A stretch of DNA of 42,815 bases from Sulfuritalea sp. (GTDB taxonomy: Bacteria > Pseudomonadota > Gammaproteobacteria > Burkholderiales > Rhodocyclaceae), in contig JAUSCI010000069.1 in NCBI GenBank assembly GCA_030651305.1, positions 1 through 42,815 on the forward strand, read 5' to 3'. Below the pieces are notes generated by a model that saw nothing but the letters and a program-made list of their open reading frames with translations, was not told the DNA's origin and made no database searches. Of this stretch, positions 1 to 42,815 are shown in pieces (position 1 is the first letter of the stretch; every line of letters starts with the position of its first letter). A program made the translations under genes and the position numbers.

Positions 1-98
1 AGATAGACCAGCGGTGCCGCGCCCTGATCGACGGCGGCGCCGTCGCCGTCCTTGACGCTGTACTTGAGGGTGACGACGGTGTTTCTAGCGATGAGCAT
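1..98 (-). CDS. slyD: SlyD-like FKBP-type peptidyl-prolyl isomerase, partial (N-terminus only)
   Basis: Only the first 32 codons are in the window; the gene runs off the left edge. The peptide begins MLIARNTVVTLKYSVKDGDG and continues with a VDQG-x-APLVYL segment, which matches the start of SlyD/FkpB-type prolyl isomerases (first beta strand, then the short turn before the active-site loop). Members of this family are cytoplasmic folding helpers, and some have a His-rich metal-binding tail, which cannot be seen here. The ATG at 96-98 overlaps the end of the upstream peroxiredoxin gene by 14 bases, so the two are probably translationally coupled. SlyD and FkpB cannot be told apart from this fragment. 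Confidence 0.75.
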   Translation of the reverse strand, partial: MLIARNTVVTLKYSVKDGDGAAVDQGAAPLVY

Positions 99-579
99 GT
101 TGCTTTCCTTTACCGTTAAGGCCCTTGACGAGTTGATAGACCTCGGCGGCATGTCCTTTCGGATGCACATCGTAGAGGGCGTGACGAACAATGCCTTGCT
201 TATCGACGACGAACGTCGAACGGATTACACAGAGTTTCTTGTGGCCGTCCCGTTCGCGGAACTGGGATACGCCGAACTTGCGGCAGACATCACCTTCCTC
301 ATCTGACAACAGCCGCACGGAGAGGCCGTGCTTGTCACGAAAATCCGCATGGGAAAGGCAATCGTCACGCGAGACGCCGAGGATGACGCAATCATACTTG
401 GCGAATTCGCTTTCGTGGTCCGAGAAATCCGCCGCCTCCAGGGTGCAGTAGGGCGTGCCGTCGCGCGGATAGAAGAACAGCACGGCGTTCTGGTGACCGC
501 GCAACGAACAAAAATCGAACAACTCCATGTCAGCGTCGGGCAGCGAAAACTCCGGCGCTTTTTCTCCTTGATGCAGCAT
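85..579 (-). CDS. Peroxiredoxin, BCP/PrxQ type (thiol peroxidase)
   Basis: A 164-residue AhpC/TSA-fold peroxidase predicted to reduce hydrogen peroxide and organic peroxides in the cytoplasm. The active-site stretch FYPRDGTPYCTLEA gives the conserved Pro, Thr42 and peroxidatic Cys45. The second Cys that E. coli BCP has five residues later is replaced by Ala50, so a resolving Cys, if present, must be one of the later ones (Cys64, Cys73, Cys99 or Cys116). Length is normal for BCP (about 155-165). The start is preceded by GGAGAA a few bases upstream. The gene overlaps the start of the SlyD-like gene, suggesting a small stress/protein-repair operon. The His-rich tail (HAHR) is unusual but short. 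Confidence 0.88.
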   Translation of the reverse strand: MLHQGEKAPEFSLPDADMELFDFCSLRGHQNAVLFFYPRDGTPYCTLEAADFSDHESEFAKYDCVILGVSRDDCLSHADFRDKHGLSVRLLSDEEGDVCRKFGVSQFRERDGHKKLCVIRSTFVVDKQGIVRHALYDVHPKGHAAEVYQLVKGLNGKGKQHAHR

Positions 580-719
580 TCGGTTCTCCTTCTACGGCGA
601 ACTCGATTCATTCTAACCGAGTCTGCGGAGAACGAAACAACTCCTGCCACCCTGCTTTTCAAGCGCCCGCACAACACCTTTCCGGCTCGGGTTGGCACGC
701 TATTCGCGAGCGCGCTTTC

Positions 720-733
720 CAGTCAGGTGACTG
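720..733. repeat. Short inverted repeat between peroxiredoxin and lpdA
   Basis: CAGTCA and TGACTG are separated by two bases, upstream of the peroxiredoxin gene and downstream of lpdA. The two-base loop is too tight for a good terminator, so a protein-binding site is possible. No other strong signal was seen in the 196-base gap 580-775. Confidence 0.25.
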
Positions 734-775
734 ACCATACGCTTGAATTTGACAGCTGAATGGCGGCTTGACGGA

Positions 776-2203
776 CTAGAAATGCAGAGCACGCTTATCC
801 ACCGCCAGCGACGCCTCGTGCATCGCTTCCGAGAGCGTCGGATGCGCGTGACATATTCTGGCGATGTCTTCCGACGACGCACTGAACTCCATCGCCACCA
901 CGGCTTCGGCAATCAGTTCGGAGGCATTGTTGCCGATCACGTGGACGCCAAGAATGCGGTCGGTCTTGGTGCAGGCGATCATCTTGACGAAGCCGGTGGT
1001 ATCACCCTGCCCCAGCGCACGACCGTTGGCGGCAAAGGGGATCTGCCCGATGCGATACTCAATGCCTTCGTTCTTCAACTGCTGCTCGGTCTTGCCTACC
1101 CAGGCAATTTCAGGATGGGTATAGATAACCCAGGGCACGGCGTCCAGATTGACGTGTCCCTTCTGGCCGGCGATGCATTCCGCCACCATGACGCCCTCTT
1201 CCATGCTCTTGTGCGCCAGCATTGGTCCGGGAACAACGTCGCCCACGGCCCAGACATTGGGCAGGTTGGTGCGGCAGTTGTGATCGACCGTAATGTAGCC
1301 ACGTGGATTGAGGGTAAGTCCGACATTCTCCGCACCCAGACCGTCGGTATGCGGCACCCGGCCGACCGAGACGATCAACCGATCACACTGCAAGGTCCGG
1401 GTTTCGTCGCCGATTTCATATTCGACGCTGACACCTTTCTTGCCGGTTTCGACCTTCGTAATCTTCACTCCGAGTTGAATGTTGAGGCCCTGCTTCTGCG
1501 TGAAAACTTTCCAGGCTTCCTTGGCTACGGCCTGATCGGCGGAACCGAGAAAATCTGGCAAGGCTTCGAGGATGGTGACTTCGGAACCCAAACGCTTCCA
1601 CACCGAGCCCAATTCGAGACCGATCACGCCGGCGCCTATGACGCCGAGACGTTTGGGCGTCGAATCAAACTGCAGGGCACCGACGTTGTCGCAGATAACT
1701 TTGTTGTCCACCGGAATACCGGGCAGATGACGCGCCGTGGAACCGGTGGCAACGACGACGTGGGTCGCTTCCACGACATCGCCATTGACGTCGACCAACC
1801 AGCGTTCGTCCTCATGCCCGACAAATTTTCCGTGTCCGGGCAGCAAGGTGACCTTGTTCTTCTTGAACAGACCTTTGATGCCACTGGTCAGTTGCCCGAC
1901 GATGTTGTCCTTGCGTTTCATCATGGTCGCCACATCCATCTTGACGCCGGAAGTCGAAATCCCGTGCATGACGAACGAATGACTGGCCTGCTCGAACAGT
2001 TCGGACGATTGCAACAGCGCCTTGGAAGGGATGCAGCCGACGTTGAGACAGGTGCCACCCAGACGAACCTCGCCCTTCGGGTCGGCGTAAGACTCGGATT
2101 CGATACAGGCCGTCGACAAACCCAGTTGCGCGGCGCGAATTGCCGCTACATAGCCGCCGGGGCCGCCGCCGATCACCACTACGTCGAATTGCTTGTTTGC
2201 CAT
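776..2203 (-). CDS. lpdA: Dihydrolipoyl dehydrogenase (E3 of 2-oxoglutarate dehydrogenase)
   Basis: A 475-residue FAD- and NAD-dependent disulfide oxidoreductase that reoxidises the dihydrolipoyl group of E2 in the 2-oxoglutarate dehydrogenase complex. The N-terminal dinucleotide fold has [17 protein letters not shown] from about residue 12. The redox disulfide is Cys52/Cys57 in [13 protein letters not shown], the NAD-binding [13 protein letters not shown] motif is near residue 190, and the dimerisation domain ends with the catalytic HAHPTLSE motif. The length is typical. It is the last gene of the sucA-odhB-lpdA set, 120 bases after odhB, and that gap contains a G/C-rich hairpin repeat that could lower its expression relative to E1/E2. 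The same E3 may also serve other 2-oxo-acid complexes. Confidence 0.96.
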
Positions 2204-2278
2204 ATCAGCCTCCGAAGGGCCGCCCCAAGGAGGCGACCTTGTTCAAAATGGAACCGGTCGTGGCCGGCGAACTTCCGT

Positions 2279-2313
2279 CATCCCTTCCCCTGGGGACGGG
2301 GCTGGGGGATGGG
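2279..2313. repeat. C/G-run intergenic inverted repeat between odhB and lpdA
   Basis: A pattern of CATCCCTTCCCC, TGGGGA, then GGGG-CTGGGGGATGGG forms an imperfect stem in the 120-base gap. This kind of element (C-rich arm, short turn, G-rich arm) recurs between genes in many proteobacterial genomes. Here it lies inside a co-directional gene set, so it may act as an RNA-processing or attenuation hairpin. The family assignment is from memory of similar repeats, not from a search. Confidence 0.45.
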
Positions 2314-2323
2314 TACATCCGGG

Positions 2324-3565
2324 TTACACGTCCAGCAGCAGGCGTGCCGGATCTTCCAGTGCGTCCTTCATGGCCACCAGGCCCAGCACCGCCTCGCGTC
2401 CGTCGATAATGCGATGGTCATAGGACAGCGCCAGGTAGTTCATCGGACGCACCACGATCTGGCCGTTTTCGACCACCGCGCGATCCTTGGTCGCATGCAC
2501 GCCAAGGATAGCCGACTGCGGCGGATTGATGATCGGCGTCGACAGCATCGAGCCGAAAGTACCGCCGTTGGAAATGGTGAAGGTACCGCCGCTGAGATCT
2601 TCCAGAGACAGTTTGCCCTCCCTCGCCTTGGCGCCGAACTCGGCGATCTTCTTCTCGATCTGTGCCAGGCTCATCTGGTCGGCATCACGCAGGATCGGCA
2701 CCACCAGGCCGCGTGGGCTGCCGACGGCAATGCCGATGTCGAAGTAGCCGTGATAGACGATATCGTTGCCGTCGACCGAAGAATTGATAACCGGATACTT
2801 TTTCAATGCCGCGACCGCGGACTTGACGAAAAAGGACATGAAACCCAGCTTGACGCCGTGCTCCTTCTCGAACCTTTCCTGATACTTCCTGCGCATTTCC
2901 ATTATCGGCGCCATGTTGACCTCGTTGAAGGTGGTCAGGATGGCATTGGTGGATTGCGACTGCACCAAGCGCTCTGCGACGCGGGCGCGCAGGCGCGACA
3001 TCGGCACGCGCTGTTCAGGACGATCGGCGACGATGGCATCGGCGCTGACTACATTGGGCTGCGGCAACGAAGGCTTGGCAACATGAGTCGGCGCTGGCGA
3101 CACGGCGATCGCGGCGGGTGTCGCGGTTACTTTCACGCCATCGCTGACGTCTTCCTTCAGTATGCGGCCACCGCGACCGCTGCCCTGCACATCCGTCGCA
3201 GCGATACCCTTTTCAGCCATGATCTTGCGCGCGGCCGGCATAGCAGTCGCTACGGCCATCGTGGCCGGCGCAACAGCAGCGACAGCGACCGGCTTCGCCG
3301 CCGCAGGAGCTGCGGCAATGCCCTCGGCTTCGGTATCAAGCTGGGCAATGACTTCACCGGCGACTACGGCTTCACCGTTGCCTTTTATGATCTTGACGAT
3401 CACGCCGGCGCTGGGTGCAGGCAGTTCAAGGACCACCTTGTCGGTTTCGATATCGATCAGATTCTGATCGCGGGCGACGGCATCGCCCTCCTTGACGTGC
3501 CAAACCGACAACGTGGCCTCGGCGACGGACTCTGACAGCTGTGGAACTTTGACTTCGATCAGCAT
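2324..3565 (-). CDS. odhB: 2-oxoglutarate dehydrogenase E2 (dihydrolipoyllysine succinyltransferase)
   Basis: A 413-residue core enzyme that moves the succinyl group from E1 to CoA through a swinging lipoyl arm. One lipoyl domain occupies residues 1-75, with the lipoylated Lys43 in the ETDKVVLE motif. A Pro/Ala-rich linker follows. The E1/E3-binding domain (about 105-145) contains [11 protein letters not shown] and [14 protein letters not shown] second linker leads to the catalytic domain with the C-terminal [10 protein letters not shown] motif. The gene begins 9 bases after sucA, so the two are tightly coupled. The second linker carries a copy of the dispersed 25-bp repeat (3086-3110), read here as AVSPAPTH. 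Also named sucB. Confidence 0.96.
3086..3110 (-). repeat. Dispersed 25-bp repeat, copy 1 (inside odhB linker)
   Basis: On the minus strand this reads ATCGCCGTGTCGCCAG then CGCCGACT, which contains the 13-base core GCCAGCGCCGACT exactly. In the gene it encodes AVSPAPT in the flexible linker of E2. See the finding on the repeat family. Confidence 0.8.
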
Positions 3566-3574
3566 GATTTCTTC

Positions 3575-6409
3575 TTACTCCTTGATGCCGAGGGCGGCGT
3601 TGACAACATCCTTCTGCTGCAAGGCGTGTTTGGCGGCATAGCCAACGGCGGGAGAGGCCGACGCGGGACGCGCAACCACGTCCAGGGTCTGCCCCTTCTT
3701 GATCAGTTGTGTCATTCGGTGATGCTTGGCGTACCAGGCCCCCTGGTTCAGCGGTTCCTCCTGGGCCCAGATCAGTTCCTTGAGATTCGGATACTTCTTC
3801 ATCTCGGCGGCCAACCGGCGATCATCGAACGGATACAGTTGCTCGACGCGTACCAGGACAACGTTGTCGATTTTCGCCTCCCGGCGGGCCGCCAGCAGTT
3901 CGAAATAGACCTTGCCTGCGCAGGTGACCATGCGCGTCACCTTCTTTGCCTCGACTTTGTCGATTTCGCCGATGATGGTCTGGAACGTGCCATTCGCCAG
4001 ATCGTCGAGTGAACTGCTGGCATCCTTGTGGCGCAACAGCGACTTCGGCGTCATGACGATCAGGGGCTTGCGCTGTTTTCTGAGCATCTGGCGGCGCAGC
4101 ATGTGATAGACCTGCGCGGCATTCGAGGGTACGCAGACTTCCCAGTTGAACTCGGCGGAAAGCTGCATGTAGCGTTCGATGCGGGCCGACGAATGTTCCG
4201 GACCCTGCCCCTCGTAACCGTGCGGCAGCAGCACTACGAGTCCGCAACCACGGCCCCACTTGGCTTCGCCCGAGGACAGAAACTGGTCGATGACGACTTG
4301 TGCGCCATTGGCAAAGTCGCCGAACTGCGCTTCCCAGACCACCATCTCAGTCGGCGCCGCCGTGGCGAAGCCATATTCGAAGGCAAGCACGGCTTCTTCG
4401 GACAAAACCGAATCGAAACACATGAACTGGCCCTGCTGCTCCTGAATATTCTTTAGCGGCCAATACATGCCCTCGTCCCACTTTTCCCGGTTCTGATCGT
4501 GGAGTGCGGCATGACGATGAAAGAAAGTTCCACGCGCGACGTCCTCGCCCGTGACGCGGATATCGATTCCGGCGGTAACCAGCGTCGCGTAGGCCAGGGT
4601 CTCGCCCATGCCCCAATCGACTGGAAGCTTCCCTTCTCCCATTTTCCTGCGGTCGTCGATAATCTTTTGTACCCGCGAATGCAGGGTGAAGTTGGCCGGT
4701 ATATCGGTCAGGCGCTTCGCCAGTCGCTGCAACTCGACCCTGGATACTGTGGTGTCGCACTTCTCGGTGTAAGGGTGTCCGACGTAAGGCGTCCAGTCGA
4801 CCGCGAACTTGCTCCGGTAGTCGCTGATCACAGGATCGATCAGATGCCGGCCCTCGTCGAGTGCCGCACGATAATCCCGGATCATCAGCTCGGCATCTTC
4901 TTCGCCGATCACACCCTGCGCTACAAGCTTGTCGGCATACTGCTTGCGCGTGCCGGGATGCTGGGCGATCTTCTTGTACATCAGGGGCTGAGTCACCATC
5001 GGCTCGTCCTGTTCGTTGTGACCGAGCTTGCGGAAGCAGACGATGTCGATCACGACGTCCTTCCTGAACTCCTGCCGAAATTCCATGGCAATCTGCGTCA
5101 CCAATGCCACCGCTTCCGGATCGTCGCCGTTGACGTGGAAGATCGGTGCTTCGATCATCTTGAATATGTCCGTGCAATACAGCGACGAACGATAATCGCG
5201 CGGATCGGAGGTGGTGAAGCCGATCTGGTTGTTGACCACGAAATGCACCGTACCGCCGGTACCATAACCACGCGTGTTGGAGAAGTTGAGCATCTCCTGA
5301 TTCACACCTTGGCCCGCAACCGCGGCGTCGCCGTGGATCAGCACCGGCAAAGCCTGGCGCTTGCCATCGGGCCCGCGGCGCACCTGGCGCGCATAGACCG
5401 AGCCGGCCACGACCGGGTTGACGATTTCGAGGTGCGAGGGGTTGAACGCGAGCGTCAGATGCACCGGACCGTCGGCCGTACCGACGTCCGATGAATAACC
5501 CATGTGGTACTTGACGTCGCCGGCCGACAAGACCTCGGCCTTCTTGCCCTCGAACTCGGCGAACAGCATCGAGGGTTGCTTGCCGAGGATATTGACCAGC
5601 ACATTGAGACGCCCTCGATGTGCCATGCCGATAACCATTTCCTGCACGCCAACTGCGCCAGCCGTACGAATCAACTGATCCATGGCCAGTATCATCGACT
5701 CGCCGCCTTCGAGCGAGAAGCGCTTCTGTCCCACATACCTGGTGTGGAGGTAGCGCTCCAGTGTCTCGGCATGGGTCAACTGGACGAGAAAGCGTTTCTT
5801 GTCTTCGGCACCATATGCCGGAGTCGCGCGGATCGGCTCCAGCCTGCTTTGCAGCCAGCGCTTCTGGCCTTGATCCGCAAGGTACATGTACTCGGCGCCA
5901 ATGGAGCCGCAGAAGGTCTGCCGGCAGGCTTCGAGAATCTCCCGCAAGGAGGCGGTCTCGGGTACGGCGCCGAACGATCCGGTGTTGAAGCTCTGGCCCA
6001 GATCCGCTTCGGTGAAACCGTAATACGAGGGCTCCAGTTCTGCAACTACCGGACGCTCCATGCGCTTCAGCGGATCCAGCTGCGCCCATCGATTGCCGAG
6101 GAAGCGATAGGCCTTGATCAGTTGCAAAACCTTGACCTGCCTGGCGTCCGCCTGCTCCGTCGTAGTCCGCGCCGGGGCTTGCAGCGTGCCCTCCCTGGCG
6201 CGCTGGACGAAAGAAGTGATGATCGGATTGTGGGCTACATCCGGGCCGGTGTAACTGCCGGCACCGGGCAGGGTTCCGAGCTTGTCAAAATAATCTCGCC
6301 AGGTCGGTTCGACAGAGGCCGGATTGTCTAGATAAGCTTCGTACAGCGCTTCAATGTACGGCGTGTTGGAACCGAAAAGATACGAATTGGACAGCATCTG
6401 CTTCATCAT
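3575..6409 (-). CDS. sucA: 2-oxoglutarate dehydrogenase E1 (thiamine-diphosphate decarboxylase)
   Basis: A 944-residue ThDP- and Mg-dependent E1 that decarboxylates 2-oxoglutarate and succinylates the lipoyl group of OdhB. The N-terminal helix SNSYLFGSNTPYIEALYEAYL is the region by which E1o binds the complex. The GMAHRGRLNVLVNI motif, the ThDP-binding GDAAVAGQGVNQE segment and FNPSHLEIVNPV are all present, and the transketolase-like domain contains GHEGQGPEHSSARIERY in the variant HGYEGQGPEHSSARIERY. Length is as expected (about 930-950). ATGATG starts follow an AAGGTGATG ribosome-binding region. It lies between gltA (78 bases upstream, with a strong hairpin in the gap) and odhB (9 bases downstream). 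Confidence 0.97.
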   Translation of the reverse strand: MMKQMLSNSYLFGSNTPYIEALYEAYLDNPASVEPTWRDYFDKLGTLPGAGSYTGPDVAHNPIITSFVQRAREGTLQAPARTTTEQADARQVKVLQLIKAYRFLGNRWAQLDPLKRMERPVVAELEPSYYGFTEADLGQSFNTGSFGAVPETASLREILEACRQTFCGSIGAEYMYLADQGQKRWLQSRLEPIRATPAYGAEDKKRFLVQLTHAETLERYLHTRYVGQKRFSLEGGESMILAMDQLIRTAGAVGVQEMVIGMAHRGRLNVLVNILGKQPSMLFAEFEGKKAEVLSAGDVKYHMGYSSDVGTADGPVHLTLAFNPSHLEIVNPVVAGSVYARQVRRGPDGKRQALPVLIHGDAAVAGQGVNQEMLNFSNTRGYGTGGTVHFVVNNQIGFTTSDPRDYRSSLYCTDIFKMIEAPIFHVNGDDPEAVALVTQIAMEFRQEFRKDVVIDIVCFRKLGHNEQDEPMVTQPLMYKKIAQHPGTRKQYADKLVAQGVIGEEDAELMIRDYRAALDEGRHLIDPVISDYRSKFAVDWTPYVGHPYTEKCDTTVSRVELQRLAKRLTDIPANFTLHSRVQKIIDDRRKMGEGKLPVDWGMGETLAYATLVTAGIDIRVTGEDVARGTFFHRHAALHDQNREKWDEGMYWPLKNIQEQQGQFMCFDSVLSEEAVLAFEYGFATAAPTEMVVWEAQFGDFANGAQVVIDQFLSSGEAKWGRGCGLVVLLPHGYEGQGPEHSSARIERYMQLSAEFNWEVCVPSNAAQVYHMLRRQMLRKQRKPLIVMTPKSLLRHKDASSSLDDLANGTFQTIIGEIDKVEAKKVTRMVTCAGKVYFELLAARREAKIDNVVLVRVEQLYPFDDRRLAAEMKKYPNLKELIWAQEEPLNQGAWYAKHHRMTQLIKKGQTLDVVARPASASPAVGYAAKHALQQKDVVNAALGIKE

Positions 6410-6444
6410 CGCATCACCTTATTCTGTCTAGGGGGAGGAACACA

Positions 6445-6465
6445 GGGGGGCGTCATAGGCCCCCC
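6445..6465. terminator. Strong G/C hairpin between gltA and sucA
   Basis: GGGGGGC (6445-6451) pairs perfectly with GCCCCCC (6459-6465) around a 7-base loop. A T run follows only in the plus direction, whereas the genes run on the minus strand. It is therefore more likely a partial attenuator or RNA-stability element in the gltA-sucA transcript than a full terminator. Confidence 0.5.
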
Positions 6466-6487
6466 CTTTTCGAGTAACGACAACGGG

Positions 6488-7780
6488 TCAGCGCTGGCCC
6501 AGCGGCTTCACGTCTCGGCGCGCAGCGCCGACATATAGCTGGCGCGGACGGCCGATCTTGTATTCCGGATCGGTGATCATTTCCTCCCACTGCGTCATCC
6601 AACCGACGGTACGCGCCAGCGAGAAGATGCAGGTGAACATCGAAGTCGGGATGCCGAGCGCCTTTTGCACGATACCGGAGTAGAAATCCACGTTCGGGTA
6701 GAGTTTCTTTTCGACGAAGTAGGGATCCTCGAGTGCGATCTTTTCCAGTTCCTTGGCCAGTTTGAACAGACGGTCATTTTCCAGACCGAGTTCAGCCAGC
6801 ACATCGGCGCAGACCTTGCTCATCAGCTTGGCGCGGGGATCGAAATTCTTGTACACGCGATGACCGAAGCCCATCAACTTGAAGCTGTCGTTCTTGTCCT
6901 TGGCGCGCTTGATGTATTCGCCAACACGTGAGACATCGCCTATTTCTTCCAGCATCTGCAGGCAGGCTTCGTTGGCGCCGCCGTGGGCCGGACCCCACAG
7001 ACAGGCAATGCCCGCCGACATGCAGGCAAAGGGATTCGCGCCGCTTGAGCCGGCGAGGCGCACGGTCGAAGTGGAAGCATTCTGCTCGTGGTCGGCGTGA
7101 AGGGTGAAGATGGTGTCCAGCGCATGGGTCAGTACGGGGTTCGGTTTGTATTCCTCGCACGGGGTCCCGAACATCATGTGCAGGAAGTTGGCGGTGTAGC
7201 CGAGATCGTTGCGCGGATACATGAAGGGCTGGCCGGTGTTGTACTTGTAGGTCATGGCCACGATGGTCGGCAGTTTTGCGACCAGGCGAATGAACGAAAC
7301 ATTGCGATCGGCGGGATCGGCAAAATCCGTGACGTCGTGATAGAAGGCGGCCAGGGCGCCAACGACACCGACCATCACTGCCATCGGATGCGCGTCGCGA
7401 CGGAAACCCTGAAAGAACTTGACCAGTTGCTCATGCACCATGGTGTGGTGCATGACGTTGTTCTCGAACTCGGTTTTTTGCTCGGCTCCGGGCAACTCGC
7501 CGTTCTTCAACAGATAGGCAACTTCGAGAAAACTGCAGTGTTCCGCCAATTGCTCAATCGGATAGCCGCGATACAGTAACTCACCCTTGTCGCCGTCGAT
7601 GAATGTCACTCTCGATTGGCAACTGGCCGTGGACAGAAAGCCGGGATCGTAGGTAAACAGCCCAGTTTTGGCTCCAAGCGTGCGGACATCGATGACATCG
7701 TTGCCGTGGACTCCGACCATCACAGGAAACTCGACGGTCTTGCCATCTACGGTAAGGGTTGCTGTGCGATTGGTGCTCAT
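6488..7780 (-). CDS. gltA: Citrate synthase (type II, hexameric type)
   Basis: A 430-residue enzyme that condenses acetyl-CoA with oxaloacetate at the entry of the TCA cycle. Recognisable features are the N-terminal beta domain ([13 protein letters not shown]), the [15 protein letters not shown] segment, the catalytic His regions in [14 protein letters not shown] and [14 protein letters not shown], and the closing [19 protein letters not shown]. The first His motif and the GFGHRVY loop hold the residues that bind oxaloacetate. The length fits the NADH-sensitive Gram-negative type. It follows sdhE by 60 bases and precedes sucA by 78 bases. Confidence 0.97.
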
Positions 7781-7840
7781 AGTCTTTCCTTTTTCAGGTC
7801 GATTGAAGTACTGCCGTTTATTGAAAAATTTGGCTGCCGG

Positions 7841-8089
7841 TCAAGCTTTCCGCAGTTGCTTAATCATGCCCATCAGTTGGGGATCGTCGGTAACTACCCT
7901 GCCAATCACCAACGCCCAAAGTTCGTGATCCTGCAATTCCAGCAATCGTTCCAGCGCTGCTTCACCCTGCGCATCGAGATCGTCTTCATGACGCTCCCAG
8001 AACCGGTCAAAAACCAGGTCGAGTTCCAGCAGCGAGCGTCTGCAATGCCATTTCAGTCGATTGATGCGTGCCTTGCGGTCCTCCTCCAT
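7841..8089 (-). CDS. sdhE: SdhE-type FAD assembly factor with degenerate RGxxE motif
   Basis: An 82-residue all-helical protein of the SdhE/Sdh5/DUF339 family, which helps attach FAD covalently to the flavoprotein subunit of succinate dehydrogenase or fumarate reductase. Family features are the N-terminal KARINRLKWHCRR, LLELDLVFDRFWE, and the ALERLLELQDHELWALVIGR core. The normally invariant RGxxE motif reads RSLLE here, with Ser for Gly. The usual upstream sdhCDAB genes are absent: the next gene upstream is a gntR reading in the same direction. The start has no clear Shine-Dalgarno sequence, which suggests it was once coupled to an upstream gene. It probably heads the gltA-sucA transcript. 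Confidence 0.88.
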   Translation of the reverse strand: MEEDRKARINRLKWHCRRSLLELDLVFDRFWERHEDDLDAQGEAALERLLELQDHELWALVIGRVVTDDPQLMGMIKQLRKA

Positions 8090-8096
8090 TGTTCGC

Positions 8097-8132
8097 TCAC
8101 GCGGCCTGACGCACGATCATTTCCCTGGTCAT
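8097..8132 (-). other. Possible 11-codon upstream ORF before sdhE
   Basis: An ATG at 8132-8130 opens an 11-codon frame (MTREMIVRQAA) that ends 7 bases before the sdhE start. Since sdhE has no good ribosome-binding site of its own, ribosomes ending here could re-initiate on sdhE. It might also be a relic of a former upstream gene. Speculative. Confidence 0.25.
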
Positions 8133-8171
8133 GCGCCCGCAGCGAAACTCCGTCGCGCTTTGATGCAGTGC

Positions 8172-8200
8172 ACTATAAAACAACGCGCTTCACGTGAAAA
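8172..8200 (-). promoter_or_regulatory. Candidate promoter for sdhE-gltA with overlapping palindrome
   Basis: On the minus strand TTTTCA (8200-8195) and TATAGT (8177-8172) are 17 bases apart, predicting a start near 8165, 76 bases ahead of sdhE. The perfect palindrome TTCACGTGAA (8189-8198) overlaps the weak -35 box and may bind a regulator. Confidence 0.45.
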
Positions 8201-8218
8201 CAAAATATATGCCCTCAT

Positions 8219-8995
8219 CTAGCCAAGTTCATTGAAATAGCAATGGTCGCTGGTCGAATACAGCCCGCGCCGCCACTCGACCGGCTTGTCACCGTACGAA
8301 AAGCTGACCCGCTCAACCGATAGCAAGGGGCTGCCTTCGGCCACATTCAAGAGTTCGGCGCTGGTCCGGTCTGCCGGTACCGCGCGCAGACGTTCTTCGG
8401 CTCGAACCATGCGGATGCCAAAGCTGTTTTCGAAAAAACTGTATAACGAACCCTTGTAGTCGCGCAACATTTCCAGGGTAACGGTGCCGAAGATGCTGCC
8501 CGGCAGATAGATTTCGTCGACCACCACCGGCTTGCCGGCGAACTGCAGCACGCGACGCACGATATTGATCGGATCCCCAACGTTGAGTTCAAGCATCCGC
8601 GCAACCTCGGTGCCGGCCTTGGCGCGCCAACATTCGAGCGGCATACTCTGGGACTGTTCAATGCCACCGGCCAGCGGCACCAGGCGCAGAAAGCGAAAGA
8701 ATGCGCGCGGGTCGTCATGAGACGCAACGAATGTTCCCTTGCCCTGGCGCCGCAGCAGTAGATTTTCCGCCGCCATTTCGTCAATGGCCTTGCGCACAGT
8801 CCCCTGGCTGACACTGAAGCGTGTCGCAAGTTCGGATTCGCTGGGGATTGCCTCACCCGGACGCCATTCGCCGGATTCAAGTCGTTGCAAGAGCAGGCTC
8901 TTGATCTGACGATACAAGGGACTAAACGTCGGCGACGTCGGCGATGACGCCAGTGCGGAGGAAGGCCCCTTTGGAGGCGCGGTAGAATCCTGCAT
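8219..8995 (-). CDS. GntR-family transcriptional regulator (HutC/UTRA subfamily)
   Basis: A 258-residue regulator when started at the ATG at 8995 (MQDSTAPPKG). The frame is open further upstream, but that extension would run through the palindromic operator. The winged helix-turn-helix (about residues 25-90) contains SPLYRQIKSLLLQRLESGEW, PGEAIPSESELATRFSVSQG and TVRKAIDEMAAENLL-RRQGKGTFV, typical of GntR. The C-terminal UTRA ligand domain includes VDEIYLPGSIF and the closing VERVSFSYGDKPVEWRRGLY. It is divergent from mdh, with a 30-bp perfect palindrome between them, so it likely controls the mdh-lyase-acnB genes and itself. The ligand is unknown; an organic acid of the TCA cycle would suit the position. 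Confidence 0.85.
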   Translation of the reverse strand: MQDSTAPPKGPSSALASSPTSPTFSPLYRQIKSLLLQRLESGEWRPGEAIPSESELATRFSVSQGTVRKAIDEMAAENLLLRRQGKGTFVASHDDPRAFFRFLRLVPLAGGIEQSQSMPLECWRAKAGTEVARMLELNVGDPINIVRRVLQFAGKPVVVDEIYLPGSIFGTVTLEMLRDYKGSLYSFFENSFGIRMVRAEERLRAVPADRTSAELLNVAEGSPLLSVERVSFSYGDKPVEWRRGLYSTSDHCYFNELG

Positions 8996-9036
8996 GCGCA
9001 GTATTTGAGCACATTTTCCCGAACCCGTCCAGACCA

Positions 9037-9066
9037 TGTCTGATGTCTTATATAAGACATCAGACA
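9037..9066. promoter_or_regulatory. 30-bp perfect palindromic operator between gntR and mdh
   Basis: TGTCTGATGTCTTAT is followed directly by its exact reverse complement, centred on TATATA. It ends 4 bases before the -35 box of the mdh promoter and lies just upstream of gntR. Symmetric sites with a short A/T centre are typical of GntR-family dimers, so the adjacent regulator is the natural candidate to bind it. Confidence 0.8.
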
Positions 9067-9070
9067 GATA

Positions 9071-9099
9071 TTGACACGGCGCAGCATACGCACTAACAT
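9071..9099 (+). promoter_or_regulatory. Sigma-70 promoter of mdh
   Basis: TTGACA (9071-9076), a 17-base spacer and TAACAT (9094-9099) predict a start near 9106, 113 bases before the mdh ATG. The palindromic operator sits immediately upstream of the -35 box. Confidence 0.65.
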
Positions 9100-9218
9100 T
9101 TGCCACCCCGATCCTGTCGTATCATGGGCGAATTCCAAGCCCTGCAGTGCGCCATCCGCTCAGCCAGATTTCTTGCAGTCTTGTCCAATCGATTCAAATT
9201 GATACAGGAGTTCTACAA

Positions 9219-10208
9219 ATGGCAAAAAAACCCGTTCGTGTTGCAGTAACCGGCGCCGCCGGGGCAATCGGTTACGCCCTGGTTTTTCGCATCGCTGCCG
9301 GTGAAATGCTGGGCAAAGACCAACCCGTGATCCTGCAAATGCTGGAACTGCCGATGGAAAAACCGCAGGCGGCGCTCAAGGGCGTGATGATGGAACTCGA
9401 CGACTGCGCCTTTCCGACACTCGTCGGCATGGTTGGCACGGACGATCCGAAAGTCGCTTTCAAGGACGCGGACTACGCCCTGCTGGTGGGTGCCAAGCCA
9501 CGCGGCCCGGGCATGGAGCGCAAGGATCTGCTGATGGAAAACGCCAAGATTTTCATTGAACAAGGCAAGGCGCTCAATGCAGTTGCGTCGCGCGATGTCC
9601 GCGTGCTGGTGGTTGGCAATCCGGCCAACACCAATGCCTATATCGCCATGAAGTCCGCCCCCGATCTGCCGAAGAAGAACTTCACCGCCATGCTGCGCCT
9701 CGATCACAACCGCGCCATTTCCCAACTTGCCACACGCACCGGCAAGGCGGTTGCTGATGTTGAAAAGATGATCGTCTGGGGCAACCACTCGCCTACGATG
9801 TATCCCGACCTGCGCTCATGCACGGTAGCCGGCGGTGCCGCCCTGGCCGCCATCAATGACCAAGCCTGGTATCGTGAGACCTATATTCCCACGGTCGGCA
9901 AGCGGGGCGCCGCCATCATCGCCGCGCGCGGCGCATCGTCCGCCGCTTCAGCCGCCAACGCCGCCATCGGCCACATGCACGATTGGGCGCTCGGCACCCA
10001 GGGCAAGTGGGTCACCATGGGCGTGCCTTCCGACGGCAGCTATGGCATACCGCAAGACATCCTCTACGGCGTGCCGGTCACCTGTGCAGGCGGCGAGTAC
10101 AAACGCGTTGAAGGCCTGGTCATCGACGACTACTCGCGCAGCATGATGGACAAGACCCTGGCCGAGTTGCAGGAAGAGCAAGCCGGCGTCGCCAGCCTGC
10201 TCGGTTGA
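9219..10208 (+). CDS. mdh: Malate dehydrogenase
   Basis: A 329-residue NAD-dependent enzyme interconverting malate and oxaloacetate. The start at 9219 ([15 protein letters not shown]) follows AGGAG by 8 bases and puts the dinucleotide-binding [16 protein letters not shown] motif at the usual place. Also present are [41 protein letters not shown] (substrate-binding Arg and catalytic Asp) and [15 protein letters not shown] with the catalytic His. This is the long, cytosolic-MDH-like form common in betaproteobacteria. It lies downstream of the GntR operator and begins the mdh-lyase-acnB plus-strand series. Confidence 0.96.
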
Positions 10209-10218
10209 TGTCGGGCGA

Positions 10219-10275
10219 CAGGATGAAGCGGGGCGCACGGAGGTCAAGCTGACGTGAGCCCGCCGCTTCATCCTG
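10219..10275 (+). promoter_or_regulatory. 13-bp inverted repeat enclosing the RBS and GTG start of the CitE-like gene
   Basis: CAGGATGAAGCGG (10219-10231) is the exact reverse complement of CCGCTTCATCCTG (10263-10275). The 31-base loop contains the GGAGG box (10239-10243) and the GTG start (10254), and the 3' arm covers codons 4-8. In mRNA this would form a stable stem presenting the initiation region in its loop, so it could tune translation of the lyase relative to mdh. Confidence 0.6.
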
Positions 10276-11291
10276 CCGCCGTTCTATACCAGAGAGCAAA
10301 ACCCTTTCCGGCGCTCGCAGCCTGCGAGCACTTTGCCGGCTCGGACAAAACGCTGCGCAAGGCACTGCATCTGCAATCCGAGTTGCTGGTCGAGGGACGA
10401 CCCATTTTCGACATCACAGCGGATTGCGAAGATGGTGCACCGCCCGGCCGCGAAGCCGAGCATGCCGGAATGATCGCAGATCTGCTGCTCGATCCGGCCA
10501 ATCGCTACGGCAGGCTTGGCGCCCGCATCCACGATGTGACCCATGGGCATTGGCGCGACGATCTGCAGATCATCATCGGTCGTGCCGGCGCGCAAGTCGC
10601 CTACGTCGTATTGCCCAAAGTCGCGAACGCCAGCGACGCGCTGACCCAGATTGCCGCACTCGACGAGGTACGAACCCGCCGCAACATCGACCGCGAAATT
10701 CCGGTGCATGTGCTGATCGAAACACCCGGTGCGCTGCATGATGTCTGGCGCATCGCGGCACTACCGCATGTCGAATCGCTCGACTTTGGCGTGATGGATT
10801 TTGTCAGTGCTCATCATGGCGCCATTCCCGATACGGCCATGCGTTCGCCGGGACAGTTTTCACATCCGCTGATTGCGCGCGCCAAGTGCGAGGTCGCGGC
10901 GGCCGCCCTTGGCAATGGCATCGTTCCCGCGCACAACGTAACCACCGAGCTGAACGATCCTGATGTCGTGCGCGAAGATGCGCGCCGCGCGCGCAACGAG
11001 TTCGGCTTCCTGCGCATGTGGAGCATCCACCCGCGCCAGATCCAGCCTATCGTCGAGGCAATGCGGCCTGATCTTACGGCAGTGGCCGAAGCTGCCGGAA
11101 TACTGCTGGCGGCGCAAAACGCCAACTGGGGCCCCATTGCCTGGGAAGGCAAACTGCACGACCGCGCTTCCTATCGCTACTACTGGGAGTTGCTGTGCCG
11201 GGCATACGCCACCGGCGTCGCTCTGCCGTCCGAAGCGCGGCATCGCTTCTTCCGTCCTGCCGCTCAAATTACTGATATCGTTTCCCACTGA
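10254..11291 (+). CDS. HpcH/HpaI aldolase / citrate lyase beta-like protein (CitE family)
   Basis: A 345-residue TIM-barrel protein of the CitE/malyl-CoA lyase superfamily, which cleaves or forms C-C bonds in acyl-CoA thioesters. Visible family landmarks are DITADCEDGAPPG (metal-site Glu/Asp region), VVLPKVANASDAL, VLIETPGALHDVWRI (the conserved Glu), FGVMDFVSAHHGAIP and the late FLRMWSIHPRQIQPIVEAM. The GTG start at 10254 is supported by GGAGG ten bases upstream, inside a hairpin loop. Its place between mdh and acnB suggests a role in C4/C5 acid metabolism. The substrate (malyl-CoA, citramalyl-CoA or another thioester) cannot be decided from sequence. No citC/citD/citF citrate-lyase partners are nearby. 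Confidence 0.82.
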   Translation: MSPPLHPAAVLYQRAKPFPALAACEHFAGSDKTLRKALHLQSELLVEGRPIFDITADCEDGAPPGREAEHAGMIADLLLDPANRYGRLGARIHDVTHGHWRDDLQIIIGRAGAQVAYVVLPKVANASDALTQIAALDEVRTRRNIDREIPVHVLIETPGALHDVWRIAALPHVESLDFGVMDFVSAHHGAIPDTAMRSPGQFSHPLIARAKCEVAAAALGNGIVPAHNVTTELNDPDVVREDARRARNEFGFLRMWSIHPRQIQPIVEAMRPDLTAVAEAAGILLAAQNANWGPIAWEGKLHDRASYRYYWELLCRAYATGVALPSEARHRFFRPAAQITDIVSH

Positions 11292-11312
11292 TCCAGACAA
11301 GAGGACCTCATC

Positions 11313-13910
11313 ATGCTTGAAGCCTATCGCCAACACGTCGCCGAACGCGGCAACCTGGGTATTCCCGCTCTCCCGCTGACCAAGCAGCAGACTGAACAAC
11401 TGGTCGCTCTGCTTACGGCGCCACCCAAGGGCGAGGAGGCATTCCTGGTCGACCTGATCACCCATCGCATTCCCGCTGGCGTAGACGATGCCGCCAAGGT
11501 CAAGGCCGAATTCCTCGCCGGGGTTGCCGCTGGCAGTACGGCGTGCCCGCTGATTTCCCGCGAAAAGGCCACCGAACTGCTCGGCACCATGGTTGGGGGC
11601 TATAACGTCAAGCCGCTGATCGACGTGCTCGACGATGCCGTGGTCGGCGCCGTCGCCGCCAAGGCGCTCAAATCCACCTTGCTGATGTTCGACTTTTTTC
11701 ACGATGTCGCCGAAAAAGCCAAGGCCGGCAGCGCCAACGCCAAAGCCGTGATGCAATCCTGGGCAGATGCCGAATGGTTCACGCAGCGCCCGGCAGTGCC
11801 GCAATCGCTCAAGGTCACCGTTTTCAAGGTCACCGGCGAAACCAATACCGACGACCTCTCGCCCGCGCCCGACGCCTGGAGCCGTCCGGACATCCCGCTA
11901 CATGCCCTGGCCATGCTGAAGAACCCGCGCCCCGGCATCGAGGCTGACAAGGTCGGCGAACGCGGCCCGATCAAGCAACTCGACGCCCTCAAGGCCAAGG
12001 GCCATCTCGTCGCCTATGTCGGCGACGTGGTCGGCACCGGCTCCTCGCGCAAGTCGGCGACCAACTCGGTGCTGTGGTTCACCGGTGAGGACATCCCCTT
12101 CGTTCCCAACAAGCGTTTCGGCGGCGTCTGCCTCGGCACCAAGATCGCCCCGATCTTCTACAACACCATGGAAGATGCCGGCGCCCTGCCGATAGAACTC
12201 GACGTCGAGCAGATGAACATGGGCGACGAAGTCGAACTGCGTCCCTATGAAGGCAAGGCACTGAAGAACGGCGCTGTCATTTCCGAGTTCAAGGTCAAGT
12301 CCGATGTCATTTTCGACGAAGTGCGCGCCGGCGGCCGCATCAACCTGATCATCGGCCGCGGCCTTACCGCCAAGGCGCGCGAGTTCCTCGGCCTGTCCGC
12401 CTCCACGCTGTTCCGCCTGCCGACATCGCCGATCGATTCCGGCAAGGGCTATTCGCTTGCACAGAAGATGGTCGGTCGCGCCTGCGGCCTGCCCGAGGGC
12501 AAAGGCGTGCGTCCCGGCACCTACTGCGAGCCGAAAATGACCAGTGTCGGCAGCCAGGACACCACCGGCCCGATGACTCGTGACGAACTCAAGGACCTTG
12601 CCTGCCTCGGCTTCTCCGCCGACCTGGTGATGCAGTCCTTCTGCCACACCGCCGCCTACCCGAAACTGGTGGACGTCAAGACCCACCGTACCCTGCCCTC
12701 CTTCATCACTGCCCGCGGCGGCATTTCGCTCAAGCCCGGCGACGGCATCATCCATAGCTGGCTCAACCGCCTGCTGCTGCCGGATACGGTCGGCACCGGC
12801 GGCGATTCCCACACCCGTTTCCCGATCGGCATATCTTTCCCCGCCGGATCCGGCCTGGTGGCCTTTGCCGCCGCCACCGGCGTCATGCCACTGGACATGC
12901 CGGAATCGGTGCTGGTGCGCTTCAAGGGTTCGCTGGCCGAAGCCGGCAAGCGCGGCATCACCCTGCGCGACCTGGTCAATGCGATTCCGCTCTATGCCAT
13001 CAAGGCCGGCTTGCTGACCGTGGCCAAGCAGGGCAAGAAGAACATCTTCTCCGGCCGCATCCTCGAAATCGAAGGCCTGCCCGACCTCAAGGTGGAACAG
13101 GCTTTCGAACTCACCGACGCCTCCGCCGAACGCTCCGCCGCCGGCTGCGCCGTGCACCTCGCCAAGGCGCCGATCGTCGAGTACATGCGTTCCAACATCA
13201 CCCTGATGAAGTGGATGATCGCCGCCGGCTACGAAGACAAGCGCGCGCTGGGCCGCCGCATCAAGGCCATGGAAGCGTGGATCGCCAACGGCACCCTGCT
13301 CGCCCCGGATGCCGATGCCGAGTATGCCGCAGTAATCGAAATCGACCTGGCCGACGTCAAGGAACCGATCCTGGCCTGCCCCAACGATCCGGACGACGCC
13401 AAGACCCTGTCCGAAGTTGCTGGCGAGAAGATCGACGAAGTTTTCATCGGCAGTTGCATGACCAACATCGGCCACTTCCGCGCCGCCGGCAAGGTGCTCG
13501 AAGGCAAGACCGACATCCCGACCCGCCTGTGGATCGCGCCGCCGACCAAGATGGACGCCATGATCCTCAACGAAGAGGGTTACTACGCCATCCTCGGCAA
13601 ATCCGGCGCGCGCATGGAAATGCCGGGCTGCAGCCTGTGCATGGGCAACCAGGCGCAGATCAAGAAGGGCAGCACGGCGGTATCGACTTCGACGCGCAAC
13701 TTCCCCAACCGGCTGGGCATCGACACCCGCGTCTATCTCAGTTCAGCCGAACTGGCGGCAGTCACGGCGCTGATGGGCCGGATCCCGACCATGGCCGAGT
13801 ACCTGGAGCAGGTGCAGGCGGTGAATGCCAAGGCCGCCGACGTCTATCGCTACATGAACTTCGACCAGATTGCCGAGTTCAAGGAAGTGGCGGATACGGT
13901 GACGGTGTAG
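11313..13910 (+). CDS. acnB: Aconitate hydratase B (bifunctional 2-methylisocitrate dehydratase)
   Basis: An 865-residue [4Fe-4S] enzyme that isomerises citrate to isocitrate. It has the AcnB layout: an N-terminal helical HEAT-like domain ([12 protein letters not shown]...), then the swivelling domain ([15 protein letters not shown] about residues 240-255), then the cluster-binding domains. Cluster ligands are visible in [16 protein letters not shown] and [14 protein letters not shown], with Ser-Arg motifs [10 protein letters not shown] near the end. The length matches E. coli AcnB (865). It begins 21 bases after the lyase, likely in one transcript, and ends at a strong terminator. AcnB proteins are also known to bind mRNA when they lose iron. 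Confidence 0.96.
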
Positions 13911-13920
13911 CGCGCGCCAA

Positions 13921-13946
13921 AAATCGGCGTGTCACCAACGCCGACT
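13921..13946 (+). repeat. Dispersed 25-bp repeat, copy 2 (between acnB and terminator)
   Basis: ATCGGCGTGTCACCA then ACGCCGACT, a diverged copy of the repeat just after the acnB stop. The ends TCGGCGT and ACGCCGA also pair with each other, so this copy can fold alone. Confidence 0.7.
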
Positions 13947-13964
13947 CCTGAGTATTGGGAACGG

Positions 13965-13998
13965 AACGCCCTCGACGGGAAATCGTCGGGGGCGTTTT
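13965..13998. terminator. Bidirectional terminator between acnB and the EAL gene
   Basis: AACGCCCTCGACG (13965-13977) pairs with CGTCGGGGGCGTT (13984-13996) with one G-T wobble and a 6-base loop, and is followed by TTTT. It sits between convergent genes and would serve both. A very similar hairpin is found at 17684-17715. Confidence 0.85.
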
Positions 13999-14023
13999 GC
14001 TTGGCGCCGGCACCGCCTTGCGG

Positions 14024-16336
14024 TCAAACTGCCTGGGCCGCCACTCGAGCGGAAATCCAGTCGGCAAATGCCGCTGCCGTCATAGGCCGAGCGATGAAAT
14101 AACCTTGGCCGATATCGCAGCCGGCCGCCGCAAGCCAGTTGAGGTCGGCCTCGCCTTCGATGCCCTCGGCGACCACGGTAAGGCCAAGCGCATGGCCCAG
14201 GGCAATGGTCGAGCGGACGATGGCTGCGTCCTTTGGCGACGTTGCCAGGGAGCCGATGAAGCTCTGGTCTATCTTGAGTTCATGCACCGGCAGCGACTTG
14301 AGGTAGGACAGCGATGCCTGTCCGGCACCATAATCATCGATCGACAGCTTGAGTCCGATGGCGGCAAGCTCGGCGAGATGTGACAGTGCCAGCGTCGGAT
14401 CCTCCATCAGCGCGCTTTCCGTGATTTCCAGGCACAGCGCTGCCGGCGGTAACTCGTGCGCGGCGAGCAGTTCGCGCATCAGCACCACGAGGTCTGGATT
14501 GAGCAGGTCGCGTGCCGACAGGTTGGCCGAAAGAACCACCCGTATGCCGCGCTCACGCCAGTTGGCCGCCTGCGCAGCAACTTCCCCCAGCAGCCACGGC
14601 GTGATCTCGCGGATGAAGCCGGTCTGTTCGGCAAACGGGATGAAACGCCCGGGCGGCATCAGGCCGCGCTCGGGATGCTGCCAGCGCACCAGGGCCTCGG
14701 CACCGACGACGCGATCGGATGCCAGAGCGAGCTTCGGCTGGTAGTGAAGGACGAATTCGCGCCGATCGAGTGCCTGGCGCATCTCGCCGATCATCGACAG
14801 TTGCTCCGGCGGCGGGCCGTCGCCGACTTCCCCGGCCAGCGTGTAACCGCACTGGCGACGCTTGGCCGAGTACATCGCCAGTTCGGCGCGCCGCAACAGG
14901 GCATCCATGTCGCGGCCGTCGGCGGGACGGAAGGCGATACCGAGGCTGCCACTGACGTCGAGTTTCTGGCCGTCGAGTTCGATCGGTTCGCGCAACGCCG
15001 CCAACAGTCGTGCGGCGAAATTTCGCGCCGACAGCTCATCGGCACCTTCGATGACGAATGCAAACTCGTCGCCCCACAAGCGCGCCAGCTTGCCGCGCGG
15101 CGGCATCAGACCGGCAAGGCGCGCGCCGACTTGCTGCAGCAGGCGGTCGCCAACAGGGTGACCGAGCGCGTCATTGATCGGCGCGAAGCGATCGAGGTCG
15201 AGCACGGCGACCATCGCTGCGGCCTCAGGATCAAGCCCGGCCAGGTGCTCCGTCAGCCGGGTGCGGTTGGGTAGACCGGTGAGGGTATCTTCGTACGCCA
15301 GGCGCATTATCTTGTGTTCGCGCGAGGCGATTCCGCTGCGCATGTTTTCGAAGCCGGCAGCAAGCTGGCCGATCTCGTCCGACGCAGTGACCGCCACGGC
15401 TTGACTGTAGTCGCCGGCCTCGATGCGCTGTGCAGCTCGCGCCAGGGCATTGACCGGGCCGGCAATGCGTCGTGCCAGTCCGAAGCTGCCGATCACGAAC
15501 AGTGCAATGCCGGCTCCGGCGATTATTTCCAGGGCATGTTCGAGTTCGCGAAACACGGCTTCGCTGTGTTCGAGCGAGTGCAGCAACAGGACGCGCGCCT
15601 GCGGCCCGAACGGCAGGGCAACGGCGTGATAGTTGCGGCCTTCGAGCGTCAGTTGCCGCGGCTGCTCGCTCAGCGCAGTCGATTGCTGTCTTTCCAGCGC
15701 GCCGCGCAGCGTCGGCGACAGCGAACTGGCGCGAATGCCGCCGGTCGCCACCACGCTGACATCAAGTCCGCTGCCGCGCGCGACCTCGGATGCCCAGGCA
15801 TCCTCCACCGGAAAGCCCATCACCACCCATGCGGTTCGCATCGGCGCCAGGATCGGCACCACCACGATTTCGTAGAGCAAGCCGTCCTCCATCAGCGCGA
15901 CGTCGCCGCTACGGCCACTGCTCTCTGCGGCGCGCAGCAGATCGCCGAACGGGAACGGGCGCGACGGTTTGCCGGGACGCTGGGTGTCGACGATCACTTC
16001 TCCGTTCAGGGAAAGCACCATCATGACGCGGGCACCGATACGCGAGCCGTGGTTGCGCAATACCGAGAGCACGGTGGCGCGATCCTGCGTGGCGATGGCC
16101 TCGCGAAAACTGAAATCCCCGGAAAGCACGCTCGCCGCGAGTTCGAGTTGCCTTCGATCGCGGTCGATCAGGTTGCTGACGTTGCGCGCCCCGGCGGTCA
16201 GTTGACGTTCCGATTCCGTCGCAATGATCGCCTCGCCGCTGCGCGCCACGATCAGCAGCATCATCAGCATCACGACCACCAGCAGGCCGACGAAGACAAC
16301 GGCGATACGTCGTTCGAGAGTCCGGAACAGAATCAT
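14024..16336 (-). CDS. Membrane-bound GGDEF/EAL c-di-GMP signalling protein with degenerate GGDEF
   Basis: A 770-residue sensor. TM1 is about residues 11-31. A periplasmic sensor region (about 32-265, probably a Cache-type fold) is followed by TM2 at about 271-290. A HAMP domain (PVNALARAAQRIEAGDYSQAV...) leads to a GGDEF domain (about 345-500) and an EAL domain (about 510-765). The GGDEF signature is WGDEF (421-425), with Trp replacing the first Gly, so diguanylate cyclase activity is doubtful. The EAL domain has GAEALVRWQHP, NLSARDLL, EITESALM, SIDDYGAGQASLSYL and VVAEGIE, which look catalytically intact, so a phosphodiesterase is the better guess. It is last in a three-gene run after a cupredoxin-like and an NTF2-like secreted protein, 3 bases after the former. 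Confidence 0.92.
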   Translation of the reverse strand: MILFRTLERRIAVVFVGLLVVVMLMMLLIVARSGEAIIATESERQLTAGARNVSNLIDRDRRQLELAASVLSGDFSFREAIATQDRATVLSVLRNHGSRIGARVMMVLSLNGEVIVDTQRPGKPSRPFPFGDLLRAAESSGRSGDVALMEDGLLYEIVVVPILAPMRTAWVVMGFPVEDAWASEVARGSGLDVSVVATGGIRASSLSPTLRGALERQQSTALSEQPRQLTLEGRNYHAVALPFGPQARVLLLHSLEHSEAVFRELEHALEIIAGAGIALFVIGSFGLARRIAGPVNALARAAQRIEAGDYSQAVAVTASDEIGQLAAGFENMRSGIASREHKIMRLAYEDTLTGLPNRTRLTEHLAGLDPEAAAMVAVLDLDRFAPINDALGHPVGDRLLQQVGARLAGLMPPRGKLARLWGDEFAFVIEGADELSARNFAARLLAALREPIELDGQKLDVSGSLGIAFRPADGRDMDALLRRAELAMYSAKRRQCGYTLAGEVGDGPPPEQLSMIGEMRQALDRREFVLHYQPKLALASDRVVGAEALVRWQHPERGLMPPGRFIPFAEQTGFIREITPWLLGEVAAQAANWRERGIRVVLSANLSARDLLNPDLVVLMRELLAAHELPPAALCLEITESALMEDPTLALSHLAELAAIGLKLSIDDYGAGQASLSYLKSLPVHELKIDQSFIGSLATSPKDAAIVRSTIALGHALGLTVVAEGIEGEADLNWLAAAGCDIGQGYFIARPMTAAAFADWISARVAAQAV

Positions 16337-16339
16337 CGA

Positions 16340-17005
16340 TCAATATCCGCCGACGTCCAGCGGGGGTTTCGCAACAATGGCGCGCGGCGCCACGTCGAGC
16401 GCGAGATCGATGTGGCGCGTTGCTCCGCGGAGCTCGATGCCGATGTCGGCGACGGCTGCTTTCTGGCGCGGATGCCAGAGGCGCAGGCGATATGCACCTG
16501 CCGGCACCCGGTCAATCCGCACCACGCCATCGGCGCCGGTTTTCGCGAACCAGGGCGTATCGACCACGAGTACGTACGCCTCCATCCAGTCGTGGATATT
16601 GCAGCCGAGCGCGACTACTCCGGTCTCGTCGAAAACTACCGGATTGGCGGGCTTGCCGGCGTAGAGCTTGATCTCGAAGACTTTCGCCGGCGAAAAAGAG
16701 TAAACGTGATGCTTGAAAGGATCGCGGTTGGGAAAATCAATCGCTGTGCCCTTCTGCACGATGCTCAGGTAGGGGACAAAGTCGCGATTGCGCTGCTCGA
16801 TGGTCGCGCGTCGGCGCGATTTGGGTGGCACCCCGCTCACGGCATCAAGCACGACCGCAGCATCTTCCACGGGCGTTCCGGCCGGGGTTCTGACCCGCAC
16901 TGTCACGCTCGCCGCGTCCGCGGCGCAGGCCAACGCCAAGACCAGTGCCGCCAGGATCAGACGCAGCGTCAGTCGGCCAGTTTGATGGCCGGCGCGATCT
17001 GCCAT
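16340..17005 (-). CDS. Secreted cupredoxin/plastocyanin-like protein (annotated in relatives as methylamine utilisation protein)
   Basis: A 221-residue protein when started at the ATG at 17005; the first 15 residues of the longer open frame look non-coding. A signal peptide spans about residues 1-31 (LILAALVLALACAADA), cleaved before ASVTVRV. The core has FPNRDPFKHHVYSFSP, then GCNIHDWMEAYVLVVDTPW, the His...Cys...His spacing of a type-1 copper site in plastocyanin-like domains, and finally a carboxypeptidase-regulatory-like beta domain (VVRIDRVPAGAYRLRLWHP). It is thus probably a periplasmic copper or redox protein. The start overlaps the preceding NTF2-like gene by 37 bases. Its closeness to the EAL protein suggests it supplies or senses the signal for the periplasmic domain. 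No other methylamine genes are present. Confidence 0.75.
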   Translation of the reverse strand: MADRAGHQTGRLTLRLILAALVLALACAADAASVTVRVRTPAGTPVEDAAVVLDAVSGVPPKSRRRATIEQRNRDFVPYLSIVQKGTAIDFPNRDPFKHHVYSFSPAKVFEIKLYAGKPANPVVFDETGVVALGCNIHDWMEAYVLVVDTPWFAKTGADGVVRIDRVPAGAYRLRLWHPRQKAAVADIGIELRGATRHIDLALDVAPRAIVAKPPLDVGGY

Positions 17006-17400
17006 ATTTCGGTAGTCAGCATGCCGTCGCGATAGACCAGCCCGTGCCATGCCTTGAGCGGCGTCTTGCCACCGTATTCAGCCTCGATTTCGAGAGACAC
17101 GCCTTTCGGATTGGTACGGGCGGAAAGCTTCCCGGTGCGCGCCGGACGCGGCTGTCCGTCGTTAGCTGCGACGAACTTCTTCCACACCTCGCGAATCTCC
17201 GCCTTGCCACGATAACGGCCATCGAGCGGCCCACCTACCCAGTCCATGTAAGCGTCATCCGCATAATCAGCCATCAGCGCCTCGACGTTCCCCGCTGCAA
17301 TCGCCCGCAGGTGCGCATCGGCCTTCTTCTCGTCGAGCGGACCAGCCAAGGCCGCCACGGATACCGCACAGCACAGCAGCGTCAGTATGCGTTTCATCAT
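16969..17400 (-). CDS. Secreted NTF2-like (SnoaL-like) protein of unknown function
   Basis: A 143-residue protein; the ATG at 17400 follows GGAG by seven bases. A short signal peptide (MMKRILTLLCCAVSVAALA) is followed by an NTF2-like cone fold: AIAAGNVEALMADYADDAYMDW, RYRGKAEIREVWKKFVAAN, then the beta sheet SLEIEAEYGGKTPLKAWHGLVY. Members of this fold bind small hydrophobic molecules or act as isomerases; no catalytic residues can be named here. It is the first gene of a probable operon with the cupredoxin-like and EAL genes. Confidence 0.72.
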   Translation of the reverse strand: MMKRILTLLCCAVSVAALAGPLDEKKADAHLRAIAAGNVEALMADYADDAYMDWVGGPLDGRYRGKAEIREVWKKFVAANDGQPRPARTGKLSARTNPKGVSLEIEAEYGGKTPLKAWHGLVYRDGMLTTEIWQIAPAIKLAD

Positions 17401-17640
17401 GAGTCTTCTCCGGTAGCCGCGATCAGGCGGCAAACGTGTTCCAAACCAGACGTATTGTTCGCCACGCTCGCCACGGCGTCAACCAGAAGCCGCAACACGG
17501 TACGGCTTCCCCGACGAATAATGTCGGCGCCCGCGGCCTGCGCTGGCACCTGTGCCACGCCGGATATCTATTCGAGCGGATCGAGGCCTGCAGGGAAGCG
17601 GCGAATGCGGTGACAGTGCAAACCTCAAGATTGGCGCGCG

Positions 17641-17664
17641 TTCGCCGTAGTACCAGCGCCGACT
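17641..17664 (+). repeat. Dispersed 25-bp repeat, copy 3 (intergenic)
   Basis: TTCGCCGTAGTACCAG then CGCCGACT, followed by CTTGAGCATTG as in copy 2 (CCTGAGTATTG). Confidence 0.75.
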
Positions 17665-17681
17665 CTTGAGCATTGCCACAG

Positions 17682-17715
17682 AAACGCCCCTCCGGAAAAC
17701 CGGCGGGGGCGCTTT
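17682..17715. terminator. Bidirectional terminator after the small gene at 17764
   Basis: CGCCCCTCCGG pairs with CCGGCGGGGGCG across an AAAA loop (one bulge), flanked by AAA on one side and TTT on the other. It lies about 50 bases past the stop of the minus-strand gene 17764-17982 and closely resembles the acnB terminator. Confidence 0.7.
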
Positions 17716-17763
17716 GCATTCCTTCGGCGAGACTCACACCGGCAACAGATCGATCGCCTCTGA

Positions 17764-17982
17764 TCACTCGTGCGACGACGCACCCGAAGGGCCACACTTA
17801 CTCGTGGCATAAGCCCAATTGAGATAGGCAAAACGCAAACTGACCAATTCGCTATGCGCATCCGTGTCGCCACCCGAAGCCCGCTCAAACGCCGCCTGCA
17901 AATGCAGCTCACTTGCGCAGTGAAGTTCCGCCGGTGGCGTTTCCGGCGGCAAACCAACCATTTCATGGAGCGGACGAATCAT
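17764..17982 (-). CDS. Small hypothetical protein (72 aa)
   Basis: No family recognised. The 72-residue product is mostly helical and acidic (ELHCASELHLQAAFERASGGD...), with two Cys residues and no signal peptide or membrane segment. The ATG at 17982 follows AGGA by 8 bases. It is followed by a terminator and lies 39 bases after the basic-tail protein gene 18022-18429, so the two are probably co-transcribed. Confidence 0.55.
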   Translation of the reverse strand: MIRPLHEMVGLPPETPPAELHCASELHLQAAFERASGGDTDAHSELVSLRFAYLNWAYATSKCGPSGASSHE

Positions 17983-18021
17983 TCTTGTATTCCTGATTTA
18001 CGCTATTCGGCCTGGCAGACG

Positions 18022-18429
18022 TCAATTGGCCTTTGCCGCAGGTCGAGCGGTGTTGATAAGCTCGATTTTCGCCACTGCCTTCTTCAACCGACCGTCATCC
18101 AAGTCTGCCAGCAGCATCAGGCCGGCGCGCAGCAACGCGCTTCTCTTGACACCGATGCCGAGCGCCAACAGGCGCTTCTTCAGTGCGGTAAGCTGGACAT
18201 ACTCGGTGTCCGGCATCTTGCAGCGACTGGATACGAGTTTGAGTTTCTTCTGCTTGCCGCCGTTCGACTTCAGCCTTTTTGCAGGCGTTGCACTGCTTGC
18301 CGGTTGCCCGGCCGGCCTGGCCGCAAGGACTTTCGAAAGTCGCGCACGGCTGGCTCTGGTCACCGTGCTCGACTCGGCCGCTGCTGGGACGAGCTTCGCT
18401 GCGGTGGCCACGTTCTTGTCGGTTGGCAT
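18022..18429 (-). CDS. Basic Ala/Lys-rich protein with ribbon-helix-helix-like C-terminus
   Basis: A 135-residue protein starting at MPTDKNVATA, chosen over an ATG six codons upstream because AAAGGA lies at the right distance. The first 75 residues are low-complexity, rich in Ala, Lys, Ser and Arg like a histone-H1-type tail, ending in KQKKLKLVSSRCKMPD. The C-terminal part (about 76-125) reads EYVQLTALKKRLLALGIGVKR-SALLRAGLMLLADLDD, which resembles a ribbon-helix-helix/MetJ-Arc fold. A nucleoid-associated or DNA-binding role is likely but unproven. A promoter with a symmetric LuxR-type site centred at -42.5 lies upstream, just past the NarL-type regulator gene. Confidence 0.65.
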   Translation of the reverse strand: MPTDKNVATAAKLVPAAAESSTVTRASRARLSKVLAARPAGQPASSATPAKRLKSNGGKQKKLKLVSSRCKMPDTEYVQLTALKKRLLALGIGVKRSALLRAGLMLLADLDDGRLKKAVAKIELINTARPAAKAN

Positions 18430-18547
18430 TCCAATTCCTTTCGTCAACTTTGCGATGGCACGTCATCAGTTTACCCAGCAAAGAACCAGCCGCCACCCGT
18501 CCCGACATCGATCCATCCAGACAGTGCACGAGTCGCTCCTGGCAATC

Positions 18548-18576
18548 ATTCTATGCAATCCAAATGGAATGGAAAT
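18548..18576 (-). promoter_or_regulatory. Activator-dependent promoter for the basic-tail protein gene
   Basis: On the minus strand TAGAAT (18553-18548) forms a good -10 box, while the -35 position (ATTTCC, 18576-18571) is poor. The predicted start is 18541. A 24-base inverted repeat overlaps the -35 position. Confidence 0.5.
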
Positions 18577-18595
18577 ACCTGCCAACAGGTATTTC
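18572..18595. promoter_or_regulatory. 24-bp inverted repeat, LuxR/NarL-type operator centred at -42.5
   Basis: GAAATACCTG, four bases, then CAGGTATTTC: ten perfect base pairs. Its centre (18583.5) lies 42.5 bases upstream of the predicted start at 18541, the classic position for LuxR-family activators overlapping -35. It lies in the gap immediately after the NarL/FixJ-type regulator gene. Confidence 0.55.
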
Positions 18596-18666
18596 GGCTA
18601 CCGCCTTACGGGTATTTTCGGGTGAGTGACAGGCGAGCCCTCATCTGCCTCAAACAAAACCTGGCG

Positions 18667-19314
18667 TCACGGCAATACCAGGCCGCTGCGGATAGCGTAC
18701 CTGGTCAGGTCGACCACGTTATGTACCTGGAGCTTGCGCATCAGATTGCGGCGGTGAACGTCGACCGTGCTTGGCGCAATATGCAATTCTGCCGCGATTG
18801 CGGGCGCGCTCTTGCCTTCGGCGAGAAGGGTCACCACTTGCACTTCGCGACGCGAGAGTGCGTTCTTGTCGGGGATTCCCGACTTGGGTTGCCGGTCGCG
18901 CAGACTGTCGGCCAGTAAAGCCCCGACTTCAGAACAAAGATAGCTGCGCCCCTGCATCACGCTCCGAATACCCTGCTTCAACTCGGCGCCGGCCGCGGAC
19001 TTGGTGATGTAGCCGCGAGCCCCCACGTCGAGCATCTGCTGGATGATGCGCCGGTCAAGATACGTCGACAAGGCCAGTACCTTCATGTCCGGGTGTCTGG
19101 CAAGCAGACGCCGCGTGATTTCAATACCTGATTGCCCGGGCAGGGCGACATCCATCACGACCACATCGGGTACCAACTCTGTCGCCACACGCAATGCCGC
19201 CTCGCCGTCGCCGACTTCGGCGACGACCTCCATACCGCCGTCCTGCTCCAGCACCGTGCGCAAGGCCTCGCGTACCATCGTATGGTCATCGACCAGCATG
19301 ATCCGGATTTTCAC
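18667..19314 (-). CDS. NarL/FixJ-family response regulator
   Basis: A 215-residue two-component regulator. The GTG at 19314 is chosen because AAGGAGG precedes it and because it gives VKIRIMLVDDHTMVREALR at the N-terminus. The receiver domain (1-120) has the acidic pair in VDDH, the phospho-acceptor Asp in VVMDVALPGQSG, and Lys in ARGYITKSA. The C-terminal LuxR helix-turn-helix (about 150-212) has LSRREVQVVTLLAEGKSAPAIAAELHIAPSTVDVHRRNLMRKL. The start overlaps the remnant of a histidine kinase gene by GTGA, the usual coupling of a kinase-regulator pair. With the kinase broken, it must be driven by another kinase or act unphosphorylated. Confidence 0.92.
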   Translation of the reverse strand: MKIRIMLVDDHTMVREALRTVLEQDGGMEVVAEVGDGEAALRVATELVPDVVVMDVALPGQSGIEITRRLLARHPDMKVLALSTYLDRRIIQQMLDVGARGYITKSAAGAELKQGIRSVMQGRSYLCSEVGALLADSLRDRQPKSGIPDKNALSRREVQVVTLLAEGKSAPAIAAELHIAPSTVDVHRRNLMRKLQVHNVVDLTRYAIRSGLVLP

Positions 19315-19575
19315 GCCCGATCCTCCTTCGCGGCGATGGAGCACGGCACGGTCAAGGTAACCGCGGCGTCATTGCCACGGCTGCTGTCAATTTCCATTTT
19401 CGCCTCCGATAGTGGTCACCCGTTCGCATGGCGAACTCAGGCAATATTACCTTGCCCCGCAAACCATCATGGTAACCGGTTGGATCGAAGGCGCGACCAT
19501 CATCGGTCATGATCAGCACGAGGCCGGTCCCGTCACGATGGCGAGGACGATCCGCTTTGTCATGCGTGGATAAAG
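19311..19575 (-). pseudogene. Histidine kinase remnant (C-terminal HATPase part only)
   Basis: Reading upstream from the response regulator, one frame encodes HRDGTGLVLIMTDDGRAFDP, the G1/DxGxG box of a NarX/DegS-type kinase, then GYHDGLRG. A frame change at the G-run near the GLRG codons continues as QGNIA, stop, VRHANG, stop, PLSEAKMEIDSSRGNDAAVTLTVP, the normal end of such kinases. Both stops are TGA where CGA (Arg) would fit. The frame ends with TGA overlapping the GTG of the response regulator. No N-box, H-box or sensor part is found upstream; the next gene, DUF2934, starts there. So it is a truncated, frameshifted and stop-containing relic. Confidence 0.75.
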
Positions 19576-19613
19576 GCGGGTTCCCAAGGGAATTGCGCCG
19601 TCCGGACAACAAA

Positions 19614-19850
19614 CTAGTGAATATTCCCCAGCATGGCTTCGACATCGGCTTCGGCCTGAAGCCAGTCGGACATTTCGTTGCCGGGCTCGAAGCCGCGCTG
19701 CTGAGCGCGATAATAGGCGGCTTCGGCAATCATTTGCTCACGCGGACAGTCATCACTGCCGGGCGATGAAAACGGCTGACCAGATTCGCGCGCCTGCCGC
19801 GACGATCCATTGCCCTTGCTCTTGCTTACGGGTGCGTTGGTGGATTTCAT
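19614..19850 (-). CDS. DUF2934 protein
   Basis: A 78-residue protein from the ATG at 19850, preceded by GAGGAGACC. The first 40 residues are Ser/Lys/Gly-rich and probably disordered. The C-terminus has the DUF2934 signature EQMIAEAAYYRAQQRGFEPG, then DWLQAEADVEAML. The function of DUF2934 proteins is unknown; they occur in many proteobacteria, often in stress-related or accessory clusters. It lies upstream of the kinase remnant on the same strand. Confidence 0.8.
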   Translation of the reverse strand: MKSTNAPVSKSKGNGSSRQARESGQPFSSPGSDDCPREQMIAEAAYYRAQQRGFEPGNEMSDWLQAEADVEAMLGNIH

Positions 19851-19926
19851 GTGGGTCTCCTCATCTGGATGCAACGGAGTGAAAAAGCGCGCTGGCGGTA
19901 CCAATGGCGACCGAAACATTCACTGC

Positions 19927-20241
19927 CTAGCCTCTTAGAAGCAGGCATCGATCCAGTGACTGGCCTGCGCATTGCCCGTGCGCGGCATTGAGACGACGGC
20001 AACTGGCGCACAGGAAAGCCCGTATAGTCGTCATGGCAGCGGGCGAAAGATCCCCCGCCAGGATAAGGTCCTCGGTCAAATGCTGCAGATGAACAAGATT
20101 GCCACGCTGCGGTTCATCGACGGAGAACTGCTCCAGCCACTGCCTGCTTACCCGCAAGACTCCTTGCAACTCATCTTCCAGGCTGTCGTGCGAACGAGGT
20201 TGGGCGGTGTGCGCGGAATCTTCTTTGTAGACCAAGTACAT
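19927..20241 (-). CDS. Hypothetical protein (104 aa)
   Basis: No family recognised. A soluble, mostly helical protein with three Cys residues in the second half (LCASCRRLNAAHGQCAGQSLDRC has four within 23 residues). The start MYLVYKEDSA follows AAAGG by 6 bases. It lies 20 bases after the PAS gene on the same strand and may be its partner. The Cys cluster could bind a metal, but the spacing fits no known motif. Confidence 0.5.
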   Translation of the reverse strand: MYLVYKEDSAHTAQPRSHDSLEDELQGVLRVSRQWLEQFSVDEPQRGNLVHLQHLTEDLILAGDLSPAAMTTIRAFLCASCRRLNAAHGQCAGQSLDRCLLLRG

Positions 20242-20261
20242 CGCATGCCTTTTCGCCCGTA

Positions 20262-20678
20262 CTATGGGCGTGTATCGCCCTCTGGGCGGCGCAAATTGAG
20301 GAGAAACATTTCCTGCTCCTCCGTCATTACGCGGGACAAGTTGAGTTCGACTTCAAACGCCTGTCCGTCGGCATCCCTCGCCTCGAATTTTCGCCACTCG
20401 CCGTCTGCACAAAGGTAGACCAGATATCTCGTGTTATAGCTTGGCGAATTCCCTGCGAGGAAAAGACCGCCGATGAACTCTGAAATCCACCGTCCCACCA
20501 GGCGAACCTGACTGGCACCGAATATTTTCTCCGCAGGCGCGCCACAACTGAGGATTCTGCCCAACCGGTCCAGAATCAGGGTGCCATACTGAACCCCGTT
20601 CATCAGGTTTGCATCCGCATGAATCATGTCCGGCTTCGATGCGGCTTGATGCAGCGCTGTCGAGCTTTGTCCCATCAT
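20262..20678 (-). CDS. Single PAS-domain protein
   Basis: A 138-residue protein from ATGATG at 20678, preceded by GGTGG. Residues 25-135 form a PAS domain: MNGVQYGTLILDRLGRILSC, APAEKIFGASQVRLVGRWISEF, then RYLVYLCADGEWRKFEARDADGQ and FEVELNLSRVMTEEQEMFLL. There is no kinase, cyclase or DNA-binding domain, so it must work through a partner. The Cys in RILSC could matter for redox or haem sensing but this is open. It lies in the same minus-strand cluster as the NarL-type regulator and the kinase remnant. Confidence 0.75.
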   Translation of the reverse strand: MMGQSSTALHQAASKPDMIHADANLMNGVQYGTLILDRLGRILSCGAPAEKIFGASQVRLVGRWISEFIGGLFLAGNSPSYNTRYLVYLCADGEWRKFEARDADGQAFEVELNLSRVMTEEQEMFLLNLRRPEGDTRP

Positions 20679-20808
20679 GATTTCCACCCGTCGGCGACGA
20701 GTCCGGTAAGTCGCTGAAACGCAACCGGAAGCGTGCGCATTAGTCCGAATGGGCAAAAGATATCCGGCTCAGCGGTGAAAGGAAATACCACGGTCGCCGT
20801 ATTCGCGA

Positions 20809-20824
20809 TACCGGAAAACCGGTA
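20809..20824. promoter_or_regulatory. Inverted repeat upstream of the PAS gene
   Basis: TACCGG, AAAA, CCGGTA: a perfect 6-bp inverted repeat about 130 bases upstream of the PAS start and just past the end of the small secreted protein gene. It could be a short terminator stem or an operator. Confidence 0.3.
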
Positions 20825-20850
20825 CGTCTTGACGGCCGGCGAAACTGAAC

Positions 20851-21168
20851 CTATTCGCGCCGCGACTCGCGACGGCCGGGCGACATGCGTTCCGGATACA
20901 AGTCGCGTCCTGCCTCGTGTACATCGCGGCGAAGCTGCCGACGATCTTCAGGTGACATCCGGTTGTCGTTGCCACGCGCCGATGCATCGCGCCTGGGAAG
21001 TTGTTCGGCGCGCTGGTCGGCCGGCATCATACGTTGCGGACCATCGCCACCGGGACCGCGCTCCGGCAATGAGCGCTGCGGTACCTCTGCTGCAGCACCC
21101 GCAGCCAGCAGCCACAGGACACTCGCCCCACACACCCATCCTGCCCCGCGTTTTGCCGTCACGACCAT
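20851..21168 (-). CDS. Small secreted Arg-rich hypothetical protein
   Basis: A 105-residue protein with an N-terminal signal peptide (about 1-27, GWVCGASVLWLLAAGAAA) followed by a disordered, strongly charged region. The C-terminal piece RMSPEDRRQLRRDVHEAGRD is a motif I remember from short uncharacterised betaproteobacterial secreted proteins; its function is unknown. It follows the 44-residue peptide gene by 13 bases. Confidence 0.6.
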   Translation of the reverse strand: MVVTAKRGAGWVCGASVLWLLAAGAAAEVPQRSLPERGPGGDGPQRMMPADQRAEQLPRRDASARGNDNRMSPEDRRQLRRDVHEAGRDLYPERMSPGRRESRRE

Positions 21169-21181
21169 TCCTCTACGCTAC

Positions 21182-21316
21182 TCAATGCAGGATATTGTAG
21201 ACCTGCTCGCCCGCGACGTGGCTCGCCGCCATCAGGTAGTCGATGCCGGCCTGCGGCTCCGCGCCCCACAACGCCAGTGCGGCTGCCAGAGCCATGCTGA
21301 TAAATAGTGGTTTCAT
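21182..21316 (-). CDS. 44-residue secreted peptide
   Basis: The ATG at 21316 is preceded by GGAGG five bases away, much better than the longer reading from 21391. The product MKPLFISMALAAALALWGAE has a signal-peptide-like hydrophobic stretch, leaving a mature part of about 20-25 residues (GIDYLMAASHVAGEQVYNILH). No family recognised. It is the first gene of a two-gene unit divergent from the OmpR-type regulator, so it is a possible target of that regulator. Confidence 0.55.
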   Translation of the reverse strand: MKPLFISMALAAALALWGAEPQAGIDYLMAASHVAGEQVYNILH

Positions 21317-21437
21317 GATTACCTCCGATAGTCCATTTTCGGGCCGCTGCCGCCTGCCTTGCCGCCTTGTTTGAGGCATCCATTCAGGCACGCTTGCATT
21401 GTCGGCAGGGCCTGTAAGCCAAGTGTTACCGGCAGAT

Positions 21438-21463
21438 GGGCTTTGTAATCGTTTGTAAAGCCC
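21438..21463. promoter_or_regulatory. OmpR-type direct repeat inside an inverted repeat, divergent promoter region
   Basis: TTTGTAA occurs at 21442 and again at 21452, exactly 10 bases apart, the tandem arrangement bound by OmpR-family dimers. Outer arms GGGCTTT and AAAGCCC also form an inverted repeat. It lies 39 bases ahead of the ompR start and upstream of the divergent 44-residue peptide gene. Confidence 0.5.
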
Positions 21464-21501
21464 GCTGGCGCGATGTCGGCGATCCGGCTAGCATTTACCC
21501 C

Positions 21502-22230
21502 ATGAACGAAACCAAAGCCAAGATTCTGGTCGTCGACGACGATCTGCGCCTGCGCCAGTTGCTTGAGCGCTACCTCTCCGATCAGGGCTTCACCGTCAAG
21601 GCCGTACCCGACGCACCGGGCATGGATCGCGCGCTGGAGCGCGAGTTATACGATCTGATCGTGCTCGACCTGATGCTGCCGGGAGAAGATGGCCTGGCCA
21701 TCTGCCGCCGGCTGCGCGGGACAGACAGCCCGGTCAGCATCATCATGCTGACGGCCAAGGGCGACGAGGTCGACCGCATTGTCGGCCTTGAGATCGGCGC
21801 CGACGATTACCTGCCCAAACCTTTCAATCCGCGCGAACTGGTGGCCCGTATCCATGCCGTGCTGCGCCGCCGCGCCGCCGCGCCGCCGCCGGGCGCCCCG
21901 GCCATCACCGAGGAAAGCGTGAGCTTCGGCAAAGTGCGGATCAATCTGGCGACGCGCGAGCTCGAGCGCGAGGACGAACGCACCCTGCTCACCTCGGGCG
22001 AGTTCGCCCTGCTCCGCGTTCTGCTCGAACACCCGCGCCAGCCGATGAGCCGCGACAAGCTGATGGAACTGGCGCGCGGCCGCGAATATGAAGTATTCGA
22101 TCGCGCCATCGACGTGCAGATTTCGCGTCTGCGCAAGCTGGTCGAGGAAGACTCCAGTAAGCCGCGCTATATCCAGACCGTGTGGGGGTTCGGTTACGTA
22201 TTCGTCCCCGACGGAAAAAAGCACGAATGA
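21502..22230 (+). CDS. ompR: OmpR-family response regulator
   Basis: A 242-residue two-component regulator starting MNETKAKILVVDDDLRLRQLLERYL. The receiver has VDDD, Asp in IVLDLMLPGEDGL, Thr in IIMLTAKG, and Lys in DYLPKPFNPRELVARI. The C-terminal winged helix contains TSGEFALLRVLLEHP, QPMSRDKLMELARGRE, FDRAIDVQISRLRKLVEED and YIQTVWGFGYVFVP. The sequence is close to OmpR proper, and its partner kinase overlaps it by ATGA. A tandem repeat just upstream fits autoregulation. The targets are unknown, probably envelope or osmotic response. Confidence 0.9.
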   Translation: MNETKAKILVVDDDLRLRQLLERYLSDQGFTVKAVPDAPGMDRALERELYDLIVLDLMLPGEDGLAICRRLRGTDSPVSIIMLTAKGDEVDRIVGLEIGADDYLPKPFNPRELVARIHAVLRRRAAAPPPGAPAITEESVSFGKVRINLATRELEREDERTLLTSGEFALLRVLLEHPRQPMSRDKLMELARGREYEVFDRAIDVQISRLRKLVEEDSSKPRYIQTVWGFGYVFVPDGKKHE

Positions 22231-23561
22231 AGCTGTTGCCGCGCTCGCTGCTGTGGCGCACTTTTCTTTTGGTCGCCCTGCTGATGATGCTCTCGGTGGC
22301 CGCATGGTTCGCCATTTTTCGGGCCTACGAACGCGAACCACGCGCCCGGCAACTGGCGCAGACCCTGGTCAGCGTTGTCAACCTGACCCGGGCCGCACTC
22401 ATATCGGCCCGTCCCGAGGCGCGCCGCGGATTGTTGCGCGACCTGTCCGATCGCGAAGGCATCCACATTTATCCGGCCGATGCGGCGGATCGGATCGCGC
22501 CTCTTCCCGACCGTCCGTTTCTCCAGCGGGTGGAAGAACTGGTTCAGGAACAGATGGGCGTGGAGACTCGCCTGACGCTTGAGCGGGAGGGCGAACGGGC
22601 CTTGTTCGTCAGCTTTCGCATCGATGACAGCGACGAAGGGGCTTTCTGGCTCGCGCTACCCCGCGAGCGCATCGAGCGCGTGTTTCCGCTCGGCTGGCTG
22701 GGCTGGGGGGTGGCGGCGCTGCTGCTATCCCTGGTCGGCGCCTGGGTCATCGTGTTTCGCATTACCCGTCCGCTGCAAGCCCTGCAACAGGCCGCGCGCA
22801 AAGTCGGCGCCGGCGAGACGCCGGCCCGCCTCGACGAAAACGGCCCGACCGAACTGGCGACGGTCGCCCGCGCCTTCAATCAGATGAGCGCCGACCTGGC
22901 CCGGATCGACCAGGACCGCGCCCTGATTCTTGCCGGGATTTCGCACGATCTGCGTACGCCGCTGACGCGCCTGCGCATGGGCATCGAAATGGCTCCCGAC
23001 GAAGGCTTGCGTGAAGGCATGACGGCCGATGTCGAGGAAATGGACAAGACCATCGGCCAGTTCCTCGACTTCGCCCGTTCGGACGGCGGCGAAGCACAGC
23101 AGGAGGTGGATATGGCCGCCCTGCTGGACGAACTGGCCACACAATACCGGCGACGCGGCTTCAATGTCGCCGTATCGCCAGCGCCGACTCCTGGCATGGT
23201 AATGACGGTGCGGCCGCAAGCCCTGCGCCGCGCCGTCACCAACCTGATCGACAACGCACTGCGTTATGCCGGCAGTGAGTCGCCGGTGGAACTGGCCTTC
23301 AGCGCCGCCAACGGTGCATTCAGCATCGACGTTTGCGACCGCGGCCCGGGCATACCCGCCGAAGACGCGGAGCGCATGAAGCGTCCCTTCGCCCGGCTTG
23401 ACGCAGCTCGCAGCAATGCCACCGGAGCCGGGCTCGGGCTGGCCATCGTCGATCGCATCGCCCGCTCCCACAACGGCCGCCTGGAACTGCTGCCGCGCGC
23501 AGGCGGTGGGCTGCTGGCCCGCTTCGCGCTGTCGCCGGTCAGTCCGACGCCTCCTGCCTGA
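22227..23561 (+). CDS. envZ: EnvZ-like sensor histidine kinase
   Basis: A 444-residue inner-membrane kinase starting MKLLPRSLLWRTFLLVALLMM at an ATG overlapping the ompR stop. TM1 is about 10-32; the periplasmic part (33-155) follows, then TM2 (about 160-182, LGWGVAALLLSLVGAWVIVF). The HAMP domain has RPLQALQQAARKVGAGETPA. The phospho-acceptor His is in GISHDLRTPLTRLRMGIEM, and the N, D and G boxes (LIDNALRYA, CDRGPGIP, GAGLGLAIV) are intact. Its ATPase region carries a copy of the dispersed repeat, read as VSPAPTPG. Confidence 0.9.
   Translation: MKLLPRSLLWRTFLLVALLMMLSVAAWFAIFRAYEREPRARQLAQTLVSVVNLTRAALISARPEARRGLLRDLSDREGIHIYPADAADRIAPLPDRPFLQRVEELVQEQMGVETRLTLEREGERALFVSFRIDDSDEGAFWLALPRERIERVFPLGWLGWGVAALLLSLVGAWVIVFRITRPLQALQQAARKVGAGETPARLDENGPTELATVARAFNQMSADLARIDQDRALILAGISHDLRTPLTRLRMGIEMAPDEGLREGMTADVEEMDKTIGQFLDFARSDGGEAQQEVDMAALLDELATQYRRRGFNVAVSPAPTPGMVMTVRPQALRRAVTNLIDNALRYAGSESPVELAFSAANGAFSIDVCDRGPGIPAEDAERMKRPFARLDAARSNATGAGLGLAIVDRIARSHNGRLELLPRAGGGLLARFALSPVSPTPPA
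23166..23189 (+). repeat. Dispersed 25-bp repeat, copy 4 (inside envZ)
   Basis: GTCGCCGTATCGCCAG then CGCCGACT, contains the exact 13-base core. It encodes VAVSPAPT between the H-box domain and the ATP-binding domain. Confidence 0.8.
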
Positions 23562-23570
23562 GGCGGAGGG

Positions 23571-24713
23571 TCAGAGGTCTTTGCTCGCGTACTCTCGGAG
23601 CAGCGCGCGCGCGTGACGGTGCCGCGCCATCAGACGCGGATCGGTGACGATGAGACCGACGGTTTCGCCGATCACCATCACCACCCCCAGCACCGGCAGC
23701 ACCAGCATCAAACCGGCCACGCCGGCCACGGCGCCGCCGACAAAAATCATCAGCACCGTCACCAGTGGATGCAATTCGAGGCTTTTGCCGATGGTGAGCG
23801 GCATATAAACAAAGTCGTCGAGCAAGCGCACCAGTCCAAACAGAGCGATCGCCCAGTAGGCCGTGCCCGGCGCATCGGGGAAGTCGGTTGCCGCCACCAG
23901 CACCACCAGCAGGCCGCCGAGGACCGAGCCGACATAGGGCACCCAGGCCAGCACGGCGCAGATCAGCCCGAGCGCCAGCGGGCCGGGAATACCGAGCAGC
24001 CACAGGCCGGCGGCGAGCGTCACGGTGTCGAGCAGGGTGAGATTGATCAGGCCCTGGAAATAGGCGCGCGAAGTGCGATCGATCTCGTGCAGGAGGTACA
24101 GCGTCCTTTCGAAAAAGGCGTTGGGCACGGCGGCGCTCAGGAAGCGCTTGAAGCGGCGCCCGTCGCGCAGAAAGAAAAAGGCCAGAAATGGCGCCAGCAT
24201 AAGCGACGGAGCCCAGGTCATGATGCCGATGGCGACTGGTTCCAGATGATCGGAAATGCTGTCCGCGCCTTGCACCATACGTGCCGCCAGGGTATCCGCC
24301 AGATGAGCCCGGGCCAGGGTCGGCCAATGGGCCTCGATGTTACGCAGTGAATTGTCGAGCAATTGCAGACCACCCTGTGCGTAACGGCTTACCGTGTCCT
24401 GCCAATTGGCCAATTGCCCCGTAACCCAGGGTGTCACTGCGACCCCGACGACAAACAGCAGTGCAAGGAATCCCAGGGTGACCAGGCTTGCCGCGGCATC
24501 GCGGCTCATGCCGCGATAGATCAGCACCCTGACCGGCGGGTAAAGAAAGTAGTACAGGATCAGCGCGAGCAAAAAAGGCACCACCAACCACAGCAACTTC
24601 TGGAAAGCCAGCAACAGCAGGCACGTGGTCGCAATGATCACGGCCCAGACAATCGGGCCGGAACCATGATTGCCCCGCCTTGGCAGTTCCGACGATTTGA
24701 TCGTTGCGCTCAC
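23571..24713 (-). CDS. AI-2E/PerM-family membrane permease
   Basis: A 380-residue multi-pass protein (about eight membrane helices) of the AI-2E/PerM family, which export small molecules or exchange ions; the substrate cannot be told. Typical segments are LLWLVVPFLLALILYYFLYP near the N-terminus, FLAFFFLRDGRRF, the LGLICAVLAWVPYVGSVLGG motif and VYMPLTIGKSLELHPLVTVL. It lies 9 bases after the cNMP-binding gene on the same strand and converges with envZ, leaving only 9 bases between. Confidence 0.88.
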   Translation of the reverse strand: MSATIKSSELPRRGNHGSGPIVWAVIIATTCLLLLAFQKLLWLVVPFLLALILYYFLYPPVRVLIYRGMSRDAAASLVTLGFLALLFVVGVAVTPWVTGQLANWQDTVSRYAQGGLQLLDNSLRNIEAHWPTLARAHLADTLAARMVQGADSISDHLEPVAIGIMTWAPSLMLAPFLAFFFLRDGRRFKRFLSAAVPNAFFERTLYLLHEIDRTSRAYFQGLINLTLLDTVTLAAGLWLLGIPGPLALGLICAVLAWVPYVGSVLGGLLVVLVAATDFPDAPGTAYWAIALFGLVRLLDDFVYMPLTIGKSLELHPLVTVLMIFVGGAVAGVAGLMLVLPVLGVVMVIGETVGLIVTDPRLMARHRHARALLREYASKDL

Positions 24714-24722
24714 CCGTCGGCT

Positions 24723-25259
24723 CTACAGCAGATGATGATAGGCACCCACCGACAACGCCATGTTGCGCATGCGGGTGCCAAGGTGGCACGCCAGTTGGCG
24801 CGATATTTTCGAAGCGATGCGGGCGTGGGTATCGAGCAGGCCGACGAAGTCGTCGCGGAAAAACACGATCAGATGGCAGGCGTTGGCGGCGCGAGCCTGC
24901 GCCGATCGCGGCGAGTCATCCAGAAGCGCCAGTTCGCCAAAAAAAGTGCCGGGGCCGAGTTGCGCGACGCGCCCGAAATCACCCTGGCGCCGGCGCGGAA
25001 GCCGCGCCTCATCGGGGACGGCTTGCGCCGTGCGCCCCGCTCCCTGCCGGGAAATCAGCACTTCGCCCGAGGCGATGATGTAGATGGCCTGCCCCTCTTC
25101 GCCTTCATCGAAGATCACCTCGTCTTTGAGGTAGTCGCGTTCATGCAGCAGGCCATCGACAATCTGCAACTCGGCCGGCGTCAGCTTGACGAACAGGCTG
25201 AGGCCGCGCAGGCGTTCCAGGCGCAACGGTATCTTGCTGGTGCGAAAAAAATTGACCAC
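24723..25259 (-). CDS. Cyclic-nucleotide-binding-domain protein without an output domain
   Basis: A 178-residue protein consisting of one Crp-type cNMP-binding domain: FVKLTPAELQIVDGLLHER, EVIFDEGEEGQAIYIIASGEV, and the phosphate-binding-cassette-like FGELALLDDSPRSAQARA. A 25-30 residue Arg/Gln-rich insert (QGAGRTAQAVPDEARLPRRR) sits between beta strands before the cassette. There is no helix-turn-helix, kinase or channel part, so it must act on a partner, possibly the permease encoded 9 bases downstream. Whether it binds cAMP or cGMP is unknown. Confidence 0.82.
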   Translation of the reverse strand: MVNFFRTSKIPLRLERLRGLSLFVKLTPAELQIVDGLLHERDYLKDEVIFDEGEEGQAIYIIASGEVLISRQGAGRTAQAVPDEARLPRRRQGDFGRVAQLGPGTFFGELALLDDSPRSAQARAANACHLIVFFRDDFVGLLDTHARIASKISRQLACHLGTRMRNMALSVGAYHHLL

Positions 25260-25295
25260 GGGTTATCGGCTCCGACGCAATGATGGAATTCTAAT

Positions 25296-25802
25296 TCATC
25301 CTGGGTCGGCTTCGCGCGCTGCGCGCACCAGAAGTGCCACCGCATGTGCCACGATGCCTTCGCCGCGACCCTCGAAACCCAACCGCTCGTTGGTCTTTGC
25401 CTTGACGTTGACGGCCCCGGTCGCAACGCCCAGGTCGGCCGCGATGTTGGCGCACATCGCCGCGACATGGGGAGCCAAGCGCGGCGACTGGGCGATGATG
25501 GTGGCATCGACGTTGCTCACCCGCCAGCCTGCTGCACGCACTGCGTCCATCGCGCCGCGCAGCAAGCTGCGGCTGTCGGCGCCCTGCCACTGCGAGGCGG
25601 TGTCGGGAAACATGCCGCCAATGTCGCCCAGCCCCGCCGCACCGAGAATCGCATCGGTAATCGCGTGCAGCAGCGCGTCGGCATCCGAATGTCCGAGCAA
25701 GCCCTGATGATGTGGAATATGCACGCCGCCCAGAATCAGCTTGCGCCCCGGCGTCAGCGCGTGAACGTCATAGCCCTGACCAACGCGAAATGGAGCGTTC
25801 AT
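25296..25802 (-). CDS. ispF: 2-C-methyl-D-erythritol 2,4-cyclodiphosphate synthase
   Basis: A 168-residue trimeric enzyme of the non-mevalonate isoprenoid pathway that cyclises CDP-methylerythritol phosphate. The metal ligands are visible as Asp12 and His14 in [46 protein letters not shown] and the late [20 protein letters not shown] are the family signatures. In most betaproteobacteria ispD directly precedes ispF; here xsc lies between them on the opposite strand. The ribosome-binding stretch TGAAAGGGTT is identical to that of xsc. Confidence 0.96.
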
Positions 25803-25810
25803 TTCAGAAA

Positions 25811-25928
25811 AACCCTTTCACGGCAGCGACAAAATAATGAAGTTATCAGTTTTTTGTCATTAATATTGCCTTGATATGCGGCAACGCAGTAACTTAACAC
25901 GCCAGTTCCATTTTTTATTGAAAGGGTT
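25811..25928. repeat. Paired 10-bp arms at both ends of the ispF-xsc intergenic region
   Basis: AACCCTTTCA (25811-25820) and TGAAAGGGTT (25919-25928) are exact reverse complements, each forming the ribosome-binding region of one of the two divergent genes. The sequence between is AT-rich and presumably holds both promoters. The identical leaders may be chance or the result of a local duplication. Confidence 0.4.
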
Positions 25929-25931
25929 CCC

Positions 25932-27716
25932 ATGAAGAGTTCCACCCAACGCCTTGCCGCGATCGCCGGCAAACACCGCATGACGCCTTCCGAGGCGCTG
26001 GTGGAGACCCTGGTGGCCAATGGCGTGACCGACGTCTTTGGCATCGTCGGCTCGGCCTACATGGACGCGCTTGACATCTTCCCCGCCGCCGGCATCCGTT
26101 TCGTGCCAACGGTGCACGAGCAAGGCGCCGGCCACATGGCCGACGGCTATGCCAGGGTCACCGGCCGCCACGGCGTCTGCATCGCGCAGAACGGCCCCGG
26201 CATCACCAACTTCGTCACTTCGATTGCCGCCGCCTACTGGGCCCACAGTCCGGTGGTCATGATCACGCCCGAGACCGGCAGCATGAGCATCGGCCTCGGC
26301 GGATTTCAGGAAACAGAGCAGTTGCCGATCTTCTCGAAGATCACCAAGTACCAGGGCCATGTCAATAATCCCAAACGCATGGCCGAGATCACCGCCCGCT
26401 GCTTCGATCGCGCCATGCTGGAGATGGGCCCGACGCAACTCAACATCCCGCGCGACTTCTTCTACGGCGACCACGACTACGAAATCCCGCAACCGATACG
26501 CATCGAGCGCGGCGCCGGTGGCGAAAAAAGCCTCGACGAAGCGGCCGAGTTGCTGGCCAACGCCAAATTTCCGGTGATCCTTTCCGGCGGCGGGGTAATC
26601 TCGGCCGATGGCATTGCCTCCTGCGTCGTGCTCGCTGATCTTCTCGGCGCCCCGGTGGTGACCAGCTACCTGCACAACGATGCCTTTCCCGCCGACCATC
26701 CGCTGTGGTGCGGACCCCTCGGCTACCAGGGTTCCAAGGCCGGCATGAAGCTGATCGCCCAGGCCGACGTGGTGCTGGCGCTGGGAACGCGTCTCGGCCC
26801 CTTCGGCACGCTGCCGCAGTACGGCATGGACTACTGGCCGCAGAATGCCAGGATCATCCAGGTCGATGCCGAGGCGAAGATGCTCGGGCTGGTGAAGAAG
26901 ATTTCCGTCGGCATCTGCGGCGACGCGCGTGCCGCGGCGGACGCCATCGTCTCGCGCCTCACCGGCCGCTCCCTGGCCGGTGCCGGCAACCGGGCCGCGC
27001 GACTCGCCGAGGTGGCAAAACAGAAACAGGACTGGGAAGGCGAACTCGGCAGCTGGACGCAGGAAAGCGACCCCTGGAGCCTTGAGATAGCGGCTGGCAG
27101 CCCGTACATGCATCCGCGCCAGATGCTGCGCGAACTGGAAAAGGCCATGCCGCCGCATGCCATGGTGTCCACCGACATCGGCAACATCTGCTCGGTGGCC
27201 AACAGCTACCTTCGCTTCAACGGCGCCCCCAGCATGTTCGCGGCGATGAGCTTCGGCAATTGCGGCTACGCCTTCCCCACCATCATCGGCGCCAAGCTTG
27301 CCGCGCCGGAGCGGCCAGCGGTAGCCTACGTCGGCGACGGCGCCTGGGGCATGAGCTTCGGCGAGATCCTGACCTGCGTGCGCGAGAAAATTCCGGTCAC
27401 CGCCGTCGTCTTCCACAACAAGCAATGGGGCGCCGAGAAGAAGAACCAGGTGGACTTCTACAACAACCGCTTCCTCGGCTCGAACCTGGAGAATCCAAGC
27501 TTTGCCGGCATGGCGCGGTCCATGGGTGCAGAAGGCCTGGTAGTGGACCAGCTGTCCGACGTCGGCCCGGCGCTGCGCGCCGCCTGCGCCGCGCAGAAGG
27601 AGGGCAAGACGACCATTCTTGAAATGATGGTGACGCGCGAACTGGGCGATCCCTTCCGCCGCGACGCACTTTCCAAACCGGTGCGTTATCTTGATCGATA
27701 CAAGGCGTATGTTTGA
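25932..27716 (+). CDS. xsc: Sulfoacetaldehyde acetyltransferase
   Basis: A 594-residue thiamine-diphosphate enzyme that converts sulfoacetaldehyde and phosphate to acetyl phosphate and sulfite, the last step in use of taurine and other C2 sulfonates. The sequence has the three-domain POX/ALS layout: PSEALVETLVANGVTDVFGI with the conserved Glu in VHEQGAGHMADGYARVTGR, a central domain, and a ThDP site in GDGAWGMSFGEILTCV. Length and the FGNCGYAFPTIIGAKLAAPE stretch fit Xsc rather than acetolactate synthase. It stands alone, with no pta, toa/tpa or sulfonate transporter here, and splits ispD from ispF. Its acetyl-phosphate would need Pta encoded elsewhere. Confidence 0.88.
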   Translation: MKSSTQRLAAIAGKHRMTPSEALVETLVANGVTDVFGIVGSAYMDALDIFPAAGIRFVPTVHEQGAGHMADGYARVTGRHGVCIAQNGPGITNFVTSIAAAYWAHSPVVMITPETGSMSIGLGGFQETEQLPIFSKITKYQGHVNNPKRMAEITARCFDRAMLEMGPTQLNIPRDFFYGDHDYEIPQPIRIERGAGGEKSLDEAAELLANAKFPVILSGGGVISADGIASCVVLADLLGAPVVTSYLHNDAFPADHPLWCGPLGYQGSKAGMKLIAQADVVLALGTRLGPFGTLPQYGMDYWPQNARIIQVDAEAKMLGLVKKISVGICGDARAAADAIVSRLTGRSLAGAGNRAARLAEVAKQKQDWEGELGSWTQESDPWSLEIAAGSPYMHPRQMLRELEKAMPPHAMVSTDIGNICSVANSYLRFNGAPSMFAAMSFGNCGYAFPTIIGAKLAAPERPAVAYVGDGAWGMSFGEILTCVREKIPVTAVVFHNKQWGAEKKNQVDFYNNRFLGSNLENPSFAGMARSMGAEGLVVDQLSDVGPALRAACAAQKEGKTTILEMMVTRELGDPFRRDALSKPVRYLDRYKAYV

Positions 27717-27763
27717 CTCGCCGCCTGCCGCAGGACTGTCAGTAACAGCTCAGCGCCTTTGCG

Positions 27764-28489
27764 TCACGGCTTTGCCCGGTTCTCCAGTATCCACGCTGCA
27801 AGCTGCAGATCCAAAGGATAGGTGACCTTGAGGTTGCTGGCATCCGCTGCCACCAGGCGCGGCGAGAGCCCCATCGCCTCTATGGCGCCGGCTTCGTCGG
27901 TGACCTGCGGCGCAAGATCGAGCGCAGCGAGCAGCGTTCGGTGGCGGAACATCTGCGGTGTCTGCGCCTGCCACAGACCTTCGCGCGGCACTGTTTGCAG
28001 AATGCGGTCGTCCTCCCCGGCTCGCTTCAGGGTGTCGGCGACAGGCACGGCCAACAGGCCGCCGGCATCATCCTGGCCGACTTCGGTGATCAGCTTCTCA
28101 ACCATCGCCACCGTAAGACAGGGCCGTGCCGCATCGTGCACCAGCACCCAGTCGTTGCCAATTTCAAGCTGGTCGCCTAGTTCGGCGGCCATCGCCCGCA
28201 AACCGTTGGCGACACTTTGCGCACGGATCTCGCCGCCACAGCGCAGGACGCGCAATTTCGGGCCGAGTGCCACCATTTGTGCAGCGGGCCATAGCGCGTC
28301 ATCCGGCGCCAGCACCACAAAAACATTCGCAATCGCCGGCGTGGCGCACAATGTCGCCAGTGCGTGCCGGATCATGGGCTGGCCGGCGAGCGGCAGGTAT
28401 TGTTTAGGCGCGGCGCGACCCGAGAGAACGCCCATGCGCGACCCCGAGCCCGCAGCAGGAACCAGTGCGTGATAAGAACTTTTAGTCAT
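27764..28489 (-). CDS. ispD: 2-C-methyl-D-erythritol 4-phosphate cytidylyltransferase
   Basis: A 241-residue CTP-dependent enzyme of the isoprenoid pathway. The N-terminal nucleotide-binding loop is VPAAGSGSRMG, followed by APKQYLPLAGQPMIRHAL. WVLVHDAARPCL, VPVADTLKRA and the late TDEAGAIEAMG with KVTYPLDLQLA are family motifs. It converges with xsc (47 bases apart) and diverges from the MgtC-like gene. ispF follows only after xsc. Confidence 0.95.
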   Translation of the reverse strand: MTKSSYHALVPAAGSGSRMGVLSGRAAPKQYLPLAGQPMIRHALATLCATPAIANVFVVLAPDDALWPAAQMVALGPKLRVLRCGGEIRAQSVANGLRAMAAELGDQLEIGNDWVLVHDAARPCLTVAMVEKLITEVGQDDAGGLLAVPVADTLKRAGEDDRILQTVPREGLWQAQTPQMFRHRTLLAALDLAPQVTDEAGAIEAMGLSPRLVAADASNLKVTYPLDLQLAAWILENRAKP

Positions 28490-28537
28490 CGCGCAATTCT
28501 ATACAATCGCATTACAGGAAGTCGCGGGAGACAGAAG

Positions 28538-29794
28538 ATGTTCGCCGCAGAAGCCGGCTACGAAGTCATTCAAGCCTTTGCCACCAGTATCGGCATCGGC
28601 CTCCTGATCGGTCTTGAGCGTGAGCGCCAGTCCGATCTCAAGGCCGGCTTGCGCACCTTTGCCCTGGTGGGCATGCTCGGCTGTCTCTGCGCCCTGCTGG
28701 CGCAAACCACCGACAGCGGCTGGATACTCGCCGCGGGCATGCTCGCCATCGCCGCCATGATGATCGCCGCGCACGTCTCCGATCCGCTCGATACCGGCGA
28801 CCCGGGAACCACCTCGGTGATCGCGCTGATGGTCTGCTACGCACTCGGTGCGATCGTCTGGTTCGGCTACACCTCGACCGCCGTCATGCTGGCAATCGCC
28901 ACCACGGTGCTGCTGTACTTCAAAGCCCAGTTGCATGGCATATCGAGAAGCCTGACGCATATCGACCTGCTGTCGATGTTGCAGTTCGGCGTGCTGGCGC
29001 TGGTGATCCTGCCGATTCTGCCGGACAAGGATTTCGGCCCCTACCAGGCCCTGAACCCGCACAACATCTGGTGGATGGTGGTGCTGATCTCGGGCGTGTC
29101 GCTGGCAGGCTACGCCGCCCTGCGGCTGACCGGGGCGCAACACGGCGCGGCGCTGATCGGCCTGTTTGGCGGCATCGCCTCATCCACCGCGACCACCATG
29201 ATCTTCGCCCGCCACGCCAAGGCCAATGTCGATCTCGGCCGCACGGCCATGGTGGTGATCCTGCTCGCCAACATTGTCGTCATGGTGCGCCTCGGGCTGG
29301 TCTCTTTCGCGGTCGCACCCAACATTGCCGAGCAGTTGTTCGGCGTCCTCGGCTGCGGTATCGCGCTGGGCGTCGGCGCCACGCTCTGGGGCTGGCGCCA
29401 GCTCGCTGGCGGCGATGCGCTGCCCATGCCGAACGTCACCAACCCCACCGAGATCAAGACGGCGCTTACCTTCGGCGGACTCTACGCGCTGATCCTGGTG
29501 CTATCCGCCTGGCTGCAGGATGTTGCCGGCAACCGTGGCATCTACCTGCTGGCGCTGGCCTCGGGCCTGACCGACGTCGATGCGATCACGCTGTCGTCGC
29601 TGCGCATGTTCAGCATGGAAAAATTGTCTGCCGCGCAGACCATTACCGCGATAACCCTGGCAACGCTTGCCAACCTCGCCTTCAAGACCGGGCTGGTAGT
29701 CGTCATCGGCGGCGCCGCGCTGGCCCGCCGTACCCTGCCGGGACTCGCCGCCATTGCGGTGGGACTTGTCGGCGGACTGTTGCTGATGACATGA
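28538..29794 (+). CDS. MgtC/SapB-DUF4010 family membrane protein
   Basis: A 418-residue protein with about 11-12 membrane helices. The ATG at 28538 is supported by GGGAG eight bases upstream. The N-terminal third is an MgtC/SapB domain (FATSIGIGLLIGLERERQSD, AGLRTFALVGMLGCLCALLA) and the rest is DUF4010, the arrangement seen in YiiP-unrelated proteins of unknown function. LFGGIASSTATTMIFARHA and LASGLTDVDAITLSSL are typical of the second part. A role in cation or envelope homeostasis is only inferred. It is followed after 12 bases by the Memo-AMMECR1 gene, so the two are probably co-transcribed. Confidence 0.82.
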   Translation: MFAAEAGYEVIQAFATSIGIGLLIGLERERQSDLKAGLRTFALVGMLGCLCALLAQTTDSGWILAAGMLAIAAMMIAAHVSDPLDTGDPGTTSVIALMVCYALGAIVWFGYTSTAVMLAIATTVLLYFKAQLHGISRSLTHIDLLSMLQFGVLALVILPILPDKDFGPYQALNPHNIWWMVVLISGVSLAGYAALRLTGAQHGAALIGLFGGIASSTATTMIFARHAKANVDLGRTAMVVILLANIVVMVRLGLVSFAVAPNIAEQLFGVLGCGIALGVGATLWGWRQLAGGDALPMPNVTNPTEIKTALTFGGLYALILVLSAWLQDVAGNRGIYLLALASGLTDVDAITLSSLRMFSMEKLSAAQTITAITLATLANLAFKTGLVVVIGGAALARRTLPGLAAIAVGLVGGLLLMT

Positions 29795-29806
29795 GGTGAG
29801 ATGACC

Positions 29807-31180
29807 ATGAGCCCTGCTACCGCAATTCGTCCGCCCGCCGTTGCCGGCAGCTTCTATCCCGGCAATCCTGCCAGTTTGCAGGACGAATTGGCGACCTGTC
29901 TTGCCGTACCGCCAGCGCCGACTTCCGAGCATGCCGCAACCGGCTTGCTCAAGGCCTTCATCGTGCCCCATGCCGGATACGTCTATTCCGGCGGCACCGC
30001 CGGCCACGCCTATGCCCTGCTGGCACCACTCGCCGGCCGCATCCGGCGCGTGATTCTGCTCGGGCCGTGTCACCGGGTTTCCGTGCGCGGACTGGCGGCG
30101 CCCACGGTGCAGGCTTTCGCCACGCCGCTGGGTTCAATTCCGCTCGACCGTGCCGCCCTCGATGCGCTGTCCGACTTGCCGCAAGTGGTCGCCAGCGACG
30201 CCGCCCATGCGCAGGAACATTCGCTGGAAGTGCAACTGCCTTTCCTGCAAACCGTGCTCGGCCAGTTCTCCTTGGTGCCGCTGGCGGTCGGCCAGACCGG
30301 CGCCGCCGAAGTGGCGCAGGTGCTGGAGCGGCTGTGGGGCGGGCCGGAAACCCTGATCGTGATCAGTTCCGACCTTTCACATTTTCATAGCTACCGCGAA
30401 GCGCAGACCATCGACAACGCAACGGCGCAACACATCCTGGCCCTCGATCAACTCACCAGTTTCGATCAGGCCTGCGGCGCGCTGCCGATCAACGGACTGC
30501 TCGCCGTGGCGCGGCGGCGCGGATTGCGCATCGAACGCCTGGCGCAATGCAACTCGGGCGATACGGCCGGCGACAAGTCGCGCGTGGTCGGTTACGCCTC
30601 CTTTGCCCTCTACGAATCCGAAGTCATTGCCGCCGATCCCGGTCCGGCACTGCTGGTGCGTGCCCGCAATGCCGTCGCGGCCCGCCTCAAGCAGCCGACA
30701 CAGACCGAAGCAGCCCATCCGGCACTGGCCCTGCCCGGCGCCACCTTCGTCACGCTGACGCAGAACGGTCAGCTTCGCGGCTGCATCGGCTCGTTGCAAG
30801 CGCATCGCCCACTGGATCAGGATGTGCGCGCCAACGCCGTCGCCGCCGCCTTCAGCGACCCGCGCTTCCCGCCGCTGACGCTCGAAGAATTTTCCCGCAC
30901 TCGCGTCGAGGTGTCGCTGCTCACCGCACCGCAGGCAATGACCTTCAACAGTGAGGCGGACGCCCTGCGCCAGTTGCGGCCGAATGTGGATGGCATCATC
31001 TTCATCGCGGGCCAACGACGGAGCACCTTTCTGCCGCAGGTCTGGGAACAATTGCCGGAACCACGCACCTTCATGGCCCATCTAAAGCAAAAGGCCGGCC
31101 TGCCGGCCGACTGGTGGTCCGCCGAGGTGCAACTGCAGCGCTACGAGGTGCAAAAATGGAAAGAAGCGCCGATCCCATAG
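29807..31180 (+). CDS. Fused Memo-like (AmmB) and AMMECR1-like (AmmA) protein of the AmmeMemoRadiSam system
   Basis: A 457-residue fusion from the ATG at 29807; an ATG two codons earlier is possible, but AGGTGA fits the later one better. Residues 1-265 are a Memo domain: VAGSFYPGNPASL, the metal-site IVPHAGYVYSGG, EHSLEVQLPFLQ and VISSDLSHFHSY, with the conserved His residues. Residues about 285-455 are an AMMECR1 domain with TFVTLTQNGQLRGCIGSL. In many archaea and bacteria the two domains and a radical SAM enzyme form a conserved set whose substrate is not established. The Memo part carries a dispersed-repeat copy read as AVPPAPTS. The partner gene overlaps by 25 bases. Confidence 0.9.
   Translation: MSPATAIRPPAVAGSFYPGNPASLQDELATCLAVPPAPTSEHAATGLLKAFIVPHAGYVYSGGTAGHAYALLAPLAGRIRRVILLGPCHRVSVRGLAAPTVQAFATPLGSIPLDRAALDALSDLPQVVASDAAHAQEHSLEVQLPFLQTVLGQFSLVPLAVGQTGAAEVAQVLERLWGGPETLIVISSDLSHFHSYREAQTIDNATAQHILALDQLTSFDQACGALPINGLLAVARRRGLRIERLAQCNSGDTAGDKSRVVGYASFALYESEVIAADPGPALLVRARNAVAARLKQPTQTEAAHPALALPGATFVTLTQNGQLRGCIGSLQAHRPLDQDVRANAVAAAFSDPRFPPLTLEEFSRTRVEVSLLTAPQAMTFNSEADALRQLRPNVDGIIFIAGQRRSTFLPQVWEQLPEPRTFMAHLKQKAGLPADWWSAEVQLQRYEVQKWKEAPIP
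29900..29923 (+). repeat. Dispersed 25-bp repeat, copy 5 (inside the Memo-AMMECR1 gene)
   Basis: CTTGCCGTACCGCCAG then CGCCGACT, contains the exact 13-base core; encodes LAVPPAPT near the N-terminus of the Memo domain. Confidence 0.8.
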
Positions 31181-32253
31181 CCGGCGTGCCGGCACGCTGG
31201 TGGCATAGCCTGGACGACGGCCGCATCCAGTGCGACCTCTGCCCGCGTAATTGCCGCGTGCACGAGGGGCAGCGCGCCGCCTGCTTCGTGCGCGCCATGC
31301 AGGGCGGCGAAATGCTGCTGACCACCTACGGCCGCAGTTCGGGCTTCTGCATCGATCCGATCGAAAAGAAGCCGCTCAACAACTTCCATCCCGGCTCCAG
31401 CGTGCTGTCCTTCGGCACCGCCGGCTGCAACCTGGCCTGCAAGTTCTGCCAGAACTGGGACATCTCCAAATCGCGTGACATGGATCGCCTGATGGATGAC
31501 GCCACGCCGCAGGCCATTGCCCGCGCAGCGCAAACGCATGGCGCAAAAAGCGTCGCCTTCACCTACAACGACCCGGTGATCTTTGCCGAGTACGCCATGG
31601 ATACGGCCGATGCCTGCCATGCCCTGGGCGTGAAGAGCGTCGCCGTCACCGCCGGCTACATGCACCTTGAGCCGGCGCGCGAGTTCTACTCGAAGATGGA
31701 CGCCGCCAACGTCGACCTCAAGGCCTTCACCGACGACTTCTATGAGAAGCTCTGCGGCGCCCGTCTGCAGCCGGTGCTCGACATCCTGGCGATGATCCAC
31801 CACGAAACCGGTTGCTGGCTGGAAATTACCACCCTGCTGATTCCCGGCAAGAACGATGGCGACGACGAACTGAAGGCGCTGTCCGCCTGGGTGGCGAGGG
31901 AACTCGGACCCGATGTGCCGCTGCATTTTTCTGCCTTCCATCCAGACTGGAAGATGAGCGACATCCCGGCCACACCGCAGGCCACCCTCGCCCGCGCCCG
32001 CCGCATCGCCATGGATGCCGGCCTGCACTACGTCTACACCGGCAACGTACACGACAAGGCCGGCGACGAAACGCTCTGCCCCGGCTGCGGCAAGGCCGTA
32101 GTCCAGCGCGACTGGTATCGCATCCTCGGCTACGCGCTGGACGATACGGGGCATTGCCGGCATTGCGGCACGGCCATTGCCGGTCGCTTCGGCGTATTTG
32201 CCAAGCCCTTCGGCCCGCAGCGTATTCCGGTCAGGCTGCACGCCGGCGCCTGA
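31156..32253 (+). CDS. AmmeMemoRadiSam system radical SAM enzyme
   Basis: A 365-residue radical SAM protein started at the ATG at 31156 (MERSADPIAG), overlapping the fusion gene by 25 bases. The [4Fe-4S] cluster motif is Cys91-x3-Cys95-x2-Cys98 in GCNLACKFCQNW. An N-terminal Cys group (CDLCPRNC, with AACF after) and a C-terminal CPGC...CRHC pair suggest further metal sites. VAFTYNDPVIFAEYAMDT and TTLLIPGKNDGDDELKAL are typical of this family. It works, presumably, with the Memo-AMMECR1 protein; the reaction is not known. Confidence 0.92.
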   Translation: MERSADPIAGVPARWWHSLDDGRIQCDLCPRNCRVHEGQRAACFVRAMQGGEMLLTTYGRSSGFCIDPIEKKPLNNFHPGSSVLSFGTAGCNLACKFCQNWDISKSRDMDRLMDDATPQAIARAAQTHGAKSVAFTYNDPVIFAEYAMDTADACHALGVKSVAVTAGYMHLEPAREFYSKMDAANVDLKAFTDDFYEKLCGARLQPVLDILAMIHHETGCWLEITTLLIPGKNDGDDELKALSAWVARELGPDVPLHFSAFHPDWKMSDIPATPQATLARARRIAMDAGLHYVYTGNVHDKAGDETLCPGCGKAVVQRDWYRILGYALDDTGHCRHCGTAIAGRFGVFAKPFGPQRIPVRLHAGA

Positions 32254-32285
32254 GATCGACCGTCGTCCAGCCACCACGCACGGAC

Positions 32286-33737
32286 ATGAACATCCTTATC
32301 CCGTCACAGCGGTACAGCCGTTGGAAGAACTGGATCATCTGCCTCGCGGCCATTCTGCTGGGAGGCTGCGTCAAGATCTATATCGTCGGGCACACCGACG
32401 ACTGGTCGGATTACATGACCGGGACCGGAAGTGCCGCTCCCCTGGGTGGCGAAGGCTCTGCCGAAATACGTTTCGCCAAGCTCGATACGGCCTGCAAAGG
32501 AACATTCAAGGACTATGCGCTGGGCAAGGCGCGCGGAGAAATCCGGTGCGACGACGCCCGGGTCATCAAGACCGAGTCCTGGGCTGTTTCCCTGTCGGCC
32601 GGCAAGGGTTATGGCACCGACCAGTTAGGCCACCGCGGCGAGTTCGCTTTCTTCACCGACATCAACGACTACGAGCAGGAACTGGCGTCGGTTCGCGCCG
32701 AGGTCGAACGCCGGAAACTGGACGTCGTCCACCTGCGGGCGCCACGCCAGATGCCAAGCATGATCGAGGCGCCAGGAGCCGCAACGCCCGCCGCGGCACA
32801 GGCGGCAACCGTATTGCCGCCACCGGTCGCGATGCCAGCCGCGCCGCCGACCGCTGCAGTTGTCCCCGCAATAGCACCCGGCAGCACGGGCAAGCGCCTC
32901 GCGTTGGTGATCGGCAACGGCAGCTACCGTGACGCGCCGCTGAAGAATCCGGTCAGCGATGCGCGGGCGCTTTCAACCAAGCTGCGCGCGCTGGGCTTCG
33001 AAGTCATGAGCGGGGAAAATCTCGGCCAGCGCGAGATGACCCGCCTCGTCGCGCGCTTCGGCGAGCGCCTGGCCGGGCACGATGTCGGCATGTTCTTCTT
33101 CGCCGGGCACGGCATCCAGGTCAAGGGCAAGAACTACCTGATTCCGGTGGACGCCCAAATCGGCTCCGAGAATTCGGTGCGCGCCGAGGCCGTCGACGTC
33201 GATGCCGTGCTCGACCAGCTTTCCGCCAGCCCGCTCAATCTGGTGATCCTCGATGCCTGCCGCAACAATCCCTTCGAAAGACGTTTCCGCAGCGTGGGTG
33301 GGGGCCTGGCGCAGATGGACGCGCCCAAGGGCACGCTGATCGCCTATGCCACGGCGCCCGGAAAGGTGGCGCAGGATGGCGAAGGCGCAAACTCAACCTA
33401 CACGACCGCCCTGCTGAAAGTGCTGGCGGAGCCAGGACTGCCGGTGGAATCGGTATTCAAACGGGTGCGCAGCGAGGTCTCGCGCATGACCGGCGATACC
33501 CAGATTCCGTGGGAGGCGTCGTCCCTGACCGGCGATTTCTTTTTCGTCAGCGCCAGTTCGCCGCCGAAGTCCGCGCCGGCCGCCGGCGCAGACTCGGAGG
33601 CGGAGCTTCTGTTCTGGCAGTCGGTAAAGGACAGCCCGGATGCCGGCGACTTCGAAGCCTATCTGCGTCAATACCCGAATGGGCGTTTTTCGGAAATCGC
33701 CAGGAACAGGCTGAATCGCCTCAAGTCCGCGAAATAG
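32286..33737 (+). CDS. Caspase-like (peptidase C14) lipoprotein
   Basis: A 483-residue protein with a lipoprotein signal (LLGGC, Cys28). Residues 29-150 are a beta-rich extracytoplasmic region of unknown type; a Pro/Ala-rich linker follows at about 155-200. The caspase domain (203-435) has KRLALVIGNGSYRDAPL, DARALSTKLRALGFEV, the catalytic His275 in FFAGHGIQVKGKNY and Cys325 in LDACRNNPFERRF, so the dyad is complete. A short helical tail resembles a TPR-like module (SVKDSPDAGDFEAYLRQYPN). Prokaryotic orthocaspases often cut after Arg or Lys. Its place 32 bases after the radical SAM gene suggests co-transcription but not necessarily joint function. Confidence 0.9.
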   Translation: MNILIPSQRYSRWKNWIICLAAILLGGCVKIYIVGHTDDWSDYMTGTGSAAPLGGEGSAEIRFAKLDTACKGTFKDYALGKARGEIRCDDARVIKTESWAVSLSAGKGYGTDQLGHRGEFAFFTDINDYEQELASVRAEVERRKLDVVHLRAPRQMPSMIEAPGAATPAAAQAATVLPPPVAMPAAPPTAAVVPAIAPGSTGKRLALVIGNGSYRDAPLKNPVSDARALSTKLRALGFEVMSGENLGQREMTRLVARFGERLAGHDVGMFFFAGHGIQVKGKNYLIPVDAQIGSENSVRAEAVDVDAVLDQLSASPLNLVILDACRNNPFERRFRSVGGGLAQMDAPKGTLIAYATAPGKVAQDGEGANSTYTTALLKVLAEPGLPVESVFKRVRSEVSRMTGDTQIPWEASSLTGDFFFVSASSPPKSAPAAGADSEAELLFWQSVKDSPDAGDFEAYLRQYPNGRFSEIARNRLNRLKSAK

Positions 33738-33970
33738 ATCCAGTGTCGGCATGCAACCGGAACCGCTCTGGCGGACCAGCCGCGACGATACAGTTTCGGT
33801 GCCGGCTACCATCGGCTTGAACGGCATCCCCATCAGGATGTCGCGCTCGATCCCGGGCGACACAATCAACATAAATCCCATGACTTGATAGTGGCAATTT
33901 GAGGGGCTTGCCATCGCCGACTTGGCTACTACAATTTGTGATTGACACTTGAACTATTGCTTTTTGCGAC
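33738..33970. other. 233-base gap before the Sec-methyltransferase gene
   Basis: No further gene seen. TTGACA occurs at 33942-33947 without a good -10 partner. The DNA around 33880-33965 is clearly more AT-rich than its neighbours and probably holds the promoter of the following gene. Confidence 0.35.
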
Positions 33971-34735
33971 TTGACCTTCGATCGCGAGCGATTGAAGAAG
34001 GAAATCCGGGTGACCTACGGACGGGTAGCCGAGCAACCGGATGGTGATTTTCATTTTCATCGCGGCCCGGCATACGCGTCGTCGGCACTCGGCTACGATC
34101 GTGCCGAACTGGACGAACTGCCCGGTTTCGTGACCGCGCCCTTTGCCGGAGTCGGAAATCCGCTGAAGGTGCGCAGCGTGCCGCGCCGCGCGACGGTGAT
34201 CGATCTGGGTTCCGGCGGCGGCATGGATTGTCTGCTGGCCGGGCGTCGGGTTGGGCCGGAAGGCAAGGTCATCGGCTTCGACATGACCGAGGCGATGCTG
34301 GGCAAGGCTCGCGAGGGTGCACAGGTCGCCGGAATGCGTCATGTACGTTTTGAGCAAGCGGATATTTCGCAATTGCCGATCGACGACGCATTGGTCGACG
34401 TCGCAATTTCAAACGGCGTAATCAATCTCAGCCCTGAAAAGCCGGCTGTCTTCGCCGAACTCCACCGCGTACTGCGCAAGGGCGGCTGGGTTCAGTTTGC
34501 CGACATCGTGATCGAATCCGAGCTGTCGGCGGCAGCGCTCAACGATGTCGAGCTCTGGGTCGGGTGAATCGCGGGTGCTCTGCAGTCTGCAGGCTATCTC
34601 GCGGCACTCGCCGAAGCAGGGTTTGAGCGCGCCGAAGTGGTCGAGTATTTTGATACCTTCGCCGGTACCAGTAAGGAAAACACCGCACGCAAGTATGGCG
34701 TGCGTGGCGCAAATTTCATCGCCTATAAAGTTTGA
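33971..34735 (+). CDS. ArsM/UbiE-like SAM-dependent methyltransferase, probable selenoprotein (in-frame TGA = Sec199)
   Basis: A 254-residue class I methyltransferase if the in-frame TGA at 34565-34567 is read through. Motif I is VIDLGSGGGMDC (75-87) and motif II is VIGFDMTEAMLGKAREGA. DALVDVAISNGVINLSPEK and FAELHRVLRKGGWVQFADIV follow. At residue 199 the frame reads ELWVG-TGA-IAGAL; related arsenite-type methyltransferases have Cys here (LWGECIAGAL type), and Cys87 matches a second conserved ArsM Cys. After TGA, 55 more codons stay open and end with FDTFAGTSKENTARKYGVRG and FIAYKV, which look like a normal family C-terminus. A hairpin fitting a bacterial SECIS follows the TGA. The start is uncertain: TTG at 33971 keeps the N-terminal helix, but TTG 33992 or GTG 34010 (AAGGA upstream) are alternatives. 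The substrate is unknown; arsenite is possible. Confidence 0.72.
34565..34600 (+). promoter_or_regulatory. Candidate bacterial SECIS element after the in-frame TGA
   Basis: Downstream of TGA (34565-34567) the RNA can form GC, bulged U, CUGC (34577-34583), loop AGUCU (34584-34588), GCAG then GC (34589-34594). Sixteen bases separate UGA and loop, a G is among the first two loop bases, and a U bulges from the 5' arm. The E. coli fdhF element, as I recall it, has UGCAGGUCUGCA at 17 bases; here UGCAGUCUGCA. Confidence 0.65.
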
Positions 34736-34756
34736 TTGCACACCGGGCGCGGGTTT

Positions 34757-34825
34757 GTTCCGGCAAAGCCGGGGGTTCGCTGCTCTTCCAGGTCGGCGAC
34801 ACCCGGGATAAGCCGGTGCCGGCTT
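34757..34825. other. Short hairpins between the convergent methyltransferase and kup genes
   Basis: CCGGC-AAA-GCCGG (34760-34772) and AAGCCGG-TG-CCGGCTT (34810-34825) lie in the gap between convergent genes. Neither has a T run, so they are weak candidates for terminators. Confidence 0.3.
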
Positions 34826-34840
34826 GTGCCTGGCATCGAG

Positions 34841-36721
34841 TTACAGCGTTACCCGCGTCCCCAGTTCCACCACCTGATTCGGCGGCAGTCCGAAGTAATC
34901 CGCCGCCGTGCCGGCATTGCGGCACAGCGTTGCGAACAGGGCCTCGCGCCAGTAGGGCATCGCGGCGCCGACGCGCGGTATCACCGTTTCGCGGCCGAGG
35001 AAATACGAAGTCGTCATCGGCTCCATGTCCAGCCCCTGCTCGGCACACCACTCCAGCGCCGCCGGCACGTCGGGCGTGTCCATGAAGCCGAAATGGATGC
35101 CGACGCGGTAGAAGCGATGGTTCAGGCGCTCGACCACCACCCGCTGCGCATCCGGCACACGGGGCTCGGAGCGCACCGTCACCGTCACCAGCGCCACTTG
35201 TTCGTGCAGCACCTTGTTGTGCTTCAGGTTGTGCAGCATGGCGTGGGGCACATGCTCCGGATAGGGCGTCAGAAACACCGCCGTGCCCGGCACGGTGGTC
35301 GTGTCCGGGGTCTCGATGCCGGTGATGAAGTCCTTGAGAAACAGCGCCTGGGTGTCGAGCCGCTCGTCGAGCAACTCGCGTCCGGCTTTCCATGTCGTCA
35401 GCAGCAGATAGACCACGCCGCCAAAGACCAGCGGGAACCACCCGCCATCGAAAATCTTGGTCGAGTTGGCGGCGAGGAAGGTCAGGTCGAGAGCCAGCAG
35501 CACGCCGAACACCGGCATCGCCAGCCGTTTCCGCCACCCCCACTGCCGGCGTGCGACGAGGTAGGCGAACAGCGTGGTGATGATCATGGTGCCGGTGACG
35601 GCGATGCCGTAGGCCGCCGCCAGGTTGGTGGATGACTTGAAGGCCAGCACCAGCGCGATCACGCCCAGCAGCATCAGCCAGTTCACGCCGGGCATGTAGA
35701 TCTGGCCCATCTGGCGGCCGGAGGTATGCAGCAGTTCCATGCGCGGCGCATAGCCGAGCTGGATCGCCTGCTGCGTGATCGAATAGACGCCGGTGATCAC
35801 CGCCTGCGAGGCGATCACCGTGGCCGCCGTGGCCAGGCCCACCAGCGGCAGCAGGAACCAGTCCGGCGCCATCAGGTAGAAGGGATTCCTGATCGTCGCC
35901 GGGTCTTCCAGCAGCAGGGCGCCCTGGCCGAAGTAGTTGAGCAGCAAGGCCGGCAGCACCAGGCCGAACCAGGCCAGGCGGATCGGCCGCCGACCGAAGT
36001 GGCCCATATCGGCATACAGCGCCTCGGCGCCGGTCACCACGAGGAAAACGCTGCCCATGGCGAGAAAGCCCAGGCGCGGATCGGCGCCAAGAAAAGCCAG
36101 TGCGTGCCCTGGCCAGAGCGCCGCCAGCACCGACGGATGACGCAGGATCTGCATCACGCCCAGAGCAGCCAGTGCGACGAACCAGACGCAGGTGACCGGC
36201 CCGAAGGCCACGCCCACCTTGGCTGTGCCTTGGCTCTGGATCCAGAACAGCGCGACGAGAATGCCCAGCGTGATCGGCACGATGTAGGGGGCGAACACGG
36301 GGGTGGCCACTTCCAGACCTTCCACCGCCGAGAGCACCGAAATCGCCGGCGTGATCAGGCCGTCACCATAGAACAGCGCGGCGCCGCACAGTCCGAGCAG
36401 GATCACCGCCTGCCGCGTGCGACCGGATATGCCCTCGTCGGCCAGCACCCGCGCCATCAGGGCCATGATGCCGCCCTCACCCTTGTTGTCGGCACGCAGG
36501 ATCAGCATCACGTATTTGAACGAAACGACGATTACCAGTGACCAGAACACCAGCGAGAGGATGCCCAGCACATTCTCCGGGGTGATCGGCACCGGATGGT
36601 GGGCGTTACCGAAGACTTCCTTGATGGCGTAGAGCGGGCTGGTGCCGATGTCGCCATAGACCACGCCGAGGGCGGCCAGGGCGAGGATCGCGGTGCTGTC
36701 GGAGCTTGACTCGTGGCTCAT
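34841..36721 (-). CDS. kup: Kup-type potassium uptake transporter
   Basis: A 626-residue KUP/HAK/KT family proton-coupled potassium importer with 12 predicted membrane helices and a hydrophilic C-terminal domain. The first helix carries LALAALGVVYGDIGTSPLYA, the family signature; GDGLITPAISVLSAVEGLEV and FNPFYLMAPDW-type segments follow (RNPFYLMAPDWFLLPLVGL), and the C-terminus ends with NQVVELGTRVTL. The ATG at 36721 overlaps the kdpE-like stop by ATGA, so the transporter is translated from the same mRNA as the KdpD/KdpE-like pair. This implies that the pair controls Kup rather than a KdpFABC pump, which is absent. Confidence 0.94.
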   Translation of the reverse strand: MSHESSSDSTAILALAALGVVYGDIGTSPLYAIKEVFGNAHHPVPITPENVLGILSLVFWSLVIVVSFKYVMLILRADNKGEGGIMALMARVLADEGISGRTRQAVILLGLCGAALFYGDGLITPAISVLSAVEGLEVATPVFAPYIVPITLGILVALFWIQSQGTAKVGVAFGPVTCVWFVALAALGVMQILRHPSVLAALWPGHALAFLGADPRLGFLAMGSVFLVVTGAEALYADMGHFGRRPIRLAWFGLVLPALLLNYFGQGALLLEDPATIRNPFYLMAPDWFLLPLVGLATAATVIASQAVITGVYSITQQAIQLGYAPRMELLHTSGRQMGQIYMPGVNWLMLLGVIALVLAFKSSTNLAAAYGIAVTGTMIITTLFAYLVARRQWGWRKRLAMPVFGVLLALDLTFLAANSTKIFDGGWFPLVFGGVVYLLLTTWKAGRELLDERLDTQALFLKDFITGIETPDTTTVPGTAVFLTPYPEHVPHAMLHNLKHNKVLHEQVALVTVTVRSEPRVPDAQRVVVERLNHRFYRVGIHFGFMDTPDVPAALEWCAEQGLDMEPMTTSYFLGRETVIPRVGAAMPYWREALFATLCRNAGTAADYFGLPPNQVVELGTRVTL

Positions 36722-37416
36722 GTCGCGTAGTCCTGAATCTGGAAACGATAACCGATCCCGGTTTCGGTGAGCAGATACCGGGGCCGCGCCGGGTCGGCTT
36801 CGAGCTTCTGCCGCAGATGGCCGATATAAATGCGCAGATAGTGGCCGCGTTCGGCGTAGCCCGGCCCCCATACGTCCTTCAGCAACTGGCGATGCGTCAG
36901 GACGCGGCCCGCTTTCGTCAGCAGCACGCCGAGCAGGCGGTATTCAATCGGCGTCAGGTGAATGGCGGCGCCATCGCGGGTGACCGTGCGATGAGCGCGG
37001 TCGACGCGGATGTTGCCGAATTCGATCACCGTCCCGCCAGCGCCGACTTTCTGCCGCCGCAGCAGGGCGCGCACCCGCGCCCGCATTTCCTGAACACCGA
37101 AGGGCTTGGTCAGGTAATCGTCGGCACCGGCGTCCAGCGCCGCCACCTTCTCCGCCTCCGCCGAGCGGGCGGATAACACCAGCAGCGGCAGCATGGTCCA
37201 GGTGCGCAGTTCGCGGATCAATTCGACGCCATCGCGGTCCGGCAGACCGAGGTCGATGATCGCCAGCGCCGGCCCCGGCCCGGTAAAAGCCTCCAGCGCC
37301 CCGGCCGCCGAACTGGCTTCGACCACGCGGCCTTCGTCCTCCAGCGCGGCGCGGACGAAACGCCGAATCTGCGGCTCGTCCTCGACCACCAGGATCAGCG
37401 GGCGATCATCATTCAC
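36718..37416 (-). CDS. kdpE: KdpE-like response regulator
   Basis: A 232-residue OmpR-class regulator; the GTG at 37416 is chosen because GGAGGAGG precedes it. The receiver has VVEDEPQIRRFVRAAL, the phospho-acceptor Asp in AIIDLGLPDRDG and Lys in DYLTKPFGVQEMRARVRAL. The C-terminal winged helix contains HLTPIEYRLLGVLLTKAGRV, HRQLLKDVWGPGY and YLRIYIGHLRQKLE, the KdpE pattern. A dispersed-repeat copy (antisense) encodes KVGAGGTVI in the linker between the two domains. It overlaps kdpD (8 bases) upstream and kup (4 bases) downstream. Confidence 0.9.
   Translation of the reverse strand: MNDDRPLILVVEDEPQIRRFVRAALEDEGRVVEASSAAGALEAFTGPGPALAIIDLGLPDRDGVELIRELRTWTMLPLLVLSARSAEAEKVAALDAGADDYLTKPFGVQEMRARVRALLRRQKVGAGGTVIEFGNIRVDRAHRTVTRDGAAIHLTPIEYRLLGVLLTKAGRVLTHRQLLKDVWGPGYAERGHYLRIYIGHLRQKLEADPARPRYLLTETGIGYRFQIQDYAT
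37024..37048 (+). repeat. Dispersed 25-bp repeat, copy 6 (antisense inside kdpE)
   Basis: GATCACCGTCCCGCCAG then CGCCGACT on the plus strand, exact 13-base core. In the minus-strand gene it encodes KVGAGGTVI in the interdomain linker. Confidence 0.8.
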
Positions 37417-38914
37417 CGGCTTCCTCCTCCAGCACCGGCGGCGTACCGAGCGGCAGCGTGAAAACAATCCGGGTTCCGCCTTCCGCACGCCGCTCCGCCC
37501 GGATGCGCCCGCCATGCGCCTCGACAATGGCGCGGCAAATCGCCAGGCCAAGGCCGCCGCCGGCGCCCGAGTGCCGTCCGCGCTCAAACAGGTCGAACAC
37601 GCTTTCCTCACCGTCCGGCGGCAAGCCCGGTCCGGCATCGACAACGGCCACTTCCGCGACGTCGCCTGCCACCTGCGCGGTGATGAGGATCTCCCCCTTG
37701 GGCGCGTATTTGGCAGCATTCTCCAGCAGGTTGCAGAACACCCGCTCCAGCAGCACGGCGTCGAACTCCAGCGGCGGCAGGTCCGGCGCCAGTTCTACGT
37801 GCACCTCACGCCCCACCAGCACTCCCGCCATCGCCTTGAGGCTGCTGCCGACGACTTCCTCCAGCGGCTGCCATTCCCGGTTCAGCACGATCTTGCCGGT
37901 ATGCAGACGGGCCATGTCCAGCAGGTTATGGACCAGGCCGGACAGACACAGCGCCTGGTCGCGGATCGCCACTGCCGACTCGAACGCCGATGGCGGCAGG
38001 GAGGGGCGGGCTAGCGTCAAGGCGTCGGCCAAACCCACCAGTACCGTCAGCGGCGTGCGCAGGTCATGCGACACGGCGGAAAGCAGCGCAGTGCGCAGTC
38101 GTTCCGATTCCATGCCCAGCGTCACCTCCTGAACCACTTCGCCGTAGTGCAGGCGTTCGACGGCGATCGCCGTCAGCGATGCCACCGCATCGAGCAGCGG
38201 ACGTTTCTCTGCGGCGCAGAACCGCTCGGCATGTTCGGAGAAAACCAGAAGCACCCCGCGCGTCCGCACCGACGAGACCAGCGGCAGCGCCAGTGCCGGA
38301 GCGAAGCCGCTCTCCTCTGCCGCCAGGGGCATCGGCTGTCCTTGCTCATAGACCGCACGCACATGAGCCTGCTGCTGGTCCCCACCCTGTCGCGCCGGTA
38401 TTGCCGTCAGGGCATCGTCACCGCGCGGCAGATAGAGAACCGCGTCGATCTCCATTCGCGAGCCGAGAAAATCGCGCACGATATCTGCCACTTGTTCCGC
38501 TGCCACTGCACCGGACAGCAATTTCGCCATGTCGTAGAGCGCCCGCATCTCATCCTCGCGCCGGGTCGCCAGCAATGCCTTCTCGCGCAGACGGGCCGCA
38601 AGCTGGCCGATCACCAGGGCCACCACCAGCATCACGGCGAAGGTAATCAGATATTGGGCGTCGGCCACCGCCATGGAAAATCTCGGCTCGACGAAAAAGA
38701 AGTCGAACAAAGCCACGCCGCCGAAGGCCGCCAGGATCGCCGGACCGCTGCCAAGCCATACCGCCACCAGCGCCACGACCAGAAGAAAGATCATGACAAT
38801 GTTGGCGGCATCGACCACGCCATGCAGCGGCAAGGTCAGCAGGGTCGTCGCCACGCAGGCCAGCGCAGCCCGGAAATAATCGCCCATGCCGCGCGATGGT
38901 TTCGGTTCGCTCAT
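37409..38914 (-). CDS. kdpD: KdpD-like sensor kinase lacking the N-terminal KdpD/Usp domains
   Basis: A 501-residue kinase, far shorter than full KdpD (about 900). It begins directly with the four-helix DUF4118 membrane module (about 12-105: ALACVATTLLTLPLHGVVDA, FLLVVALVAVWLGSGPAILA, ALFDFFFVEPRFSM, YLITFAVMLVVALVIGQLAA). A GAF domain follows (about 125-255), then the His box AVSHDLRTPLTVLVGLADAL and an ATPase domain with NLLENAAKYAPKG, VDAGPGLPP and GGGLGLAI. The cytoplasmic N-terminal KdpD and Usp domains, which in E. coli bind c-di-AMP or ATP, are absent. With kdpE and kup in one overlapping operon, it is likely a potassium or ionic-strength sensor for Kup. Confidence 0.88.
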   Translation of the reverse strand: MSEPKPSRGMGDYFRAALACVATTLLTLPLHGVVDAANIVMIFLLVVALVAVWLGSGPAILAAFGGVALFDFFFVEPRFSMAVADAQYLITFAVMLVVALVIGQLAARLREKALLATRREDEMRALYDMAKLLSGAVAAEQVADIVRDFLGSRMEIDAVLYLPRGDDALTAIPARQGGDQQQAHVRAVYEQGQPMPLAAEESGFAPALALPLVSSVRTRGVLLVFSEHAERFCAAEKRPLLDAVASLTAIAVERLHYGEVVQEVTLGMESERLRTALLSAVSHDLRTPLTVLVGLADALTLARPSLPPSAFESAVAIRDQALCLSGLVHNLLDMARLHTGKIVLNREWQPLEEVVGSSLKAMAGVLVGREVHVELAPDLPPLEFDAVLLERVFCNLLENAAKYAPKGEILITAQVAGDVAEVAVVDAGPGLPPDGEESVFDLFERGRHSGAGGGLGLAICRAIVEAHGGRIRAERRAEGGTRIVFTLPLGTPPVLEEEAGE

Positions 38915-38989
38915 GAATTCATGCTACCCGCCGAGTTGTAAAAAGGGGGTAAAAATCGACCCTCGCACGGTTTGAGCGCACCCCCCGCG

Positions 38990-39030
38990 TCAGGACCCTT
39001 GGCAACGCAGCGGATTCCGAGGGGTCCTGA
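38990..39030. promoter_or_regulatory. Inverted repeat between divergent kdpD and the small membrane gene
   Basis: TCAGGACCC (38990-38998) is the exact complement of GGGTCCTGA (39022-39030), extendable to 11 pairs with one G-T; the loop is 23 bases. It lies in the 152-base divergent gap and may be an operator for the kdpDE-kup genes. Confidence 0.4.
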
Positions 39031-39066
39031 TGTGGGCTCATGGCCAGAGGCTGTTACGATAAGCGA

Positions 39067-39369
39067 ATGATAAGCACTCGAACTGAACCCGGCCTGCTGG
39101 CCAAGCTCTTCGCTCTGATTGCCGGAGTGGTCGTGCTCGTGCTCGGGTTCATGTTCTCCCTGATACTGCTGACCGTCGTCGTGGTTCTCGGCCTTGGCGC
39201 ATTGGGCTACTTCTGGTGGAAAACCCGTGCACTGCGCAAAGCCATGCGGGAGAACCCGAAAGGTGGGCGGGATACGGGCGGGCAGGTAATCGATGGCGAG
39301 GCCACCGTCGTGACGGAGTACCGTGTGACCGAACGGATTGTCCTGCCGCACGAACCGCCGGAGAAATGA
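39067..39369 (+). CDS. Small membrane protein of unknown function (100 aa)
   Basis: One hydrophobic block (about 11-45: LFALIAGVVVLVLGFMFSLI, LLTVVVVLGLGALGYFWW) probably forms two closely spaced membrane helices, followed by a basic KTRALRKAMREN stretch and a soluble beta-like tail (VIDGEATVVTEYRVTERIVL). Short proteins of this shape are common in betaproteobacteria and have no known function. The start at 39067 is preferred over an ATG nine codons earlier, though neither has a strong ribosome-binding site. It diverges from kdpD. Confidence 0.65.
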   Translation: MISTRTEPGLLAKLFALIAGVVVLVLGFMFSLILLTVVVVLGLGALGYFWWKTRALRKAMRENPKGGRDTGGQVIDGEATVVTEYRVTERIVLPHEPPEK

Positions 39370-39439
39370 CCCGAATCCAGCGTACCCAAAGGCAGAGCGG
39401 AATCCGCAAGCTGGCAGGTCAGGGAACAAGGTGTGCATT

Positions 39440-39485
39440 GCATGCAGTGGCCGAGCCAAAGTCGGCGCTGGCTCACTCTGCATGC
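39440..39485. repeat. Hairpin carrying dispersed-repeat core, copy 7
   Basis: GCATGCAG (39440-39447) pairs with CTGCATGC (39478-39485), and inside this GAGCCA (39453-39458) pairs with TGGCTC (39469-39474). The loop and inner arm hold the core AGTCGGCGCTGGC (39460-39472), reverse of GCCAGCGCCGACT. The outer half of the 25-bp repeat is missing here. It lies in the 265-base gap between the membrane protein and mfd. Confidence 0.6.
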
Positions 39486-39601
39486 CTGGCCTCTGTATGA
39501 CGGGATTCCCCTTCGGGGCCGTCAATTCCGCTTTGCGGGCAGGCAACGCCGCTGCGTATCCCACCGGGGGATACCGTCTGCCTTCCGTTGGGTAGCAGAC
39601 A

Positions 39602-39607
39602 TATAAT
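39602..39607 (+). promoter_or_regulatory. Candidate -10 box of the mfd promoter
   Basis: A perfect TATAAT 28 bases before the mfd ATG. No convincing -35 box lies at 17 bases (TGCCTT). The resulting leader would be about 20 bases. Confidence 0.4.
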
Positions 39608-39634
39608 TCGCGGCTAATCGGCAACCCGCATTCC

Positions 39635-42600
39635 ATGAAGTCCCTGCTGTCCCTTCCCGAACTGCCCAAACCCGGCCTACGCCTCGATCTGCCGCCTCTC
39701 GCTGCTTCCGCCGACGCGCTGGCGCTGGCGCAGCTCGCCCGACCCGGCCGGCTGCTGGCGGTGGTGAGCGCCAGTCCGCTCGAAGCCCAGCGCCTCGCCG
39801 AGGAAATCGCCTGGTTCGCGCCGGATCTGCGCGTGCATCTGTTGCCGGACTGGGAAACCCTGCCCTACGACAACTTCTCGCCGCACCAGGACCTGATCTC
39901 GGAGCGACTGGCAACGCTCTATGCGGTCTCGCGCAATGAGTGCGAGGTACTGATCGCGGCGGCCTCGACCGCGATCACGCGCCTCGCGCCGACCGCCTTT
40001 CTCGCCGGCCATACCTTCTTCATGAAAAAGGGCGAGCGACTGAACCTCGACAAGCTCCGTACCCAGCTCACGATCGCCGGCTACCAGCATGTGACCCAGG
40101 TCGTCGCCGCCGGCGAATACAGCGTGCGCGGCGGCCTCATCGATCTGTTCCCGATGGGCACCGCCCTGCCCTACCGCATCGAACTGTTCGACGATGAAGT
40201 GGAGACCATCCGCAGCTTCGATGTCGATAGCCAGCGCAGCCTGTATCCGGTGCCGGAGATCCGGCTGCTGCCGGCGCGCGAGTTCCCGGCCGGGGACGCC
40301 GGACGCACCACCTTCCGCCAGCGCTTCCGCGAAGCTTTCGAGGGCGATGCCTCGCGCATCAGCCTCTACAAGGATGTCTCGAACGGCATACTCCCGGCCG
40401 GTATCGAGTACTACCTGCCACTGTTTTTTGAAACCACGGCGACCTTGTTCGACTACCTGCCGCAGGACGCAATCCTGCTGCTGCATGGCGATGTCGCCGG
40501 CGCGATCGCCGAGTTCTGGACCGACACGAGAGGTCGCTACAAGATGCTCGGCGGTGACCGCTCGCGCCCGGTGCTGTCGCCGACGGAACTGTTCCTGCGC
40601 GACGAGGAATTCTTTGTCGCCGCCAAAGCTCTACCGCAGTTGATTGCAAAAGTCGGCGGTGGTGACACGGCGACTTTGCCTGCGCTGGGCGTCGACCGTC
40701 GTGCCGACGATCCGTTGGTTGCGCTGCGGGGCTTTCTGGCCAGCCATGCCGGCCGCGTACTGCTACTGACCGAATCACCGGGACGCCGGCAGACCCTCAA
40801 CGACTATCTCGTCGAATACAAGCTCTCGCCTGCCCAGTGCGAGAATTTCGCCACGTTTCTCGACAGCGACGAAGCCTTCATGCTCGGCGTCGGCCCGCTC
40901 TCCGGCGGCTTTCTGCTCGACGGCTTTGCGATCGTCACCGAGAACGAGTTGTACGCCGCCACGGCACGTCCGCGCGGACGCCGCTCCGATGCCCGCCGCG
41001 CCAACCTCGAAGGCTGGCTGCGCGACCTGTCGGAGCTGAAGGTGGGCGACCCGGTGGTGCATGAAAGCCACGGCATCGGCCGCTACCTGGGCCTGCTGCA
41101 CATGGATTTTGGCGAGGGCGATACCGAGTTCCTCCATCTGGAATATGCCGACGGCGCCAAGCTCTACGTGCCCGTCGCGCAACTGCAGGTGATCTCGCGC
41201 TACAGCGGCGCCGATCCCGAATCGATCCAGTTGCACACGCTCGGCTCGGGCCAGTGGGAAAAGGCCAAGAGGAAAGCCGCGGAACAGGTGCACGACACCG
41301 CCGCCGAACTGCTGCACCTCTACGCCCAGCGCGCCCTGCGCGAAGGCCACAAGTTCGTTTTCAAGCAGCACGACCTGGAAGCTTTTGCCGACGGCTTCGG
41401 CTTCGAGGAAACGCCCGACCAGCAGACCGCCATCAACGCCGTGATCGAGGACATGAAATCCGGCAAGCCGATGGACCGGCTGGTCTGCGGCGACGTCGGC
41501 TTCGGCAAGACCGAGGTCGCGATGCGCGCCGCCTTCGTCGCCGTGGCCGACGGCAAGCAGGTCGCCATCCTGTGCCCGACGACCTTGCTGGCGGAGCAGC
41601 ACTACCAGAACTTTGCCGACCGCTTTGCCAGTTGGCCGATCAAGGTGGCCGAAATCTCGCGCTTCAAGTCGGCCAGGGAACAGGACGAAGCCGTCGAACT
41701 GCTGGCCCAGGGCAAGATCGACATCCTGATCGGCACCCATCGTCTGCTGCAGAAGGACGTCAAGTTCGAGCGCCTCGGCCTCATCATCATCGACGAGGAG
41801 CACCGCTTCGGCGTGCGCCAGAAGGAGGCGCTGAAGGCGCTGCGGGCACAGGTCGATGTGCTGACCCTGACGGCGACGCCGATCCCGCGCACGCTGGGGC
41901 TGTCGCTCGAAGGCCTGCGCGATTTTTCGGTAATCGCGACGCCGCCGCAGAAGCGCCTGGCGATCAAGACCTTCGTCACCCGCTGGTCCAACGGCCAGGT
42001 GCGCGAAGCCTGCCTGCGCGAGTTCAAGCGCGGCGGCCAGGTCTATTTTCTGCACAACGAAGTCGACACCATCGAGAACATGAAGGAGCGGCTGCAAACC
42101 CTGCTGCCCGAGGCGCGCATGGTAATCGGCCACGGCCAGTTGCCGGAGCGCGAGCTGGAGCGCGTGATGCGCGAATTCACCCAGCAGAAGCACAACCTGC
42201 TGCTGTGCTCGACCATCATCGAAACCGGCATCGACAACCCGCACGCCAACACCATCGTCATCAACCGCGCCGACAAGTTCGGCCTGGCGCAGCTGCACCA
42301 GTTGCGCGGCCGCGTCGGCCGTTCGCACCACCAGGCCTACGCCTACCTGCTGACCCACGAGGACGCCAAGCCGACGGCGCAGGCGAAGCGCCGCCTCGAA
42401 GCGATCCAGGCCATGGAGGAACTCGGCTCGGGCTTCTTCCTTGCGATGCACGATCTCGAAATCCGCGGCGCCGGCGAGGTGCTCGGCGAATCGCAAAGCG
42501 GCGAGATCCACGAAATCGGCTTTGCGATGTACACCAACATGCTCAACGCCGCGGTGCGCGCGCTGAAGGCCGGCGAGAAAGTGCCCGACCTGACCCAGCC

Positions 42601-42815
42601 GCTGTCCATCACCTCGGAAATCAACCTGCGCGTGCCGGCGCTGCTGACCAACGACTATTGTCCCGACGTGCATGAGCGCCTGACGTTGTACAAGCGCCTC
42701 GCCAATTGCGACAGCGACGACGACCTGCGCGCGATGCAGGAAGAATTGATCGACCGCTACGGCGAAATGCCGGCGCAGACGCTGGCCCTGATGGAAACCC
42801 ACCGCCTGCGCCTGG
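39635..42815 (+). CDS. mfd: Transcription-repair coupling factor, partial (3' end outside window)
   Basis: The first 1060 residues are present with no stop before the right edge; full Mfd has about 1150. The N-terminal UvrB-like part (1-330: WETLPYDNFSPHQDLISERL, GEYSVRGGLIDLFP) is followed by a spacer, the RNA-polymerase-interacting domain (about 470-540: VGDPVVHESHGIGRYLGLL, LEYADGAKLYVPVAQL) and the translocase. Walker A is GDVGFGKTEVA (about 619-629) and Walker B is DEEH (about 720), with TATPIPRTL and LRGRVGRSHHQAYAYL. Mfd removes stalled RNA polymerase and recruits UvrA. The spacer carries a dispersed-repeat copy at about residues 339-347. Confidence 0.96.
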   Translation, partial: MKSLLSLPELPKPGLRLDLPPLAASADALALAQLARPGRLLAVVSASPLEAQRLAEEIAWFAPDLRVHLLPDWETLPYDNFSPHQDLISERLATLYAVSRNECEVLIAAASTAITRLAPTAFLAGHTFFMKKGERLNLDKLRTQLTIAGYQHVTQVVAAGEYSVRGGLIDLFPMGTALPYRIELFDDEVETIRSFDVDSQRSLYPVPEIRLLPAREFPAGDAGRTTFRQRFREAFEGDASRISLYKDVSNGILPAGIEYYLPLFFETTATLFDYLPQDAILLLHGDVAGAIAEFWTDTRGRYKMLGGDRSRPVLSPTELFLRDEEFFVAAKALPQLIAKVGGGDTATLPALGVDRRADDPLVALRGFLASHAGRVLLLTESPGRRQTLNDYLVEYKLSPAQCENFATFLDSDEAFMLGVGPLSGGFLLDGFAIVTENELYAATARPRGRRSDARRANLEGWLRDLSELKVGDPVVHESHGIGRYLGLLHMDFGEGDTEFLHLEYADGAKLYVPVAQLQVISRYSGADPESIQLHTLGSGQWEKAKRKAAEQVHDTAAELLHLYAQRALREGHKFVFKQHDLEAFADGFGFEETPDQQTAINAVIEDMKSGKPMDRLVCGDVGFGKTEVAMRAAFVAVADGKQVAILCPTTLLAEQHYQNFADRFASWPIKVAEISRFKSAREQDEAVELLAQGKIDILIGTHRLLQKDVKFERLGLIIIDEEHRFGVRQKEALKALRAQVDVLTLTATPIPRTLGLSLEGLRDFSVIATPPQKRLAIKTFVTRWSNGQVREACLREFKRGGQVYFLHNEVDTIENMKERLQTLLPEARMVIGHGQLPERELERVMREFTQQKHNLLLCSTIIETGIDNPHANTIVINRADKFGLAQLHQLRGRVGRSHHQAYAYLLTHEDAKPTAQAKRRLEAIQAMEELGSGFFLAMHDLEIRGAGEVLGESQSGEIHEIGFAMYTNMLNAAVRALKAGEKVPDLTQPLSITSEINLRVPALLTNDYCPDVHERLTLYKRLANCDSDDDLRAMQEELIDRYGEMPAQTLALMETHRLRL
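40651..40675 (-). repeat. Dispersed 25-bp repeat, copy 8 (antisense inside mfd)
   Basis: AGTCGGCGGTGGTGACAC then GGCGACT on the plus strand, one mismatch in the 13-base core plus a T/C. In mfd it encodes KVGGGDTAT in the spacer after the UvrB-like part. The ends AGTCGGCG and CGGCGACT make it nearly palindromic. Confidence 0.7.

Follow-up and report, generated by a model that had tools for sequence, protein, structure and literature searches.

The question raised by this locus is whether a TGA found inside a methyltransferase gene of Sulfuritalea sp. ends the gene or is read as selenocysteine (Sec). We have analyzed the whole contig stretch of 42,815 nucleotides in which it lies (the window from here on). 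The frame on the forward strand is broken only once, at codon 199 (numbering from the TTG at 33971), and then runs through 55 sense codons to a terminal TGA at 34733-34735, as the original prediction made from the letters alone had described. The mechanical list of open reading frames closes the gene at the internal TGA with a product of 198 residues, and full readthrough would give 254. Since the core SAM-binding part lies upstream of the TGA, an ordinary stop leaving a short methyltransferase, or a pseudogene, has to be weighed against Sec. The single candidate Sec sits in the motif U-I-A-G, which fits the pattern UxxG. The features discussed are collected in Table 1.

Table 1. Features of the methyltransferase locus, in window coordinates.
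Feature	Position	Strand	Basis or remark
Sigma-70-like promoter match TTGCCA-16-TACAAT, just upstream	33908..33935	+	Consensus match only
Codons ATT GCT TTT TGC GAC, aligning with the N-terminus of the orthologs	33956..33970	+	Conserved Cys at 33965-33967
ArsM-related SAM-dependent methyltransferase frame with one in-frame TGA	33971..34735	+	Pfam Methyltransf_31, 4.8e-28; orthologs 63-83% identical
In-frame GTG with AAGGA 7 nt upstream, putative alternative start	34010..34012	+	Inference
Val61 codon, place of CmArsM arsenic ligand Cys72	34151..34153	+	Alignment
Cys87 codon, candidate partner of Sec199	34229..34231	+	Role inferred
Gly149 codon, place of CmArsM arsenic ligand Cys174	34415..34417	+	Alignment
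TGA, predicted selenocysteine codon, residue 199; counterpart of CmArsM Cys224	34565..34567	+	Sequence comparison
SECIS lower extension, 34570-34575 pairing with 34598-34603	34570..34603	+	Retained in most of the 13 sequences
Bacterial SECIS upper hairpin GC-(U)-CUGC-AGUCU-GCAG-GC	34577..34594	+	Bulged U 34579, loop 34584-34588

We have found the same TGA at codon 199 in 14 distinct genes, that of the window included. Twelve of them form one clade, with relatives 63-83% identical to the window gene, and two (L005 and L084) are distant, with about 43% identity. All the 11 close orthologs, which come from the same genus, the same family and records under other names, carry it in the context WVG-TGA-IAGAL. 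Among the aligned relatives without TGA the site is Cys in 43 of 43 (27 belonging to the class that we call NG, see below, and 16 ArsM proteins with three Cys). An in-frame TGA that orthologs share and that stands opposite Cys in further homologs is the pattern by which selenoprotein genes are recognized, and it is also what the original prediction had expected from such an alignment. Trp was found at this site in none of the 43 proteins and, with a SECIS hairpin and the Sec machinery also present (see below), it is scarcely credible that readthrough of the UGA inserts Trp or some other amino acid with no selenium involved. These counts leave aside four loci taken as duplicates (L032, L033, L034 and L036, of L002, L056, L055 and L057 respectively), and the weaker or partial matches (L010-L017, L018-L030, L039 and L123-L126) fall outside the key-residue classes. 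Three plasmid rows (L127-L129) entered the tree and not the residue counts; by eye they have Cys at site 199.

One of the 14 genes, present as a second copy in a relative of the same genus (L038/L078; L038:3595-3642, G022:C81), has a deletion of 7 nt a few codons after the TGA, with loss of the 3' half of the SECIS stem and a frameshift as the result. This paralogue is a case of decay or of assembly error, and was excluded from the selection, SECIS, tree and residue counts. It is a partial instance of one of the findings named beforehand as speaking against a selenoprotein, stops and frameshifts in close relatives; the others, the absence of selB and selC from the genome and a lack of homologs with Cys at the site, were not encountered. 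Two of the Sec-form genes (L031 and L035) are on contigs labelled Planctomycetota and Thioalkalivibrio and are 80-83% identical to the betaproteobacterial gene, a matter of either wrong binning or transfer. Relatives were also detected in 62 plasmid records at E <= 1e-30, each with less than 60% identity, and a scan of viral contigs, sensitive to close relatives only, found none.

Selection on the frame gives the same picture on both sides of the TGA. Over the 11 close sequences dN/dS was 0.146 for the part upstream of the TGA and 0.151 for the part downstream, the SECIS codons (+1 to +10) being excluded; with these included the second value rises to 0.207 because synonymous changes there are so few. 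In all 55 pairs dN/dS was below 0.3 across the whole frame. Purifying selection being equal on both sides, the part after the TGA is translated and useful. In the ten codons immediately after the TGA pS was 0.106, versus 0.615 in the part upstream and 0.640 in the part downstream, and of all stretches of ten codons in the gene the three with the highest codon conservation begin at codons 199, 201 and 200 (0.913, 0.905 and 0.904, for a median of 0.502), a pattern pointing to an RNA signal that overlies the coding sequence in the ten codons 3' of the TGA. It is this comparative evidence (the TGA shared by 14 genes, the synonymous constraint and the two-sided purifying selection) that provides the decisive support for a predicted selenoprotein, and on these grounds a chance open frame or a pseudogene was rejected.

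The published rules for bacterial SECIS elements, in the accessible text of their source, call for a loop of 3-9 nt, a stem of 4-16 bp, a G in the first two loop bases, a distance of 16-37 nt from the UGA and a minimum free energy of -7.5 or lower (PMC13188914). We applied them by hand and the window hairpin falls within all of them, with 6 bp and one bulge, -9.1 kcal/mol for a 27-nt stretch and a loop that begins 16 nt after the UGA, which is the lower limit of the rules. The SECIS-like hairpin that had been proposed at this distance, bulged U included, is confirmed. Its loop had been described with G in the first two bases, and this stands in either fold: in the 5-nt loop AGUCU the G is the second base, and in the minimum-energy fold, in which the loop A also pairs with U, it is the first base of a loop GUC with a spacing of 17 nt. 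Taken by itself, the fold of the window sequence carries little weight, since it is not exceptional (z = -1.75, with 10 of 200 shuffles folding at least as well). Across 13 sequences, 91.0% of the cells are paired, versus 31-47% when the partner is slid. The covariation is thin, with two pairs changed on both sides in one sequence each; among 500 shuffles none scored as high for covariation, and a single one attained as high a percentage of paired cells. L005 and L084, the two distant Sec forms, do not keep the lower stem, and their hairpins have a different loop and no bulge.

In the 85,630 nt of both window strands the bulged-U hairpin with the AGUCU loop occurs once, exactly at 34577-34594, and a relaxed version of it (a 5-nt loop of any sequence whose first two bases include a G, 16-37 nt from a preceding TGA) follows 10 of the 1,112 TGAs found in any frame. 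Over 130 loci (1,260,030 nt, both strands, with overlapping copies counted) the AGUCU form appeared 23 times: 22 at the codon 199 TGA of methyltransferase genes, among which are copies of one and the same gene, one after the TGA of a formate dehydrogenase-N gene, and none elsewhere in these loci. Nine other loci of the genome of the window, with 91,992 nt, did not contain it. Rfam at gathering thresholds gave 0 matches in the window, so that no library SECIS model is matched.

The genome of the window carries the machinery that Sec insertion would need, and the search for it suggested with the original prediction had a positive outcome for the four genes. We identified selA (C43:175341, 578.8 bits over a cut-off of 267.9), selB (C43:172227, 469.5 bits over 242.25), the tRNA-Sec gene selC just behind selB (C43:172088, anticodon TCA) and selD (C64:152), all of them above curated cut-offs. 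Besides this longer selD, a partial second match is located at a contig end (L054, C52:64025-64354). When we examined 395 genomes of the family, selB was over the cut-off in the eight out of eight with the TGA form, compared to 115 of 395 overall and to 4 of the 20 with only TGA-free relatives (E <= 1e-30). The co-occurrence had hypergeometric and Fisher probabilities of 4e-5 and 1.6e-4, computed over related genomes that are not independent. The genome carrying the distant L005 (G046) has no selB above the cut-off; in it a SelB fragment beside tRNA-Sec runs into the contig end. The presence of selB in the eight of eight genomes of the family with the TGA form adds to the conserved TGA, the equal selection and the synonymous constraint in making an ordinary stop at 34565 very improbable.

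A second selenoprotein of the same genome is, judging by its own in-frame TGA, the alpha subunit of formate dehydrogenase-N (contig C81, L122:374-3436; TIGR01553, 1471.6 bits). Like the methyltransferase gene, it has a UGA followed by a hairpin whose loop is AGUCU and in which a U bulges out 4 bp below the loop. Unlike it, the protein is unrelated and the loop lies 18 nt after the UGA instead of 16. Two unrelated genes in one genome with a common SECIS loop offer a clean model for what its SelB recognizes.

With the machinery, the alignment of homologs and the SECIS rules all supporting the original prediction on this point, the TGA at 34565 is very probably read as selenocysteine and the window gene very probably encodes a selenoprotein, which a gene finder that stops at the TGA would shorten to a methyltransferase of 198 residues.

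The substrate of this methyltransferase is another matter. The best curated NCBI model for the protein is the arsenite methyltransferase NF008823, with 215.9 bits, below the cut-off of 263; the same model gave 365-380 bits in the four of four three-Cys proteins scored and 198-236 in the seven of seven NG-class proteins scored, that of the window among them. In the phmmer alignment to CmArsM, from whose printed form the CmArsM residues were counted, Sec199 corresponds to Cys224, Gly149 to Cys174 and Val61 to Cys72. If ArsM is recognized by Cys at CmArsM positions 72, 174 and 224, one of the three is kept here, as Sec. All 13 of the Sec forms in the alignment had Val61 and Gly149. Among the Cys forms of this class the place of Cys72 was Val in 27/27, and that of Cys174 was Gly in 26/27 and Ala in 1/27. 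We have called NG this separate class that keeps only the third arsenic ligand of ArsM. In a maximum-likelihood tree of 59 rows it (43 rows) was separated from the three-Cys ArsM proteins (16) with support 100/99, the residue classes having been named after inspection of the alignment and the tree having used those columns too. The known arsenic methyltransferases of the PDB (CmArsM and others; 4fr0, 5eg5 and 5evj) share with the window protein the homologous SAM domain and a Cys224 in the place of Sec199, but they are longer (377-387 residues versus 254) and have the two arsenic-binding Cys that it lacks.

These comparisons bear on the possibility, put forward in the original prediction and in existing annotations, of a true inorganic-arsenite methyltransferase in which Sec would be a better arsenic ligand than Cys. 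Sec199 does align with an arsenic ligand, arsenic methyltransferases are the best matches of the protein in the PDB (5.3e-26), reviews class UxxG selenoproteins in this way in their accessible text (PMC9312934, PMC13188914), and Cys87 or the N-terminal Cys could serve as the other ligands. Against it, the places of Cys72 and Cys174 hold Val and Gly in every Sec form aligned, and the NF008823 scores set the whole class apart from the three-Cys proteins. In CmArsM, moreover, the C174A and C224A mutants are each described as inactive on arsenite and methylarsenite (PMC3877260), and another study found the three Cys conserved in 343 ArsM orthologs, after filtering for sequences with no fewer than 3 of 4 conserved Cys (PMC5552862). 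We consider an arsenite methylase unlikely. The earlier idea that Sec replaces an arsenic-binding Cys is correct as to the position, and is weakened by the Val and Gly at the other two ligands and by the score below the cut-off. The arsenic-enzyme label of the Sec branch is doubtful because two of the three arsenic-binding cysteines are missing from it, and for the NG class as a whole the name arsenite methyltransferase should be tested. The window protein belongs to a sister class to ArsM, with a substrate that is probably not inorganic arsenite.

Cys87 is present in 12 of the 13 Sec forms, in none of the 27 NG-class Cys forms and in 9 of the 16 ArsM, a distribution that fits a partner for Sec199 and is suggestive only. 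Its equivalence to CmArsM Cys72 was rejected, as Cys72 aligns with Val61.

Putting these elements together, the reading that we favor, with a probability of about 0.88, is that the UGA at 34565 is translated as Sec by means of SelB and the hairpin, giving an ArsM-related NG-class methyltransferase that has a single reactive Sec199 and is likely not an arsenite methylase. SelB-GTP-tRNA(Sec) would be recruited by the hairpin that starts just downstream of the UGA and would decode it. The product would be a class I SAM-dependent methyltransferase in which the third arsenic ligand is kept as Sec, probably placed beside the methyl group of SAM as Cys224 is in ArsM. As the single reactive chalcogen, Sec199 might hold or attack a soft metalloid, a metal or a thiol-type substrate, with Cys87 as possible resolving partner, and the classical methylation of inorganic arsenite is probably not its function.

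ArsM-like selenoproteins of the UxxG kind are already known, and the window gene is a further one. An arsenite methyltransferase (PRK11873) is tabled as a selenoprotein, with Fomenko et al. 2007 cited, in the accessible part of one review (PMC9312934); another gives the motif UxxG for it and lists three related families with several Sec (PMC13188914), and a survey counted, in the part available, 41 proteins in 39 organisms (PMC5029168). This published selenoprotein (NF008823/PRK11873), as far as its accessible descriptions go, is ArsM-like with a single Sec in UxxG, as is the window protein, which differs in falling below the NF008823 cut-off and in belonging to a betaproteobacterial clade. 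The lack of the equivalents of Cys72 and Cys174 in the window protein may be a further difference. The three multi-Sec families (NF041537, NF041536 and NF047649) share the homologous methyltransferase domain and, in the published table, the UxxG Sec (PMC13188914), but there it is fused to AhpD, DUF2284 or UXPK-star and two or more Sec are present, whereas the window protein has no fused second domain and one Sec. Its scores on these models were 191.3, 175.9 and 171.3 bits, under cut-offs of 510, 575 and 460, and the seven NG-class proteins scored between 171 and 213 bits. In the literature covered, which included few subscription papers, we found no description of the betaproteobacterial Sec clade or of its missing arsenic ligands. 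Sulfuritalea is a betaproteobacterial genus, and in the accessible text of a 2006 survey the Betaproteobacteria had one selenoprotein family, fdhA being the only one (PMC1794560); to formate dehydrogenase a well supported selenoprotein clade can now be added.

The gene neighborhoods gave little in common. Among the 13 Sec-form loci, some of them a few kb long, no neighbor gene was common to more than two when stop-to-stop ORFs of at least 80 residues were compared; L100 and L101 had two alpha/beta hydrolases in common and L031 and L035 one alcohol dehydrogenase. Around Cys forms of the NG class we have observed pairs of methyltransferase genes flanking a sigma-70 factor gene (L113, L114 and L111, Pfam-tested in L113 only), sigma-70 and zf-HC2 genes directly before the methyltransferase gene of a Chelatococcus (L127), and in haloarchaeal plasmids (L128 and L129) a methyltransferase gene directly after one of the OsmC family, a neighbor that suggests a link to oxidative stress. 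A broader proposal, which we put forward tentatively and at somewhat less than even odds, is that the NG-class Sec proteins are a separate, non-arsenic family of single-chalcogen methyltransferases for which the arsenite label is a misnomer. In this proposal the location of some Cys relatives beside OsmC or sigma/anti-sigma genes would indicate a role in oxidative or thiol stress. Sec would have arisen once or twice: the tree places two Sec clades apart (2 changes), and a single Sec clade is not rejected by an AU test (p 0.0625).

The start region of the window copy is peculiar. In 11 of 11 close orthologs a purine-rich Shine-Dalgarno-like sequence precedes an ATG that lies 18 nt ahead of codon 1, and a conserved Cys is the fifth residue. 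The window copy lacks the ATG and a visible Shine-Dalgarno sequence; it reads ACT/ATT instead, with an in-frame TGA just upstream, and whether or how it is translated is therefore uncertain. The TTG at 33971, given as the start in the original prediction, becomes doubtful in the light of the orthologs. A selenoprotein gene working in the relatives and silenced or decaying in the window could leave such traces. On the other hand, the window copy has no frameshift and no other stop, its SECIS is intact, possible non-ATG starts exist (ATT 33956, TTG 33971 and GTG 34010) and there is a promoter-like match upstream. Its pairwise dN/dS was 0.073-0.208 (10 pairs) and its branch in the tree 0.14, which is not long when compared with 0.04-0.25 in the ten other close sequences. 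The selection on its coding sequence being as strong as in the relatives, a loss of expression, if real, would be recent. We regard silencing as a real but minority possibility, and an assembly error in the start region is also possible. A mobile element was considered behind the lost start and discarded, as the 228 nt upstream have no second match in the genome and no repeated element was found. Just upstream of the methyltransferase gene, on the same strand, the window has a gene with a caspase domain (Peptidase_C14, 31812-33737).
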